From Pseudomonas sp. JQ170C (GTDB taxonomy: Bacteria; Pseudomonadota; Gammaproteobacteria; Pseudomonadales; Pseudomonadaceae), in the NCBI RefSeq assembly GCF_035581345.1, contig NZ_CP141608.1, positions 3,998,501-4,062,500 on the forward strand: a stretch of 64,000 nucleotides of DNA, given 5' to 3'. The notes under the pieces were generated by a model. That model made no database searches. It worked only from the letters and a program-made list of their open reading frames with translations, and was not told the DNA's origin. This document shows positions 1 to 64,000 of this stretch, piece after piece (within the stretch, counting starts at the first letter, position 1; every line of letters starts with the position of its first letter). Position numbers and translations under genes: made by a program.

Positions 1-674
1 CCGGCGCGGGCAAATCGACGCTCATCAACTTGCTGCTGCGCTTCTATGACGTCGACAGCGGGCAGATACGCATCGACGGCCAAGACATTGCCCACGTGAC
101 GCAAGACAGCCTGCGCAGCGCCATCGGCATGGTCACCCAGGATACGTCACTGCTGCACCGTTCCATTCGCGACAACATCGCCTACGGCCGCCCCGATGCG
201 AGCGACGCACAAATCCGCCGTGCCGCGGCCAATGCCCAGGCCGATGAGTTCATCAGCCAGCTCAGCGACCGGCAAGGCCATACCGGCTACGACACCCTGG
301 TGGGCGAGCGCGGCATCAAGCTGTCGGGCGGCCAGCGCCAGCGCGTCGCGATTGCCCGGGTAATGCTCAAGAACGCCCCGATCCTGCTGCTCGACGAGGC
401 CACCAGCGCGCTGGATTCCGAGGTCGAAGTGGCCATTCAGGAAAGCCTCGATGAGATGATGAAGGGCAAGACCGTGATTGCCATCGCCCATCGGCTGTCG
501 ACGATTGCGGCAATGGACCGGCTGATTGTCATGGATGAGGGACGCATCATCGAGCAAGGTACCCACACCGAACTGCTGGCGAAAAACGGCATCTACGCGC
601 AGCTGTGGCACCACCAGAGTGGCGGGTTCCTGGGTGAGGACCGGGGCGTGGCCGAGGCGATGGATCAGGCGTAA
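1..674 (+). CDS. ABC exporter, ATP-binding C-terminal part (5' end outside window)
   Basis: This is the ATPase domain of an ABC transporter, probably an MsbA-like fused membrane/ATPase exporter that drives efflux across the inner membrane. The reading frame is open to the left edge, where the end of a Walker A motif (GAGKST) can be read from base 3. It continues with a Q-loop (MVTQDTSLLH), the signature LSGGQRQRVAIARV, Walker B ILLLDEATSALDSE and the switch histidine in IAIAHRLSTIA. The order and spacing are those of an intact nucleotide-binding domain, ending about 200 residues after Walker A as usual. The membrane domain and start codon lie outside the window, so the substrate cannot be inferred. 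A tandem REP array follows within 20 bases of the stop. Confidence 0.93.
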   Translation, partial: GAGKSTLINLLLRFYDVDSGQIRIDGQDIAHVTQDSLRSAIGMVTQDTSLLHRSIRDNIAYGRPDASDAQIRRAAANAQADEFISQLSDRQGHTGYDTLVGERGIKLSGGQRQRVAIARVMLKNAPILLLDEATSALDSEVEVAIQESLDEMMKGKTVIAIAHRLSTIAAMDRLIVMDEGRIIEQGTHTELLAKNGIYAQLWHHQSGGFLGEDRGVAEAMDQA

Positions 675-690
675 GCGGGGGCTGCGAGCG

Positions 691-1138
691 GCCCTTCCGT
701 GGACACCATCACGACCGCTGCGCGGCCGATCGCAGGCTGTCGCCAGCGGCTACGGGGTTTGGCCTGCACGCTGTAGCCGCTGCCGAGGAACGAGGCTGCG
801 ATCGGCCGCAACGCGGCCGTCATTCAGATTGTTTGTTGGCGGAGGCCCTTCCGTGGGCGCCATCACGACCGCTGCGCGGCCGATCGCAGGCTGTCGCCAG
901 CGGCTACGGGGTTTGGCTTGCACGCTGTAGCCGCTGCCGAGGAACGAGGCTGCGATCGGCCGCAACGCGGTCGTCATTCAGATAGTTTGTTGGCGGAGGC
1001 CCTTCCGTGGACGCCATCACGACCGCTGCGCGGCCGATCGCAGTCTGTCGCCAGCGGCTACGGGGTTTGGCCTGCACGCTGTAGCCGCTGCCGAGGAACG
1101 AGGCTGCGATCGGCCGCAGAGCGGTCGTCATTCAGATC
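691..1138. repeat. Tandem array of a 154-bp REP-containing unit, about 2.9 copies
   Basis: The string GCCCTTCCGTGG begins at 691, with near-identical starts at 845 and 999, an exact 154-base period; the third unit stops near 1138. Each unit holds a REP-like inverted repeat in which GCGGCCGATCGCAG pairs with CTGCGATCGGCCGC around CGGCTAC/GTAGCCG. Copies differ by only a few substitutions. Open frames across the array are a by-product of the repeat and are not called as genes. The array lies between the ABC exporter gene and the DUF2986 gene. Confidence 0.92.
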
Positions 1139-1195
1139 CGGATGCCATGCCTGCTGGGCTGGTATCATTCGAGCATCTACAGGCTGGGTTGAAAG

Positions 1196-1354
1196 ATGAA
1201 CCGTCAAAAGAAGATCAAGCAGTTACTGAAGGCGCACGCCAAAAAGGCCAGTGCCAAACTCGCGCCGAAGAACAAGCCCAAATACATCAGCAAGGCTGAC
1301 CGATTGAAGCTTGAGGCTGAAACCAGCCAGGACGCGGACGTTCCCGCCGAGTGA
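1196..1354 (+). CDS. Small basic protein, DUF2986 family
   Basis: A 52-residue lysine-rich protein beginning MNRQKKIKQLLKAH and containing APKNKPKYISKADRLKLE. This matches my memory of the DUF2986 family of small proteins found next to diverse genes in Pseudomonas and other gammaproteobacteria; its function is unknown. The start ATG at 1196 is preceded by GGGTTGAAAG as a weak ribosome-binding site. About a third of the residues are Lys or Arg in the first 40 positions, and the tail is acidic (DADVPAE). There is no signal peptide or membrane segment. It stands alone between the tandem repeat and the converging arsenic operon. Confidence 0.8.
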   Translation: MNRQKKIKQLLKAHAKKASAKLAPKNKPKYISKADRLKLEAETSQDADVPAE

Positions 1355-1383
1355 ATCGCCCCGCCTGGCCATCCCGCACCGAC

Positions 1384-2082
1384 TCAGATCGAGCGCTGGT
1401 TTACCCGGCTCATCAGTTGTTCTGCCGTTTCTTTGCGCTCCGAATAGCGATCAACCAGAAACGCCTGGCGGTCGCGCAGCAGCACGGTGAATTTCACCAG
1501 CTCCTCCATGACGTCAACGACGCGGTCGTAGAACGGCGACGCTTTCATCCGGCCGGCCTCATCGAACTCCAGGTAGGCCTTTGGCACCGACGATTGGTTG
1601 GGGATGGTGAACATCCGCATCCAGCGCCCCAGTACGCGTAGCTGGTTGACCACGTTGAACGACTGCGAGCCGCCACAAACCTGCATCACCGCCAGGGTCT
1701 TGCCCTGGGTCGGGCGCACGGCGCCCAGTTCCAGCGGGATCCAGTCGATCTGTGCCTTGAACACCGCCGACATCGCGCCGTGCCGCTCCGGCGAGCACCA
1801 GACCTGACCTTCCGACCACAGCACCAGCTCGCGCAGCTCCTGAACCTTGGGGTGGTCGGCCGGCACATCGTCGGGCAGTGGCAGCCCCGACGGATCGAAA
1901 ATCCGTGTATCGGCGCCGAAATGGGTGAGCAGGCGGGCGGCCTCCTCCACCAACAACCGGCTGAACGAGCGCGCGCGGGTCGAGCCATAGAGCAGCAGGA
2001 TGCGCGGTTTGTGATCGCCGGGAATTACGGCCTGGGCGTGATCGAACAGGGTGGGGTCAAGGTTGGGCAGATGCTCTGACAT
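1384..2082 (-). CDS. arsH: Arsenical resistance protein ArsH, NADPH-dependent FMN reductase
   Basis: ArsH is a flavodoxin-fold NADPH:FMN oxidoreductase that in Pseudomonas oxidises toxic trivalent organoarsenicals to the pentavalent form. The 232-residue product has the family's flavin phosphate-binding loop ([15 protein letters not shown], residues ~30-44), the segment [18 protein letters not shown] and the [13 protein letters not shown] stretch. Its length is normal for the family. It is the third gene of an arsR-arsC-arsH unit, 12 bases after the arsC stop, and should be co-transcribed under ArsR control. A direct neighbour would normally be an arsenite pump gene; none is present here. Confidence 0.95.
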
Positions 2083-2094
2083 GCGTCCTCCGGT

Positions 2095-2565
2095 TTAAAG
2101 CGTGCCGATACGATCAAGCTCGCGCTGGAGTTCATCGCGGCCAAATTGGGCAAAGGGAAGTTCGAGAAAGGCTTGGCAGCGCTGTTCAATGCGCGCCAGG
2201 GTGGAACGGAAGGCCGCGTCAATCGCCGCCTCGTCACCCGTTACCTCGGACGGATCGTCCAGCCCCCAATGGGACTTGAGCGCCGGGCCGAAATACACCG
2301 GGCAGGTTTCGCCGGCGGCTTTGTCGCAGACGGTGATGACGATGTCTGGCGGGTTGCTGACGAAGGCGTCGTTGCCCTTGCTGTGCAAGCCTTCGATGCT
2401 GATGCCGGCCTGCTGCAGCGTAGAAAGACTGCGTGGCAGCACCTGCCCCTTGGGAAAGCTGCCGGCACTGACGGCTTCGGTGCCTGGCGGTGCCAGGTGA
2501 TTGAACATGGCTTCAGAAAGAATGCTACGGCAACTGTTGGCCGTGCACATGAACAGGATTCGCAT
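2095..2565 (-). CDS. arsC: Arsenate reductase, low-molecular-weight phosphatase type
   Basis: ArsC reduces arsenate to arsenite in the cytoplasm. This 156-residue protein is of the thioredoxin-coupled class: the phosphatase loop C-x5-R is seen as CTANSCR (Cys7 to Arg13), and the two further cysteines of the disulfide relay are Cys80 and Cys88 in TVCDKAAGETCP. It starts with ATG at 2565, 25 bases after the arsR stop, so the two are in one operon. The aspartate region reads HWGLDDPSE, the usual general-acid element. Arsenite made here must leave the cell through a pump, but no arsB or acr3 gene lies in this operon. Confidence 0.95.
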   Translation of the reverse strand: MRILFMCTANSCRSILSEAMFNHLAPPGTEAVSAGSFPKGQVLPRSLSTLQQAGISIEGLHSKGNDAFVSNPPDIVITVCDKAAGETCPVYFGPALKSHWGLDDPSEVTGDEAAIDAAFRSTLARIEQRCQAFLELPFAQFGRDELQRELDRIGTL

Positions 2566-2590
2566 GATGGGAGGTTCTCTCGATCAGGGT

Positions 2591-2938
2591 TCAGCAGCAG
2601 GCAACTGCGCGCACGGGACGACCATCCATGCTCTGCAGGCGTTGCGCGTTGTCCTTGAGCCAATCGGCATTGGCCTTCGAGGTGACGTGCAGGATTTGCC
2701 GGACCCAGTCGGGGAGGTCCGGATTGAGCCGGTAATAGACCCACTGGCCCTGACGGCGATCGAGCAGCAATCCATTGCTGCGCAACTGTGCGAGGTGGCG
2801 GCTGACCTTCGGCTGGCTGTCGTTGAGCGCACACATCAGCTCGCAGACACAAAGCTCTCCCTGATCGGCAATCAGCAGGGTGGCACGCACGCGGGTCTCG
2901 TCGGCCAGGCTCTTGAAGACTTCGGGGGGCGTGATCAT
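2591..2938 (-). CDS. arsR: ArsR-family arsenite-responsive repressor
   Basis: A 115-residue winged-helix repressor of the ArsR/SmtB family that leaves its operator when arsenite binds. The metalloid site is visible as ELCVCELM (Cys30 and Cys32 in the alpha3 helix), followed by the DNA-reading helix QPKVSRHLAQLRSNGLL. A terminal Cys pair (VACC) is also present. It is the first gene of the arsR-arsC-arsH operon, transcribed leftward. Tandem palindromes directly upstream (2953-2988) are a good candidate for its operator, which would make the operon self-regulating and arsenite-inducible. Confidence 0.94.
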   Translation of the reverse strand: MITPPEVFKSLADETRVRATLLIADQGELCVCELMCALNDSQPKVSRHLAQLRSNGLLLDRRQGQWVYYRLNPDLPDWVRQILHVTSKANADWLKDNAQRLQSMDGRPVRAVACC

Positions 2939-2952
2939 GAAGCGCGCTCTAC

Positions 2953-2988
2953 ATATACGGATAGGCGAATATACGCATTACCGCATAT
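2953..2988 (-). promoter_or_regulatory. Tandem palindromic operator upstream of arsR
   Basis: Two overlapping imperfect palindromes share a half-site: ATATACG-N6-CGAATAT at 2953-2972 and ATATACG-N6-CGCATAT at 2969-2988. The first begins 15 bases upstream of the arsR start codon. AT-rich palindromes of this kind are typical of ArsR binding sites, so ArsR is the expected ligand; this is an inference. Confidence 0.6.
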
Positions 2989-3023
2989 CTAGAGCAAGCC
3001 CCGCCACATTGCGATCACATGCA

Positions 3024-3392
3024 TTAGCGACGGTAGTAGCGGCGGTCGTCCTCGTAGCGGTGGCGCATGACCCGGTCGTGGTGGCGCTCCCAGTCACGAT
3101 GGCGGGCAGCTTCACGGCGGGCCTGCTCCCTGCGCCATTGGTCCCGGCGCCATTGATCCCGACGCCAATCGTCCCGACGATCATGCCAGCGGTCGTCATG
3201 CCGGTAGCGGTCGTCATGGGCCAGCAACGGCCCGGTCTGCTCACTGGCCAGGGTCGCCCAGGGGTTGCCGGCAGCCTTTTGTACGGCCGCGACAGGCGGG
3301 GTTGCTGTCTTGATCTGTGTTGCCGATGCCGAGCCCATTGCCGCAAACGCGAACAGGCCGAAGAGCACCATCCGTGGGACATGGAATTTCAT
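3024..3392 (-). CDS. Exported, highly charged Arg/Asp/His-rich protein of unknown function
   Basis: A 122-residue protein chosen to start at ATG 3392 because this gives a clear signal peptide (MKFHVPRMVLFGLFAFAAMGSASA) with AGAGG upstream; the open frame extends further 5' but the extension lacks any such signal. After cleavage it has a short neutral stretch and then, from residue ~65, a run of near-repeats built from DRR/DWRRDQWRRDQWRRE, ending HRYEDDRRYYRR. This resembles RcnB-like or other small periplasmic charged proteins only in composition. It is divergent from the downstream sigma-factor gene and convergent with nothing. No role can be assigned. Confidence 0.65.
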   Translation of the reverse strand: MKFHVPRMVLFGLFAFAAMGSASATQIKTATPPVAAVQKAAGNPWATLASEQTGPLLAHDDRYRHDDRWHDRRDDWRRDQWRRDQWRREQARREAARHRDWERHHDRVMRHRYEDDRRYYRR

Positions 3393-3585
3393 GAGCGAAG
3401 ACAACCTCTGCTGGACAATTGGACGTGTGGCCATCCGGCTGCAGCAAACCTGAAGGTTCGTGCCTGGCAATCGAATGTGCCTATCCACATAGACCGGCAA
3501 ACAGGAAAAAGTTCTAAGGCGCCTTCGCTTTAAATGCCTTTGGACATGGCGTTGGCCGACAGGTATCTTTCCGCTCGCACTGACT

Positions 3586-3604
3586 GATAATACGATTGAT
3601 TTTC
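3586..3604 (+). promoter_or_regulatory. Fur-box-like site upstream of sigma gene 1
   Basis: GATAATACGATTGATTTTC agrees with the 19-base Fur consensus at 13 of 19 positions by hand alignment and lies 31 bases before the start codon of the FecI-type sigma gene. Iron repression by Fur is the standard control of such genes. Confidence 0.6.
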
Positions 3605-3635
3605 AATTAAGCGCCGCTGCAGTGGAAGGAACGGC

Positions 3636-4139
3636 ATGTCCGGCAAACACCCCATCGAACACCTCTACGTCGAGCACCATGGCTGGTTACAGGGCTGGCT
3701 CCGGCATCGACTGAACAATGCCGCGGATGCGGCGGACCTTGCCCAGGACACCTTCGTTCGTGTGCTGCAACGCCGTCACGCGCAGGCCTTGCTAGAGCCA
3801 CGGGCGTACCTGCGCACCATCGCCCGCGGGCTGGTCATCGACTTGTGGCGCCATCGCGACATCGAGCGGGCCTGGCTCGAAACCCTGGCGCACTTGCCCG
3901 TTGAAGACATGCCTTCACCGGAAACCAATGCCCTGGCCATCGAGGCACTGGTGGCCATCGACCGTCTGCTGGACGAGTTGCCAGCACGTGCCCGTGTCGC
4001 CTTTCTGCTGGCTCAACTGGACGGTATGCCCTGTCCGCGGATCGCCGAGCAGTTGGGGGTATCGTTGTCCACGGTCGAACGGGATATCGCCAAAGCCTTG
4101 CGCCATTGCTACACAAGGGTGTTCGAGGACGCGATATGA
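3636..4139 (+). CDS. FecI-type ECF sigma factor (module 1)
   Basis: A 167-residue extracytoplasmic-function sigma factor of the iron-starvation class, which directs RNA polymerase to the cognate siderophore receptor gene. Region 2 is seen at residues ~20-75 (AADAADLAQDTFVRVL, then LRTIARGLVIDLWRHR) and region 4 at ~110-160 (PARARVAFLLAQLDGMPCPRIAEQLGVSLSTVERDI). It is preceded by a Fur-like box and overlaps the downstream fecR gene by four bases (ATGA), so the two are translationally coupled. Its partner is the FecR-type anti-sigma and the TonB receptor that follow. The specific siderophore is not deducible. Confidence 0.93.
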   Translation: MSGKHPIEHLYVEHHGWLQGWLRHRLNNAADAADLAQDTFVRVLQRRHAQALLEPRAYLRTIARGLVIDLWRHRDIERAWLETLAHLPVEDMPSPETNALAIEALVAIDRLLDELPARARVAFLLAQLDGMPCPRIAEQLGVSLSTVERDIAKALRHCYTRVFEDAI

Positions 4140-5104
4140 ACGGCGCTGCCCTGCCCTCGCTGCCGCCCGAGGTGGTCGACCAGGCCATCGAGTGGTCGAT
4201 ACGCCTCAACTACAACCAGCCTGACCCGGCGACGCGCCTGGCCTTCGATGCCTGGCTGGCCCGTGCCGATACACATCGCCTGGCCTGGGCTCGCATCCAG
4301 AGCCTGGGCGGCCGTTTTGCAGGCGTGCCGTCGGAGCTTGCCATGCAAGCGCTGGAGAAACTGCCGGAGGCTCGCCTGCAACGGCGTCAGCTGCTGAATT
4401 TGCTGTCGGTGTTCGCAGCGGTCGGCGTTACAGCCTGGACCACCCGCCAGACCCTTCCCTGGCAGCGGCTCCAGGCCGACTACAGCACTCAGGTCGGGGA
4501 ACGTGGGCGCTGGGACCTTGCTGACGGCAGCCTGCTTGAGCTCAATACCGACAGCGCCGTGCGCCTGCGCTTCGACGCAATGACCCGCGACATCGAATTG
4601 CTGCGGGGTGAGTTGCACCTGATCAGCGGCGCAGATACCGACAGCCCCACCCGGCGTGCGCTGCGCGTCAGTACTGCACTGGGTACGTTCGAGGCCCTGG
4701 GCACCCGCTTCAGCGTGCGCCTGGAGGCTCAGTCCTGTCGCCTGAGCGTGACCGAAGGCGCGGTGCGCATGCAGCCGCAGGCGGGTACTGCCGCTGTCGC
4801 CCAGGCCGGCGAAATCTGGCAACTGGATGCTGCCGCCACCCGGCGCCTGACAGGCGACGCGGCGGAGTCCGCGGCCTGGCGTGATGGCGTGCTGGCCGTG
4901 CGCGACATGCCGCTGACCGATGTGCTGCAGGAGCTCGGCCGCTACCGCAACGGCTACCTGGGCTGCGCACCCGATATCGCCCGGCGGCCCATCAGCGGCA
5001 ACTTCAACCTGACAGATACCGATGCCACCCTGGCCTTCCTCGCCCAGGCCCATGGCCTGCAACTGCACTCACTGACGCGCTACTGGGTGCGTCTTAGCGC
5101 TTAG
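4136..5104 (+). CDS. FecR-type anti-sigma factor/signal transducer (module 1)
   Basis: A 322-residue inner-membrane protein that holds the ECF sigma factor inactive until the receptor signals siderophore binding through the periplasm. The N-terminal domain carries the DUF4880-like stretch ending in AFDAWLARADTHRLAWARIQ, a hydrophobic segment near residue 90 (LLNLLSVFAAVGVTAW), and the periplasmic FecR domain with DGSLLELNTDSAVRLRF and GTRFSVRLE; a C-terminal STN-like end (ISGNFNLTDTDATLAFLAQ) follows. The start at 4136 was chosen because it overlaps the sigma stop as ATGA; an upstream start is possible but less coupled. The three-gene order sigma-FecR-receptor is canonical. Confidence 0.93.
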   Translation: MNGAALPSLPPEVVDQAIEWSIRLNYNQPDPATRLAFDAWLARADTHRLAWARIQSLGGRFAGVPSELAMQALEKLPEARLQRRQLLNLLSVFAAVGVTAWTTRQTLPWQRLQADYSTQVGERGRWDLADGSLLELNTDSAVRLRFDAMTRDIELLRGELHLISGADTDSPTRRALRVSTALGTFEALGTRFSVRLEAQSCRLSVTEGAVRMQPQAGTAAVAQAGEIWQLDAAATRRLTGDAAESAAWRDGVLAVRDMPLTDVLQELGRYRNGYLGCAPDIARRPISGNFNLTDTDATLAFLAQAHGLQLHSLTRYWVRLSA

Positions 5105-5179
5105 CGCAGGCCGATAAAAAAGTTCGCGATCCGTGAAGGGGTTTTCGATCTGGGACGGCATACAGATCAGTCCCCATCT

Positions 5180-5198
5180 GCCAATGAGAATCATCGTG
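5180..5198 (+). promoter_or_regulatory. Fur-box-like sequence overlapping the receptor start
   Basis: GCCAATGAGAATCATCGTG matches the 19-base Fur consensus at 13 of 19 positions by eye, as well as the site in front of the sigma gene does. It covers the ATG at 5184, so either it is a fortuitous match or the receptor has its own Fur-controlled promoter and starts further downstream. Confidence 0.35.
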
Positions 5199-7679
5199 AC
5201 TCACCACCCCTCCCTTCGCATCGCCGTTCGCCATGCCCTCTTCTGTCTCGGCCTTGGCCTGAGCGCCGTACCGATCGCTCAAGCGGCTGATCCGGTCAGC
5301 GCCAGCGCCACCCATGAGTTCTCCATTGCGGCTGGATCGCTGGATTTTGCACTCACCGAACTCAGCCGCCAGACCGGCCTGAACATCACATTCGAGCCCG
5401 TCGATCTGGCTGGCAAGCACAGCCGGGGACTGCGTGGACGCTTGACCATCGACCAGGCCCTTGACCGCCTGCTGGCCGGCAGTGGCCTGCAGGCATTGCC
5501 CATGAGCAATGGTGGCTTTCGATTGATACCGGCCGCCCCGGACGCCGCTGGCGCCGTGGCGCTGGCCCCCACCAGCGTCGTCGGGGCCACCACCCTCGGC
5601 GAACTCACCGAGAACACCGGCTCCTACACCACCGGGGCCATCGGCGCAGGTGGCAAGACGCCGCGGAGTTTGCGTGAAACACCCCAATCGGTTTCGGTCA
5701 TGAGCAAGCAGCGCATGGAAGACCAGAACCTGACCAGCCTCACCCAAGTGCTCGACCAGACCACAGGCATTACCGTAGTGGGCGGCAACGACTCGAAGAA
5801 CGAGATCTACTCCCGTGGTTTTGTCATTCGCAGCATCCAGACTGACGGCGGTGCGCCGATGCTGCGCAACGAGGCCTTCGACACCCTGCCCGACATGACC
5901 GCCTACGATCACGTCGAGGTGCTGCGCGGCTCCGATGGCCTGTACGGCGGCACCGGCGATCCCGGTGGCAGCATCAACCTGGTGCGCAAACGTGCACTGG
6001 CCTACAACCAACTGAAAGTCAGCCAGTCGGCGGGCAGCTGGGACAACTACCGCAGCGAAGTGGATGTGACCGGCCCCCTGGGTTTTGACGGTGCCCTGCG
6101 CGGTCGGGTGGCCATGTCTTTTGAAGACAAGCAGTACTTCTACGACAATGCCGACAGCGAGAAGCATGTGGTGTTCGGCACCCTGGAAGCCGACCTGACA
6201 CCCGATACCCTGCTGACGGTAGGCGGCAGCTACGAATGGCGAGACATGGATGGCTACTGGGACCGGGGCCTGGTTCGCTACAAGGACGGGGCACAAATCG
6301 GCACCTCGCGCAGCACCTCGCTGGCCGCCGACTGGTCAGCCAACAACTACAAGCGCACCGAGTACTTCAGCAAGGTCGAACACGCCTTCAACGACAACTG
6401 GAAGATCAACACCAGCTACACCAAGAGCAAATTCGATTCCACCCAGGACATCGGGGAGGTCAAGAGTTCGGTCACACCCAATGTCACCAATGGCACGATT
6501 TTCTCGCGCTTCATCCGTGGCTACAGCAATGAGCAAGACCTGTTCGATACCAACGTCTCCGGTAAATTCGAGGCCTTCGGTTTGCACCACGAACTGCTGG
6601 TCGGTGCCGACTACGCCGAAGTCATCCGCAGTTACTCCGACCACAGCGACCTGACCACTCCCAGCGCGATCAACGTCCCGTTCGACATCAACACCGGCGA
6701 CGCCGGCGCCATGCCCAAACCGCCAGCGCCCGGGATTTACTACTACAACCCGGACTGGAACCAGCGCAAATCCGGCGCCTACACCACCTTCAAGGCGCAA
6801 TTGGCCGACCCGCTGCACCTGACCCTGGGCGCGCGCTATTCGGATTACCGCGACAACGTGCGCACCGTGGTGCCGAGTTTCAACGCCGACAACCGGGTCA
6901 AGGAAAGCAACCGCGGCGAAGTCACCCCGTTTGGCGCCCTGGTGCTGGACGTCACAGAGCAATGGTCGCTGTACACCAGCTACGCCGAAATCTTCCAGCC
7001 CCAGACCGCGTATCAGTCTCAAAGCGGTCATCCGCTGGACCCGATCGAGGGTGAAACCTACGAGTTCGGCACCAAGGGCGAACTGCTCGGCGGAGCCCTG
7101 AACGTCTCCTCGGCGTTGTACTACACCAAGCGCCAGAACGAGGCAGTGAGTACCGGCAATGGTTTTTATGCCGCATCCGGCGAGGTGGTGAGCAAGGGTA
7201 TCGACGCCGAGATTTCCGGCGAACTGGCGCCGGGCTGGCAGGCCATCGTTGGCTATACGCTGAACCTCAACAAACAGCGCACCGCCGGCAGCCCAGCCAA
7301 CGACGGCAAGCCGATGAGCACGCAAACGCCCAAGCACCTGTTCAAGTTCTTCACCACCTACCAACTGCCGGGTGAGTTCGAGCGCTGGAAAGTCGGCCTC
7401 GGCGCGACCCTCCAGAGCGACAGCTACAAGAGCGGTTTCGTCCAGCATCGCCTGCCGGACGGCAGCCTGAGCACGGCCGAGGCGTACTCGTTCGAGCAGT
7501 CGGGCTATGCCGTGTGGAACAGCCTGGTCGAGTACAAGATCGACCAGCACTGGACCGCGCAGGTCAACGCCAACAACCTCTTCGACAAAACCTACTACCA
7601 GACGGTCAACTCCAGCGATGGCGGCAACTGGTACGGGGCACCGCGCAACTACATGCTGACCTTGCGCGGCACATTCTAG
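5184..7679 (+). CDS. TonB-dependent ferric-siderophore receptor with signalling domain (module 1)
   Basis: An outer-membrane transducer receptor of about 831 residues (FpvA/FoxA-like) that imports an iron-siderophore using TonB energy and reports binding to FecR. After a signal peptide ending IAQAAD comes the periplasmic STN signalling domain (EFSIAAGSLDFALTELSRQ to LLAGSGLQAL), then the plug (TPRSLRETPQSVSVMSKQRM, VEVLRGSDGLYGGTGDPGG) and a 22-strand barrel ending in aromatic YMLTLRGTF. The start at 5184 gives a good signal peptide but no strong ribosome-binding site; GTG at 5133 or GTG at 5196 are alternatives. It follows fecR by 79 bases, within which GGGAC/GTCCC can form a small hairpin. 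Confidence 0.93.
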   Translation: MRIIVTHHPSLRIAVRHALFCLGLGLSAVPIAQAADPVSASATHEFSIAAGSLDFALTELSRQTGLNITFEPVDLAGKHSRGLRGRLTIDQALDRLLAGSGLQALPMSNGGFRLIPAAPDAAGAVALAPTSVVGATTLGELTENTGSYTTGAIGAGGKTPRSLRETPQSVSVMSKQRMEDQNLTSLTQVLDQTTGITVVGGNDSKNEIYSRGFVIRSIQTDGGAPMLRNEAFDTLPDMTAYDHVEVLRGSDGLYGGTGDPGGSINLVRKRALAYNQLKVSQSAGSWDNYRSEVDVTGPLGFDGALRGRVAMSFEDKQYFYDNADSEKHVVFGTLEADLTPDTLLTVGGSYEWRDMDGYWDRGLVRYKDGAQIGTSRSTSLAADWSANNYKRTEYFSKVEHAFNDNWKINTSYTKSKFDSTQDIGEVKSSVTPNVTNGTIFSRFIRGYSNEQDLFDTNVSGKFEAFGLHHELLVGADYAEVIRSYSDHSDLTTPSAINVPFDINTGDAGAMPKPPAPGIYYYNPDWNQRKSGAYTTFKAQLADPLHLTLGARYSDYRDNVRTVVPSFNADNRVKESNRGEVTPFGALVLDVTEQWSLYTSYAEIFQPQTAYQSQSGHPLDPIEGETYEFGTKGELLGGALNVSSALYYTKRQNEAVSTGNGFYAASGEVVSKGIDAEISGELAPGWQAIVGYTLNLNKQRTAGSPANDGKPMSTQTPKHLFKFFTTYQLPGEFERWKVGLGATLQSDSYKSGFVQHRLPDGSLSTAEAYSFEQSGYAVWNSLVEYKIDQHWTAQVNANNLFDKTYYQTVNSSDGGNWYGAPRNYMLTLRGTF

Positions 7680-7740
7680 AGAACCCAGACCGCGAACCCG
7701 TGGGAGCAACTGTCTTCACCATGCCATTCATCACCGCAAT

Positions 7741-8376
7741 GGCGACTGCTACGCAGTCGATCGCAGCCTGTCGGCAGCGGCTACGGGCGGTGTAGCCGCT
7801 GCCGAGATACGAGACCGCGATCGGCCGCGCAGCGGGCGTAGATCGTTTCCCGGACTGATCGCAGTGGGAGCGGGCTTGCCCCGCGACGCGACGGAACAGG
7901 ACGACCGCTATCGCGGGGCAAGCCCGCTCCTACAGATTCGCGCAGCGCCTGACATCACCGCATTGGCGACTGCTACGCAGTCGATCGCAGCCTGTCGGCA
8001 GCGGCTACGGGCGATGTAGCCGCTGCCGAGGTACGAGGCTGCGATCGGCCGCGCAGCGGGCGTAGATCGTTTCCCGGACTGATCGCTGTAGGAGCGGGCC
8101 CCGCGACGCGATGTAACGGGATGATCGCTATCGCGGGGCAAGCCCGCTCCTACAGATTCGCGCAGCGCCTGACATCACCGCATTGGCGACTGCTACGCAG
8201 TCGATCGCAGCCTGTCGGCAGCGGCTACGGGCGGTGTAGTCGCTGCCGAGGTACGAGGCTGCGATCGGCCGCGCAGCGGGCGTAGATCGTTTCCCGGGCT
8301 GATCGCAGTGGGAGCGGGCTTGCCCCGCGATGCGACGGAACAGGACGACCGCTATTGCGGGTCAAGCCCGCTCCTG
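7741..8376. repeat. Tandem array of a ~222-bp double-REP unit, three copies
   Basis: The string GGCGACTGCTACGCAGTCGA starts at 7741, 7965 and 8185, giving units of 224 and 220 bases and a last partial unit. Each unit joins two palindromic families: one around GATCGCAGCCTGTCGGCAGC / GCTGCCGAG..GCGATC, the same family as the 691-1138 array, and one around GGAGCGGGCTTGCCCCGCGA / TCGCGGGGCAAGCCCGCTCC. The second copy has lost a few bases of the latter. The array fills the gap between the first receptor gene and the second sigma gene; no gene is supported in it. Confidence 0.92.
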
Positions 8377-8436
8377 AAGAAGCCTGAAGCATTCAAACAA
8401 GTTACTGGCCCATTGCCAGAATCCTGTCGATCAAAT

Positions 8437-8455
8437 AATAATGCGATCAATTCCC
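8437..8455 (+). promoter_or_regulatory. Fur-box-like site upstream of sigma gene 2
   Basis: AATAATGCGATCAATTCCC lies 16 bases before the start codon of the second FecI-type gene and agrees with the Fur consensus at 11 of 19 positions; the flanking AAATAATAATG and CCCATTTG resemble the site before the third sigma gene. Confidence 0.5.
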
Positions 8456-8471
8456 ATTTGAGCCATTTACC

Positions 8472-8990
8472 ATGTCGGCCGACTCCTCCGCCCTGCCCGC
8501 CGCTGTCGGCGACCTTTACGCTGCACACAACGCATGGCTGCGTGGCTGGTTGCGCAAGCGCATGGGTGATCACGCCGATGCAGCCGACCTGGCACAAGAC
8601 ACCTTCGTCAAGGTCATCAAGGCGCGTAATGCGCTGGAGATCCGCGAACCCCGCCAGTACCTGGCGACCATCGCCAAAGGCTTGATGATCGACCAGTTCC
8701 GTCGCCGGTCGCTGGAACTGGCCTACCTCGAAACCCTGGCAAGCCTGCCTGCCGCTCAAGTCCCCAGCTGTGAAGCGCAAGCGATCCTGTTCGAGACATT
8801 GGTGGAGCTGGACCGGATGCTTGCCGGGCTTGGAGCACGGGTACGCCAGGTCTTCATCCTGTCGCAACTCGACGGCCTGACGTACGCCCAGATTGCCGAC
8901 CAGCTGGGTATTTCCCTGCGCTCGGTGAACAACCACATGGCCAAGGCCATGGAACACATCTGCCTGATGCAATGGGAAACCCTGGCATGA
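8472..8990 (+). CDS. FecI-type ECF sigma factor (module 2)
   Basis: A 172-residue iron-starvation ECF sigma factor. Region 2 reads DAADLAQDTFVKVI and YLATIAKGLMIDQFRRR (residues ~37-78); region 4 reads VRQVFILSQLDGLTYAQIADQLGISLRSVNNHMAKAM (~119-158) with the helix-turn-helix. It starts at ATG 8472 after a Fur-like box and overlaps the following fecR by four bases. It is clearly paralogous to the sigma factors at 3.6 and 36.2 kb but diverged in sequence, so each probably serves its own receptor. The upstream tandem REP array separates it from the first iron module. Confidence 0.93.
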   Translation: MSADSSALPAAVGDLYAAHNAWLRGWLRKRMGDHADAADLAQDTFVKVIKARNALEIREPRQYLATIAKGLMIDQFRRRSLELAYLETLASLPAAQVPSCEAQAILFETLVELDRMLAGLGARVRQVFILSQLDGLTYAQIADQLGISLRSVNNHMAKAMEHICLMQWETLA

Positions 8991-9940
8991 CCCCGTCGCC
9001 CTCCCCAGCCCAACGCGAGGCGATCCGTGACGCGGCCCACTGGTACGCCCGCTTGTCCTCCGGCGAGGCCAGCGCCGAAGAGCAGGCGCAATGGCAACGC
9101 TGGCACGATACCAACCCCCTGCATCAACAGGCCTGGCAACGCATGCAGGCGGTGAGCGCGACGCTGGATCGCTTGCCCCGGCACCTGGCTTCCTCGACGC
9201 TGCTGAGCGCCGGGCAGTCGCGGCGACAGGTGCTCTATGGGTTGGCAATGCTGCTTGGCGGTGGCGCACTCGCAACGCTGGGCTGGCGTAGCGAGTTGCG
9301 CCATGAGTGGACCGCAACCTTCCGTACCGGCGTGGGCGAACGCCGGGACTTGACGCTGGCGGACGGCAGTCAGGTGATACTCGACACCGACAGTGCCCTG
9401 GACCTGCAATTCGATGATCGGCAGCGGCGCCTGATCCTGCGTCGCGGGCAATTGGCAATCACCACGGCGCCCGATCCCTTGGTCCGCCCCCTGATGGTCG
9501 ACACCCGCTTTGGCCGGGTACTGGCGCTGGGTACCCGCTTCACCGTCAGCGTCGATCACCAGGGCAGCGAAGTGGCTGTGCTGGAAAAGGCGGTGCAGGT
9601 GTCGCTCGGATCAACCCGCCACCTGCGCCTTGACGCCGGCCAACGGGCGGCCTTCGGGCCGACGGGGATCGGTAGCGTGCGCAACAACGATGCATCGGTC
9701 GGCGCCTGGCAGGACGGCAGCCTGATCGCAATCAACCAGCCCTTGGGCGAACTGCTTGCCCAGTTGTCCCGCTATCGCCCCGGGGTGCTGCAGTGTGATC
9801 CGGCAGTCGCGGCCATGAAGATCTCGGGTGCCTTCCCCATCGCCGATACCGACCTGGCCTTGGCCGCGTTGCAAGCCGCCTTCCCACTCGGCGTGCATCG
9901 ACGCACCCGCTATTGGGTGACCGTTACGGCACAAGGCTGA
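8987..9940 (+). CDS. FecR-type anti-sigma factor/signal transducer (module 2)
   Basis: A 317-residue FecR homologue. The N-terminal sigma-binding domain includes AAHWYARLSSGEASAEEQAQ and QRWHDTNPLHQQAWQRMQ; a membrane segment lies near residue 85 (VLYGLAMLLGGGALATLGW); the periplasmic part has LADGSQVILDTDSALDLQF and GTRFTVSVDHQGSEVAVLE. ATG 8987 overlaps the sigma stop (ATGA) and is preferred to an earlier in-frame start at 8972. It should keep the module 2 sigma factor silent without siderophore and be partly required for its activity with it, as known for FecR/FpvR-type proteins. The receptor gene follows after 89 bases. Confidence 0.92.
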   Translation: MTPSPSPAQREAIRDAAHWYARLSSGEASAEEQAQWQRWHDTNPLHQQAWQRMQAVSATLDRLPRHLASSTLLSAGQSRRQVLYGLAMLLGGGALATLGWRSELRHEWTATFRTGVGERRDLTLADGSQVILDTDSALDLQFDDRQRRLILRRGQLAITTAPDPLVRPLMVDTRFGRVLALGTRFTVSVDHQGSEVAVLEKAVQVSLGSTRHLRLDAGQRAAFGPTGIGSVRNNDASVGAWQDGSLIAINQPLGELLAQLSRYRPGVLQCDPAVAAMKISGAFPIADTDLALAALQAAFPLGVHRRTRYWVTVTAQG

Positions 9941-10029
9941 AGTTTTTTTGCCTGCCATTGCACTTTTCCCCGCGCCCGTTCGGCTCTCCCTTCCAACTGA
10001 TCAACTGAATGTTCCTGGGAAGGGGAAAC

Positions 10030-12531
10030 ATGAGCATTAAGCTACGGGCACACACGACATTGGCCCTGACACTCCACCTGACGATGGGCGCGGCGCTCGT
10101 TTGGCCCGGCGTCTCGCTTGCCGCGCAGGTGAGCAGCAGCCAGGCCCGCGCCTACGACATCGAACCCGGTACGTTGACCGAAACGCTGAGCCGGTTCGCC
10201 AGTCAGTCCGGGGTGGCGTTGTCATTCGATGACGCCAGCACCCAGGCGCGTCGCTCACCCGGCTTGAAGGGCAGCTACACCGTCGAGCAGGGCTTCGCTG
10301 TACTGCTGGCCGGCAGTGGATTGCACGCCGCACGCCAGGAAAATGGTGTCTACCTGCTCAGCGCCAGCACCCTGCGCAACGGCTCCGTGGAACTGGGCGC
10401 GACGACCATCGAAAGCCGCAGCCTGCAGGCGGACGCCGACAGCTATAGCGCCGGCACCGCAACCGTTGGCAGCAAGGTGGCGACGTCGCTGCGTGAGGTC
10501 CCGCATTCGGTCTCGGTCATGACCCGCCAGCAAATCGAGGACCAGAACCTCAACAGCCTGACCGACGTCATGGGCAAGATGACCGGCGTCTCGCTGCAAA
10601 AAGGCGGGATTTCCCAGGCGGCCATGGGTAACGAGAGCAACTTTTTCTCGCGCGGTTTCGCCGTCTCCAACACCACCATCGATGGCGGCGCGCCATTGAC
10701 GACCTCGATCGCCGGTTACGGTTCGCTGAGCCAGCTGGATATGGCCCAGTACGAACGCGTCGAGTTTTTGCGCGGTGTCGACGGCCTGTACTCCAGTACC
10801 GGCGACCCAGGCGGTACCGTCAACCTGGTACGCAAGCGAGCCCTGCGGGAACACCAGCTGACGTTCTCGGTATCGGCGGGCAGCTGGGACAACTACCGCA
10901 CCGAGCTGGACGTGACCGGTGCCCTGGTCGACAGCGGCGCCATACGGGGTCGACTGGGCATGGCGTATCAGGACAGCAAGTCATTCATGGACTATGTCGA
11001 CACGCAGAACTCGCTGACCTACGGCTCGCTGGCATTCGACCTGAGCCCCGATACCACCCTGACCCTGGGCGGCAGCTTCCAGGACAACGACGGCGTCCCC
11101 TACTTTGCCGGACTGCCGCGCTACACCAATGGCGACGACCTGAAACTGCCGCGCCACACCGCGTTCACCTCGAACTGGAACACGGTCGAGGAAAAGACCA
11201 CCCAGCTGTACACCAAGCTCGAACATAGCTTCAGCAGCGACTGGTCACTGACCACCGACCTGTCCTATGTCGATATCGACCGTGACTCCGCTGGCCTGTA
11301 CTTCTTCGGCGGCGTCGACCCGATCACCGGCACCGGACCGACCTGGCACCAGTTCCCGAACAAGGGCGGCAGCGTGCGCAAGTCGGTCAACAGCTACGTC
11401 AAGGGTGGCTTCGACGCCTTCGACCTGCACCACGACGTGCTTTTCGGTGTCGACTACACCCACACCGTCGGCACCGTCATCCAGCGTACCGGCCTGATCT
11501 CGGGCATTCCGGTTGACCTGAGCGACCGCAATCCGCCCCAGGACATGGGCAGCACTGCCAACAAGAAACAGGACCTGCCCGAGATACGCCGCTCCGCCTA
11601 TGGCATGACCCGTCTGTCCTTGACCGACGAGCTCAAGTTCATTCTCGGCGGCAGACTGTCCGACTACAGCTACCAGAACAAGCAGGACTTCTACGACGGC
11701 GTGACCCCACCCTCGCGGCCAGCGACCCAGCACAAGCGCGGCGTGTTCACGCCCTATGCCGGTCTGACCTACGACCTGAACGACCAGTGGACCACCTACA
11801 TCAGCTACGCCGAGACCTTTACCCCGCAGGCAGGTAACAACGATACCAACGGCGCCCAACTCGATCCCGCCACCTCGAAGAACTACGAGATTGGCCTCAA
11901 GGGCCAGCTGCTCGATGGTCGGGTCAACACTTCGTTCGCCGTCTACCGGATCGAACAGGACAACACCGCGGTTTACGATGAGAACGGTACCGGCCCGGTC
12001 GGTAGCGAAGCGACCTGCTGCTACTTCAACGCCGGCCAGGTGGTGAGCAAAGGCTTCGATGCAGAAATCAGCGGTGAAGTCGCCAAAGGCCTGCAACTGA
12101 TGGCCGGCTACACCTACAACCGCCTCGAAGCCAAGGACGCCAGCGAAGGGCGCGGCAGCTTTGAAGGGGTCACGCCCAAGCACCTGCTCAAGGTCTGGGG
12201 TACCTACCAATTGCCGGGTGAGTTGCACGACTGGAAAGCGGGCCTGGGTGCGATCAGCCAGAGCACCACCTCCAAGCAGGGCTCGATCTCACCGTTCAAC
12301 CCCGACACCGGCAATTTCGACGGCGACCCGGTCGATTACAAGTTCCTGCAGTCGGGCTACACAATCTGGAGCGCAAGCCTGGACTATCAGATCGACAAAA
12401 ACTGGTCGGCCACGCTCAATGCCAACAACCTCTTCGACAAGAAGTATTACTCGACGGTGGGCACGTCGGCGTACAACAACTTCTATGGCGACCCACGCAA
12501 CTTCATGCTGACCATTCGCAGCACGTTCTGA
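10030..12531 (+). CDS. TonB-dependent ferric-siderophore receptor with signalling domain (module 2)
   Basis: An outer-membrane transducer receptor of 833 residues. The signal peptide ends near VSLAAQ; the STN domain runs from ARAYDIEPGTLTETLSRFASQ to VLLAGSGLHA; the plug shows VATSLREVPHSVSVMTRQQI and VEFLRGVDGLYSSTGDPGG; the barrel ends FMLTIRSTF. ATG 10030 is chosen because GGGAAGGGGAAAC lies immediately upstream; an in-frame ATG at 10009 has no such site. It is about as long as the module 1 receptor and shares its layout, so both belong to the ferrioxamine/pyoverdine-type receptors. The exact siderophore cannot be told. A hairpin directly after the stop may end transcription. Confidence 0.94.
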   Translation: MSIKLRAHTTLALTLHLTMGAALVWPGVSLAAQVSSSQARAYDIEPGTLTETLSRFASQSGVALSFDDASTQARRSPGLKGSYTVEQGFAVLLAGSGLHAARQENGVYLLSASTLRNGSVELGATTIESRSLQADADSYSAGTATVGSKVATSLREVPHSVSVMTRQQIEDQNLNSLTDVMGKMTGVSLQKGGISQAAMGNESNFFSRGFAVSNTTIDGGAPLTTSIAGYGSLSQLDMAQYERVEFLRGVDGLYSSTGDPGGTVNLVRKRALREHQLTFSVSAGSWDNYRTELDVTGALVDSGAIRGRLGMAYQDSKSFMDYVDTQNSLTYGSLAFDLSPDTTLTLGGSFQDNDGVPYFAGLPRYTNGDDLKLPRHTAFTSNWNTVEEKTTQLYTKLEHSFSSDWSLTTDLSYVDIDRDSAGLYFFGGVDPITGTGPTWHQFPNKGGSVRKSVNSYVKGGFDAFDLHHDVLFGVDYTHTVGTVIQRTGLISGIPVDLSDRNPPQDMGSTANKKQDLPEIRRSAYGMTRLSLTDELKFILGGRLSDYSYQNKQDFYDGVTPPSRPATQHKRGVFTPYAGLTYDLNDQWTTYISYAETFTPQAGNNDTNGAQLDPATSKNYEIGLKGQLLDGRVNTSFAVYRIEQDNTAVYDENGTGPVGSEATCCYFNAGQVVSKGFDAEISGEVAKGLQLMAGYTYNRLEAKDASEGRGSFEGVTPKHLLKVWGTYQLPGELHDWKAGLGAISQSTTSKQGSISPFNPDTGNFDGDPVDYKFLQSGYTIWSASLDYQIDKNWSATLNANNLFDKKYYSTVGTSAYNNFYGDPRNFMLTIRSTF

Positions 12532-12545
12532 AGAGCGCCCCCTTG

Positions 12546-12574
12546 TGACAGCGGCGCACAGGCAGCCGCTGTCA
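12546..12574 (+). terminator. Hairpin after the module 2 receptor gene
   Basis: A perfect 10-bp inverted repeat, TGACAGCGGC and GCCGCTGTCA, with a 9-base loop begins 14 bases after the receptor stop. It lacks a T-run, so termination is likely but not certain. Confidence 0.55.
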
Positions 12575-12840
12575 TGATCCATGCTTTAATGGCACGCATG
12601 GGCGATGTGGTGCTGGAGGCCACCGGGGCCTTGCGCATGAACTATGAAATTCTCGGTAACGCGGAGCCGGAGCTGCATTGCCACATCTTCCCGCGCTATG
12701 CCTCGGAGCCGGAAAAAAACCGCAAGATGCCCGCCTGGTTCTATGACTGGAAGACAGCCATCGCGTATTCGGAAGAAACACACGGGACGCTGCGCAAGCG
12801 GATTGCGCAGTTGCTGACGGCAACAACCAGCCAAGCATGA
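12574..12840 (+). pseudogene. 3' fragment of a HIT-family (histidine triad) gene
   Basis: The frame encodes the C-terminal part of a HIT nucleotide-hydrolase-like protein: MRMNYEILGNAEPELHCHI-like text with the triad region ELHCHIFPRY, then a C-terminal helix region to LLTATTSQA. Intact HIT proteins of this kind have about 50-70 further residues, including the nucleotide-binding N-terminal half; here the region upstream is the receptor's 3' end and a hairpin, so the N-terminus is missing. The ATG at 12574 sits in the hairpin and has no ribosome-binding site. It is most likely a remnant left by deletion, although a short expressed product cannot be excluded. Confidence 0.65.
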
Positions 12841-12848
12841 CCCCACTG

Positions 12849-12917
12849 TAGGAGCGGGCTTGCCCCGCGATAGCGATCGTTCTGGCACATCGCATCGCGG
12901 GGCAAGCCCGTTCCCAC
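12849..12917. repeat. Paired REP palindrome
   Basis: GGAGCGGGCTTGCCCCGCGA faces ATCGCGGGGCAAGCCCG across a ~28-base centre. This is the wide-spaced, outward form of the REP pair and sits between the HIT remnant and the katG promoter region. Confidence 0.9.
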
Positions 12918-13014
12918 GGCTGAAAGAGCCAGTCTATTACCCCCCAATACTCCCGCTATTAGCCCTCGCCCTTCTCCACGACTAGCCTATATTTATCGCT
13001 GCACTGATCCGGCC

Positions 13015-15394
<2,380 letters not shown>

Positions 15395-15404
15395 GAGGCA
15401 CGCC

Positions 15405-15442
15405 AAAACGCCCCGACCTGAAGGTTCAGGCCGGGGCGTTTT
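15405..15442 (+). terminator. Rho-independent terminator of katG
   Basis: AAAACGCCCC and GGGGCGTTTT form a long stem with an inner CCTGAA/TTCAGG helix, ending in a T-run, ten bases after the katG stop codon. Confidence 0.93.
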
Positions 15443-15557
15443 CTATTCTGATCCGTATTTTTCTGCGCTACCTGCATCTGTAATGCAAACCCTGAGACTC
15501 CGACAATAAAGCCCTGTAAGGCGCGTTTGCCTCTTTCCTGTTCAATTCGGAGTTCAT

Positions 15558-15641
15558 ATGGGCAAGCTTGCATTTTTCGTGGTTGGCTTTCTGGTGCTGG
15601 CAATTGGCATTGGCGCGCTGGGCACCATCTCCCCCTTGTAA
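15558..15641 (+). CDS. Tiny single-span membrane protein candidate, 27 residues
   Basis: ATG 15558 with CGGAG six bases upstream opens a 27-codon frame reading MGKLAFFVVGFLVLAIGIGA followed by LGTISPL and TAA. One positive residue near the N-terminus followed by ~20 hydrophobic residues predicts a single inner-membrane span with the C-terminus outside. It stands alone after the katG terminator and before a REP pair. It is too short for routine gene callers; no family was recognised. The case for it being real rests on the ribosome-binding site and the clean membrane helix. Confidence 0.5.
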   Translation: MGKLAFFVVGFLVLAIGIGALGTISPL

Positions 15642-15649
15642 AGACACCG

Positions 15650-15718
15650 TAGGAGCGGGCTTGCCCCGCGATAGCGATCGTTCTGACACATCGCTTCGCG
15701 GGGCAAGCCCGCTTCTAC
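15650..15718. repeat. Paired REP palindrome
   Basis: GGAGCGGGCTTGCCCCGCGA faces CGCGGGGCAAGCCCGCTTC with a ~27-base centre, nearly identical to the pair at 12849-12917, placed between the tiny membrane ORF and the phosphatase gene. Confidence 0.9.
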
Positions 15719-15806
15719 GGTAGCTGTCATCATCGCGTCATGGATCGAGTGGCAAGATCGTCGCACACGCTTTTAGCGCTACCGATGAACGTGCAAGGAA
15801 CACTCG

Positions 15807-16742
15807 ATGAAAAGCGACACCTCCCTGTTTGCGGCCATTGACCTGGGGTCCAATGCGTTTCGCATGATGATCGGCCAACCGGTCAAACGGAACCGGCAAT
15901 GGGTCATCGAAGAGGTGAAATCCTTGCGCGAACCCGTACGCCTGGCCGAGGGTCTGCACGGTGGCGCCCTGGATGAACTGGCGCTGGACCGGGGCTGGCA
16001 AGCCCTCGCCCGCTTTGGTAAAAAACTGCGCGGTTTCGAGCCCGGACGCGTCCGCGCGGTGGCCACCAGCGCCGTGCGCGAAGCGGCAAACGCCAGGCTG
16101 TTTTTGAGCGATGCCCAGCGTCACCTGGGCTTTCCCATCGATGTGATTTCGGGCGAAGAAGAAGCCAAGCTGGTGTACGCCGGCGTCAGCCATCGCATCC
16201 CGGCGTCCGATGCCATGCGCCTGGTGGTCGACATCGGCGGCGGCTCCACCGAACTGATACTGGGCCGGGGTGAGCAGGCCCTGCTGACCGAAAGCCTGAC
16301 CATCGGCAGCGGCACCTGGAGTACACGCTATTTCCCCGGCGGCCTGGTATCGGCACAGTCCCTGCTGGACGCCGAGCGCTGCGCCACCCTGCAGTTCGAG
16401 AAAGTCGCCCGTCGTTATCGTCACCTGGGTTGGCAGCAGGCAATCGGTTCATCGGGCACCGCCCGAATGCTGGCCAAAGTGCTCAGGGCCAATGCCTTGA
16501 ACGACTGCGGCGAAGGCGGCATCACCTATCGCGGCCTGCTGCGCCTGGCGGTGCTACTGCTCGATGCCGGGCATGTGAACTGCACCCGCCTGGGCGGCTT
16601 GCAGCCCCATCGCCAGAACGTGCTGCCGGGTGGCCTGGCAATCATGCTGGCGGCCTTCAAGGCGTTCGGGATTACCGAGATGACGCCGTCGGAGCCTGGG
16701 CTCAGGTTTGGTTTATTGCATGGGTTGATGCTGAACAAATGA
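15807..16742 (+). CDS. Ppx/GppA-family phosphatase, short form
   Basis: A 311-residue member of the exopolyphosphatase/guanosine-pentaphosphatase family in the sugar-kinase/Hsp70 fold. The phosphate-binding loops are seen as AAIDLGSNAFRMMIG (residues ~9-23) and VVDIGGGSTELIL (~139-151), and VISGEEEAKLVYAGV carries the catalytic glutamate. It lacks the C-terminal HD-like domain of full-length Ppx and GppA (about 500 residues), so it is the short paralogue type. It could cleave polyphosphate or pppGpp; which one cannot be decided. ATG 15807 follows AAGGAAC. It is monocistronic. Confidence 0.88.
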   Translation: MKSDTSLFAAIDLGSNAFRMMIGQPVKRNRQWVIEEVKSLREPVRLAEGLHGGALDELALDRGWQALARFGKKLRGFEPGRVRAVATSAVREAANARLFLSDAQRHLGFPIDVISGEEEAKLVYAGVSHRIPASDAMRLVVDIGGGSTELILGRGEQALLTESLTIGSGTWSTRYFPGGLVSAQSLLDAERCATLQFEKVARRYRHLGWQQAIGSSGTARMLAKVLRANALNDCGEGGITYRGLLRLAVLLLDAGHVNCTRLGGLQPHRQNVLPGGLAIMLAAFKAFGITEMTPSEPGLRFGLLHGLMLNK

Positions 16743-16780
16743 GGGTTGGCCTAGTGCCACAGCGGCTGCATCACCGTTGC

Positions 16781-16809
16781 CGGAAGTGATGTCAGGGCAG
16801 GCACTTCCG
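16781..16809. terminator. Hairpin between convergent genes
   Basis: CGGAAGTG and CACTTCCG form a perfect 8-bp stem with a 13-base loop, 38 bases after the phosphatase stop and before the end of the convergent small membrane gene. There is no T-run, so it is a possible bidirectional terminator. Confidence 0.4.
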
Positions 16810-16858
16810 TCACCTTGCGAAGGTTGTACCCGTGCACCAACTCCAGCGTTGAACCTCG

Positions 16859-17185
16859 CTACAGAAATACCGCGATAGCGGTGTTGACCAGAATGGTGAT
16901 CACCCCGGCTGTAAACAAATCCCAACGTGTTTGAGCAAGACCAACCTGCTTCAGCGCATGGAGCCGGCCGAGGCTGCTTTCGCCTTTGAGCAGCGAGTCG
17001 AACTCCCGAGCGTTGATCGTTCTGCTCGCCAACAAGCCCGTCCATTTGGCAATGTTGTCTTTTGCTTGTACCAGGAAGTCCTTCAGGTCTTTTTCTGCAG
17101 CGCTCTTGAAGTCGTGGAAATTGTCTTTGATGAACACGGCCAACGGTTGCTTCAGCGCATTCAGGTAATCATCCAAATCGGCCAT
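16859..17185 (-). CDS. Small protein with C-terminal membrane segment, unknown function
   Basis: A 108-residue protein starting MADLDDYLNALKQPLAVF, preceded by GGGTGAAATAGCC. Residues 1-85 are helical and charged (DFKSAAEKDLKDFLVQAKDN) and the last 20 residues are hydrophobic (FTAGVITILVNTAIAVFL), suggesting a tail-anchored inner-membrane protein. Its start is 15 bases after the stop of the upstream lipoprotein gene, so the two form an operon. Codon use and base composition are more AT-rich than in the neighbours. I do not recognise a family. Confidence 0.7.
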   Translation of the reverse strand: MADLDDYLNALKQPLAVFIKDNFHDFKSAAEKDLKDFLVQAKDNIAKWTGLLASRTINAREFDSLLKGESSLGRLHALKQVGLAQTRWDLFTAGVITILVNTAIAVFL

Positions 17186-17200
17186 GGCTATTTCACCCTG

Positions 17201-17662
17201 CTAGTGTTTGATCTTTGCACTTTCCAGCTCGATGACTTGATTAAAGCTGGCCGCTATTTGTTTTTTCTTTTCAGGCAGAAACCCGACATTGAGCACGCCC
17301 TCGCGCTTCCATAGATTCAAGGTCGAGTACAGGTTGCCGTTGTCATTGACTTGCCATTCCTTTTTCTCGAACGAATAAACATAGCCCCTTATTTCCGCCC
17401 ACATACCCACCACGACCTCGTTCTTTGGCTGACCTTTGGCATATTCATAGGCCTTTTCAACTTCAAGTTTCAGCGCCTCCACTTCGCTTGCATGGGCCGA
17501 GTAAGGGCTTGCGACATTATCCAGCACGGCCAGTGCCTGTGCCTTGGTCGCCGTGGCCAGCTCGTAGGAGCGCTGGTCATAAGGGGAGATCGTGGGGCAT
17601 CCCACTAACGCCATAAAGCCAACCGCTATAACCCAGTACTTCAAACTGCTATCAATTTGCAT
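17201..17662 (-). CDS. Putative lipoprotein, unknown function
   Basis: A 153-residue protein with a lipoprotein signal: a hydrophobic stretch (WVIAVGFMALVGC) ending in a lipobox cysteine at residue ~22. The ATG at 17662 is chosen over an earlier in-frame GTG at 17683 because GGGAG lies eight bases upstream and the signal peptide is then of normal length. The mature part is helical, with one segment EVEALKLEVEKAYEYAK likely to form a coiled coil. No family was recognised. It is the first gene of a two-gene operon with the tail-anchored protein; a role at the envelope is the only reasonable guess. Confidence 0.72.
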   Translation of the reverse strand: MQIDSSLKYWVIAVGFMALVGCPTISPYDQRSYELATATKAQALAVLDNVASPYSAHASEVEALKLEVEKAYEYAKGQPKNEVVVGMWAEIRGYVYSFEKKEWQVNDNGNLYSTLNLWKREGVLNVGFLPEKKKQIAASFNQVIELESAKIKH

Positions 17663-17885
17663 TACATGCTCCCGGACACCCACAGCACTTACTATGTCTA
17701 TAAACAGGTTCGTTAGTTAGTGTTGTTTTAGCACAGAAGACAGCACCGTCAATGGTCCCGCCCGCGTCAAAAACACCTTTAGTTTGCTACACAGATTGAT
17801 GCAAAAGCGGTGAAAACAGACGGAAACAAGCATTGGCATTTGTGGGAAAAATCAGTAAAGTCCCGAGCGCTACATGACACGCTCA

Positions 17886-17959
17886 CCTGAGGACGACCTC
17901 AGGCTCGAATACTGATCGGGGACGGCCCTGGACTTCCAAGGAAGCAGGCCGTGACCGAT
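17886..17959 (+). ncRNA. Structured leader RNA, riboswitch candidate, upstream of nuoA-like/chaA-like genes
   Basis: Hairpin 1 (17886-17903) is a perfect 7-bp stem CCTGAGG/CCTCAGG closed by loop ACGA. Thirteen bases later hairpin 2 (17917-17930) is CGGGG/CCCTG closed by loop ACGG. Two GG-ACGR-CC hairpins in tandem are the hallmark of mini-ykkC, the guanidine-II riboswitch. Hairpin 2 competes with a longer fold: ATCGG (17915) with CCGAT (17955), CGGCC (17923) with GGCCG (17947) and CTTCC with GGAAG, which would bury the ribosome-binding sequence AAGGAAG (17938-17944). The downstream genes are cation-transport-like, so a cation-sensing class such as the nhaA-I lithium motif is an alternative identity. 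Confidence 0.6.
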
Positions 17960-18049
17960 GTACCCGCACCCCCTCCTGTCCCTCCCCTGTTCCGCTCTCC
18001 TGTGCAGCGCTTTCGGTTCTGTCCGTCAGCCCCGTGCGCCTGTGGCTAG
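17951..18049 (+). CDS. Proline-rich leader ORF, 32 residues
   Basis: GTG 17951 lies six bases after AAGGAAG, and opens a frame reading MTDVPAPPPVPPLFRSPVQR and 12 more residues to TAG at 18047. Seven prolines occur in the first 12 codons, including a PPP run. It begins inside the structured leader and ends 71 bases before the nuoA-like gene. The following DNA is C/T-rich and G-poor, as in Rho loading sites. By analogy with the proline-rich MgtL leader of Salmonella mgtA, it may be a regulatory peptide rather than a functional protein. This is inference; the ORF could also be untranslated. Confidence 0.4.
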   Translation: MTDVPAPPPVPPLFRSPVQRFRFCPSAPCACG

Positions 18050-18120
18050 CCCGTTCCCGCCTGAAGATTTCAATGACTTGAGCAACGCCACGTTGATCCA
18101 TTCACACCGGGGACTGAACA

Positions 18121-18555
18121 ATGACAGACACAGCCACCATCTCTCACAACTGGGCCTTCGGCGTCTTCTTGCTAGGCGTCGTCACGCTTTGCCTGTTGAT
18201 GCTGGGCATTTCCAGATTCCTGGGCGGCAAGGCCTGGGGGCGGAGCAAGAACGAACCCTTCGAGTCGGGGATGCTCCCCGTGGGTACCGCCCGCCTGCGG
18301 CTATCGGCCAAATTTCACCTGGTCGCGATTCTGTTCGTGATTTTTGAAGCCGAGGCACTGTTTCTGTTTGCCTACGCCGTCTCAGTGAGGGAAACAGGCT
18401 GGGCCGGATTCATCGGGGCCGTTATCTTCGCCGGCATCCTGCTGCTCGGGTTGGTTTATGAAGGTGCGATGGGCGCCCTCAACGGGGGCGTAAAAACCAA
18501 GCCCCGGGGCACGCGCAAAGACACCAACGCACCTTCGTGCTCCCAGGGGAACTGA
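18121..18555 (+). CDS. Orphan NuoA-like protein (complex I subunit A paralogue)
   Basis: A 144-residue protein with three membrane segments that closely follows NADH-quinone oxidoreductase subunit [18 protein letters not shown] and [19 protein letters not shown] are the family's landmark sequences. The normal FDIEALFLF acidic pair here reads FEAEALFLF, replacing the aspartate with glutamate. No other nuo genes follow; instead a ChaA-type antiporter starts four bases after its stop. So it is not part of the main nuo operon. It could be a duplicated subunit used in an alternative complex I, or a partner of the antiporter. The C-terminal tail ([16 protein letters not shown]) is unlike ordinary NuoA. 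Confidence 0.85.
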
Positions 18556-18558
18556 CCC

Positions 18559-19743
18559 ATGAACACAGCACCAAGCCACGACACCTTGTACTGCGACGCC
18601 AACAAACGTCCGCTCATTCCCTTATCGACCTGGATGCGCCTGACCGGCGCCTGGCTGGTGGTCGGCCTGTTCATGCTGCTGGGTGCAGAGCTGCTGGGAA
18701 GCACCTTGAACTCGCTGACCTCGACCTGGGTGTTCCTGCTGCTGTTCTTCACGATCCTGATGGCGTCTTTTGGCGTGGTGCACGAAGCCGATCACCTGGC
18801 GCAGCAGCTGGGCGAGCCCTACGGCACACTGATTCTGACGTTGTCGATTGTCTCGATCGAAGTGATCCTGATTGCCTCGGTATTGCTGGGGCCGGGTGAG
18901 TTCCCGACCATTGGCCGGGATTCGATCTTTGCCGTGATGATGATCATCATGAACCTGGTCATCGGGATCTGCCTGATCGCTGGCGCTGCGCGCAACGGCG
19001 AGCAGGCGTTCAATATCCAGGGTGCCAACACCTACATTTCCATGATCGTGCTGCTCACCGCGGTCGCCTTGATACTGCCCAACTACACATCAAGCACCGG
19101 CGAGTTCACCATCACCCAGGCGGTTGGCATTTCGGCCCTGACCCTGGTGCTGTATGGCGCGTTCCTGTGGATGCAGATGCGCAGCCACCGGCGCTTCTTC
19201 GTGCAACCGCCAGCCGGGCAGATGAACATTGCCCAGTTTGAAGCACAGAGCGACACGCCGGGTAGCAACGGCCACAGCTCGCTCGATCGCAAAGAAATCC
19301 TGGTACGTTCCCTGGTGCTGCTCGGGTTGATACTGCCCATTGTATTGCTGGCGCATTACCTGGCCGTGGTGACCGACTACGGCATCGAGGCCGTCGGCGC
19401 CCCCACTGCCGTGGGCGGTGTGTTGATTGCGATCATCGTCTTCACCCCCGAATCCATCACCGCGGTGAAGGCCGCGATCAACAACGAAATGCAACGGGCG
19501 ATCAACCTGTGCCTGGGTGCATTTGTCTCGACCGTCGGCCTCACGGTGCCGGCAGTGCTGGTGATCGGCATGGTCACCAACAAGCAGGTGGTGATGGGGA
19601 TTTCCAACACGGAGATCCTGCTGTTCGTCATCACCGTGGTGCTGACCATGCTGAGCTTCAACAGCCAGAAAACATCACCGATACAGGGCCTCATGCACCT
19701 GGTGGTGTTTGCAGTGTTCGGGCTGGTGCTTTTTTACCCGTGA
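18559..19743 (+). CDS. ChaA-type calcium (sodium, potassium)/proton antiporter
   Basis: A 394-residue inner-membrane protein of the CaCA superfamily with about 11 hydrophobic segments. The two inverted alpha-repeats are visible: GEPYGTLILTLSIVSIEVIL (residues ~92-111) and FTPESITAVKAAINNEMQRA (~296-315), each carrying the ion-binding acidic residue. A short charged loop near residue 230 (SDTPGSNGHSSLDRKE) joins the halves, as in E. coli ChaA. It would export Ca2+, Na+ or K+ in exchange for protons. It follows the NuoA-like gene by three bases, so both share the structured leader upstream. Confidence 0.88.
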   Translation: MNTAPSHDTLYCDANKRPLIPLSTWMRLTGAWLVVGLFMLLGAELLGSTLNSLTSTWVFLLLFFTILMASFGVVHEADHLAQQLGEPYGTLILTLSIVSIEVILIASVLLGPGEFPTIGRDSIFAVMMIIMNLVIGICLIAGAARNGEQAFNIQGANTYISMIVLLTAVALILPNYTSSTGEFTITQAVGISALTLVLYGAFLWMQMRSHRRFFVQPPAGQMNIAQFEAQSDTPGSNGHSSLDRKEILVRSLVLLGLILPIVLLAHYLAVVTDYGIEAVGAPTAVGGVLIAIIVFTPESITAVKAAINNEMQRAINLCLGAFVSTVGLTVPAVLVIGMVTNKQVVMGISNTEILLFVITVVLTMLSFNSQKTSPIQGLMHLVVFAVFGLVLFYP

Positions 19744-19750
19744 CCGTCCG

Positions 19751-19820
19751 TAGGAGCGGGCTTGCCCCGCGATAGCGATCTGGCAGTCACATCGCTATCG
19801 CGGGGCAAGCCCGCGCCTAC
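19751..19820. repeat. Paired REP palindrome
   Basis: TAGGAGCGGGCTTGCCCCGC faces CGCGGGGCAAGCCCGCGCC with a ~30-base centre, starting eight bases after the antiporter stop. Confidence 0.9.
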
Positions 19821-19834
19821 AGACAGTGCAGATC

Positions 19835-20258
19835 AGCAAGAGCGCAGCGAATTGTGCTCTTGATCTTGATCTGGCTTTTGATCCACCGGCCCCGTTAACC
19901 AGAAGGGCCGAACGGAGGTGTCGCGGAGGGGCTAGCGCGCAGCGCCTTCGGCGAAGGCCGAAGATGCGAAGCGTAGCGTTGCTTGCAACGCGTAGCTCGC
20001 AATGCCCCGTAGCGACACCGCAGTGAGGGGACTCGCAGCGAAGCGGAGAGCCCCTGGTGGGGCAAGCCCTTTGCTTACTTTGGGGCGTTTGCCAAAGTAA
20101 GGCGCCGTAAGGGCGCAAAGGTGAATCAGCGTCACCCTGGCCAATGGATAAGACCACCAACACCAACACCAACACCAACACCTCATCGCGAGGCCGGTGA
20201 TGGTACTACCCGATGTGCACGACTCGGGGGCCATCGCGGGGCAAGCCCGCTCCCACAG
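19835..20258. repeat. ~424-bp dispersed repeat, copy 1
   Basis: From AGCAAGAGCGCAGCGAATTG to the half-REP CGCGGGGCAAGCCCGCTCC this stretch is nearly identical to 20271-20682. It contains several hairpins, among them CTTACTTTGG (20074) with CCAAAGTAAG (20092), and a hexamer microsatellite (ACCAAC repeated about four times near 20155). Open frames on the opposite strand that read like VLVLVLVVLSIG come from this microsatellite and are not genes. Confidence 0.9.
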
Positions 20259-20270
20259 CCAGCACAGGCC

Positions 20271-20682
20271 AGCAAGAGCGCAGCGAATTGTGCTCTTGAT
20301 CTTGATCTGGCTTTTGATCCACCGGCCCCGTTAACCAGAAGGGCCGAACGGAGGTGTCGTGGAGGGGCTAGCGCGAAGCGCCTTCGGCGCAGGCCGAAGA
20401 TGCGAAGCGTAGCGTTGCTTGCAACGCGTAGCTCGCAATGCCCCGTAGCGACACCGCAGTGAGGGGACCCGAAGCGCAGCGTAGGGCCCCTGGTGGGGCA
20501 AGCCCTTTGCTTACTTTGGGGCGACTGCCAAAGTAAGGCGCCGTAAGGGCGCAAAGGTGATTCAGCGTCACCTTGGCCAATGGATAAGACCACCAATACC
20601 AACACCCCAAAGCGGGGCCAGTGGTGGTCCTACCCGATGTGCACGACTCGGGGGCCATCGCGGGGCAAGCCCGCTCCTACAG
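20271..20682. repeat. ~412-bp dispersed repeat, copy 2
   Basis: Second copy, 436 bases downstream of the first. It differs by a few substitutions and by loss of part of the ACCAAC microsatellite. Its terminal half-REP (CGCGGGGCAAGCCCGCTCC) overlaps the stop codon of the convergent flavoprotein gene at 20677. Confidence 0.9.
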
Positions 20683-23600
20683 GTGCTGCAGCACTACTTC
20701 CAGCGGATGGCGCAAGGTGCGGTCGGCCTGGCGCTTGACCTGGCTACGGCATGAATACCCCGTGGCCAGCGCCTCTCCTTCCTTGTCCAGCTTGCCGGCC
20801 CAGGACTGCTCGAAGATCACTTTCGAGGTGTCCTGGTTGCGGGCTTCGTGGCCGTAGGTGCCGGACATGCCGCAGCAGCCGGTGGCTTCGGTGGAGAGTT
20901 TCAGGCCCAGGCGGGCGAACACCTGCTCCCACTGGCGGGTACTGGCCGGGACGTTGGTCTTCTCGGTGCAGTGGGCCATCAGCCGATAGGTGGTGGTGGC
21001 GCGGGTCGGCTGCTCGGGCAGTACGTCCATCAACCACTCCTGGGGCAGCAGCACGGTCGGGCAGCCACCCAGGCCCGGCACTTTCTGGTACTCCTGGCGG
21101 TACACCAGGGTCATCGCCGGGTCCAGGCCCACCAGCGGTACGCCGCATTCGGCCAGGGCGCTGAGCTGGCGCGCATTGCGGATCGCCGCCTTGTTGAAGG
21201 CACCGAGGAAGCCCTGTACATGCAGCGGTTTGCCGTTGGCGCTGTAGGGCGCCAGGTACACGCGGTGGCCCAGGCGGTGGACCAGGTCGATAAAGGCCGC
21301 CAGCACCGGCGTCTCGAAGTAGCGGGTAAAGGCGTCCTGGACCAGGACGATGCTGCGCTCGCGCTGGGCCGGGGTCAGTTCGCGCAGCGCCGGGATGCTC
21401 GCCATGCGCACATTGCAGCGGGTCAGCGTGGCTTGCAGGTTGTAGCGGCTGATCAAGGGGCTGTCGAGCATGCCGACATGACGCTCCAGCAACGCGCTCA
21501 CCCACTTCGAGCCCATCACCGCGTTGTACAAGCCGGGGGCATGGGCCAGGTACGGAATGCTGAACTCCAGCGAGCCGATCAGGTAGTCACGCAGCGGCCG
21601 CTGGTAACGCCCGTGGTAGAGCTCAAGAAAGCGCGAACGGAACTCCGGCACGTTGACCTTGATCGGGCACTGGCCTGCACAGGATTTGCACGCCAGGCAG
21701 CCAGCCATGGCGTCGTACACCTCATGGGAAAAATCCGCCTCGCCCTTGTTGCGCGCCAGGTTGTTGCGCAGGCGCGTCGGCAGGCCCTTGAGCCAGGCAG
21801 CCTTGCCCTTGGCGACGTCCAGCACGTCGATACTGGCGGCACCCTGCAGGCGCAGCCATTCGCGAATCAGCGAGGCACGGCCCTTGGGCGAGTGCTGGCG
21901 TTCGCGGGTGGCTTTCCACGACGGGCACATGGCGTCGTTGGGGTCGTAGTTGTAGCAGGCGCCGTTGCCGTTGCAGTGCACGGCGCTGCCGAAGCTCTGC
22001 CACACGCGCTCGTCGATCTGGCGGTCGTAGTCGCCGCGCAGGGGTGCCTCGTTGACCTTGATCAGGCCCTGGGCGCTGTCGGGCGGGGTGCAGATCTTGC
22101 CGGGGTTGAGCTGGTTGTGCGGGTCGAACGCGCCCTTGAGCGCCTGCAACGACGGGTACAGTTCGCCGAAGTACTCCGGCACGTATTCCGAGCGCAGGCC
22201 CTTGCCGTGCTCGCCCCACAGCAGCCCACCGTAGCGCAGGGTCAGTGCCGCCACGGCATCGGAAATCGGCTTGACCAGTGCGGCCTGGGCCGGGTCTTTC
22301 ATGTCCAGGGCCGGGCGCACGTGCAGCACGCCGGCATCGACGTGGCCGAACATGCCGTAGGCCAGGCCATAGCTGTCGAGCAAGGCGCGGAAATCGGCAA
22401 TGTAGTCGGCCAACTGCTCCGGCGGCACGGCGGTGTCTTCCACGAACGGCTGCGGGCGCACTTCACCTTCGACGTTACCCAACAGGCCCACCGAGCGCTT
22501 GCGCATGGTGTAGACCCGCGTCACCGCCTCGGCGCCTTCGGCCAGGGTGTGGCCCAGGCGCTCGACGCCTTTGTCGGCCTGCAAATGCGCAACGAAGGCC
22601 TGTACCCGCGCATTCACTTCGGCCGGGTCATCGCCACAGAACTCCACCAGGTTGATGCCCAGGGTCGGGCGCTCGGCGTCGGCGGGGAAGTATTCGGCAA
22701 CGCTGTGCCAGACGATGTCTTTCATCGCCAGCATCAGCACTTTGGAGTCGACGGTTTCGATCGACAGTGGCTTGTGCGCCATCAGCGCATTGGCGTCGCG
22801 CAGGGCGTCCATGAAGCTGGTGTAGCGTACGTTCACCAGCACCGCGTACTTGGGGATCGGCAGGACATTGAGCTTGGCCTCGACCACATAGCCCAACGAA
22901 CCTTCGGCGCCACACAGCACACTGTTGAGGTTGAAGCGCCCCTGCTCGTCGCGCAGGTGCGCCAGGTCATAGCCGGTCAGGCAGCGGTTGAGCTTGGGAA
23001 AGGTCTGCTCGATCAGCTCGGCCTGGGTTTCCTGGATCTGCCGGGCGGTGCGGTACACCTCACCCGCGCGACCGGGCTCGGCACAGGCAGCCTCAAGCTC
23101 GGTGTCGCTCAAGGGCCGGGTGTGCAGGCGCTGGCCGCCGAGCAACACACTGTGCAGCTCCAGAATGTGGTCGCGGGTCTTGCCGTAGGTGCAGCTGCCC
23201 TGGCCACTGGCATCGGTGTTGATCATGCCGCCGACGGTGGCACGGTTGGAGGTCGACAGCTCCGGCGCGAAGAACAGGCCATGGGGCTTGAGCGCGGCGT
23301 TGAGCTGGTCCTTGACCACACCGGCCTGCACCCGCACCCAGCGCTCCTCGACGTTGATTTCGAGGATGGTGTTCATGTGCCGCGACACGTCGACGACGAT
23401 ACCGTCGGTCAGCGACTGGCCATTGGTGCCGGTACCGCCACCACGCGGGGTGAGCTTGACGTCCTTGAAGCGCGGTTCGGCCATCAGCGCGGCAATGCGC
23501 GCGACGTCATCGGCGTCCACCGGGAACACCGCGGCCTGGGGCAGGCGCTGGTAGATGGAGTTGTCGGTGGCCAGCACCGTGCGGGTGGCGTAGTCAGCGC

Positions 23601-23691
23601 TGAGCTGACCACGGAAACCGGCATTGCGCAGGGCGTCGAGAAAATCAGGATAGAGCGTGGCCGGTGCAGTGCCGGTCAGTCGGGCGATCAT
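20677..23691 (-). CDS. ydiJ: FAD-linked oxidase with iron-sulfur domain, D-2-hydroxyglutarate dehydrogenase-like (YdiJ type)
   Basis: A 1004-residue fusion. The N-terminal half is a vanillyl-alcohol-oxidase-type FAD domain (LTPRGGGTGTNGQSLTDGIV and NTDASGQGSCTYGKTRDHIL) with its substrate cap; the C-terminal half carries a 4Fe-4S ferredoxin motif (CLACKSCAGQCPIKVNVPEF) and a GlpC-like CCG domain (TGCCGMSGTYGHE). E. coli YdiJ has this architecture and oxidises D-2-hydroxyglutarate; the same reaction is inferred. ATG 23691 is used. Its stop codon lies inside a half-REP, so the final residues border the repeat. The upstream LysR gene is divergent and may regulate it. Confidence 0.9.
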   Translation of the reverse strand: MIARLTGTAPATLYPDFLDALRNAGFRGQLSADYATRTVLATDNSIYQRLPQAAVFPVDADDVARIAALMAEPRFKDVKLTPRGGGTGTNGQSLTDGIVVDVSRHMNTILEINVEERWVRVQAGVVKDQLNAALKPHGLFFAPELSTSNRATVGGMINTDASGQGSCTYGKTRDHILELHSVLLGGQRLHTRPLSDTELEAACAEPGRAGEVYRTARQIQETQAELIEQTFPKLNRCLTGYDLAHLRDEQGRFNLNSVLCGAEGSLGYVVEAKLNVLPIPKYAVLVNVRYTSFMDALRDANALMAHKPLSIETVDSKVLMLAMKDIVWHSVAEYFPADAERPTLGINLVEFCGDDPAEVNARVQAFVAHLQADKGVERLGHTLAEGAEAVTRVYTMRKRSVGLLGNVEGEVRPQPFVEDTAVPPEQLADYIADFRALLDSYGLAYGMFGHVDAGVLHVRPALDMKDPAQAALVKPISDAVAALTLRYGGLLWGEHGKGLRSEYVPEYFGELYPSLQALKGAFDPHNQLNPGKICTPPDSAQGLIKVNEAPLRGDYDRQIDERVWQSFGSAVHCNGNGACYNYDPNDAMCPSWKATRERQHSPKGRASLIREWLRLQGAASIDVLDVAKGKAAWLKGLPTRLRNNLARNKGEADFSHEVYDAMAGCLACKSCAGQCPIKVNVPEFRSRFLELYHGRYQRPLRDYLIGSLEFSIPYLAHAPGLYNAVMGSKWVSALLERHVGMLDSPLISRYNLQATLTRCNVRMASIPALRELTPAQRERSIVLVQDAFTRYFETPVLAAFIDLVHRLGHRVYLAPYSANGKPLHVQGFLGAFNKAAIRNARQLSALAECGVPLVGLDPAMTLVYRQEYQKVPGLGGCPTVLLPQEWLMDVLPEQPTRATTTYRLMAHCTEKTNVPASTRQWEQVFARLGLKLSTEATGCCGMSGTYGHEARNQDTSKVIFEQSWAGKLDKEGEALATGYSCRSQVKRQADRTLRHPLEVVLQHL

Positions 23692-23843
23692 CGGGGGATG
23701 GCCTCATTTATGTCAGGCTAATCAGGAATACGTGCCAAAACGGTATGGTCAGTACACCGCCAGGTAGTGGATGATGCCAATGATCCCGTAGCCTTGCGCC
23801 GGGCACAAACGGATATTCCCGCAACCTTTGATGACTTTTACGA

Positions 23844-24734
23844 ATGAATTACCGCAACCTCACCCCCTCAATGTCGTTATTGCTGGCTTTCGAGGCCGCC
23901 GCCCGGCATGAAAGCTACACCCGCGCCGCCGTGGAGTTGTCGCTGACCCAGAGTGCGGTCAGCCGCCAGGTCCAGGCGCTGGAACAACAACTGGGGGTGA
24001 TGCTGTTTCGTCGCGAGGGTCGCACGGTCAAGCTCACCGATGTGGGGCGGCTGTACCAGCGCGAAATCGCCGAGGCCCTGGGCCGGGTGCGCAGCGCCAC
24101 CCTGCACGCCATCGCCCACCAGGCCGGCGGTGGCAGCCTGCGCCTGGCGACCCTGCCCACCTTCGGCTCGAAATGGCTGCTGCCGCGCCTTCATGCGTTC
24201 TACCGCAGCCACCCTGAGGTGATGGTGCACATCAATTCCCGGATCGAGCCGGTGGACTTCGCCACCAGCGGCATCGACGCCGCCATCGTGGTCGCCACCA
24301 GCGACCTGCCCGGGCTGATCTGCCATCGCCTGCACGCAGAAGAGCTGATGGTCATCCTCTCCCCCACCCTGGCCGCTACCCGCCCAGCGTGGAGCCCCCA
24401 GGACATCAGCCAGCAGGTACTGCTCAGCGTGGCCAACAACCCCAATGCCTGGGGCGACTGGTTCACCCACCACGGGCTTGCGCACCAGGCGATGCGCCTG
24501 GGGCCGAGCTTCGAGCTGACGTCGCACCTGATCCAGGCCGTGCGCGCCGACATCGGCATCGGCCTGGTGCCGCGCATCCTGATCACCGAAGAGCTGGCCA
24601 GCGGCGAGCTGTGCAGCCCCGCCTTGCCTTACGCCAGTGCGCGCAGTTACTACCTGGTGTATCCGCCGCGCAATCAGGCGTTGCCGGCGCTGGAGGCGTT
24701 TCGGGGATGGTTGCTGGAAAAGGCGGGAATATGA
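23844..24734 (+). CDS. LysR-family transcriptional regulator (GcvA-like)
   Basis: A 296-residue regulator with an N-terminal winged helix (AAARHESYTRAAVELSLTQSAVSRQVQALEQQLG is the recognition region, residues ~17-51) and a periplasmic-binding-like effector domain. The pattern RLATLPTFGSKWLLPRLHAF is typical of the GcvA/AmpR branch. It is divergent from the YdiJ-type gene with 152 bases between start codons, the normal arrangement for a LysR regulator and its target. The effector is unknown. Confidence 0.9.
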   Translation: MNYRNLTPSMSLLLAFEAAARHESYTRAAVELSLTQSAVSRQVQALEQQLGVMLFRREGRTVKLTDVGRLYQREIAEALGRVRSATLHAIAHQAGGGSLRLATLPTFGSKWLLPRLHAFYRSHPEVMVHINSRIEPVDFATSGIDAAIVVATSDLPGLICHRLHAEELMVILSPTLAATRPAWSPQDISQQVLLSVANNPNAWGDWFTHHGLAHQAMRLGPSFELTSHLIQAVRADIGIGLVPRILITEELASGELCSPALPYASARSYYLVYPPRNQALPALEAFRGWLLEKAGI

Positions 24735-25127
24735 TCGCAAGGCTTAACCCGTAAACAGTAAGCGAGAACGCCCGATGCCGCCTGGCCCTCTTTAAACAGT
24801 TTTGCTTTAAGCAACCAACTTTCTACTTCCAACTGAACACGCCTGTCGCACGCACCTTATTAGTGCTTGATTATTTAGGGCAGCCGCAATTCACCCGATA
24901 ATTGGATCCATATTTAAGGACAGGTAAATATACATTCCAATACACAATTCCATCACTAGACAAACTCGCCACCCGCGACTACCCACCAGCTCTAGACCGG
25001 GCCAGAGACGCCGCAATCTAGCCATTTGCCATTATTTTTTCAAATACCCCTGCATATAAAAAAAGAGCAGCTATGTTGCTAATAAACCGGTCCGCAACGG
25101 ACCCCTGGTGCGCCGAAGGTGTTCCTG
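24735..25127. other. AT-rich intergenic region, no gene seen
   Basis: About 390 bases markedly richer in A+T than the surroundings, with A and T runs near 25035-25065. It holds the promoter of the outer-membrane barrel gene; no RNA gene or clear operator was recognised. Confidence 0.5.
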
Positions 25128-25874
25128 ATGAAAACAACAATAATGGTTGCCGCTGTTACCAGTGCGCTAACAAGCGCCCTCCCCTGCGTTTCACTTGCTG
25201 CAACATCGACCGACCCGGTAGTGGCTGTGGGTTTGATCGGTAGCTATAGCGAAATGGAATTCAAGGGCCCGCGCTCCACCGACACCGAACATATACCCGA
25301 AGGGGGGCTGTTCATTAACTTCGGTAATAAGTTGACCGCCCAGTCCGGCCTGGTCTATCAGGCAGAACTCAGCGGCCAATATGTCGAACGCCAGGGTGAA
25401 CGCGTCAAGGACGCCCAGGCCGACCTGGATCTGGGCTGGCGCATGGCCCTGGATGACAGCAACTTTGTCGATGTTCTGTTGGGGGCCGGCTACAAATGGA
25501 ACCGCTTTCACCCCGACTACAACAAGTACGACATTGACCTGACCAGCCGCACCCCCTTCGCCAAACTTGCGATTGGCTATAACCATCAGTTCAATAATGC
25601 CACGGTGCGATTAGAAGCCGGCGTGCGTAAAACCATTGATGGTGATTCGCAGTTGGAAATAAGTCGCGTCGGCAACGACACCCTGGACCTCAAGGACACC
25701 AGTAACCCCTACGCCGAACTGCATCTGCTGTTCAATCAGCAAGGGGACTTCCCGGTGGTTGCCACGCTGTACTACAGCCACTTCAAATACGACCTGGATG
25801 GCCAGTTCCTCATCAGCAACTTTGACAAACAGACCCGTAATGAATATGGCGCCAAGTTGGGCCTGGTGTTCTGA
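25128..25874 (+). CDS. Outer-membrane beta-barrel protein, unknown substrate
   Basis: A 248-residue exported protein. ATG 25128 with GAAGGTG upstream is preferred to an in-frame GTG at 25119 because it starts the signal peptide (MKTTIMVAAVTSALTSALPC, cleaved after SLAA). The mature part alternates polar and aromatic residues in strand-like stretches (VVAVGLIGSYSEMEF, LGWRMALDD, YAELHLLFN) and ends in GAKLGLVF with a terminal phenylalanine, the outer-membrane insertion signal. Roughly ten strands are expected. It is convergent with the Tat-exported agmatine deiminase gene, and the base composition upstream is AT-rich. I do not recognise a named family. Confidence 0.75.
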   Translation: MKTTIMVAAVTSALTSALPCVSLAATSTDPVVAVGLIGSYSEMEFKGPRSTDTEHIPEGGLFINFGNKLTAQSGLVYQAELSGQYVERQGERVKDAQADLDLGWRMALDDSNFVDVLLGAGYKWNRFHPDYNKYDIDLTSRTPFAKLAIGYNHQFNNATVRLEAGVRKTIDGDSQLEISRVGNDTLDLKDTSNPYAELHLLFNQQGDFPVVATLYYSHFKYDLDGQFLISNFDKQTRNEYGAKLGLVF

Positions 25875-25884
25875 CGTTTGCCGG

Positions 25885-27009
25885 TCAAACCTTCGGCTGG
25901 TGGCTGGTCACGCAATGAATGCCACCGCCGCCTGCGGCAATGGCGTCAATGTTCAACTGCACCACTTCGCGGTCGGGATAGCACTGCGACAACAGGTCAT
26001 ACGCCTTGGCGTCGGCCACCTTGTCACCGAACTCGGGGGCAATCACCGCGCCATTGATGACGAAGTAGTTGATGTATCCGGCGGCAAAGTCAGGGTTGTT
26101 CTTGCTGAACTTGCTTTTGCGCGGCTTGAGCGGTGGCGACAGGGTCAGCACTTGCAAAGCGCGGCCATCGGCATCGGTGGCCTGCTTGAGGATTTCCAGG
26201 TGGGCCAGCGTGACCTTGTGATCGTATGAGTCCGGGTCGGTGTCGAGGTTGGCAATCACGACCCCGGGCTTGACGAAGCGGGCATAGAAGTCGACATGGG
26301 CGTCGGTGATGTCCTTGCCCTTGATGCCGGGCAGCCAGATGATTTTGCGCAGGCCCAGGCGTGCCTTGAGCTCTTTCTCGACCTCGGCCTTGCTCCAGTC
26401 GGGGTTGCGGTTGCGGTTGATCCAGCAGCTTTCGGTCATTATCGCCGTGCCGTGGCCATCCACCTCGATACCCCCGCCCTCGCCCACCAGCTCGCTCTGG
26501 ATGTAATGCGCACCGGTCTTGTCGGCGATCAGCCCGGCCAGCTGCGCATCTTCATCGTGCTGCTGCTTGTTGCCCCAGCCGTTGAAGTTGAAGTCCACCG
26601 CGCCCAGGCCGCCTTCACCATCGATGACGAAGTTGGCGCCGGTATCACGAATCCACACATCATCCAGCTCGGTGATGACGTAGGTGATGTTGGCGCTGCC
26701 ACAGTACTCCTCGGCCAGTGCTCGCTCGTCCTTGCGGCAGAACACCGTGACCGGCTGGTAGTGGGCGATGGTGCGGGCGATCTCGCCGATGGCGTGCTGC
26801 ACGTCGGCGGTAAAGTCCTCCCAGATGTCTTCCTGGGCACCAAAGGCGATAAATGCCCGCTGGTGGCGGTCACCTTCATCGGGCATGTGCCAGCTGCCCG
26901 CGCTGGCAGCCTGGGCGCGCGAGGGGTTCAGGCCGAACCCGAGCGCCATGGCGGCGCTGATTCCGGCAACGACCGAAGCCTGTTTGATGAAGTCACGACG
27001 CGTCGTCAT
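25885..27009 (-). CDS. aguA': Periplasmic (Tat-exported) agmatine deiminase
   Basis: A 374-residue peptidyl-arginine-deiminase-family enzyme that converts agmatine to N-carbamoylputrescine. The N-terminus MTTRRDFIKQASVVAGISAA is a twin-arginine signal, so the enzyme is exported folded. Catalytic landmarks are DVWIRDTGANFVI (Asp), the histidine in DAHVDFYARF, and the nucleophilic cysteine in GGGGIHCVTSHQP near the C-terminus. It is the last gene of an agmatine cluster that also contains a cytoplasmic agmatine deiminase. The arrangement resembles the agu2ABCA' cluster reported in P. aeruginosa PA14. Its 30-base distance to the binding-protein gene implies one operon. Confidence 0.9.
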   Translation of the reverse strand: MTTRRDFIKQASVVAGISAAMALGFGLNPSRAQAASAGSWHMPDEGDRHQRAFIAFGAQEDIWEDFTADVQHAIGEIARTIAHYQPVTVFCRKDERALAEEYCGSANITYVITELDDVWIRDTGANFVIDGEGGLGAVDFNFNGWGNKQQHDEDAQLAGLIADKTGAHYIQSELVGEGGGIEVDGHGTAIMTESCWINRNRNPDWSKAEVEKELKARLGLRKIIWLPGIKGKDITDAHVDFYARFVKPGVVIANLDTDPDSYDHKVTLAHLEILKQATDADGRALQVLTLSPPLKPRKSKFSKNNPDFAAGYINYFVINGAVIAPEFGDKVADAKAYDLLSQCYPDREVVQLNIDAIAAGGGGIHCVTSHQPKV

Positions 27010-27039
27010 AGATGAATCCTTGAGGGGGTGCCAGCGCGC

Positions 27040-28143
27040 TTACTGCGCGGTGGCGGTCTTGAATTTGGTCCAGGTGCGCATGCGTGCGCGCATGTCGGCC
27101 TGGGGAATGTCCTGGCCGGGAATCAGCCGCTCGTAAGTGGCCTCGTCCAGGTAAATGTCCGGGTTGTTGCGCATGCTCGCATCGACATCCGCGCGCGCCT
27201 TGGCGTTGGACGTGGGGTAGCCGGTGAAGTTACTGATCGCCGCCATGTTTTGCGGGCGCATGACAAAGTTGATGAAGGCATAGGCGTACTCCGGATGCTT
27301 GGCGTCCACGGGAATCGCCATGGTGTCCATCCACACGGTAGTCCCCTCTTTGGGAACGCGGTACTGGAACCGGGTGGTTTTACCCGCGCTGTCGGCGGTG
27401 CGCTGCGCCTGCGTCATGTCGCCGCTGTAGCCAAGCGACAGGCACAGGTTGCCGTTGACAAGGTCAGTCACTGGCTGGGACTGGAACTTGCGGATGTAGG
27501 GCCGAATCTTGAGCAGTACCTCGCTGGCTGCGGCCAGGTCTTCACGCCGGCCGCTGCGCGGCTCGCGGCCCAGGTAATTGAGCACCACGGCCAGCACTTC
27601 GTCGGGCGAGTCGATCATCGAGATACCGCAGTCGGCGAACTTGGCCGCCAGCTCCGGCTTGAACAGCATGTCCAGGCTGTTGACCGGGGCATCGGCCATG
27701 CGCTGGCTGATCTGCTCGGCGTTGTAGGTCAGGCCGATGGTGCCCCAGGTGTAGGGCACGGTGGCGGGCGTGGAATGCGCATAGTGCGTGCGCAATTTTT
27801 GCAGCCCGGGCTCGATGTCGTTCATGGCGACGAGTTTGGTTTGATCCAGCACCTGCAGGCTGCCGGCGCGCATCAGGCGTTCCGCCACGGTGTCGCCGGG
27901 AAAGATCAGGTCATAGCCACTGCCACCGGCCATCAGCTTGGCTTCCAGGGTTTCGCTGCCATCCATGACGTCGTAGATCACCTTGATACCGGTTTCGCTG
28001 GTGAAGCGGGCCAGGGTGTCCTCGGCAAAATAGTCGGCCCAGTTGTACAGCCTCAGGGTTTTCTCTTCGGCGTGCAGGGGCGCCATGGTGCAACCCAAGG
28101 CAAGACCCAGCGCGCACAGCAGGCGTTTGTTGGCAGCGTGCAT
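27040..28143 (-). CDS. Periplasmic polyamine-binding protein (PotF/SpuD-like)
   Basis: A 367-residue ABC-type solute-binding protein. ATG 28143 gives a normal signal peptide (CALGLALGCTMAPLHA); an earlier in-frame start only adds ten residues. The mature N-terminus KTLRLYNWADYFAEDTLARF and YDLIFPGDTVAERLM are characteristic of spermidine/putrescine-binding proteins, with polyamine-site residues in WMDTMAIPV. In this setting it probably binds agmatine, putrescine or N-carbamoylputrescine. No permease or ATPase genes lie in the cluster, so it must use a transporter encoded elsewhere or act as a sensor. It sits between aguB and the Tat deiminase gene. Confidence 0.9.
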   Translation of the reverse strand: MHAANKRLLCALGLALGCTMAPLHAEEKTLRLYNWADYFAEDTLARFTSETGIKVIYDVMDGSETLEAKLMAGGSGYDLIFPGDTVAERLMRAGSLQVLDQTKLVAMNDIEPGLQKLRTHYAHSTPATVPYTWGTIGLTYNAEQISQRMADAPVNSLDMLFKPELAAKFADCGISMIDSPDEVLAVVLNYLGREPRSGRREDLAAASEVLLKIRPYIRKFQSQPVTDLVNGNLCLSLGYSGDMTQAQRTADSAGKTTRFQYRVPKEGTTVWMDTMAIPVDAKHPEYAYAFINFVMRPQNMAAISNFTGYPTSNAKARADVDASMRNNPDIYLDEATYERLIPGQDIPQADMRARMRTWTKFKTATAQ

Positions 28144-28144
28144 A

Positions 28145-29053
<909 letters not shown>

Positions 29054-29057
29054 GGCA

Positions 29058-30110
29058 TCAACCCTCCAGCGGCCAGGCAGGCTGTTGCTGGGTGATGCAA
29101 TGCACCCCGCCACCGCCATGGGCCAGGTGGTTGATGCGCACCGGCACCACTTCGCGCCCCGGGAACGCCTGGGCCAATACGTCAGCCGCTGCGTGGTCGG
29201 CCTCGATGCCGTAGGCCGGCATGATGATCGCGTCGTTGGCAATGTAGAAGTTGGTGTAGGAGGCGCAGAACACTTGCGCGTCGGTGTCTACCGCTTCGCT
29301 GGCTTCAAACAGCTCGATCAGCTCGAACCGTCGGCCGTGGGCATCGGTGGCCAGCTCCAGCGCACGACGGTTTTCCCGGGCCACCTGGGCGTACACCGAA
29401 CCCTGGTCATGGGTGGCGTCGACCAGCAACACACCGGGACGCGCGAAGGCACACACACCATCGACGTGGCCGTCGGTCATGTCGCCGGTCACGTAGTCGG
29501 GGTCGCCCGGTAGCCAGATGGTCTTCTTGATGCCCAGCAGGCGGGAGAAGATTTCCTCCATCTCGGCCTTGGCCACGCCCGGGTTGCGGTTGGGGTTGAG
29601 CAACACCGACTCGGTGGTGATCAGCGTGCCCTGACCATCGACATGAATGGCGCCGCCTTCGTTGCTCAACGGCGTGCCGAAACACGGCAGGTTCAGGCCA
29701 TTGAGCACGCGACGGGCCAGGCCTTCGTCCAGGTCATGGGCCGATTTGCCGCCCCATGCATTGAAGCGCCAGCTCACGCCAGCCACGCCGTGCTGGGGAT
29801 GGCACACAAAGCTTGGGCCCGAGTCCCGGCACCAGCTGTCGTTCACCGCCAGCTCGATCAACTCGATGTTCGGCCCGCACAGGGCCTTGGCACTGCCGAC
29901 AGCAGTGGGGTCGACCACCAGCTTGACCGGCTCGAACCGGGCAATGGCATTGGCCACGCGGGCAAAGTCTTCCTGCACCTGCGCCAGGGTCACGCCCCAG
30001 CCCGATTCCCACAGGGCCTTGTTGTGGGGCCATACCATCCAGGTCGCCGCGTGCCGGGCCCACTCTGCGGGCATCCACCAACCTTCGTTGCGTACGTGAT
30101 TCTGCTGCAT
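29058..30110 (-). CDS. aguA: Agmatine deiminase
   Basis: A 350-residue cytoplasmic agmatine iminohydrolase. It begins MQQNHVRNEGWWMPAEWARH without a signal peptide. The family residues are seen in DSWCRDSGPSFV, EGGAIHVDGQGT, DGHVDGVCAF and the catalytic cysteine in HGGGGVHCITQQQP. Together with aguB it makes putrescine from agmatine, the arginine-decarboxylase product. It is the promoter-proximal gene of the leftward aguA-aguB-binding protein-aguA' cluster and is divergent from a LysR gene with 132 bases between, the likely control region. Confidence 0.96.
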   Translation of the reverse strand: MQQNHVRNEGWWMPAEWARHAATWMVWPHNKALWESGWGVTLAQVQEDFARVANAIARFEPVKLVVDPTAVGSAKALCGPNIELIELAVNDSWCRDSGPSFVCHPQHGVAGVSWRFNAWGGKSAHDLDEGLARRVLNGLNLPCFGTPLSNEGGAIHVDGQGTLITTESVLLNPNRNPGVAKAEMEEIFSRLLGIKKTIWLPGDPDYVTGDMTDGHVDGVCAFARPGVLLVDATHDQGSVYAQVARENRRALELATDAHGRRFELIELFEASEAVDTDAQVFCASYTNFYIANDAIIMPAYGIEADHAAADVLAQAFPGREVVPVRINHLAHGGGGVHCITQQQPAWPLEG

Positions 30111-30242
30111 GACAAATACCTTTGAGTTAAGTCATTGTGTTCAATGAAAACTGCCTTGGCGGTCTTGGCATGCATGCTACGGCCCTGAAAACGGGCAAAC
30201 AAACGATGGATTTTGCAGAAAACTGATTAGGACAACTTATCA

Positions 30243-31121
30243 ATGCTCAAACACTGGCCCCCACTGAGCACCCTTCGCGGCTTTGAAGCGGCCGCCCGAC
30301 TGGGCAGCTTTCACAAGGCTGCCGAAGAGCTGCACCTGACCCAATCGGCCATCAGCCAGCAGATCCGCAGCCTTGAGGCGTACCTGGAACAACCGCTGTT
30401 CTTTCGCAGCGGGCGCAGCGTCAGCCTGACCGATGCCGGGCACGACCTGCTCAGCACCACCCAGGCGATGCTGCAGCAACTGGCGGTGGGCATCCGGCGC
30501 CTGGGGCAGTACCAGAAACCCAATCAACTGGTGCTCAACACCACCCCGGCGTTCGCCCGGCACTGGTTGCTGCCGCGCCTGGCCGACTTTCGCCGCCAGC
30601 ATCCGCAGGTGGATCTGTGGATCTTCACCACCGACGAAGTACCGGACATGGCCAGCCAGACCATCGACCTGGCGGTGCGCGATGACATCAGCGCCCAGGC
30701 CGAATGCAGCTTCAAAGTGCTGCATGCCGACCGCCTCTACCCGGCGTGCCACCCCAGCGTGCTGGCGTTGCCCCGGGAGCAGCGCACCACCTTGCATGGC
30801 GAGCGGGAAATGGACTGGAGCCACTGGGCGGTAGAGGCCGGCGTCGATGTCGGCCAGCAGGACCGGGGGCTGAATTTTTCCGACCCGGGCCTGCTGCTCG
30901 ATGCCGCGACCTCGGGGCTGGGCATTGCCCTGGTCAGCGAACTGCTGAGCCGCCAGGCGCGTGCCAGCGGGCTGTTGCAGCCCTTGGTGGAGCAGACCAT
31001 TCGCGGCCCGAACTGGGCCTCGCTGACCCACCGCGACAGCGAGTACGACCCCTTGGCGCAAAGCTTCAGCGGCTGGCTGCACGACAACCTGCAAGCCGTG
31101 GGTACACTAGGCTCTGTATGA
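30243..31121 (+). CDS. LysR-family regulator divergent from the agmatine cluster
   Basis: A 292-residue GcvA-like LysR protein: recognition helix region AAEELHLTQSAISQQIRSLEAYLEQPLFF (residues ~24-52) and the pattern NQLVLNTTPAFARHWLLPRL at the start of the effector domain. Its divergent position makes it the likely regulator of aguA-aguB and its partners, probably responding to agmatine or a derivative; this is inference. The last three codons and the TGA stop are contributed by a 132-bp insertion element that begins at 31110, so the natural C-terminus has been replaced by GSV. Confidence 0.9.
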   Translation: MLKHWPPLSTLRGFEAAARLGSFHKAAEELHLTQSAISQQIRSLEAYLEQPLFFRSGRSVSLTDAGHDLLSTTQAMLQQLAVGIRRLGQYQKPNQLVLNTTPAFARHWLLPRLADFRRQHPQVDLWIFTTDEVPDMASQTIDLAVRDDISAQAECSFKVLHADRLYPACHPSVLALPREQRTTLHGEREMDWSHWAVEAGVDVGQQDRGLNFSDPGLLLDAATSGLGIALVSELLSRQARASGLLQPLVEQTIRGPNWASLTHRDSEYDPLAQSFSGWLHDNLQAVGTLGSV

Positions 31122-31241
31122 AACGTTTTGAGACGAAGGTCAGGCAAGGCGAAAACAGCCGAGGAAGCGGGTTGTAAATGAGCATTCCGAGGCTGTTTTC
31201 AATGCAGCCTCACCGAGTATCAAGGCTTTTCGTACAGAGCC
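31110..31241. mobile_element. 132-bp MITE-like element with terminal inverted repeats
   Basis: The left end GGCTCTGTATGAAA and the right end TTTTCGTACAGAGCC are inverted copies with one mismatch (T/C). The element is bordered by TA on both sides (CTA if one end base is counted differently), as for IS5-type insertion. Inside, GAAAACAGCC and GGCTGTTTTC form a second inverted repeat. It encodes no protein. It lies across the 3' end of the LysR gene and 34 bases before the phosphodiesterase start, and it may be mobilised by an IS elsewhere in the genome. Confidence 0.75.
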
Positions 31242-31275
31242 TAACGCCAGCCTGAACCTGCCACCGGAGACTTGC

Positions 31276-31734
31276 ATGAACGTTGGCGTGATTTCCGACA
31301 CCCATGGCCTGCTGCGCCCTGAAGCGCTGCAAGCGTTGCGTGGCTGCGAGCGGATCATCCATGCCGGCGACATCGGCAAGCCCGAGATCCTCCAGCAACT
31401 GACCGCCATCGCCCCCGTGCACGTGGTGCGCGGCAACAATGACCTGAACCTCCCCTGGGCCCACAGCATTGCCGACCATGTGCGCTTCGACCTCAACGGC
31501 TGGCAGGTGCTGCTGGTGCATGACATTGCCGATGTGCCGGCACTGCTCGATGACGACATCCGCCTGGTGATCACCGGCCACTCGCACAAGCCCCTGATCC
31601 AATGGCGCGGCGAGCGCTTGTACCTCAACCCGGGCAGTGCCGGCCCGCGGCGATTCAAGCTGCCGGTGACCCTGGCGTTGCTTGAAGTGCAGCCCGCATT
31701 GCTGGCGCCGCAGCTAGTCTCTTTGGTGGAATGA
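31276..31734 (+). CDS. YfcE/MJ0936-type metallophosphoesterase
   Basis: A 152-residue calcineurin-like phosphodiesterase. The metal-binding motifs of the family appear in order: ISDTHG (residues ~6-11), HAGDIG (~35-40), RGNND (~55-59), LVHDI and TGHSHKP (~97-103), and LNPGSAG near the end. These proteins hydrolyse small phosphodiesters in vitro; the natural substrate is unknown. ATG 31276 follows CGGAGAC. A MITE-like element ends 34 bases upstream, so its promoter may lie within or beyond the insertion. Confidence 0.9.
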   Translation: MNVGVISDTHGLLRPEALQALRGCERIIHAGDIGKPEILQQLTAIAPVHVVRGNNDLNLPWAHSIADHVRFDLNGWQVLLVHDIADVPALLDDDIRLVITGHSHKPLIQWRGERLYLNPGSAGPRRFKLPVTLALLEVQPALLAPQLVSLVE

Positions 31735-31769
31735 CCCTGCGCGCAAGCCCCGGCAAATTATGTACTAAC

Positions 31770-31797
31770 TTGTTAATTAGCTTGCTAAGGGTATAAT
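31770..31797 (+). promoter_or_regulatory. Sigma-70 promoter of gcd with an internal palindrome
   Basis: TTGTTA (31770-31775) and TATAAT (31792-31797) with a 16-base spacer form a near-consensus promoter about 30 bases before the gcd start codon. The spacer contains TTAGCTTGCTAA (31777-31788), a perfect TTAGC/GCTAA palindrome well placed to be a repressor site. Confidence 0.7.
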
Positions 31798-31828
31798 TCC
31801 GCCATCCCTCCTTCGAGTTTTTTTCGAT

Positions 31829-34246
31829 ATGAAGCACGCTCCGCGCGCCGCTGGCGCCTCCTCATTCATCCTGGTTGGCCTGGGCGTGATCATCGCCCTG
31901 CTCGGCCTTGCACTCGCTGCCGGCGGTGTAAGGCTGGTCGGCCTGGGTGGCTCCTGGTACTTCCTGCTCGGCGGCCTGGCAATGGCTGTTTCCGGCCTGC
32001 TGATTGCCCGCCGCAAGCCTGCCGGCGCCTGGCTGTTCGCCGCCTTCCTGGTGGCCACAGCAATCTGGGCCGTGGCCGATGTGGGGCTGGTGTTCTGGCC
32101 GCTGTTCTCGCGCCTGTTCATGTTTGCCGCTATCGGTTGTGTGGTCGCCCTGGTCTATCCGCTGCTGGCCCGTGCCAACGGCGCCACCCCGGGCCGTGGC
32201 GCCTATGGTGTGGCGGGCGTGCTGGCCGTCGCCCTGGTGATTGCGGTGGGCAATATGTTCGTCGCCCACCCCAGCGTCGCGCCGACCGGCACCGGCCCCG
32301 GCATCACCCCGGTGGACCCTGCCACGGCGCAGAAAGACTGGGCCCACTACGGCAACACCGAGGGCGGCAGCCGCTTCGCAGCGCTCGACCAGATCAACCG
32401 CGACACCGTCAACAAGCTGCAAGTGGCCTGGACCTACCACACCGGTGACGTGGCCCAGAGCGACGGCAACGGCGCCGAAGACCAGCTGACCCCGCTGCAA
32501 GTCGGCAACAAGGTGTTCATCTGCACCCCGCACAACAACCTGATCGCGCTCGATGCCGATACCGGCAAAGCGCTGTGGAAGAATGAAATCAATGCCAAGT
32601 CGGCGGTGTGGCAACGGTGCCGCGGCATGGCTTACTTCGATGCCACAGCCCCCATCGCCCAACCGACCCGGCCGGACAGCTCGGCGGTCATCGCCGCCAG
32701 CGTACCGGATGGCGCCAATTGCCAGCGCCGCCTGCTGACCAACACCATCGACGCCCGGCTGATTGCGGTGGATGCCGATACCGGCGCGTTCTGCCAGGGC
32801 TTTGGCGACAACGGCCAGGTGGACCTCAAGGCCGGCCTGGGCAATGTGCCCGACAGCTACTACCAACTGTCGTCGGCACCGCTCATGGCCGGCACCACCG
32901 TGGTGGTCGGCGGGCGCATTGCCGACAACGTACAGACCGACATGCCCGGTGGCGTGATCCGTGGTTTTGACGTCATCAGCGGCCAGATGCGCTGGGCCTT
33001 CGACCCGGGCAACCCCGAAGACCGCAACGCCCCGACAGGCGACGCCACCTACGTGCGCAGCACGCCCAACAGCTGGGCACCGATGTCGTACGACCCCGCC
33101 ATGAATACCCTGTTCCTGCCCATGGGCAGCTCGTCCACCGACATCTATGGTGTTGAACGCACGGCGCTGAACCACAAGTACGGCGCCTCGGTGCTGGCCC
33201 TGGACGCCAGCACCGGTGCAGAAAAGTGGGTGTACCAGACCGTGCACAACGACCTCTGGGACTTCGACCTGCCCATGCAACCGAGCCTGATCGACTTCAC
33301 CCAGGCCGACGGCCAGTCGGTGCCGGCGGTGGTCATCGGCACCAAGGCCGGGCAGATCTTCGTGCTCGACCGCGCCACGGGCAAGCCGCTGACCCAGGTC
33401 GATGAAGTGCCGGTCAAAGCGGGCAACATCCCCAACGAGCCCTACTCGCCCACCCAGCCCAAGTCCGTGGGGATGCCGCAGATCGGCGCCCAGCAACTGA
33501 CCGAATCGGACATGTGGGGCGCCACGCCCTATGACCAGCTGCTGTGCCGCATCGACTTCAAGAAAATGCGTTACGACGGCCTGTACACAGCGCCCGGCAC
33601 CGACCTGTCGCTGAGCTTCCCGGGCTCTTTGGGCGGCATGAACTGGGGCAGCCTCTCTACCGACCCGGTGCATGGCTTTATCTTCGTCAACGATATGCGC
33701 CTGGGCTTGTGGATTCAGATGATCCCGTCGCAGAACCAGGGCCAGGCCGCCTCCGGTGGCGAGGCGCTGAACACCGGCATGGGGGCGGTGCCGCTCAAGG
33801 GCACGCCGTATGCGGTGAACAAGAACCGCTTCCTGTCGGTAGCCGGCATTCCATGCCAGGCGCCGCCGTTCGGCACCCTCACCGCCATCGACATGAAGAC
33901 CCAGAAAATCGCCTGGCAAGTGCCGGTGGGCACGGTTGAAGACACAGGTCCCCTGGGCATCCGCATGCACCTGCCGATCAAGATCGGCCTGCCGACGCTG
34001 GGCGGCACCCTGTCGACCCAGGGTGGCCTGGTGTTCATTGCCGGCACCCAGGACTTCTACCTGCGCGCCTTCAACAGCGGCAACGGTGAAGAAGTCTGGA
34101 AAGCCCGCCTGCCGGTGGGCAGCCAGGGTGGGCCGATGACCTATGTATCACCCAAGACCGGCAAGCAGTACATCGTGATTACCGCCGGTGGCGCACGTCA
34201 GTCCACAGACCGTGGCGACTACGTGATGGCGTACGCCTTGCCTTGA
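31829..34246 (+). CDS. gcd: Membrane-bound PQQ-dependent glucose dehydrogenase
   Basis: An 805-residue quinoprotein that oxidises glucose to gluconolactone in the periplasm and passes electrons to ubiquinone. The first ~145 residues hold five membrane segments (ILVGLGVIIALLGLALAAGG and others). The rest is an eight-bladed PQQ propeller with repeated A/W docking motifs such as WKNEINAKSAVWQRCRG, GAEKWVYQTVHNDLWDFDLP and GEEVWKARLPVGSQGGPM. Start ATG 31829 is preceded by a strong promoter. Its length and order match Pseudomonas Gcd, and the downstream OprB-type porin is its usual neighbour, supplying sugar across the outer membrane. Confidence 0.97.
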   Translation: MKHAPRAAGASSFILVGLGVIIALLGLALAAGGVRLVGLGGSWYFLLGGLAMAVSGLLIARRKPAGAWLFAAFLVATAIWAVADVGLVFWPLFSRLFMFAAIGCVVALVYPLLARANGATPGRGAYGVAGVLAVALVIAVGNMFVAHPSVAPTGTGPGITPVDPATAQKDWAHYGNTEGGSRFAALDQINRDTVNKLQVAWTYHTGDVAQSDGNGAEDQLTPLQVGNKVFICTPHNNLIALDADTGKALWKNEINAKSAVWQRCRGMAYFDATAPIAQPTRPDSSAVIAASVPDGANCQRRLLTNTIDARLIAVDADTGAFCQGFGDNGQVDLKAGLGNVPDSYYQLSSAPLMAGTTVVVGGRIADNVQTDMPGGVIRGFDVISGQMRWAFDPGNPEDRNAPTGDATYVRSTPNSWAPMSYDPAMNTLFLPMGSSSTDIYGVERTALNHKYGASVLALDASTGAEKWVYQTVHNDLWDFDLPMQPSLIDFTQADGQSVPAVVIGTKAGQIFVLDRATGKPLTQVDEVPVKAGNIPNEPYSPTQPKSVGMPQIGAQQLTESDMWGATPYDQLLCRIDFKKMRYDGLYTAPGTDLSLSFPGSLGGMNWGSLSTDPVHGFIFVNDMRLGLWIQMIPSQNQGQAASGGEALNTGMGAVPLKGTPYAVNKNRFLSVAGIPCQAPPFGTLTAIDMKTQKIAWQVPVGTVEDTGPLGIRMHLPIKIGLPTLGGTLSTQGGLVFIAGTQDFYLRAFNSGNGEEVWKARLPVGSQGGPMTYVSPKTGKQYIVITAGGARQSTDRGDYVMAYALP

Positions 34247-34260
34247 TTTAGCACTCTTTT

Positions 34261-34305
34261 CGCGGGGCAAGCCCGCTCCTACCTAGGAGCGGGCGTGCCC
34301 CGCGA
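34261..34305. repeat. Inward-close REP pair
   Basis: CGCGGGGCAAGCCCGCTCC is followed after about six bases by its inverted copy GGAGCGGGCGTGCCCCGCGA. This compact arrangement lies between gcd and the porin gene. Confidence 0.9.
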
Positions 34306-34334
34306 TCGCCTTGAAGATTCAGGAACACCCCTCA

Positions 34335-35588
34335 ATGTCCTCCGCTTTGCGCTTCACCTCCTGCCTGCTCACCGCCCTTGTCAGCACCACCACCCTGGCC
34401 CAGGACACCACCCTCACCGGCGACTGGGGCGGCCTGCGTCGCCAGCTCGACGAGCACGGTATCAAGTTCACCGGCGACTACAGCGGCGAGACCGCCTACA
34501 ACGCCAACGGCGGCCTGCACCGCTCCGCGCGCTACTCGCAAAACATCAAGCTCGGCGTTCAGCTTGATCTGGAAAAACGCTACGGCCTGGACAACGGCGG
34601 CAAGGTCCAGCTCACCGTCAACGACCGGCGCGGCAACAGCGCCTCCGAGGACCTGGTGGGCAACCGCCTGCCCATCCAGGAAAACTACGGCGGCCTCTAC
34701 ACCCGCCTGACCGAACTGAGCTACGAACGCACGCTGTTCACCCCGGCCCTGAACGTCAAGCTCGGCTACATGGCCATGGGCAACGACCTCGGCGGGCTGG
34801 ACAGCGGCATCCTGTGCAACTTCATGAACGCCGGCTTCTGCGGGCATCCGCTGAACATGTCCGGCGGTAGCGGCTGGACCAACTACCCCAACGCCCACCT
34901 CGGCGTGCGGGTCAAATACGACCTGGCGCCGGCCTGGCAGTTACGCGTGGCGGCGTTCAATGTCGACCCCGAAAGCAACGGCAACGCCAGCCGCGCCTGG
35001 CACCTGGGGCCCAAACACAGCACCGGCACCGTGGTGCCGATCGAGCTGGTGTACAAACGCGCGGGTGAGCTGCCTGGGGAATACAAGCTGGGTTACTACT
35101 ACGACAGCGCCGACGCCAAGCGCATCGGCAGCAACGATGAAGTGGCCGGGCGTGGCGGTCATTACCTGCTGATCGACCAGGCCGTGTGGAACTCCCAGGC
35201 CTCGACGGGACGCAGCCTGCACGCCTTCGGCCAGTACTCGGCCGCCAGCGCGGCGGCATCGCCTTTCAAGACCTGGTATGGCGCAGGCGTAGTGCTGTAC
35301 AAGCCGTTTGCAGGCCGCCCCCGCGATACCGTCGCCCTGGGCTACGGCCGCGCCGTGCCCAACCCGCGCAGCCGTGACGTCCAACAGAACGCCGCACTGG
35401 CCAATGACGAAGCGTTCCCCAACCTGGACAGCGCCGAACAGTTGATCGAACTGAGCTACGGCTACCAGGCCACCCCCTGGCTGACCCTGCGCCCGGATGT
35501 GCAATACATCATCGAACCGGGGGCGTTCTCGGGCGAACAGATCGACAACGCCCTGGTGCTGGGCCTGCAGGTCAAGGCAACGTTCTAA
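34335..35588 (+). CDS. oprB: Carbohydrate-selective porin, OprB family
   Basis: A 417-residue outer-membrane porin for glucose and other sugars. ATG 34335 begins the signal peptide (SSALRFTSCLLTALVSTTTL, cleaved before QDTTLTGDWGG); an earlier in-frame TTG gives no improvement. The mature N-terminus TGDWGGLRRQLDEHGIKF is the OprB family signature, and the barrel ends in VLGLQVKATF with terminal phenylalanine. Length and order are typical. It lies 88 bases after gcd, separated by a compact REP pair that may reduce read-through. OprB entry feeds the periplasmic glucose dehydrogenase. Confidence 0.95.
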   Translation: MSSALRFTSCLLTALVSTTTLAQDTTLTGDWGGLRRQLDEHGIKFTGDYSGETAYNANGGLHRSARYSQNIKLGVQLDLEKRYGLDNGGKVQLTVNDRRGNSASEDLVGNRLPIQENYGGLYTRLTELSYERTLFTPALNVKLGYMAMGNDLGGLDSGILCNFMNAGFCGHPLNMSGGSGWTNYPNAHLGVRVKYDLAPAWQLRVAAFNVDPESNGNASRAWHLGPKHSTGTVVPIELVYKRAGELPGEYKLGYYYDSADAKRIGSNDEVAGRGGHYLLIDQAVWNSQASTGRSLHAFGQYSAASAAASPFKTWYGAGVVLYKPFAGRPRDTVALGYGRAVPNPRSRDVQQNAALANDEAFPNLDSAEQLIELSYGYQATPWLTLRPDVQYIIEPGAFSGEQIDNALVLGLQVKATF

Positions 35589-35598
35589 CGCGCCTGCA

Positions 35599-35663
35599 GG
35601 AGCGGGCTTGCCCCGCGAGACGGCGGGGCAGACAGATCGCTATCGCGGGGCAAGCCCGCTCCT
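35599..35663. repeat. Paired REP palindrome
   Basis: GGAGCGGGCTTGCCCCGCGA faces TCGCGGGGCAAGCCCGCTCC with a centre of about 25 bases that holds an extra GGCGGGGCA fragment; located after the porin gene. Confidence 0.9.
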
Positions 35664-35713
35664 ACACAGGCTATTATCCTGCGTTCCACATTTCAGCTGA
35701 TGGGACCTTTGCA

Positions 35714-36079
35714 ATGCACCTCGCCCCCGCCATCCCGGTTCTGCGCATTTTCTCGGTCGAAAAAGCCAAGGAGTTCTACCTCGACTTTCTCGGCTTCACC
35801 CTCGACTGGGAACACCGTTTCGACCCCGACCTGCCGCTGTACGCCCAGGTGCATCGCGACGGCTTGATCCTGCACTTGAGCGAACACCACGGCGACAGCA
35901 CCCCAGGCTCTACCGTGTTTGCCCGCGTCGAGGATATCGAAGCCCTGCAACGCGAGCTGATTGCCAAGCAGTACGGCTATTCACGCCCCCAGGCGCAGGA
36001 CGTCGGCTGGGGCCTGCAAATGGAGATCGCCGACCCGTTCGGCAATCGCCTGCGTTTCTGTCAGCAGATCGAGGGCTGA
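35714..36079 (+). CDS. VOC-superfamily protein (glyoxalase/bleomycin-resistance type)
   Basis: A 121-residue protein of the vicinal-oxygen-chelate fold, with two beta-alpha-beta-beta-beta modules: PVLRIFSVEKAKEFYLDFLGF in the first and GWGLQMEIADPFGNRLRFCQ in the second. A likely metal or ligand triad is His47, the HLSEHHGD stretch and Glu in MEIADP. Such proteins sequester bleomycin-type drugs or act as dioxygenase-like or glyoxalase enzymes; the role here is unknown. It starts at ATG 35714 with GGGACC upstream and is followed by the third iron module. Confidence 0.85.
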   Translation: MHLAPAIPVLRIFSVEKAKEFYLDFLGFTLDWEHRFDPDLPLYAQVHRDGLILHLSEHHGDSTPGSTVFARVEDIEALQRELIAKQYGYSRPQAQDVGWGLQMEIADPFGNRLRFCQQIEG

Positions 36080-36119
36080 TCAATACCGTTGTGTTAGACC
36101 GGGGCTTGGACGTACCATC

Positions 36120-36138
36120 GATAATAATTCCCATTTGA
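36120..36138 (+). promoter_or_regulatory. Fur-box-like site upstream of sigma gene 3
   Basis: GATAATAATTCCCATTTGA agrees with the Fur consensus at 12 of 19 positions by eye. It resembles the site before sigma gene 2 (both contain ATTCCCATTTG) and lies 41 bases before the sigma start. Confidence 0.6.
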
Positions 36139-36179
36139 TATCGATTCACTCGGCGCCTGCGATGGAGCGCGTTGTCCCC

Positions 36180-36704
36180 ATGCCCCAGTCCCCCACTCAT
36201 TCGGATATCGGCTGCCTGTATCAAAGCCACCACGGCTGGATACGCGCCCTGCTCAATCGCAAGCTGGGCAATGCCAGTGATGCCGCCGAGCTTGCCCATG
36301 ACGTGTTCGTGCGCTTGCTGAGCAACCCCAGGCACTTTCCCAGTGACGCCCATGCCCGCGCATACCTGAGCGCCATGTCGCGCAATGTCTGCGTGGACTT
36401 CTGGCGCCGACGCCGGGTCGAAATGGCGTGGCTTGAAGTACTGGCCAGCCGGCCACAGGCCTGCATGCCCAGCGAAGAGCACCAGGCGATGGTGCTGGAA
36501 GCGTTGCAACAGGTCCAGGGCATGCTTGAAAAGCTGGCGCCGCCAGTAGCCAAGGCATTCCTGCTGGCTCAACTGCATGGCCTGAGCTACCGCGCCATCG
36601 CCGAGCTGATGGGGGTGAGCGAACGCACCGTCACCAGCTATATGGCCAAGGCCATGCTGCATTGTGCGCTGCTGGAAGCCGAACTGGACGCAGCGCTGCT
36701 GTGA
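36180..36704 (+). CDS. FecI-type ECF sigma factor (module 3)
   Basis: A 174-residue iron-starvation ECF sigma factor. Region 2 is in NASDAAELAHDVFVRLL and AYLSAMSRNVCVDFWRRRR; region 4 is in AKAFLLAQLHGLSYRAIAELMGVSERTVTSYMAKAM. ATG 36180 is chosen because GGAG lies 11 bases upstream; ATG 36162 in the same frame is an alternative that adds six residues. A Fur-like site precedes it and its stop overlaps the GTG start of the next gene. It is more diverged from the module 1 and 2 factors, suggesting an independent siderophore system. Confidence 0.9.
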   Translation: MPQSPTHSDIGCLYQSHHGWIRALLNRKLGNASDAAELAHDVFVRLLSNPRHFPSDAHARAYLSAMSRNVCVDFWRRRRVEMAWLEVLASRPQACMPSEEHQAMVLEALQQVQGMLEKLAPPVAKAFLLAQLHGLSYRAIAELMGVSERTVTSYMAKAMLHCALLEAELDAALL

Positions 36705-37687
36705 ACGAACACCCACCCAAGGTCGATTATCAGTCCCTGCAACAGGCTGCCGAATGGTTTGCCCGCCTGACCGGGCAACCGGACGATCCAGCCCTGCGCC
36801 AGGCCTGGCAGCAATGGCATGGACAGAGCGATCAGCATCGCCTGGCCTGGCAATACATGGAACGGGTCAGCCAACGCTTTGCGCCCCTGCACGGCGATGT
36901 CGACAACGCCGCGCAAACCTTGCAGACCCTGCACCACAACCGAATGTCCCGGCGCCAGGTGATACGCGGGCTGGGCGCACTGTCTTGCCTGGCCGCACTG
37001 GGCTGGGCCGGTTGGCGTCCAGGACTGTCACAACCCTTGCTGGCCTGGCAGGCAGATCTGCGCACCGCCACTGGCGAGATCGCCGAGCACGTACTGGCCG
37101 ATGGTTCGCGCCTCTGGCTCAACAGCGCCAGCGCCCTGGACATCGACTTCAACGACCAACAGCGCCACTTGCGCCTGTATACCGGTGAAGTGCTGGTAAG
37201 TACCGCTGCCGACCCGCGCCCGCTGCGCCTGCACACCCGACACGGCAGCCTGCAACCACTGGGCACCCGCTTCAGCGTGCAGTTGCAGGCAGGCACAACC
37301 CGGCTCTCGGTGTTCGAGGGGAAGGTGCGTGCGCACTGCGTCGACTCGGGCCGCGAGCAAACGGTCGAGGCCGGGCACAGCCTGGGCTTCGACGGCCAGC
37401 ATTTCACCCCGCTACAAGTGGCGCAGGCGCAACGCCAGGCCTGGAGCCAAGGCATCCTGCTGGCCGAAGACATCGAACTGGGCCAACTGATCGAAACCCT
37501 CGGCCAGTACCGTCACGGCTACCTGGGCGTCGATCCGCAGATCGCCGGGCTCAAGGTCATGGGGGCGTACCCGCTGCATGACACCGACCTGGCCCTGGCC
37601 ATGCTCGAACGTGCACTGCCGATTCGCATCCAGCGAACCCTGCCTTGGTGGGTCAATGTACGGGCACTTGGTCCGCGTCCCGACTGA
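36701..37687 (+). CDS. FecR-type anti-sigma factor/signal transducer (module 3)
   Basis: A 328-residue FecR homologue. The start is GTG 36701, overlapping the sigma stop as GTGA; earlier in-frame starts lie inside the sigma gene. The sigma-binding domain shows QAAEWFARLTGQPDDPALRQAW and WHGQSDQHRLAWQYME, the membrane segment lies near residue 90 (VIRGLGALSCLAALGWAGW), and the periplasmic domain shows LADGSRLWLNSASALDIDF and GTRFSVQLQAGTTRLSVFE. It transmits the receptor's signal to the sigma factor. A large inverted repeat begins at its stop codon. Confidence 0.92.
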   Translation: MNEHPPKVDYQSLQQAAEWFARLTGQPDDPALRQAWQQWHGQSDQHRLAWQYMERVSQRFAPLHGDVDNAAQTLQTLHHNRMSRRQVIRGLGALSCLAALGWAGWRPGLSQPLLAWQADLRTATGEIAEHVLADGSRLWLNSASALDIDFNDQQRHLRLYTGEVLVSTAADPRPLRLHTRHGSLQPLGTRFSVQLQAGTTRLSVFEGKVRAHCVDSGREQTVEAGHSLGFDGQHFTPLQVAQAQRQAWSQGILLAEDIELGQLIETLGQYRHGYLGVDPQIAGLKVMGAYPLHDTDLALAMLERALPIRIQRTLPWWVNVRALGPRPD

Positions 37688-37777
37688 TTCCTTGAAAAAG
37701 ATTCATTCGCAGCTTCCGGTTTTTTCGGCTCATCCGATTTAACCGGGTAACAACAGCTCAGCGTCTTTTTCAAGGAA
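37688..37777 (+). promoter_or_regulatory. Long-range inverted repeat covering the receptor ribosome-binding site
   Basis: TTCCTTGAAAAAGA (37688-37701), starting at the base after the fecR stop codon, is perfectly complementary to TCTTTTTCAAGGAA (37764-37777). The latter contains the ribosome-binding site AAGGAA of the receptor gene seven bases before its ATG. A nested CCGGTT (37716)/AACCGG (37741) stem lies inside. In the mRNA the ribosome-binding site would be buried. Confidence 0.7.
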
Positions 37778-37783
37778 CCCTTC

Positions 37784-40216
37784 ATGCCGTCCCGTCTTCC
37801 CACCCACCTGAACACACTGGCCCTGGCCATCGCCCTCGGTTTGTCGACCACTGTGCTGCCCAGCCTGCCGATCCAGGCCAGCGAGCGGGCACAAGTGCAG
37901 GCATTCGATATCGCCGCCGGCCCGCTCAGCGCGCGCCTGAACCAGTTGGCCAGCGAAGCCGGGATTCTGCTGGCTGGCGACTCACGCCTGACCCAGGGCA
38001 AGACCGGCCAGGCCGTTCGCGGCCGTTACCCAGCGGCCCAGGCCCTGCAGATCATGCTCGTCGGTACCGGACTCAGCGCGGTGGCCAGTGGCGACAACCG
38101 CTACCTGCTGCAAGCCGCCCAGGACGGCGAAACCCTGGAGCTTGGGGTCACCAGCATTGATGCCCGCACCGACAGCGCCACCACCGAGGGCAGCGGCTCC
38201 TACACCTCGCCGGTGACCACCATCGGCAAGGGTGTCAAGGCACTCAAGGACATTCCCCAGGCCGTGAGCGTAGTGACCCGCCAGCGCATGGATGAGCAAA
38301 ACATCAGCACTGTCACCGAAGCGCTGATCAACTCGCCCGGGATCACCGTGGTGCCGTCGTTCACCGGCAGCCAGTTCTATTCCCGGGGCTTTTTCATCAA
38401 CAGTTTCCAGTACGACGGTGTGCCGCTTGAGCGCCAGTTGTACGCCCGTGGTTCGAGTTTTGGCGGGCAGACGGCGATCCTCGACCGCGTCGAAGTACTG
38501 CGCGGACCACAAGGGTTGCTCGAAGGTGGGGGTGACCCTTCGGGGGCGGTCAACCTGGTACGCAAGCGCCCGACCCATTCGGCGCAAACCCACCTGAGCG
38601 CCAAGGCCGGCTCCTGGGACCACTATGGCGCACAGGTCGACACCGCCGGCCCGCTGGACGCCCAAGGCCGCGTGCGGGGCCGCCTGGTGATGGACTACGA
38701 CACCACCCAGTCATTTGTCGATGTTGTGCAAAGCGACAACCAGACCCTCTACGCCGCCCTCGACTTCGACCTTACCGACAGCACCCAGCTGGGCGTGGGC
38801 TACAGCCACGAGCGCCTGGATGCCACGCCCTACATGATGGGCATCCCCAACTACAGCGACGGCAGCATGCCGAGCCTGGACCGCTCCACCTTCCTGGGGG
38901 CCCGCTGGGACAACTGGGACAAGCGCCAGGACACCTACTACCTGGACCTCAACCAGCAACTGAGCGACGACTGGAAGCTCAAGGCCAGTGTGGTGAACAT
39001 TCGCGAGTTCAATGACTTCAAATACCTGCAGCGGCGCGGGCGCATGGGCCCGGGCTACACCCTGGCGGGCGATGCCTATGTGTTCGACTATTTCTCCGAA
39101 CACTGGGGTGGCGATATCAATGCCACCGGTGACCTGCAGTTGTTCGGCCGACGCCTGGGCCTGACCCTGGGCGGCAACTATTCGCGACTCAAGAGCAACG
39201 ACGTGTGGGGCGCGCGCTACAACTACGTCACGCCCATCAACATCTTCGACTACAGCCCGAGCGCCATTGAACCGAGCGACGACTCGATCTACTCCGCCAA
39301 CCAGTGGCTCGACGGCTACACCTCGACACAGAAAGGCCTGTACGCGGTAGGCGACTATCAACTGACCGACAACCTGTCATTGATCCTCGGCAGCCGGGTA
39401 TCGAGCTTCCGTACGGTGTTCGATTCCGATGGTCCCTGGGGCGTGACCCGCTCCACCGCGGAAAAAAACGGCAAGGTCACGCCCTACGCCGGCTTGGTGT
39501 ACTCGCTCAACGAGCACTGGAACGCCTACGCCAGCTACACCGAGATCTTCAAGCCACAGACCCAGCGTACCGCCGAAGGCAGCCTGCTCGACGCACGCAC
39601 TGGCAAAAGCTATGAGATTGGCCTCAAGGGCGAGCACGCCAATGGCCGACTGAACACTGCCTTTGCCCTGTACCAGATGGAGCAGGACAACATCCCGATG
39701 CCCGATGCGGGCATCCCCTCGGACATTGCCAATGCCCAATGCGGCGGTACCTGCTATGTGCCCTCCGGCACCATCCACAGCCGTGGCTTTGAAGCAGAGA
39801 TCAGCGGCGAAGTGCTGCCAGACCTGCAGGTCTCGGCGGCCTATACCCTGAACCTGCTCAAGTACCTGGACGAAGAGCCGGCCACGGCAGGCAACATCAG
39901 CGCCAACACCCAGACGCCAAAACACATCCTGCGGACCTGGGCCAACTACCGTCTGCCAGGCGAATGGCAGCGGGTCTCGGTGGGGGCCGGGGTCAATGCT
40001 CAAAGCAGCTCGGCAGGCTTTGGCTACTATGGCCGCGAACAGGGTGGCTATGCCGTGTGGAACTCGCGGGTCGCCTACGCCTTCGACGAACACTTGAGCG
40101 CCGCGTTGAACATCAACAACCTGTTCGACCGCAAGTACTACCGGGCCATTGACTACGATCACAACTTCTATGGTGATCCACGCAATGTGCTGATGAGCCT
40201 GGACTATCGCTTCTAA
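37784..40216 (+). CDS. TonB-dependent ferric-siderophore receptor with signalling domain (module 3)
   Basis: An 810-residue outer-membrane transducer receptor. The signal peptide ends near SLPIQAS; the STN domain runs from QAFDIAAGPLSARLNQLAS to MLVGTGLSAVA; the plug shows VKALKDIPQAVSVVTRQRM and VEVLRGPQGLLEGGGDPSG; the barrel ends NVLMSLDYRF. It resembles FhuE/FoxA-type receptors for hydroxamate siderophores, but this is only a family-level guess. The ribosome-binding site AAGGAA can be hidden by the inverted repeat upstream. It follows fecR by 96 bases. No terminator is obvious in the 160 bases after the stop. Confidence 0.93.
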   Translation: MPSRLPTHLNTLALAIALGLSTTVLPSLPIQASERAQVQAFDIAAGPLSARLNQLASEAGILLAGDSRLTQGKTGQAVRGRYPAAQALQIMLVGTGLSAVASGDNRYLLQAAQDGETLELGVTSIDARTDSATTEGSGSYTSPVTTIGKGVKALKDIPQAVSVVTRQRMDEQNISTVTEALINSPGITVVPSFTGSQFYSRGFFINSFQYDGVPLERQLYARGSSFGGQTAILDRVEVLRGPQGLLEGGGDPSGAVNLVRKRPTHSAQTHLSAKAGSWDHYGAQVDTAGPLDAQGRVRGRLVMDYDTTQSFVDVVQSDNQTLYAALDFDLTDSTQLGVGYSHERLDATPYMMGIPNYSDGSMPSLDRSTFLGARWDNWDKRQDTYYLDLNQQLSDDWKLKASVVNIREFNDFKYLQRRGRMGPGYTLAGDAYVFDYFSEHWGGDINATGDLQLFGRRLGLTLGGNYSRLKSNDVWGARYNYVTPINIFDYSPSAIEPSDDSIYSANQWLDGYTSTQKGLYAVGDYQLTDNLSLILGSRVSSFRTVFDSDGPWGVTRSTAEKNGKVTPYAGLVYSLNEHWNAYASYTEIFKPQTQRTAEGSLLDARTGKSYEIGLKGEHANGRLNTAFALYQMEQDNIPMPDAGIPSDIANAQCGGTCYVPSGTIHSRGFEAEISGEVLPDLQVSAAYTLNLLKYLDEEPATAGNISANTQTPKHILRTWANYRLPGEWQRVSVGAGVNAQSSSAGFGYYGREQGGYAVWNSRVAYAFDEHLSAALNINNLFDRKYYRAIDYDHNFYGDPRNVLMSLDYRF

Positions 40217-40378
40217 GCCTGGGCGGCGCTTTACCGGCGTCGCTTATACCCTTACGCTGTGCAGCCCATGCGCTTTCCCGAGGTGTAGTCCGATGCGTCA
40301 TTAATGCCGCCGTCTGCTTGACGGCCCGTCTTCATCCCCCTTTGCCGGGGACGTTGCTGGCATTTTATGGAGTGTCGT

Positions 40379-41968
40379 ATGACCCCTGCCTCGATCCTGA
40401 CGCTCGATGGCGTCGCCTATGCCCTGCCCGATGGCAGGCCATTGTTTACCGACCTGAATGAACGTTTCGACCAGCGCCGCACCGGCCTGGTCGGACGCAA
40501 TGGCGTGGGCAAGAGCATCCTTGCGCACATCCTCTGCGGCCGTCTGGCGCCCACCAGCGGGCACTGCCGCGCCGCCGGCCGGGTGCATTATCTGGGGCAA
40601 CACCTGGGCGGCCCCGCCACGACGGTGAGGCAACTGGCCCAGGTCGACGCGGTGCTCGATGCCTTGCAGCGCATCGAGGCGGGTAGCTGCTCGCAAGCCG
40701 ACTTCGACACCGTGGGCGAACGCTGGGACATGCGCGAACGCCTGCAAGCGCAACTGGCGCGCCATGGCCTGGAACAGCTGGATGCAGAGCGGCCCGTCGC
40801 CACCTTGAGCGGCGGCCAGGCCATGCGTGTGGCCTTGCTCGGGGCGTTTCTCAGTGAGGCCGATTACCTGATCCTCGATGAGCCGAGCAATCACCTGGAC
40901 GGCCCCGGCCGCGCGCAACTGCTCACCTTGCTCGGTGAATGGAACAAGGGCTTGCTGGTGATCAGCCATGATCGTGAACTGCTTGAGCATATGGAGCGGA
41001 TCGTCGAGCTCTCGACCCTGGGCCTTGCCAGTTATGGTGGCAATTACAGTGTCTATGCCCAGTGCAAAGCCGAGGAAAGCGCCCAGGCCGAACGCACGCT
41101 GGAACGCCTGAAGCTGGAACGCCAGCGCCAGGCCCGTGCGCTCCAGCAACAACGCGAGCGACTGGAGCGGCGCCAGTCCAGGGCCGGCCGGGAAGCACGT
41201 GACAGCAACCAGGCGAAGATCCTCCTGGACCGCAAGCAGGAGCGCAGCGAAGCCACCGCCGGCAAGCAGCAGCGTGATCATCAGGCCGCGCGCCAGGCCA
41301 TGGCGCAAAAAATTCGCGACGCTGCCCAGCGGGTGGAAGCCGGCAGCGCCATCGTCCTCCATGCGCCGGCACCCACGCGGCAGGCGGGTAACCCGCTGGT
41401 AACGCTGCAGGCCGTGCAACTGCCTTTCGGTGATCCGCTGCAGGCACCACTGGACGCGTGCCTGTACAGCGGCGAACGGGTCGCGCTGGTCGGTGCCAAC
41501 GGCAGCGGCAAGTCGACGTTGCTCAGCGTGCTGGCGGGGCATCTCGCGCCACGCGGCGGCCATGTACAGGTATGCGTTGCAACCGCCTACGTCGACCAGC
41601 AATGCAGCCTGCTGCCCTCCTCGCAGTCGGTACTCGATTACCTGCGCCAGTGCACCGCCAGCCTCGATGAAAGCAGCCTGCGCACGCGCCTTGCACAATT
41701 GGGTCTGGGTGCCGATCGGGTGGAGCTGCCCAGCGGTGTGCTCAGTGGCGGCGAAAGGCTCAAGGCGGCCCTGGCTGGCGTGCTGTATGGCGACAATCCG
41801 GTGCAGCTATTGCTGCTGGATGAGCCGAGCAATCACCTTGACCTACCCTCCCTCACCGCCCTGGAAACCATGCTGCGCCACTACCGCGGCGCCTTGCTGG
41901 TGGCCTCTCACGACAGCGTGTTCTTGCAGCAGGTGGGGCTGGACCGCGAGTGGCGAGTGGGACGCTGA
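40379..41968 (+). CDS. ABC-F family ATPase
   Basis: A 529-residue soluble protein with two ATPase domains and no membrane segments, as in Uup/YheS and other ABC-F proteins that bind the ribosomal E site. Domain 1 has GRNGVGKSILAHIL, LSGGQAMRVALLGAF and YLILDEPSNHLDGPG; domain 2 has GANGSGKSTLLSVL, LSGGERLKAALAGVL and LLLLDEPSNHLDLPS. The linker near residues 230-310 is rich in Arg and Gln and probably a coiled coil. It starts at ATG 40379 with GGAG six bases upstream and ends at a strong terminator. The family role is translation-factor-like, sometimes antibiotic protection. Confidence 0.93.
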   Translation: MTPASILTLDGVAYALPDGRPLFTDLNERFDQRRTGLVGRNGVGKSILAHILCGRLAPTSGHCRAAGRVHYLGQHLGGPATTVRQLAQVDAVLDALQRIEAGSCSQADFDTVGERWDMRERLQAQLARHGLEQLDAERPVATLSGGQAMRVALLGAFLSEADYLILDEPSNHLDGPGRAQLLTLLGEWNKGLLVISHDRELLEHMERIVELSTLGLASYGGNYSVYAQCKAEESAQAERTLERLKLERQRQARALQQQRERLERRQSRAGREARDSNQAKILLDRKQERSEATAGKQQRDHQAARQAMAQKIRDAAQRVEAGSAIVLHAPAPTRQAGNPLVTLQAVQLPFGDPLQAPLDACLYSGERVALVGANGSGKSTLLSVLAGHLAPRGGHVQVCVATAYVDQQCSLLPSSQSVLDYLRQCTASLDESSLRTRLAQLGLGADRVELPSGVLSGGERLKAALAGVLYGDNPVQLLLLDEPSNHLDLPSLTALETMLRHYRGALLVASHDSVFLQQVGLDREWRVGR

Positions 41969-41974
41969 AACGAC

Positions 41975-42004
41975 AAGGCCCCGTCCATTGCTGGACGGGG
42001 CCTT
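41975..42004 (+). terminator. Strong hairpin after the ABC-F gene
   Basis: AAGGCCCCGTCCA and TGGACGGGGCCTT form a perfect 13-bp stem with a TTGC loop, seven bases after the stop; the flanking A and T runs are short. Confidence 0.85.
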
Positions 42005-42136
42005 GGTTTACCCTGCTGCCTGGTGTTCAAACTATCGTACCTGCCCCGCGATTGGCGGCGGTCGGGATACGTATCGAGGTCAGCGGGCAAAGCTTCATTG
42101 AATTTATGGTGCGCCTGACTTTTCGGTCTGTCCAGC

Positions 42137-42622
42137 TCAATGTGCAGACAAATGGCCCAACGGTAGCGGCCCGTGGGGCTTGACCGTCTGGATGGCGAAA
42201 TTGCTGCGAATATCACTGACGCCCGGCAGCTTGAGCAGGGTGTCGATGAGGAAGCGCTCGTAGCTGCGCAGGTCAGGTACCACCACCTGCAACAGAAAAT
42301 CCGACTCGCCCGACACCAGGTGCGCAGCAATCACTTCCGGCAGGGCCAGTACCGCTTGCTGAAAGGCCTGGGCGGCCGGTTCGTGATGGCGCTCGACCTT
42401 GACCCCGACGAACACGGTCAGGCCCAGGCCCACTTCGTTGCGGTCCAGCTGGGCGGCATAGCCCTTGATCATCCCCGCCTCTTCCAGCAGGCGGACCCGG
42501 CGCAGGCAGGGTGACGGTGACAGGCCGATCATTTCGGCAAGCTCCACATTGCTCAGGCGCGCGTTGCGCTGCAGGGCGTCGAGAATCTTGCGGTCAAAAG
42601 CGTCCAGGGTGATTTTTGGCAT
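42137..42622 (-). CDS. Lrp/AsnC-family regulator
   Basis: A 161-residue regulator: helix-turn-helix in ILDALQRNARLSNVELAEMIGLSPSPCLRRVRLLEEAG (residues ~13-50) and a ligand-binding RAM domain beginning LGLTVFVGVKVERH. It is divergent from a LysE-type exporter gene with 135 bases between start codons, the classic arrangement for an amino-acid-sensing regulator and its exporter. The sensed amino acid is unknown. It is clearly distinct from global Lrp. Confidence 0.92.
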   Translation of the reverse strand: MPKITLDAFDRKILDALQRNARLSNVELAEMIGLSPSPCLRRVRLLEEAGMIKGYAAQLDRNEVGLGLTVFVGVKVERHHEPAAQAFQQAVLALPEVIAAHLVSGESDFLLQVVVPDLRSYERFLIDTLLKLPGVSDIRSNFAIQTVKPHGPLPLGHLSAH

Positions 42623-42757
42623 GATCGGTATATTCCTTTACTGATCGTGGCAGTTTATATCAATACACTCTGTAGTCCACGCAACATTCGCAAGCACCTG
42701 CCAGCCCCTCCCGGCATAGAATTTTTGCCTGACGGTTGATTGCCAAGGGTGGGTGAA

Positions 42758-43393
42758 ATGACGCAATACAGCGTGTTTTGTGCAGCATTGCTGGTGGTGT
42801 ACCTGGTACCCGGGCCGGACATGTTCCTGCTCCTCAACACCGGCGCCAGCGAAGGCCGTCGCCAGGCCCTGATGACCGCACTGGGCCTGGCCCTGGCGCG
42901 GGCCGCTCATGTCACCCTGGCCGCCCTGGGGCTGGCGGCGCTGCTGCGCACCCATCCCTGGGCCTTCGACCTGCTGAGCATCGCCGGCGGCGTGTACCTC
43001 GCCTGGCTGGGCTGGCAGTTGCTGTGCACTCCGATCTCGGCATTGCCCAGCAGCTCGGCCAAGGCACGCAAGCCCGGCCATTGGTCGGCTGCCTTGAAAA
43101 AGGGCCTGCTGACCAACCTGCTCAATCCCAAGGCACTGTTGTTCTGTTCGGTGCTGCTGCCGCAGTTCATCAGCCAGACAGCCGGGCCGATCGGCCAGCA
43201 ATTTGCCATCCTGGGCAGCGTACTGGTGGTGGTCGGGCTGGGCTTTGACACGTTCTACGCCTTGAGCGGTGATCGCCTGGGCCGCTGGGTGGCCGCCAGC
43301 CCCTGGAAACAGAAGCTGCAGAACCGCCTGTTCGGCACCCTGCTGATCGGCTTCGGGGCGCGCCTGGTGCTGCTGCGCGAGCTTGGCGGGTGA
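42758..43393 (+). CDS. LysE/RhtB-family amino-acid exporter
   Basis: A 211-residue inner-membrane protein with about six hydrophobic segments. ATG 42758 has GGGTGAA upstream and is preferred to an in-frame TTG at 42740. The family motif VPGPDMFLLLNTGASEGRRQA (here residues ~18-38, read as VPGPD followed by the G-A-S-E-G-R-R loop) and NLLNPKALLFCSVLLPQF are visible. The probable substrate is an amino acid or derivative, regulated by the divergent Lrp-type protein. Confidence 0.92.
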   Translation: MTQYSVFCAALLVVYLVPGPDMFLLLNTGASEGRRQALMTALGLALARAAHVTLAALGLAALLRTHPWAFDLLSIAGGVYLAWLGWQLLCTPISALPSSSAKARKPGHWSAALKKGLLTNLLNPKALLFCSVLLPQFISQTAGPIGQQFAILGSVLVVVGLGFDTFYALSGDRLGRWVAASPWKQKLQNRLFGTLLIGFGARLVLLRELGG

Positions 43394-43534
43394 CGATTTG
43401 CGCTGATTTTCACTGCGACCATGGTCCAATCTATGACTGGGCGTTCCCGATCCGCACGGGATGTATTATCGTGGCTGCGTGCGCTATTTCAGCCGCCTGA
43501 GCCATCAGGCATATGCCAACCATTCGAGGGTGCC

Positions 43535-44551
43535 ATGAGTAACGAAAGCATTAACTGGGACAAGCTGGGCTTCGACTACATCAAGACCGACAAGCGCTAC
43601 CTGTCCTACTTCCGTAACGGCGAGTGGGACAAGGGCACCCTGACCGAAGACAACCAGCTGCACATCAGCGAAGGCTCGACCGCGCTGCATTATGGCCAGC
43701 AGTGCTTTGAAGGCATGAAGGCGTACCGCTGCAAGGATGGTTCGATCAACCTCTTCCGCCCTGACCAGAACGCCCTGCGCATGCAGCGCAGCTGCGACCG
43801 CCTGCTGATGCCACGCGTGCCTACCGATGTGTTCATCGAGGCCTGCAAACAAGTGGTCAAGGCCAACGAGCGCTTCGTGCCGCCGTATGGCAAGGGCGCC
43901 CTGTACCTGCGTCCGTTCGTGATCGGCGTCGGCGACAACATCGGCGTGCGTACCGCGCCGGAGTTCATCTTCTCGATCTTCGCGATTCCGGTCGGTTCGT
44001 ACTTCAAGGGCGGCATGACCCCGCACAAGTTCCTGATCTCCGATTACGACCGCGCCGCGCCACAAGGCACCGGTGCCGCCAAGGTCGGCGGCAACTACGC
44101 AGCCAGTCTGCAACCCGGCTACAACGCCAAGCAGGCCGGTTTTGCCGACTGCATCTACCTTGACCCGCTGACCCACACCAAGATCGAAGAAGTCGGTTCG
44201 GCCAACTTCTTCGGTATCACCGCCAACAACGAGTTCATCACGCCGAAGTCCGCTTCGGTGCTGCCAGGCATCACCCGCCTGTCGCTGATGGAACTGGCGC
44301 AATCGCGCCTGGGCCTGACGGTGATCGAAGGCGACGTGCTGATCAACAACCTCGGCCTGTTCAAGGAAGCCGGTGCCTGCGGTACCGCGGCAGTGATCAC
44401 CCCGATCGGCGGCATCCAGTACGACGGCAAGCTGCACGTGTTCTACAGCGAAACCGAAGTGGGCCCGGTGACCCAGAAGCTCTATCAGGAGCTGACCGGC
44501 ATTCAGAGCGGCGACATCGAAGGCCCGGCGGGCTGGATCGTCAAGGTCTGA
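43535..44551 (+). CDS. ilvE: Branched-chain amino-acid aminotransferase
   Basis: A 338-residue PLP-dependent class IV aminotransferase that makes leucine, isoleucine and valine from their keto acids. ATG 43535 begins MSNESINWDKLGFDYIKTDK; the open frame extends upstream but without family similarity. Landmarks are HYGQQCFEGMKAYRC, VGGNYAASLQPGYNAKQAGF with the catalytic lysine in YNAKQ, and VGSANFFGITANNEFITP. Length agrees with the long (BCAT-type) IlvE of Pseudomonas. It is monocistronic, followed by a compact REP pair. Its promoter is not obvious from the sequence. Confidence 0.96.
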   Translation: MSNESINWDKLGFDYIKTDKRYLSYFRNGEWDKGTLTEDNQLHISEGSTALHYGQQCFEGMKAYRCKDGSINLFRPDQNALRMQRSCDRLLMPRVPTDVFIEACKQVVKANERFVPPYGKGALYLRPFVIGVGDNIGVRTAPEFIFSIFAIPVGSYFKGGMTPHKFLISDYDRAAPQGTGAAKVGGNYAASLQPGYNAKQAGFADCIYLDPLTHTKIEEVGSANFFGITANNEFITPKSASVLPGITRLSLMELAQSRLGLTVIEGDVLINNLGLFKEAGACGTAAVITPIGGIQYDGKLHVFYSETEVGPVTQKLYQELTGIQSGDIEGPAGWIVKV

Positions 44552-44564
44552 TGAGCTGACAACT

Positions 44565-44609
44565 TCGCGGGGCAAGCCCGCTCCTACCGGGGCGGGCTTG
44601 TCTGGCGAT
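44565..44609. repeat. Inward-close REP pair
   Basis: TCGCGGGGCAAGCCCGCTCC is followed after six bases by a degenerate inverted copy (GGGGCGGGCTTGTCTGGCGA). It sits between ilvE and the response-regulator gene. Confidence 0.85.
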
Positions 44610-44685
44610 CATGAATTTTTCTTTAACCCGGGCACCGCCTATTCTTTGGCACAATCAGGTCTCTACTCGCCGCCCAGGTAATAGC

Positions 44686-45366
44686 ATGCCCCGCGTACTG
44701 ACTATCGAAGACGATGCGGTCACCGCACAAGAGATCGTCGCCGAACTTTCCAGCCATGGCCTGGAAGTGGATTGGGCCGACAACGGCCGTGAAGGCCTGG
44801 CCAAGGCCATTGCCGGCGGCTACGACCTGATCACCCTGGACCGCATGCTCCCCGAGCTCGACGGCCTGACCATCGTCACGACCCTGCGCAACCTCAAGAT
44901 CGCCACGCCAATCCTGATGATCAGCGCTCTCTCGGATGTCGACGAACGGGTACGCGGCCTGCGTGCCGGTGGCGACGACTACCTGACCAAACCCTTTGCC
45001 TCCGACGAAATGGCCGCCCGCGTAGAAGTGCTGCTGCGGCGCAACAGCGTGCCCCTGGCGCAGACCCGCCTGCAGGTCGGCGACCTGGAGCTGGACCTGA
45101 TCAGCCACGAGGCGCGGCGCGGCGAGCACACCCTGAACTTGCTGCCCACCGAGTACAAGTTGCTGGAATTTCTCATGCGCCATGCCGGCCAGGTGATTAC
45201 CCGGATGATGATCTTCGAGGAAGTCTGGGGTTATCACTTCGACCCCGGCACCAACCTGATCGACGTGCATATCGGCCGCTTGCGCAAGAAGATCGACGCC
45301 GCCGGCCAGACCCCGCTGATTCGGACCGTGCGGGGCTCGGGCTATGCCATTGCCGAACCCGTCTAA
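44686..45366 (+). CDS. OmpR-family response regulator
   Basis: A 226-residue two-component response regulator. The receiver domain has the acidic pair in TIEDD, the phospho-acceptor Asp52 in ITLDRMLPELDG and Lys102 in YLTKPF. The effector domain is a winged helix of the OmpR type (LNLLPTEYKLLEFLMRHAGQ, VDVHIGRLRKKID-like). ATG 44686 is preferred over upstream in-frame starts. Its last 23 bases overlap the start of the kinase gene, so the pair is translationally coupled. The signal sensed is unknown. Confidence 0.93.
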   Translation: MPRVLTIEDDAVTAQEIVAELSSHGLEVDWADNGREGLAKAIAGGYDLITLDRMLPELDGLTIVTTLRNLKIATPILMISALSDVDERVRGLRAGGDDYLTKPFASDEMAARVEVLLRRNSVPLAQTRLQVGDLELDLISHEARRGEHTLNLLPTEYKLLEFLMRHAGQVITRMMIFEEVWGYHFDPGTNLIDVHIGRLRKKIDAAGQTPLIRTVRGSGYAIAEPV

Positions 45367-46732
45367 GGGCTGGAGCTCGTCCACCAGCCGCCTGCTTGCG
45401 CTGTACAGTTTTCTATTCGTGGCCTGGAGCAGCATCCTCATGGGGGTGCTGTACTTCGAGGTCTCGGGCTACCTGAACAAACTCACCCGCCACTCGCTGC
45501 TGCAGCGCCAACACTTGTTCGCGCACATGAGCGGCAAACAGCTCGACGATGCCCTGATCGCCAGCCAAGCCTTCGAGGAGCGCAGCTTCGACGCCTACGG
45601 CCTGTTCGATGCGCAGTTCAATCCTCTCGGCGGGCAGATCCGCCAGGTGCCGGCCGACCTGGGCCTGGACGGCAAGATCCATGAGCTGAACCGCTGCCTG
45701 GATGCTGACGACCCACACCTGCCCCGCGACAGCTGCGACGCGGTGGCCATCAAGGTCCGTGATGGCCGCTGGCTGCTGCTGGTGCGCGACAACGGCTCAC
45801 TGTTCGTGGTCACCCGCATCATCCTGCATGCCCTGCTGTGGGGCCTGTCGTTGACCATCATTCCCGGCATCGCCGGCTGGTACCTGCTGCGCCGCCGGCC
45901 GCTCAAGCGTATTCGCGCGATCCAGGACACCGCCGAGCAGATCGTCGCCGGCGACCTGACCCGGCGCCTGCCGCTGTCGTCGCGGCGCGACGAGCTGGAC
46001 ATGCTGGCGGCCATCGTCAATGCCATGCTCGACCGCATCGAGCGGCTGATGCACGAGGTCAAGGGCGTGTGCGACAACATTGCCCACGACCTGCGCACGC
46101 CACTGACCCGCCTGCGCGCCCAGCTCTACCGTATCCGCCAACAGGCCGGTGACGACTCGCCCCAGGCCGAGGCGCTGGAGCAGGCCATCGGCGAAACCGA
46201 CACACTGATGGCGCGCTTTCGCGGCTTGCTCCGCATCAGCGAACTGGAAGACCGCCAGCGTCGCGCCGGGTTTGTCGAACTCGACCTGCGCGCCCTGCTG
46301 CTGGAGATGCATGATTTCTACCTGCCGCTGGCCGAGGATGGCGAGATTCAACTGAGCCTTGAAGTGCCTGAACAGCTGCCACCCCTGCATGGCGATCGCG
46401 AGCTGCTGTTTGAAGCCCTGGCCAATTTGCTGGGCAACGCCATCAAGTTCACCCCGGCCGGCGGCCAGGTGCGAATGCGCGCCAGCAGCGATGCGCAGGG
46501 TGTGCAGATTGCGGTTGAGGACAGCGGACCGGGGATTCCCGAGGACGAGCGCGATGCGGTGTTGAAGCGCTTTTATCGCAGTGAGGAAGGCCATCGGCAC
46601 CCGGGGTTCGGGCTGGGCTTGTCAATCGTTGCGGCGATCGTTGACTTGCATGGCTTTGGCTTGGAGGTGGGGAGCAGCGCGTTGGGCGGGGCGAAGTTGG
46701 TGGTGCATTGTCGAACCACATCGCGGGGCTAG
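45344..46732 (+). CDS. Sensor histidine kinase partner of the response regulator
   Basis: A 462-residue inner-membrane kinase: membrane segment at residues ~17-38, a periplasmic sensor of ~110 residues, second segment ~152-182, HAMP domain (RRRPLKRIRAIQDTAEQIVAG), phospho-acceptor His248 in NIAHDLRTPLTRLRA, and an ATPase domain with NLLGNAIKFTP, DSGPGIPEDE and GFGLGLSIV. The start at 45344 overlaps the regulator gene. The stop codon TAG lies inside a REP (CGCGGGGCTAGCCC), so the last residues TSRG are encoded by the repeat. The stimulus cannot be inferred. Confidence 0.92.
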   Translation: MPLPNPSKGWSSSTSRLLALYSFLFVAWSSILMGVLYFEVSGYLNKLTRHSLLQRQHLFAHMSGKQLDDALIASQAFEERSFDAYGLFDAQFNPLGGQIRQVPADLGLDGKIHELNRCLDADDPHLPRDSCDAVAIKVRDGRWLLLVRDNGSLFVVTRIILHALLWGLSLTIIPGIAGWYLLRRRPLKRIRAIQDTAEQIVAGDLTRRLPLSSRRDELDMLAAIVNAMLDRIERLMHEVKGVCDNIAHDLRTPLTRLRAQLYRIRQQAGDDSPQAEALEQAIGETDTLMARFRGLLRISELEDRQRRAGFVELDLRALLLEMHDFYLPLAEDGEIQLSLEVPEQLPPLHGDRELLFEALANLLGNAIKFTPAGGQVRMRASSDAQGVQIAVEDSGPGIPEDERDAVLKRFYRSEEGHRHPGFGLGLSIVAAIVDLHGFGLEVGSSALGGAKLVVHCRTTSRG

Positions 46733-46770
46733 CCCGCTCCTACCGTGTAGGAGCGGGCTAGCCCCGCGAT
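46721..46770. repeat. Inward-close REP pair overlapping the kinase stop
   Basis: TCGCGGGGCTAGCCCGCTCC, ten bases, then GGAGCGGGCTAGCCCCGCGA. Both arms share the variant CTAG where others have CTTG or CAAG, so the arms match each other better than they match other copies. The pair lies between convergent genes. Confidence 0.9.
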
Positions 46771-46773
46771 GGA

Positions 46774-48156
46774 TCAGTCAGCCAGACGCCAGGTGGTCTC
46801 GCCCTTCTTGTCTTCCAGCACGACACCCATCGCCGCCAGCTGATCGCGAATCCGGTCGGACTCGCCCCAGTTCTTGTCGGCACGGGCCTGCAGGCGCGCC
46901 TGGATCAGGGCTTCGACTTCAGCCGCATCCACCTTGCCTTCGGCACCGGCACGCAGGAAGTCGTCGGCATCCAGTTGCAGCACACCGAGCAGGTCACCCA
47001 GCTCACGCAGGCGACCGGCAAGGCCAGCCGCGACCTCAGGCTCGCTGTCGCGCAGGCGGTTGATCTCGCGCACCAGGTCAAACAGCACGGCGCACGCCTC
47101 GGGGGTGCCGAAGTCGTCGTTCATCGCCAGGGTGAAGCGGTCGACGTAGGTCTCGCCCCCCTTCGCCTCGACCCGCGGCAAGCCGCGCAGGGCGTGGTAG
47201 AAACGCTCCAGGGCACCCTTGGACTCGCGCAGGCTGTCTTCGGAGTAGTTGATCGAGCTGCGGTAGTGGCTCGACACCAGCAGGTAGCGGACCACCTCCG
47301 GGTGATACTTGTCGAGCACGTCGCGAATGGTGAAGAAGTTGTTCAAGGACTTGGACATCTTCTCGCCATTGATGCGAATCATGCCGCAGTGCATCCACGA
47401 GTTGGCGTACTGCTTGCCGGTGGCGGCCTCGCTCTGGGCGATCTCGTTCTCGTGGTGCGGGAACTCCAGGTCGTTGCCACCGCCGTGGATGTCGAAGCTT
47501 TCGCCCAGGCAGCAGGTGGACATCACCGAGCACTCGATGTGCCAGCCCGGACGGCCCGGACCCCATGGCGATTCCCAGCTCGGCTCGCCCGGTTTTACGC
47601 CCTTCCACAGGACGAAATCGAGCGGGTCCTGCTTGGCCTCGTCGACCTCGATCCGCGCACCGATGCGCAGGTCTTCGATCTTCTTGCGCGACAGCTTGCC
47701 GTAGCCGACGAACTTGCCGACGCGGTAGTACACGTCGCCATTGCCCGGTGCGTAGGCGTAGCCCTTGTCGATCAGGGTCTGGATCATCGCGTGCATGCCG
47801 GCGATATGGTCGGTGGCACGTGGCTCCTGGTCCGGCGGCAGGATGTTCAGGCGGCGCTCGTCTTCGTGCATCGCGTCGATCATGCGGGCGGTCAGCGCGT
47901 CGAACGACTCGCCGTTCTCGTTGGCCCGGTTGATGATCTTGTCGTCGATGTCGGTGATGTTGCGCACGTAGGTCAGGTCGTAGCCGCTGTAACGCAGCCA
48001 GCGGGTGACCAGGTCGAAGGCGACCATGCTGCGGCCGTGGCCCAGGTGGCAGTAGTCGTACACGGTCATGCCGCAGACGTACATGCGCACCTTGTTGCCT
48101 TCGAGCGGTTTGAAGACTTCCTTGGTTTTGCTAAGCGTGTTGTAGATGGTAAGCAC
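46774..48156 (-). CDS. cysS: Cysteinyl-tRNA synthetase
   Basis: A 460-residue class I synthetase that charges tRNA-Cys. The zinc-site cysteine and HIGH-like motif are in [20 protein letters not shown] (residues ~27-46), further zinc ligands in ECSVMS and [15 protein letters not shown], and the KMSKS loop in [11 protein letters not shown]. The C-terminal DALR/anticodon domain is complete and ends TTWRLAD. It is read leftward, right after glnS (nine-base gap), forming an operon of two synthetase genes that is common in Pseudomonas. Confidence 0.98.
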
Positions 48157-48165
48157 GAGCGTTCC

Positions 48166-49869
48166 TCAGCTGCCCCACGAATCGCGCAGGGTCACAGTCC
48201 GGTTGAATACCGGGCGACCCGGCTGGGAGTCTTTCAGGTCGGCGCAGAAGTAGCCTTCGCGCTCGAACTGGAAGCGGTCTTCTGGCTGGGCCTGGCCCAG
48301 GGAAGGTTCCGCACGACAACCGGTGAGGACCTGCAGCGAATCGGGATTGATGTTGTCGAGGAAGGTGCCGCCATCGTCGGTCTTCTCGGGGTTGGCCGAG
48401 CGGAACAGACGATCGTACAGGCGCACTTCGCACTCGACGCTGGCCGCCGCCGGCACCCAGTGGATCACGCCCTTGACCTTGCGGCCTTCAGGGTTCTTGC
48501 CCAGGGTTTCCGGATCGTAGGAGCAGCGCAGCTCGACGATGTTGCCGTCGGCGTCCTTGATGGCCTCGTCGGCGCGGATCACATAGCTGCCGCGCAGACG
48601 CACTTCACCGGCCGGTTCCAGGCGCTTGTAGCCCTTTGGCGGCTCTTCCATGAAGTCGTCGCGGTCGATGTAGAGCTCGCGGGCGAACGGCAGTACGCGC
48701 ACGCCCATGTCTTCTTTGGGGTGGCGCGGCAGTTCGAGGTTCTCGACCTGGCCTTGCGGATAGTTGGTGATGACCACTTTCAGCGGGCGCAGCACGCACA
48801 TGGCGCGTGGCGCGGTGCGGTCGAGGTCTTCGCGGATGCTGAATTCGAGCATCGACATATCGACCACGCCGTCGGAACGGTTGGTGCCGATCATTTCGCA
48901 GAAGTTGCGGATCGAGGCCGGGGTGTAGCCGCGGCGACGGAAGCCCGACAGGGTCGACATGCGCGGGTCGTCCCAGCCGTTGACGTGCTGCTCGTCGACC
49001 AGTTGCTTGAGCTTGCGCTTGCTGGTGATGGTGTAGTTCAGGTTCAGGCGGCTGAACTCGTACTGGCGCGGCTTGGCCGGCACCGGCAGGTGGTCCAGGA
49101 ACCACTCGTACAGCGGACGATGGCCCTCGAACTCCAGGGTGCAAATGGAGTGGGTGATGCCTTCGATGGCGTCCGACTGACCGTGGGTGAAGTCGTAGTT
49201 CGGGTAGATGCACCACTTGTCACCGGTCTGGTGGTGGTGGGCATGGCGAATGCGATAGAGGATCGGATCGCGCATGTTCATGTTTGGCGAAGCCATGTCG
49301 ATCTTGGCGCGCAGCACGCGCTCGCCGTCCTTGAACTCGCCGGCCTTCATGCGCGCGAACAGGTCCAGGTTCTCCTCGACCGAACGCTCGCGGAACGGGC
49401 TGTTCTTGCCAGGTTCGGTCAGGTTGCCACGGTATTCCTTGGACTGCTCGGGGGTCAGGTCGCAGACGTAGGCATCGCCGGCCTTGATCAGCTCCACGGC
49501 CCAGTCGTGCAGTTGGTCGAAGTACTCCGAGGCGTAGCGCACCGGGCCGGTCCACTCGAAACCCAGCCACTTGACGTCGCTCTGGATGGCGTCGATGTAC
49601 TCCTGGTCTTCTTTGGCCGGGTTGGTGTCATCGAAACGCAGGTGACAGGCTCCGCCGAACTCCTGGGCCAGGCCGAAGTTCACGCAGATCGACTTGGCAT
49701 GGCCGATGTGCAGGTAACCGTTGGGCTCTGGCGGGAAACGGGTGACGATGCTGCTGTGCTTGCCCGAGTCCAGGTCGGCCTGCACGATCGGACGCAGGAA
49801 GTTCGCAGGGACGGCGGGCGCGCCTTTGGCAGCGGCGTTGGGAGCGGTGTCGGCAGTGGGCTTGCTCAT
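48166..49869 (-). CDS. glnS: Glutaminyl-tRNA synthetase
   Basis: A 567-residue class I synthetase charging tRNA-Gln. ATG 49869 begins [20 protein letters not shown]; an upstream in-frame start adds eight residues. The HIGH motif is in [20 protein letters not shown] (~residues 43-62) and the KMSKS equivalent is [12 protein letters not shown]; the C-terminal beta-barrels end DSWGS. It is the first gene of the glnS-cysS operon, and its promoter lies in the 236-base divergent region shared with ppiB. Confidence 0.98.
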
Positions 49870-50105
49870 AGGATCCTTGAAATACGGGTACACGGCCTGG
49901 GTAGGCCGACTGAATCAAAGCGCTTATCATAGCCGAAGCGGTCGAGCTGCCGACAGCGCCCTGCCGACAAACTGGCGGGATATTCGACCGGCAATGCAAA
50001 AAAACTGCCGCGAGCCACGTATCGCGGGTTGTAGACTGTGCGTCAGGTTTACATCGCGTTGCGGCGCGACCCTATTTCAAATGCCTTGAAAGAGCGAATT
50101 CCAGC

Positions 50106-50606
50106 ATGTCCAAAGTCAAACTGAGCACCAACCACGGCGACATCATCCTGCAACTGGACGCCGAAAAGGCCCCTAAAACTGTCGAGAACTTCGTTCAGTA
50201 CGTTAAAGAAGGCCACTACGACAACACCGTGTTCCACCGTGTGATCAAGGGCTTCATGATTCAGGGCGGCGGTTTCGAGCCAGGCATGAGCCAGAAGAAA
50301 ACCCGCGCCAGCATCCAGAACGAAGCGGACAACGGCCTGAAGAACACCAAGTACAGCATCGCCATGGCCCGTACCATGGAGCCGCATTCGGCCTCGGCGC
50401 AGTTCTTCATCAACGCCTCCAACAACGATTTCCTCAACCACAGCGGCAAGAACGTGCAGGGCTGGGGCTACGCGGTGTTCGGTGAAGTGACCGAAGGCCA
50501 GGACATCGTCGACAAGATCGAAGGCGTTGCCACCGGCTCCAAGTCCGGTCACCAGGACGTGCCGAAGGACGACGTGATCATCGAGAAAGCCGAGATCATT
50601 GAGTGA
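50106..50606 (+). CDS. ppiB: Cytoplasmic peptidyl-prolyl cis-trans isomerase B (cyclophilin)
   Basis: A 166-residue cyclophilin that catalyses prolyl isomerisation in protein folding. There is no signal peptide ([20 protein letters not shown]), indicating the cytoplasmic form. The active-site arginine and glutamine lie in [19 protein letters not shown], and [10 protein letters not shown] and [12 protein letters not shown] are conserved. It overlaps lpxH by four bases (GTGA), so the two are co-translated, an order found widely in gammaproteobacteria. Confidence 0.98.
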
Positions 50607-51328
50607 TACTGCTGATCTCTGATCTGCACTTGCAAGAAGAACGCCCGGACATAACCCGGGCGTTTCTTGATCTGCTCGACGGACGTGCCCGCCACGCCCG
50701 GGCGCTGTACATCCTCGGTGATTTCTTCGAGGCCTGGATCGGCGACGACGCCATGTCGCCCTTTCAGACCCGCATCTGCCAGGCCCTGCGCGCCTTGAGC
50801 GACAGCGGCACGCAGGTGTTCCTGATGCACGGCAACCGCGACTTCCTGATCGGCGAGGCCTTCTGCCAGGCCGCAGGCGCAACCCTGCTGGCTGACCCCA
50901 GCGTGGTCGAGATGGGCGGTGAGCCGGTGCTGCTGATGCATGGCGACAGCCTGTGCACCCTGGACCTGGCCTACATGAAGATGCGCCGCTACCTGCGCAA
51001 CCCCGTCAGCCTTTGGATCCTGCGGCACCTGCCGCTGAGCACCCGACAAAAACTGGCGCGCAAGCTGCGCAGCGAAAGCCGGGCGCAAACGCGGATGAAG
51101 GCCACCGACATCGTCGACGTGACCCCGGAGGAAGTGCCGCGGATCATGGCCCAGTACGGCGTGCGCACCCTGGTGCATGGGCACACTCATCGTCCGGCGA
51201 TTCACAAGCTGGTGGTCGACGGTCAACCGGCGCGGCGCATCGTGCTGGGCGACTGGGACCGTCAGGGCTGGGCGCTGGAGGTGGATGAGCAAGGGTTTCA
51301 ACTGCAGCCCTTTGCTTTTGCGTCCTAG
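50603..51328 (+). CDS. lpxH: UDP-2,3-diacylglucosamine diphosphatase
   Basis: A 241-residue metallophosphoesterase that makes lipid X in the fourth step of lipid A synthesis. The family motifs are in order: [50 protein letters not shown] and [10 protein letters not shown], giving the di-manganese site. The start is GTG 50603, which overlaps the ppiB stop. It ends in FAFAS with TAG at 51326, directly before a REP pair. It acts at the inner-membrane surface. Confidence 0.97.
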
Positions 51329-51331
51329 TTG

Positions 51332-51381
51332 ATCGCGGGGCAAGCCCGCTCCTACCGGTAGGAGCGGGCTTGTCCCGCGAT
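51332..51381. repeat. Inward-close REP pair
   Basis: ATCGCGGGGCAAGCCCGCTC is followed after about ten bases by GGAGCGGGCTTGTCCCGCGA, lying between the convergent lpxH and emrB-type genes. Confidence 0.9.
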
Positions 51382-51384
51382 TGC

Positions 51385-52914
51385 TCAATGCCCCGCCGAC
51401 GCAGGCCCGGCCTTGGCCGCAAACGGCGGCTTGGCCAGCCACACCAACAGAATCAACCCCGCAAACACCCAGCCCATCAGGGTGAAGTAATCCACTGTCG
51501 ACATCATGTACGCCTGACTGCTGAGCATGCGCTCCAGCTGCGCATACGACTGCCCGTTCGCCCCACCCAGGTGATTGAGCGCATCACGGGTAGCCGGCTC
51601 ATAGGTGCTGATACTCTCGCTCAAATAAGCATGGTGCTGGTCGGCCCGGCGAATCCAGATCCAGGTGGTCAACGAGGCGGCGAAGCTGCCTCCCAGGGTC
51701 CGCAGGAAGGTCGCCAGGCCCGAACCATCGGCAATCTGGTGCGGCGGCAGGTCCGAAAGCAGGATGCTCAAGGTCGGCATGAAGAACAGCGCCACGCCAA
51801 TGCCCATGAACAACTGCACCAGGGCGATGTGCTGGAAGTCCACCTCATTGGTGAAGCCGGCGCGCATGAAACAACTGGTGCCGATCGCCAGGAAGGCCAG
51901 GCCCGCGAGCAGGCGCAGGTCAAAGGTGTGCGCGTACTTGCCGACAAAGGGCGACATCAGCACTGGCAACAAGCCGATCGGCGCCACGGCCAACCCGGCC
52001 CAGGTGGCGGTGTAGCCCATCTGGGTCTGCAGCCATTGCGGCAAAATCAGGTTGATGCCGAAAAAGCCCGCATACCCCAACACCAGCACGATGGTGCCGA
52101 TGCGAAAGTTGCGGTGCACGAACAGCCGCAGGTTGACCACCGGGTGCTTGTCGGTCAGCTCCCAAATGATGAACACGGCAATGAACACCACCGATATCAG
52201 GCTGCCGATGACGATGAAGTTCGACTCGAACCAATCCAGGTCGTTGCCTTTGTCCAGCACGATCTGCAAGGCGCCAACGCCGATGATCAGGCACAGCAGA
52301 CCGACGTAGTCCATGGGCTGGCGGCTGGTGCTGACGGGGCGCGTGCGCATCTGCTGGCGCACCACCGCCGCGGCGAACAGGCCGATGGGCACGTTGATGA
52401 AGAAGATCCACGGCCAGCTGTAGCTGTCGGTGATCCAGCCGCCAAGAATGGGGCCGGCAATCGGCGCCACCACGGTGACCATCGCCAGCAAGGCCAGGGC
52501 CATGCCCCGTTTGGCTGGCGGATAGACAGCAATGAGCAGGGTCTGGGTCATCGGGTACAGCGGGCCTGCAACGATGCCTTGCAGCACACGAAAGCCGACC
52601 AGCTCCGGCATCGACCGGGCAATACCGCACAGGAACGAGGCCAGCACGAACAGCAGCGTGGCCCAGATGAACAGCTTCACCTCACCGAAGCGCCGGCTCA
52701 ACCAGCCGGTCAGCGGCAAGGCGATGGCGTTGCTCACCGCGAACGAGGTAATCACCCAGGTGCCCTGCTCCACGCTCACCCCCAGGTTGCCGGCAATGGT
52801 CGGCAGCGCCACGTTGGCGATGGTGGTGTCGAGCACCTGCATGAAGGTCGCGAGCGACAGGCCGATGGTGGTCAGCAGCAGGCTCGGCGGCGTGAATGAC
52901 GCGGTGTTGCTCAT
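51385..52914 (-). CDS. emrB: EmrB/QacA-type multidrug MFS transporter (DHA2 family)
   Basis: A 509-residue inner-membrane drug/proton antiporter with 14 predicted spans. Family motifs include LDTTIANVALPTIAGNLG (motif D1), GWLSRRFGEVKLFIWATLLF (motif A), VVAPIAGPILGGWITD (motif C) and WIFFINVPIGLFAA. It works with the EmrA-type adaptor encoded just upstream; the two genes overlap by four bases. The TolC-type outer-membrane partner is not in this window. The MarR-type gene at the start of the operon should repress it in the absence of substrate. Confidence 0.95.
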   Translation of the reverse strand: MSNTASFTPPSLLLTTIGLSLATFMQVLDTTIANVALPTIAGNLGVSVEQGTWVITSFAVSNAIALPLTGWLSRRFGEVKLFIWATLLFVLASFLCGIARSMPELVGFRVLQGIVAGPLYPMTQTLLIAVYPPAKRGMALALLAMVTVVAPIAGPILGGWITDSYSWPWIFFINVPIGLFAAAVVRQQMRTRPVSTSRQPMDYVGLLCLIIGVGALQIVLDKGNDLDWFESNFIVIGSLISVVFIAVFIIWELTDKHPVVNLRLFVHRNFRIGTIVLVLGYAGFFGINLILPQWLQTQMGYTATWAGLAVAPIGLLPVLMSPFVGKYAHTFDLRLLAGLAFLAIGTSCFMRAGFTNEVDFQHIALVQLFMGIGVALFFMPTLSILLSDLPPHQIADGSGLATFLRTLGGSFAASLTTWIWIRRADQHHAYLSESISTYEPATRDALNHLGGANGQSYAQLERMLSSQAYMMSTVDYFTLMGWVFAGLILLVWLAKPPFAAKAGPASAGH

Positions 52915-54113
52915 CGCACGGCCGTCTTGCTGGCCGCCGCACTGTTGTCATGGATCAAGCGAGTGATCATGGCGTCGGCTTCGACCAATTGGCGGTCATA
53001 CACCTTGGTGGTGAACGAGGCCTTCTGCGGCGGCAACTGGGCCAGCACCGGGCCGCTCTGGTCATGCAGGTCGACCGTGACCTGGGTCGACAGGCCGATG
53101 CGCAGCGGATGCGCCGCCAACTGCTCGGCGTTGATATGGATGCGTACCGGCACCCGCTGGACGATCTTGATCCAGTTGCCGGTGGCGTTCTGCGCCGGCA
53201 ACAAGGCAAAGGCGCTGCCGGTACCGGCCCCCAGGCTGTCGATGGTGCCGCTGTACTTGACCTCGCTGCCGTAGAGGTCGGCAACGATATCCACCGGCTG
53301 GCCGATGCGCATGTTGCGTAGCTGGGTTTCCTTGAAGTTGGCGTCGATCCACAGCTGATCCAGCGGGATCACGGCCATCGTCGCAGTCCCCGGCTCCAGG
53401 CGCTGGCCCAGTTGCACGGTACGCTTGGCCACATAGCCGGTCACCGGCGCCACCAGGGTTGTACGGGCAGCGGCCAGATAGGCCTGGCGCAGTTGGGCGG
53501 CGGCGGCCATGACTTCAGGGTGCGACGACACCACGGTGTCATCGACCAGCGCGGTGGTGGTGTTGAGCTGCTGACGGGCATTGATCAGGGCGTTCTGGGC
53601 CGAGGCCAGGTCGTCACGGGCGTGGGACAGCTCTTCCAGCGAAATCGCCCCGCCAGCGGCCAGGGTCTTGCGGCGGGTGTAGTTCTCCTGGGCCTTGGTC
53701 TGCTCGGCCTGCCGCGCCGCGACCTGGGCCTTCATCCCGTCGACATTGCTGTACAGCCCGCGCACCCGGCGTACCGCTCGGGCCAGATCGGCCTGGGCCG
53801 CCTGCAAGCCGATTTCGGCATCGCTGGGATCGAACTCGATCAGCACCTGGCCTTCATGCACCAGGTCGCCATCATCGGCGCCGATACTGACCACGGTGCC
53901 GGTCACCAACGGGGTGATTTCCACCACGTTGCCATTGACGTAGGCGTCGTCGGTCTCTTCATTCCAGCGCCCGTACAGCTCATGCCAGGCCCAGACAGCG
54001 GCGCCGAGCACGACGATCAGCAACAGAAGGCCGAGCAGCCAGGTCTTGCGCTTGCGCTGGTTGTTGAGGTCCTGCGTGGCGTCAGCAGGCTCCGGGGTGT
54101 TGGCAATGGCCAT
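52911..54113 (-). CDS. emrA: EmrA-type membrane-fusion protein (HlyD family)
   Basis: A 400-residue periplasmic adaptor anchored by one N-terminal span (TWLLGLLLLIVVLGAAVWAW, residues ~24-43). A biotinyl-lipoyl-like domain begins DDAYVNGNVVEITPLVTGTV; a coiled-coil hairpin occupies the middle (QAAQADLARAVRRVRGLYSN and ARQAEQTKAQENYTRRK); the beta-barrel includes VTGYVAKRTVQLGQRLEPG. It links the MFS pump to an outer-membrane channel. It is the second gene of the emrR-emrA-emrB operon, 15 bases after the regulator's stop. Confidence 0.95.
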   Translation of the reverse strand: MAIANTPEPADATQDLNNQRKRKTWLLGLLLLIVVLGAAVWAWHELYGRWNEETDDAYVNGNVVEITPLVTGTVVSIGADDGDLVHEGQVLIEFDPSDAEIGLQAAQADLARAVRRVRGLYSNVDGMKAQVAARQAEQTKAQENYTRRKTLAAGGAISLEELSHARDDLASAQNALINARQQLNTTTALVDDTVVSSHPEVMAAAAQLRQAYLAAARTTLVAPVTGYVAKRTVQLGQRLEPGTATMAVIPLDQLWIDANFKETQLRNMRIGQPVDIVADLYGSEVKYSGTIDSLGAGTGSAFALLPAQNATGNWIKIVQRVPVRIHINAEQLAAHPLRIGLSTQVTVDLHDQSGPVLAQLPPQKASFTTKVYDRQLVEADAMITRLIHDNSAAASKTAVR

Positions 54114-54128
54114 GTCGAATACCTTGGC

Positions 54129-54626
54129 TTACGCGTTTTCTGAAGGGGAAGGCCGGGCTGCGGCAGTGCGCAGGGCCGTCAGGGTGTCACCGGCGGCCAG
54201 CAGGACCTTGGTCAGCAAGCCTTCCAGGCTTGCCAGCTCGTCCGGTGCCAATACGCCCAGCAGCTCGTTCATGGCGGTGGCGCCGATGTGCGGCAACTGG
54301 TCAGCGAGTTTCTGGCCCTCCTCGCTCAACTCCAGGCGCACCTGGCGGCGATCGTCGGGGCAGCGACGGCGCAAGAGCAGGTCTTTTTGCTCCAGGCGAT
54401 CGAGCATGCGCGTCATCGAACCGCTGTCCAGGGCCAGGTAGCGGCACAACTCGGCGGGGGTATCGACACCATACTGGGCGACGATGATCAGCACCTTGAA
54501 CTGCGCGGCGGTCACGCCGAAGGCTTGCAGGTGGCTGTCGAGAATACGGTCCTTGACCAACGCGGCGCGGCCCAGCAACAGGCCAAGGGTGCAAGACTGG
54601 AAGTTCTCGGGGGTGTAATGCGGCAT
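54129..54626 (-). CDS. emrR: MarR-family repressor of the multidrug operon
   Basis: A 165-residue MarR-type winged-helix protein. The recognition helix and wing lie in TPAELCRYLALDSGSMTRMLDRLEQKDLLLRRRCPDDRRQVRLEL (residues ~57-101). Its position as first gene of an operon with an EmrA-type adaptor and EmrB-type pump identifies it as the EmrR-like regulator, released by drug or phenolic ligands. A 17-base palindrome lies 26 bases upstream of its start and is the likely operator, so the operon is autoregulated. Confidence 0.93.
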   Translation of the reverse strand: MPHYTPENFQSCTLGLLLGRAALVKDRILDSHLQAFGVTAAQFKVLIIVAQYGVDTPAELCRYLALDSGSMTRMLDRLEQKDLLLRRRCPDDRRQVRLELSEEGQKLADQLPHIGATAMNELLGVLAPDELASLEGLLTKVLLAAGDTLTALRTAAARPSPSENA

Positions 54627-54651
54627 GACAGGAATCCCTGCTTAAGCAGTT

Positions 54652-54668
54652 AGTAACATAATGTTACT
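54652..54668 (-). promoter_or_regulatory. Palindromic operator upstream of emrR
   Basis: AGTAACATAATGTTACT is a perfect 8-bp inverted repeat around a single central A, 26 bases upstream of the emrR start codon: the size and symmetry expected for a MarR-family dimer. Confidence 0.65.
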
Positions 54669-54694
54669 GCTCAGGCAGCTAACGTCAAGGCATT

Positions 54695-54710
54695 AATTAG
54701 CTAGCTCATT
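54695..54710 (-). promoter_or_regulatory. Second palindrome upstream of emrR
   Basis: AATTAGCTAGCTCATT is symmetric at 7 of 8 positions per arm. It shares the core TTAGC-N2-GCT with the palindrome inside the gcd promoter (31777-31788). It may be part of the emrR promoter or a second repressor site. Confidence 0.35.
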
Positions 54711-54714
54711 ATTT

Positions 54715-54762
54715 TCGCGGAACAAGCCCACCCCTACCGATAGGAACGAGCTTGCCCCGCGA
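54715..54762. repeat. Degenerate inward-close REP pair
   Basis: TCGCGGAACAAGCCCACCCC is followed by GGAACGAGCTTGCCCCGCGA; both arms carry several substitutions relative to the other copies, indicating an old insertion. It lies between the emrR promoter and miaE. Confidence 0.8.
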
Positions 54763-54771
54763 ACCGCTAAT

Positions 54772-55377
54772 TCAGGCAGGAATACCGCTGTGAAACCGGA
54801 ACTCTTCATCCGGCGTGCTGATCAGCTCGGCTTCGACCGCCCTGACCTTCTCCACCACACGCTCGATATCAGCCGCATCACCGTACTGGTGCGCCAGCTT
54901 CAGGTAGCCCTGGTAGTGCCGCGCCTCACTGTTGAGCAAGCCGTGGTAGAACTTGCCCAGCTCTTCATCCAGGTGCGGCACCAGCGCGGCAAAGCGCTCG
55001 CAGCTGCGCGCCTCGATGAAGGCGCCGACTACCAGGGTGTCGACCAGCTTGACCGGCTCATGGGTCCGCACCACCCGGCGCAACCCTGACGCGTAGCGCC
55101 CGGCCGACAAGGGACGCAGGCCGATCTTGCGACGCTTCATCAGGCGCAGTACCTGCTCGTGATGCACCAGCTCCTCACGGGCCAGGCGCGACATCATGTT
55201 GATCAGGTCAAGGTGGGTGTTGTACTTGGCCATCAGGCTCAGCGCGGTGCTGGCGGCCTTGAACTCGCAGTTCTTGTGGTCGATCAGCAGGGTTTCCTGG
55301 TCGGCAAGGGCCGCCTGGACCCAGGCATCAGGCGTACGGCAACCAAGAAAGGCTTCGATTTCGGGAATAAGGTGCAT
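54772..55377 (-). CDS. miaE: tRNA 2-methylthio-N6-isopentenyladenosine hydroxylase
   Basis: A 201-residue diiron enzyme that hydroxylates the ms2i6A base at tRNA position 37 to ms2io6A. The ferritin-like iron ligands are seen in DHKNCEFKAA, REELVHHEQVL, GAFIEARSCERF and LNSEARHYQGYLK. ATG 55377 begins MHLIPEIEAFLGC; the frame is open 63 bases further upstream but that part looks like a membrane segment out of family. It is read leftward and is not in an operon with emrR, which has its own promoter. Confidence 0.95.
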   Translation of the reverse strand: MHLIPEIEAFLGCRTPDAWVQAALADQETLLIDHKNCEFKAASTALSLMAKYNTHLDLINMMSRLAREELVHHEQVLRLMKRRKIGLRPLSAGRYASGLRRVVRTHEPVKLVDTLVVGAFIEARSCERFAALVPHLDEELGKFYHGLLNSEARHYQGYLKLAHQYGDAADIERVVEKVRAVEAELISTPDEEFRFHSGIPA

Positions 55378-55531
55378 AGGCTCACAAACAGGCAGGGCAA
55401 CGGCAAGACCGGCGATTATACCGGCGGCGGTGGCGATCACCAGCGACTAAACTTGATGTGTATCAACGCCCATTGCACTTGGCGCCGACTATAGTCAGGC
55501 ATTGGTCGCCATTTCTGAAGGGAGTTCACTC

Positions 55532-56395
55532 ATGCAAGAAGTACGCAGCATCCTGGTGGTACTCGACCCCGAACACGCCCATAGCCGCGCGCTGACTCGG
55601 GCCAAACTGATCGGCGGTGCCACGGGCGCACGCCTGCATCTGCTGATGTGCGACAAAAAACAGGACCACAGCGCCCTGCTCAGCCTGCTGGCCAGCCAGC
55701 TGCATGACGATGGCTTCGACAACGTGACCTATGAACAGGCCTGGCACGACACCCTGCACGAGTCGATCATCGATGTGCAGCAGGCCGAGGGCTGCGATCT
55801 GGTGATCAAGGAGCACCGCCCGGACAACCCGCTGAAAAAGGCGCTGCTCACCCCCACCGACTGGAAGCTGCTGCGCCAGTGCCCGTGCGCGGTTCTGATG
55901 GTCAAGCACGAACGGCCCTGGACCGGCGGCGTGATTCTCGCTGCCGTGGATGTCGGCAACCACGACGAAGCGCATCGCCTGCTGCACAAGAACATCATCG
56001 ACCACGGCTATGAGATCGCCAACCTGGCCAAGGGCAATCTGCACGTGATCAGTGCCCACCCTTCACCGATGCTGTCGGCGGCCGACCCGGTGTATCAACT
56101 CAAGGAAACCATCGAACAGCGCTACCGCGAGGAATGCAGTGCCTTCCAGGCCGAGTTCGATATCAAGGATGATCGCCTGCATGTGGCCGAAGGGCCGGCG
56201 GATGTGCTGATCCCCTACACCGCGAAAAAATACGAGGCCGTGGTGACGGTGATCGGTACCGTGGCCCGGACCGGGATTTCCGGGGCGCTCATCGGCAACA
56301 CCGCCGAGGTGGTGCTCGATTCGCTCGAGAGCGATGTGCTGGTGCTCAAGAGTGAAGAGGCGCGGGTGCACCTGACTGAACTGGCACAGGGCTGA
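55532..56395 (+). CDS. Tandem universal stress protein (UspE-like)
   Basis: A 287-residue cytoplasmic protein with two Usp domains in tandem. The first runs from MQEVRSILVVLDPEHAHSRA to PCAVLMVKHE, the second from GVILAAVDVGNHDEAH to SDVLVLKSEE, with the nucleotide-loop-like VIGTVARTGISGALIGNTAE near the C-terminus. UspE-type proteins help survival in stationary phase and in oxidative or anaerobic stress. ATG 55532 has AAGGGAG upstream. It is divergent from miaE and followed by a compact REP pair. Confidence 0.9.
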   Translation: MQEVRSILVVLDPEHAHSRALTRAKLIGGATGARLHLLMCDKKQDHSALLSLLASQLHDDGFDNVTYEQAWHDTLHESIIDVQQAEGCDLVIKEHRPDNPLKKALLTPTDWKLLRQCPCAVLMVKHERPWTGGVILAAVDVGNHDEAHRLLHKNIIDHGYEIANLAKGNLHVISAHPSPMLSAADPVYQLKETIEQRYREECSAFQAEFDIKDDRLHVAEGPADVLIPYTAKKYEAVVTVIGTVARTGISGALIGNTAEVVLDSLESDVLVLKSEEARVHLTELAQG

Positions 56396-56400
56396 ATGCA

Positions 56401-56450
56401 ATCGCGGGGCAAGCCCGCTCCTACCTGCAGGAGCGGGCTTGCCCCGCGAT
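56401..56450. repeat. Inward-close REP pair
   Basis: ATCGCGGGGCAAGCCCGCTC is followed after about nine bases by GGAGCGGGCTTGCCCCGCGA, a perfect inverted pair between two convergent genes. Confidence 0.9.
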
Positions 56451-56454
56451 GTTT

Positions 56455-56922
56455 CTACCCCAATGCATCCTTCAAGAACCCGGGCGCGATATAGCGCTGG
56501 TAATGCGCCTCGGACAGCAGGAAAAATTCCCGATCAATGGCATCGCGCAACTGCGGCAATTCCCAGTCGCGAAACTCCGGCAACAACACCATGCCGTAGG
56601 CCTCAAGGTCGCGTATAACCCGCGCGCCACGGGCGATCAGCTGGTAGGCCCAGCAGTATTCGGACTGGTGCGGCACGAAGCGGATCTTGCGCTGCTCCAG
56701 TTGCAGGCGCAGGCGCGAGGCATCAAAGACCTCAAGTTTGGCGACCATGACCTGCACCAGCAATTGCTCGAGGCGCAGCCAGACCGCACGCTTTTCGTCG
56801 TCGTTGTAGCCGTTCCAGTTGATCACTTCATGATGAAAACGCTTGCAGCCGCGACACACCAGATCCCCGTAAACCGTGGAACAGAGGCCGACACAAGGCG
56901 TTTTGATTGACTGATTGGACAT
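56455..56922 (-). CDS. DUF1289-domain protein
   Basis: A 155-residue protein whose N-terminus contains the DUF1289 cysteine pattern: TPCVGLCSTVYGDLVCRGCKRFHHEV (four cysteines at residues ~9, 13, 22 and 25), probably a metal site. The rest is helical and charged and ends LKDALG. Its function is unknown; in related genomes such proteins are often near genes of central metabolism. It is read leftward, convergent with the stress-protein gene, and its start is about 150 bases from the nested inverted repeat before acnB. Confidence 0.88.
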   Translation of the reverse strand: MSNQSIKTPCVGLCSTVYGDLVCRGCKRFHHEVINWNGYNDDEKRAVWLRLEQLLVQVMVAKLEVFDASRLRLQLEQRKIRFVPHQSEYCWAYQLIARGARVIRDLEAYGMVLLPEFRDWELPQLRDAIDREFFLLSEAHYQRYIAPGFLKDALG

Positions 56923-57072
56923 GAAAAAGGCAGCAGCTTGGCGGTGGAACAGGCCGCCATGTTAGCCCTTTGTCTAACGGGGGTCACTCGTTAAAGTCCT
57001 ACAGCGCGCCTTACCTTTATCCAGTTTTTACCGTAGAATCATCCGGCCTTTTTAAGGCGCCAATGTCCGTTA

Positions 57073-57208
57073 GAAGCTGTTTTCAAAGCGTCACGAGCAC
57101 AGTTCATCCGGTAGAACGGCGTTGGCCCGGGATATTCGCCAGTCGCATATCCCGCGCCAGCCCTCATCAGCCTCCGTTCTACAGGCGTAAAACTTTGAAA
57201 GCAGCTTC
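57073..57208. repeat. 136-bp nested inverted-repeat element upstream of acnB
   Basis: Three nested stems are present: GAAGCTGTTTTCAAAG (57073) with CTTTGAAAGCAGCTTC (57193, one mismatch), GTAGAACGG (57111) with CCGTTCTAC (57174), and GGGATAT (57129) with ATATCCC (57147). The flanking A and T extend the outer stem by a pair. It has no coding capacity. A likely sigma-70 -10 (TAGAAT, 57034-57039) lies upstream, so the element would be transcribed as part of the acnB leader. It may be a MITE-like insertion or a regulatory leader. Confidence 0.75.
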
Positions 57209-57328
57209 TGTGAGGATTTCCTGCAACCCTGGCTACGCGGCCCAAGAAGCCGTATTGCGCACGGGTGCTGGACATTCTGGATGAGCGTCCCGGACACCCA
57301 TTTGGGACCACTGATGAGGGTAATAACT

Positions 57329-59929
57329 GTGCTTGAAGCCTACCGCAAACACATCGAAGAGCGTGCCGCCCAGGGTATCGTGCCCCAGCCGCTTAACGCC
57401 GAACAAACCGCAGGCCTGGTCGAGCTGCTGAAGAACCCCCCTGCTGGCGAAGAAGCCGTCCTCGTCGACCTGATCACCAACCGCGTTCCACCAGGAGTGG
57501 ACGAAGCCGCCTACGTCAAGGCCGGTTTCCTCTCTGCTATCGCCAAGGGCGAAGCCACTTCCCCGCTGATCAGCAAGCAACGTGCCGTTGAGCTGCTGGG
57601 CACCATGCAGGGCGGCTACAACATCGCCACCCTGGTCGAGCTGCTGGATGACGCTGAGCTGGCCGCCGTTGCCGCCGAACAACTCAAGCACACCCTGCTG
57701 ATGTTCGATGCCTTCCACGACGTCGCCGAAAAAGCCAAGGCGGGCAACGCCCACGCCAAGGCCGTACTGGACTCCTGGGCTGCCGGCGAGTGGTTCACCA
57801 GCAAGCCTGCCATCGCTGAAAAATACAGCCTGACCGTCTTCAAGGTCCCTGGCGAAACCAACACCGACGACCTGTCCCCTGCCCCGGACGCCTGGTCGCG
57901 CCCAGACATCCCGCTGCACGCCCTGGCCATGCTGAAAATGGCCCGTGACGGCATCGTGCCTGAGCAACAAGGCGCCATCGGCCCGCTCAAGCAGATCGAA
58001 GAAGTCAAGGCCAAGGGTTTCCCGGTTGCCTACGTCGGTGACGTGGTCGGTACCGGTTCCTCGCGTAAATCCGCCACCAACTCGGTGCTGTGGTTCTTCG
58101 GCGACGACATCCCGTACGTGCCGAACAAGCGCGCCGGTGGCTTCTGCTTCGGCTCGAAAATCGCCCCGATCTTCTACAACACCATGGAAGACGCCGGCGC
58201 CCTGCCGATCGAGTTCGACGTATCGAACCTGAACATGGGCGACGTCATCGACGTCTACCCGCACGCCGGCAAAGTCTGCAAGCACGGTACCGACGAAGTC
58301 ATCACCACCTTCGAGCTGAAGACCCCGGTGCTGCTCGACGAAGTCCGCGCTGGCGGCCGTATCCCGCTGATCGTTGGCCGCGGCTTGACCGACAAGGCCC
58401 GCACCGAGCTGGGCCTGCCGGTTTCCGACCTGTTCAAGAAACCTGAGCAGCCTGTCGACACCGGCAAAGGCTACACCCTGGCGCAGAAAATGGTCGGCAA
58501 GGCCTGCGGCGTGACTGGCGTTCGTCCAGGCACCTACTGCGAGCCGAAGATGACCACCGTCGGTTCCCAGGACACCACTGGCCCGATGACCCGTGACGAA
58601 CTGAAAGACCTGGCGTGCCTGGGCTTCTCTGCTGACCTGGTCATGCAGTCGTTCTGCCACACCGCGGCCTATCCAAAGCCGATCGACGTCAACACCCACC
58701 ACACCCTGCCGGATTTCATCCGCACCCGTGGCGGCGTGTCCCTGCGTCCAGGCGACGGCATCATCCACAGCTGGCTGAACCGCATGCTGCTGCCGGACAC
58801 CGTCGGTACCGGTGGTGACTCGCACACCCGCTTCCCGATCGGTATCTCGTTCCCGGCCGGTTCCGGCCTGGTCGCCTTCGCCGCTGCCACCGGCGTCATG
58901 CCGCTGGACATGCCGGAGTCGGTACTGGTTCGTTTCAAGGGCAAGCTGCAACCAGGCATCACCCTGCGTGACCTGGTACACGCCATCCCTTACTACGGCA
59001 TCAAGAACGGCCTGCTGACCGTCGAGAAGAAGGGCAAGATCAACGCCTTCTCCGGCCGCATCCTGGAAATCGAAGGCCTGGACGAGCTGACTGTCGAGCA
59101 AGCGTTCGAGCTGTCCGACGCCTCGGCTGAGCGTTCCGCTGCCGGCTGCACCATCAAGCTGCCAGAAAAGGCAGTGGCCGAGTACCTGAAGTCGAACATC
59201 ACCCTGCTGCGCTGGATGATCAGCGAAGGCTACGGCGATGCCCGCACCATGGAGCGTCGCGCCCAAGCGATGGAAGCCTGGCTGGCCAATCCGGTTCTGC
59301 TGGCAGCCGACAAGGACGCCGAGTACGCCGAGATCATCGAAATCGATCTGGCCGACATCAACGAGCCTGTGCTCTGCGCCCCGAACGACCCGGACGACGC
59401 CCGTCTGCTGTCCACCGTTCAGGGTGAGAAGATCGACGAAGTGTTCATCGGTTCGTGCATGACCAACATCGGTCACTTCCGCGCCGCCGGTAAGCTGCTG
59501 GAGAAGGTCAAAGGCTCGATCCCAACTCGCCTGTGGCTGTCGCCGCCGACCAAGATGGACGCTCACCAGCTGACCGAAGAAGGCTACTACGGCATCTACG
59601 GCAAAGCTGGCGCGCGCATGGAAATGCCGGGCTGCTCGCTGTGCATGGGTAACCAGGCACGTGTAGCGGCGAACTCGACTGTTGTGTCGACTTCGACCCG
59701 TAACTTCCCGAACCGTCTGGGTGATGGTGCCAACGTGTACCTGGCCTCTGCCGAACTGGCTGCCGTTGCCTCGATCCTGGGCAAGCTGCCAACCGTCGAA
59801 GAGTACATGGAATACGCGAAGAACATCGACAGCATGGCTGCCGACGTTTACCGCTACCTGAGCTTCGACCAGATCGCCGAGTTCCGTGAAGCTGCTGCGA
59901 ACGCCAACATCCCGGTCGTTCAAGCGTAA
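57329..59929 (+). CDS. acnB: Aconitate hydratase B
   Basis: An 866-residue [4Fe-4S] enzyme that interconverts citrate and isocitrate in the TCA cycle and may also act on 2-methylcitrate intermediates. GTG 57329 begins the conserved [15 protein letters not shown]; earlier in-frame starts lie in the leader and lack family similarity. The N-terminal HEAT-like and swivel domains precede [12 protein letters not shown], and the cluster cysteines lie in [16 protein letters not shown] and [13 protein letters not shown] nine bases upstream is the ribosome-binding site. A perfect terminator follows. The 136-bp nested repeat in the leader is unusual. Confidence 0.97.
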
Positions 59930-59943
59930 GCTGACTTAGCGTC

Positions 59944-59973
59944 AAAAAACCCCGCCAATCGGCGGGGTTTTTT
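59944..59973 (+). terminator. Rho-independent terminator of acnB
   Basis: AAAAAACCCCGCC-AATC-GGCGGGGTTTTTT, a perfect 13-bp stem with a T-run, 15 bases after the stop; it can also act on the converging prpD transcript. Confidence 0.96.
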
Positions 59974-59994
59974 ATTGGGCTTCAACTGACCCGG

Positions 59995-60063
59995 TAGGAG
60001 CGGGCTTGCCCCGCGATGGGATGTGACTGTCGGAACGCTATCGCGGGGCAAGCCCGCTCCTAC
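59995..60063. repeat. Paired REP palindrome
   Basis: TAGGAGCGGGCTTGCCCCGC faces GCGGGGCAAGCCCGCTCCTA across about 29 bases, between acnB and the convergent prpD. Confidence 0.9.
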
Positions 60064-60065
60064 GT

Positions 60066-61550
60066 TCAGATCACGAACAGATCGACGAACCGGTGCACCG
60101 CCGTCGCTTCAAGCGCCGCCTGATCCTTGCACAACGCAAAAATCTCATTCACCCGCTGCCCGGCAAAACGCGTCGCAAGGTTGGCCTTGAACTTCTCTTC
60201 GAGCAACGCAATCCCCTCGGCGCGACGCCGACGGTGACCCAGCGGATACTCCACCACCACCTGCTCGGTACTCGACCCATCGGTGAAGAACACCTGCACC
60301 GCATTGGCAATCGAACGCTTGTCGGCCTCCAGGTATTCGCGGGTAAACCGCGGCTCTTCGACAATCTCCATTTTCTCGCGCAGCCGATCGATGATCGGGT
60401 GGGCGGCATGGAATTCATCCTCGTACTGCTCAGCCACCAGGTTGCCAAAAATCAGCGGCACGGCGGTCATGTACTGGATGCAGTGGTCGCGGTCAGCGGC
60501 GTTGGCCAGCTTGCCGGCCTTGGAGATGATGCGGATCGCCGACTCATGGGTGGTGATGACGATGCGGTCGATTTCATGCAGGCGGTTACGCACCTGGGGA
60601 TGCAAGGTCACCGCCGCTTCACAGGCAGTCTGGGCATGGAACTCGGCGGGGAAGCTGATCTTGAACAGCACGTTCTCCATCACGTAGCTGGCAAACGGCT
60701 GGGAGAAACTGAACGCGCGCTTGTCTTCGGGTTTGAGCGCCAGGTCCTTGTTGGTATGGCTGAACAGCACATCGTAAAAGCCCCACTGCGGCGCAGTGAG
60801 CACCCCGGGCACACCCATCTCGCCTCGCAAGGCGATATCGGCCAGGCGCACGCCTCGACTGGAGGCATCCCCCGCCGCCCAGGATTTACGCGAGCCGGCA
60901 TTGGGTGCATGGCGATAGGTACGCAGGGCCTGGCCGTCTACAAATGCATGGGAGAGTGCCGACAGGAGCTGCTCGCGATTGGCCCCCATGAGCTTGGCGC
61001 ACACCGCCGTGGACGCCACCTTGACCAGCAGCACGTGGTCGAGGCCGACGCGATTGAAGGCGTTTTCCAGAGCGATCACACCCTGAATCTCGTGGGCCAT
61101 GACCATGGCGTCGAGCACCACGCGCATGCTCAAGGGCGCCTCGCCCTGCGCCACGCGTTTTTGTGAAAAGTGGTCGGCCACGGCCAGGATGCCGCCGAGG
61201 TTGTCCGAAGGATGACCCCACTCGGCGGCCAGCCAGGTGTCGTTGTAATCGAGCCAACGTACGATGCAACCAATGTCCCAGGCCGCCTTGACCGGGTCCA
61301 GGCGGTAGCCGGTGCCCGGCACGCGTGCGCCATGGGGTACCACCGTACCGTCCACCAGCGGCCCCAGGTGCTTGGTGCATTCGGGGAAGCGCAAGGCCAG
61401 CAGGCCACAGCCCAGGGTGTCCATCAGGCAATTGCGCGCCGTATCCAGCGCCTCCCCGGACTCGACGGTGTAATGGAGGACATAGTCAGCGATGTCCTGC
61501 AGCACCCGGTCGTAGTCGGGGCGGTTGTTCAGATCAACGTTGGCACTCAT
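60066..61550 (-). CDS. prpD: 2-methylcitrate dehydratase
   Basis: A 494-residue MmgE/PrpD-family enzyme of the 2-methylcitrate cycle for propionate breakdown; it dehydrates 2-methylcitrate to 2-methyl-cis-aconitate. Family landmarks are [20 protein letters not shown] (residues ~43-62), [19 protein letters not shown] and [20 protein letters not shown]. It is the last gene of a leftward acnD-prpF-prpD series; its start is 47 bases after the prpF stop. The genome therefore has both the iron-free PrpD and the iron-sulfur AcnD/PrpF route. Confidence 0.97.
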
Positions 61551-61597
61551 TTCACATCTCTCTGTTGGGTAAACAGGGAGCCAAGCGCCGCTAATGG

Positions 61598-62788
61598 TTA
61601 GAAGGCATCACCGGGTACACGCACCCAGCCCTCCATCAGTATGCGAGCGCTGCGGCTCATGATTGCTTTGGTTACAGTCCATTCACCGTTCACCTGGCGA
61701 GCCTCGGCGCCAACGCGCAAGGTGCCCGACGGGTGTCCGAAACGTACGGCGCTGCGCTCGCCGCCACCGGCCGCCAGGTTCACCAGGGTGCCCGGCACGG
61801 CGGCTGCGGTACCGATGGCCACGGCGGCGGTGCCCATCATGGCGTGGTGCAACTTGCCCATCGACAGCGCCCGTACCAAGAGATCAACGTCACCTGCGGC
61901 CACGGTCTTACCGCTGGACGACTGATAAGCCACGGGCGGTGCAACGAACGCGACCTTGGGGGTGTGCTGGCGCTTGGCGGCTTCGTCGACGTGAGCGATC
62001 AGGCCCATGCGCACGGCGCCGTGGGCGCGGATGCTTTCAAAACGGGCCAGGGCCTCCGGGTCGCCGTTGATCGCGTCCTGAAGCTCCGTGCCGGTGTAGC
62101 CGATGGCTTCGGCCTGGATAAAGATGGTCGGGATGCCGGCGTTGATCAGGGTCGCCTTGAGGGTGCCGACACCGGGCACTTCCAGGTCGTCGATCAGGTT
62201 GCCGGTGGGGAACATCGAACCACCCTCGCCGTCTTCGTCGGCGGCCGGGTCCATGAACTCGAGCTGCACTTCGGCCGCCGGGAAGGTCACGCCGTCGAGC
62301 TCGAAATCACCGGTTTCCTGCACTTCACCCTGGGTGACCGGGACGTGGGCGATGATGGTCTTGCCGATGTTGGCCTGCCAGATACGCACGGTGGCGATGC
62401 CGTCCTGGGGCACACGGCTGCTGTCGACCAGGCCGGCGCTGATGGCAAAGGAGCCGACCGCTGCCGAGAGGTTGCCGCAGTTGCCGCTCCAGTCGACAAA
62501 AGCCTTGTCGATCGACACCTGGCCGAACAGGTAATCGACGTCGTGCTCAGGCTTGCTGCTACGCGAGAGGATCACGGTCTTGCTGGTGCTGGAGGTGGCA
62601 CCGCCCATGCCGTCGATCTGCTTGCCGTAAGGGTCGGGGCTACCGATCACGCGCAACAGCAGCGCGTCACGGGCAGCCCCCGGAACCTGGGCACGCTCGG
62701 GCAGGTCTTGCAGGCGGAAGAACACGCCTTTGCTGGTGCCGCCACGGATGTAGGTGGCGGGGATTTTTACTTGGGGTACGTGAGCCAT
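61598..62788 (-). CDS. prpF: Methylaconitate isomerase PrpF (AcnD accessory protein)
   Basis: A 396-residue protein of the diaminopimelate-epimerase-like fold. It isomerises trans- to cis-2-methylaconitate and is needed for AcnD to function in the methylcitrate cycle. The family signature [20 protein letters not shown] is at residues ~11-30, and [16 protein letters not shown] and [14 protein letters not shown] hold the active-site residues. It lies between acnD and prpD, separated from acnD by a compact REP pair. Confidence 0.97.
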
Positions 62789-62818
62789 GTTTGGGGTCCT
62801 GGGTTTGCTTTGGGGGGG

Positions 62819-62864
62819 CGCGGGGCAAGCCCGCTCCTACGGTAGGAGCGGGCTTGCCCCGCGA
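62819..62864. repeat. Inward-close REP pair
   Basis: CGCGGGGCAAGCCCGCTCC is followed after about six bases by GGAGCGGGCTTGCCCCGCGA, between acnD and prpF. Confidence 0.9.
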
Positions 62865-62872
62865 CAACGCCC

Positions 62873-64000
62873 TTAAACGGTCGCCGACTCGAGGAAGTCC
62901 TGGGCGAAGCGCTGCAGCACGCCGCCTGCCTCGTAGATCGACACTTCTTCGGCGGTATCCAGACGGCAGGTGACCGGCACTTCCAGGCGCTCGCCGTTAC
63001 GACGGGTGATCACCAGGGTCAGGGTCGCACGCGGTGTGCGCTCACCGACCACGTCGTAGGTTTCGGTACCGTCGATGTCCAGGGTCTTGCGGTTGACGCC
63101 CGGCTTGAACTCCAGCGGCAACACGCCCATACCCACCAGGTTGGTGCGGTGGATACGCTCGAAACCTTCGGCGACGATGGCCTCGACACCCGCCAGGCGC
63201 ACGCCCTTGGCTGCCCAGTCGCGGGACGAGCCCTGGCCGTAGTCGGCACCGGCAACGATGATCAGCGGCTGCTTGCGGTCCATGTAGGTTTCGATGGCTT
63301 CCCACATGCGCGTGACCTTGCCTTCCGGCTCGATCCGCGCCAGCGCCCCCTGTTTGACCTTGCCGTCTTCGCGCACCATTTCGTTGAACAGTTTCGGGTT
63401 GGCGAAGGTGGCGCGCTGGGCGGTCAGGTGATCGCCGCGGTGGGTGGCGTAGGAGTTGAAGTCTTCCTCCGGCAGGCCCATTTTCGCCAGGTACTCGCCG
63501 GCGGCGCTGTCGAGCATGATGGCGTTGGACGGCGACAAGTGGTCGGTGGTGATGTTGTCCGGCAGCACGGCCAGCGGACGCATGCCCTTGAGCGTACGCT
63601 CACCGGCCAGGGCGCCTTCCCAGTACGGCGGACGGCGGATGTAGGTGCTCATCTCGCGCCAGTCGTACAGCGGCGGGACCTTCGGACCGGTGTCTTCCTC
63701 GATGGTGAACATCGGGATGTAGACCTGACGGAACTGCTCCGGCTTGACCGCCGCCTTGACCACTGCGTCGATCTCTTCGTCGCTCGGCCAGATGTCCTTG
63801 AGGCGGATTTCCTTGCCATCAACCACGCCCAGCACATCCTTCTCGATGTCGAAGCGGATGGTGCCGGCGATGGCGTAGGCCACTACCAGCGGCGGCGAAG
63901 CCAGGAACGCCTGCTTGGCGTACGGGTGGATACGGCCGTCGAAGTTGCGGTTGCCCGAGAGCACGGCGGTGGCGTACAGGTCGCGGTCGATGATTTCCTG
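62873..64000 (-). CDS. acnD: Fe/S-dependent 2-methylisocitrate dehydratase AcnD, 3' part
   Basis: The C-terminal 375 residues of an aconitase-superfamily enzyme (full length about 860) that dehydrates 2-methylcitrate when PrpF is present. The frame is open to the right edge (QEIIDRDLYATA can be read before LSGNRNFDGRIHPYAK). Visible landmarks are NRNFDGRIHP, DHLSPSNAI, and the swivel domain GADYGQGSSRDWAAKGVRLA with VGMGVLPLEF. The cluster cysteines are outside the window. Gene order acnD-prpF-prpD matches Pseudomonas prp operons. Confidence 0.95.
   Translation of the reverse strand, partial: QEIIDRDLYATAVLSGNRNFDGRIHPYAKQAFLASPPLVVAYAIAGTIRFDIEKDVLGVVDGKEIRLKDIWPSDEEIDAVVKAAVKPEQFRQVYIPMFTIEEDTGPKVPPLYDWREMSTYIRRPPYWEGALAGERTLKGMRPLAVLPDNITTDHLSPSNAIMLDSAAGEYLAKMGLPEEDFNSYATHRGDHLTAQRATFANPKLFNEMVREDGKVKQGALARIEPEGKVTRMWEAIETYMDRKQPLIIVAGADYGQGSSRDWAAKGVRLAGVEAIVAEGFERIHRTNLVGMGVLPLEFKPGVNRKTLDIDGTETYDVVGERTPRATLTLVITRRNGERLEVPVTCRLDTAEEVSIYEAGGVLQRFAQDFLESATV

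Follow-up and report, generated by a model that had tools for sequence, protein, structure and literature searches.

A predicted guanidine-II riboswitch upstream of a diverged NuoA and a CaCA-family antiporter in Pseudomonas, with orphan AtpB and MrpF genes behind related aptamers

The established targets of guanidine-II riboswitches (Rfam RF01068, mini-ykkC) are SMR exporter and urea-carboxylase genes, both of which are known guanidine genes (PMC12186494), and control at the ribosome start has been proposed for the gdx gene of Escherichia coli (PMC13064478). A similar idea, in which a cation-sensing riboswitch stands before genes of the energy machinery, is represented by the Na+-I riboswitch and whole Na+-using ATP synthase complexes (PMC9971707). 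The locus described here has the aptamer of the first system, including two GG/CC-closed ACGR hairpins and a full-length Rfam match, and follows the idea of the second, but differs from both: the genes behind the aptamer encode a CaCA-family antiporter and a paralogue of NuoA instead of an SMR exporter or carboxylase, a short GTG-initiated upstream ORF and a C-rich leader lie between the aptamer and the first gene, and single variant subunits with guanidinium as the presumed signal take the place of whole complexes and Na+. Guanidine-II aptamers are present in 186 of 199 genomes of the genus, and all of the best 30 loci that were read lead either a urea-carboxylase-like gene (26) or a SugE-type SMR gene (4; one of each was scanned); the targets of the present aptamer are new. 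In the open papers searched we find no description of a CaCA antiporter, NuoA, AtpB or MrpF as guanidine-II targets, although supplementary lists and closed papers may mention them.

The window, by which we mean the whole 64,000-nucleotide stretch of Pseudomonas sp. JQ170C DNA that was analyzed, contains an RF01068 match at 17885-17929 that spans model positions 1-48 of 48 (37.7 bits versus a gathering cut-off of 32; E 6e-4 for 64 kb on both strands). No other Rfam family rises above its gathering score in the window, and this is the only RF01068 found in the genome (5.94 Mb, single contig). On the strength of its sequence, the leader element is a guanidine-II riboswitch aptamer, a clear member of the known class, and would be expected to bind guanidinium. 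A preliminary description of this DNA had reported two hairpins with ACGA and ACGG loops, each closed by GG/CC, separated by 13 bases; both hairpins are present as claimed, and the linker between them is 14 nt. It had also called the genes that follow as NuoA-like and ChaA-type, and these calls are right, with the qualification that both products are diverged, guanidine-associated forms and not the ordinary NuoA and ChaA. The features of the locus are as follows.

17833..17861, + strand: candidate sigma-70-like promoter, TTGGCA-17-TAAAGT, about 25 nt before P1 (consensus scan, weak, position only)
17886..17903, + strand: P1 hairpin of the guanidine-II aptamer, CCTGAGG-ACGA-CCTCAGG, loop ACGA closed by GG/CC (Rfam RF01068)
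17915..17959, + strand: predicted competing OFF helix, which would disrupt P2 and cover part of both the Shine-Dalgarno sequence and the GTG start region (minimum-free-energy fold)
17918..17929, + strand: P2 hairpin of the guanidine-II aptamer, GGGG-ACGG-CCCT, loop ACGG closed by GG/CC (Rfam RF01068)
17938..17944, + strand: Shine-Dalgarno-like AAGGAAG (from the sequence; identical in four orthologues)
17951..18049, + strand: short upstream ORF of 32 codons with a GTG start (VTDVPAPPPVPPLFRSPVQRFRFCPSAPCACG); the start GTGACCGAT is conserved
17958..18035, + strand: C-rich, G-poor leader stretch (36 C, 15 G), a possible Rho loading site
18121..18555, + strand: NuoA2, a second, diverged NuoA (complex I subunit A / ND3; PF00507, 1.1e-26)
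18559..19743, + strand: ChaA-like CaCA-family antiporter of 394 residues, of a guanidine-II-linked subfamily (PF01699, 9.6e-25)

The reading that we favor, and which we think is probably right though by no means securely so, is that the riboswitch turns on an exporter together with a variant NuoA that replaces the housekeeping subunit when guanidinium rises. Such a system would serve a twofold purpose, with guanidinium being exported while a guanidine-sensitive part of the energy machinery is swapped for a tolerant spare, and the same logic would explain why orphan AtpB and MrpF genes are found beside the antiporter, AtpB beside SMR genes, and a lone NuoA in another Pseudomonas. The wider proposal that Proteobacteria use guanidine-switched spare NuoA, AtpB and MrpF subunits to run their energy machines under guanidinium, along with a new exporter fold (CaCA), is more tentative, and we would put its chances at a little below even.

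The antiporter belongs to the CaCA superfamily and is CAX-like, as indicated by its Na_Ca_ex domains, its fold and a pair of conserved glutamates. Its structural model (40 sequences, mean pLDDT 80) resembles VCX1, CAX1, YfkE and CAX, with a TM score of 0.67-0.71 for VCX1, and residues E101 and E298, which align with the GNAxE-type motifs of VCX1 and with the metal-site glutamates of CAX, are invariant in all 40 sequences. While the fold and the two glutamates are shared with CAX exchangers and with the sodium-potassium/proton antiporter ChaA, the protein scores only 182.6 bits against the curated cut-off of 505 for the ChaA equivalog NF007895, and 73 positions are fixed differently in comparison with 23 of 27 ChaA-proper proteins (four were left out), with acidic residues both lost and gained; examples are I for D at 130, L for E at 334, and F-T for A-A at 295-296. 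From genetic linkage only, we predict that it exports guanidinium in exchange for protons, a job that it would have in common with the SMR exporter Gdx (SugE), whose fold is unrelated to that of the CaCA (VCX1/CAX-like) proteins. Because the CAX glutamate pair is kept, a metal or alkali cation could still be the substrate.

The linkage of this antiporter subfamily to guanidine aptamers extends well beyond the window. A search for close relatives using one genome per species yielded 57 loci, from genera that include Pseudomonas, Variovorax, Acidovorax, Achromobacter, Devosia, Agrobacterium and Aminobacter. Among named organisms, P. vranovensis and two strains listed as P. putida are the nearest to the present locus. 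A guanidine-II aptamer lies upstream of the antiporter gene in 55 of the 57 loci. A covariance model whose training set consisted solely of 18 aptamers from the genus, 14 ahead of carboxylase and four ahead of SMR genes, locates a coding-strand aptamer upstream of the chaA-like gene in 53 of the loci, 50 of them at E<=0.05, and two more are contributed by Rfam (L065, 39.0 bits) and by a hairpin-pair pattern (L105); the same model finds none at E<=0.05 in 27 ChaA-proper loci or in 28 housekeeping nuoA loci. In a separate Rfam scan of 34 of the 57 loci, some of which were picked as weak, the upstream element reached the gathering score in 23 and fell below it in 11. No aptamer was found at L085 or at L118, the latter encoding a short protein of 45% identity. 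L085, from Stenotrophomonas maltophilia strain NEC1, is the sole full-length member of the subfamily in this set without a guanidine-II aptamer. Within the genus the subfamily is rare, with only three of 398 genomes (G000, G089, G292) having a member of at least 75% identity and the other 248 matching genomes containing weaker matches only, at most 39% identical among the matches listed. Plasmid carriage was considered as well, but none of the plasmid records reaches 80% coverage of the locus; the highest coverage is 47%, at 69.6% identity (Aminobacter).

Some of the antiporter loci have additional elements. At L070 (1216-5532, minus strand) a guanidine-I riboswitch (97.7 bits) is divergent from the guanidine-II/antiporter gene and precedes what appears by eye to be an ABC transporter operon, and a second guanidine-II aptamer lies before a carboxylase gene. 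In L067 (5732-5953) and L069 (5748-5966), from Ottowia and Variovorax, small membrane-like ORFs are located between the aptamer and the chaA-like gene; the one that was scanned has no Pfam match.

The retention of the CAX fold and glutamate pair is also what would be expected if the riboswitch were real and the cassette served ion or pH homeostasis. Guanidinium would then drain the proton-motive force or swap with K+, Na+ or Ca2+, and the antiporter and the extra NuoA, AtpB and MrpF would restore cation balance, with neither guanidinium export nor replacement of parts. MrpF/PhaF, AtpB and NuoA are indeed all parts of H+ or cation pathways, and guanidine-II aptamers have been reported beside genes of Ca2+ biology in vertebrates (PMC12335538). 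Such a role does not readily account for a subfamily that is nearly always behind a guanidine aptamer when none of 27 ordinary ChaA loci is, nor for the orphan AtpB genes that occur alone or with an SMR gene and an orphan NuoA that occurs alone, where no alkali-cation antiporter is present. Moreover, no single subunit of complex I, FO or Mrp is known to pump on its own. We consider the homeostasis explanation unlikely, though deserving of attention, and prefer export combined with subunit replacement.

The orphan subunits bear directly on the replacement part of this reading. A lone gene for AtpB, the FO proton-channel subunit, stands behind further guanidine-II aptamers 3′ of chaA in 17 of the 57 loci, all of them rhizobial or from Devosia, and in four loci (rhizobia) an MrpF/PhaF gene is led by a divergent guanidine-II aptamer; neither AtpB nor NuoA2 is nearby in 37. 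When four housekeeping atpB neighborhoods were compared with the 57 loci only atpB itself matched, with nine matching frames overlapping atpB. In the family of the Agrobacterium strain that carries locus L095, AtpB is found behind guanidine-II in six of the 30 loci listed, followed in two by an SMR gene; the other loci among these 30 contain SMR genes (14), the antiporter (two, one being L095 itself), DUF1989/UAAP1-like genes (four, one scanned) and PACE-like genes (four, one scanned). The family of a Variovorax genome (150 genomes, 14 of which have RF01068) yielded no match to the orphan queries within 1.5 kb downstream at any of its 14 loci, and one locus, L236, matched nothing at all.

All eight genomes tested encode two AtpB proteins, one housekeeping and one guanidine-linked, and the essential arginine is kept in all 16. 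Nine columns that are invariant in the housekeeping copies are altered in every guanidine-linked copy among these 16 proteins, including a change of Leu to His three residues before the essential Arg and of Asn to Val four residues after it; we take these sites and the Arg between them to be 207, 214 and 210 respectively in E. coli numbering. The segment SHSVRLFAVM is present in 22 of 22 readable guanidine-linked AtpB proteins (that of L213, cut by a contig end, is left out), which form a single clade (0.989) apart from eight housekeeping copies, and the exact codon pattern for HSVRLFAVM is found in only one of 385 alphaproteobacterial genomes, which is the genome used as the centre. The housekeeping-type AtpB of 5dn6 (presumably from Paracoccus) has a His at this position too, and a His close to the essential Arg was therefore abandoned as a marker of the guanidine-linked form, leaving only the Asn to Val change as diagnostic. 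The MrpF orphans represent the weakest case, as only two invariant columns are altered relative to eight other MrpF copies, in addition to which an acid in the YFE/YVD segment is lost, the segment reading YLP, and they thus lend weak support.

The leaders of the orphan atpB genes are themselves varied. In L095 (7165/7433), L104 (7128/7399) and L106 (7200/7469) one guanidine-II aptamer follows another at a distance of about 270 nt ahead of the gene, with short ORFs in the interval. In the Devosia loci L114 (7204-7374) and L109 (7210-7386) a membrane-like ORF of 57-58 residues, for which no Pfam family is above its cut-off, lies between the aptamer and the orphan atpB.

Changes in otherwise invariant residues could mean that an old role has been lost, and with many of the orphans being encoded beside exporters, these might instead assist an exporter, as accessory subunits or small channels, having given up their place in complex I, FO or Mrp. 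We regard this as improbable, since the orphan AtpB keeps its essential Arg and most of the core, it would be odd for three unrelated subunits to partner one exporter, neither AtpB nor NuoA2 accompanies the antiporter at the majority of its loci, and orphan NuoA can occur with no exporter as its neighbor. Replacement of the housekeeping subunits remains the reading that we prefer.

NuoA2 is 67% identical to the housekeeping NuoA of the same genome over residues 3-126, has a different C-terminal tail, and falls below the curated cut-off of the NCBIfam NuoA model that it matches; unlike nuoA of the complex I genes it is followed by the antiporter gene, at a gap of 3 nt, and not by nuoB. Four genomes here have NuoA2 beside the antiporter, namely that of the window and those of L062, L063 and L064, and in all four proteins the same changes D76E, W85Y, D121N and W122G are found at columns that are invariant in 38 of 38 housekeeping NuoA proteins (its own housekeeping copy is included, and L049 is left out of the residue comparison). 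In the NuoA chain of 3rko (E. coli) the residue aligned with position 76 is D79. In 9tam_A, a complex I chain nearly identical to 3rko, position 79, where the guanidine-linked NuoA has Glu, is Asn. Across six pairs the dN/dS of nuoA2 is 0.09-0.17, reflecting purifying selection and thus a gene that is kept for a function.

Two NuoA matches are present in five of 199 genomes of the genus (G000, G089, G013, G076, G082), and one of these, G013, was chosen as a check from outside the set, having two NuoA and three RF01068 matches. It contains a guanidine-II aptamer (L268 3400-4050, minus strand, G013:C33; 40.8 bits) ahead of a lone NuoA copy of 129 residues that begins 186 nt past the aptamer and is 66% identical to NuoA2; the leader repeats CACTTCCAAGGAAG, and AAGGAAG is likewise present 3′ of the aptamer. 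No antiporter, AtpB, SMR or carboxylase match is found in the 6-kb stretch around it, and the association of NuoA with the switch therefore holds whether or not the antiporter is present. The G013 protein contains FEIEAL, with Glu at site 76, and the remaining three sites are unchanged (W, D and W); D76E is thus found in five of five guanidine-linked NuoA proteins, and an initial definition of the group by four changes was cut to this one.

With NuoA2 accompanying the antiporter in only four genomes here, one might ask whether the antiporter is the only real guanidine-II target, with NuoA2 a hitch-hiking duplicate of housekeeping nuoA. The purifying selection in all six pairs, the identical alteration of four invariant residues in four of four proteins, the pairing of aptamer and NuoA in G013 with no antiporter, and the parallel AtpB and MrpF cases all argue against this, and we give it very little weight.

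The aptamer itself is strongly conserved, with 46 of 46 nucleotides (17885-17930) identical across the four orthologues while the leader 3′ of it diverges. Compensatory changes become apparent in a broader set of 46 aptamers upstream of chaA-like genes (10 near-duplicates having been left out), in which P1 has double changes in six of eight pairs and P2 in two of five, the remaining three pairs being invariant. There are 104 double-change cells compared with 40.2 in shuffles, 89.5% of cells are paired, and the covariation score of 0.457 versus 0.179 for shuffled alignments collapses on sliding; the number of pairs with any double change (eight) is not in excess over shuffles (7.7). A lax Rfam scan of 17700-18200 returned RF01068 and one sub-threshold snoRNA match and nothing else, with nhaA-I absent from the Rfam 15 matches at E<=10, so that neither nhaA-I nor any other Rfam class is above threshold for the leader. 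A guanidine-I riboswitch was not found in this genome or in five relatives. The preliminary description had left a choice between a guanidine-II switch with a new target and another class such as nhaA-I, and it is the former that these data bear out. The outcome that it named as refuting, with no covariance-model hit and no compensatory changes in the stems, did not occur. Chance can produce simple hairpins with short, conserved loops, and the target genes are cation-transport genes, but RF01068 standing alone above threshold, the covariation and the near-universal linkage make a different class or a chance hairpin pair scarcely credible.

The same description had proposed that a longer helix could replace the second hairpin and hide AAGGAAG. 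The helix is present, formed by ATCGG 17915-17919 with CCGAT 17955-17959, CGGCC 17923-17927 with GGCCG 17947-17951, and CTTC 17933-17936 with GAAG 17941-17944, and it is the predicted minimum-free-energy fold at -37.0 kcal/mol (one of 200 shuffles was as stable; z -2.84); forcing P1 and P2 gives -24.9 kcal/mol, i.e. a cost of 12.1 kcal/mol. With small changes it is also the predicted minimum-free-energy fold in L062, L063 and L064, where the corresponding costs are 13.9, 10.0 and 9.6 kcal/mol. As to what it hides, the helix does cover part of the Shine-Dalgarno sequence, but the start that it covers is most likely that of the short upstream ORF (GTG 17951) and not that of the NuoA-like gene, which starts only at 18121. 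With about 190 nt between the aptamer and this start, we reject a switch that acts directly on the Shine-Dalgarno sequence of nuoA2. The GTG start (GTGACCGAT) is conserved in four of four orthologues, with ORF lengths of 31-44 codons and a C-terminus QRFRFCPSxPCACG conserved in three of the four; in L063 the ORF overlaps the nuoA2 start. An alternative start at ATG 17958, giving a 129-aa ORF, is lost in two of the three orthologues (L062 and L063) and was discarded.

These elements suggest a relay that leads from the switch via the upstream ORF and protection from Rho to nuoA2-chaA. With no ligand, the strands of P2 would separate and pair within the 17915-17959 helix, hiding the start of the GTG ORF from the ribosome, and the C-rich leader would be bare and open to Rho, keeping nuoA2-chaA off; guanidinium bound in both ACGR loops would clamp the two hairpins to each other and free the upstream-ORF start, and translation of that ORF would keep the RNA open and be coupled to that of nuoA2 and chaA. 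The C minus G excess of the leader (17958-18035) is in the top 0.15% of 78-nt segments on both strands of the window. The energy model backs this scheme in part, in that when P2 is forced the 15-nt start region opens (0.15 to 0.43), while the accessibility of the Shine-Dalgarno sequence barely shifts (0.43 to 0.45) and that of the GTG codon drops (0.33 to 0.13). The promoter candidate is of a kind expected by chance, the consensus scan finding one where 1.0 would be expected.

What guanidinium would do to the energy machinery is suggested by studies of related compounds. A small cation and arginine mimic, it could build up inside respiring cells and put pressure on carboxylate and arginine sites. 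Guanidinium has been reported to inhibit isolated bovine complex I much like metformin, with an IC50 of 25.8 mM (PMC4148174), a high concentration that counts against the idea, and the same paper cites an earlier report of no inhibition. Biguanides inhibit both complex I and ATP synthase, with binding proposed close to the ND3 loop, ATP synthesis itself being described there as not inhibited by metformin or buformin (PMC4148174). In structures from 2023, biguanides bind mainly within the quinone channel, between ND1 and NDUFS7, at a site close to ND3 but outside it; the loops of ND3, ND1 and NDUFS2 are disordered in the binding states, and the concentration of the biguanide cation by the membrane potential is stressed (PMC7614227). 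We infer that replacement of sensitive by tolerant parts is the simplest common reason for inducing a lone NuoA, AtpB or MrpF along with exporters.

If this is correct, it would be a case of resistance to a metabolite by target replacement under riboswitch control, and the regulon would name the cell targets of guanidine as complex I, the proton channel of ATP synthase and Mrp antiporters. It would further provide a new exporter family and natural guanidine-tolerant variants of NuoA/ND3 and AtpB that are open to direct testing, as well as a link to how complex I and ATP synthase are affected by metformin and other biguanide drugs, and it bears on why bacteria hold several guanidine riboswitch classes and what guanidine harms.

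Two further observations were made along the way. In the family of the L095 genome, PACE-like genes (PF05232, chlorhexidine efflux) are located directly behind guanidine-II aptamers in L204, L209, L217 and L218, the match in the L209 piece being 1.4e-23 and the other three being likened to it by eye, and it is possible that these represent a further family of guanidine exporters. In the window, at 19795-20660, where only a short CACCAA array is called as a tandem repeat, two similar stretches with near-identical ORF translations lie between chaA and the next gene.
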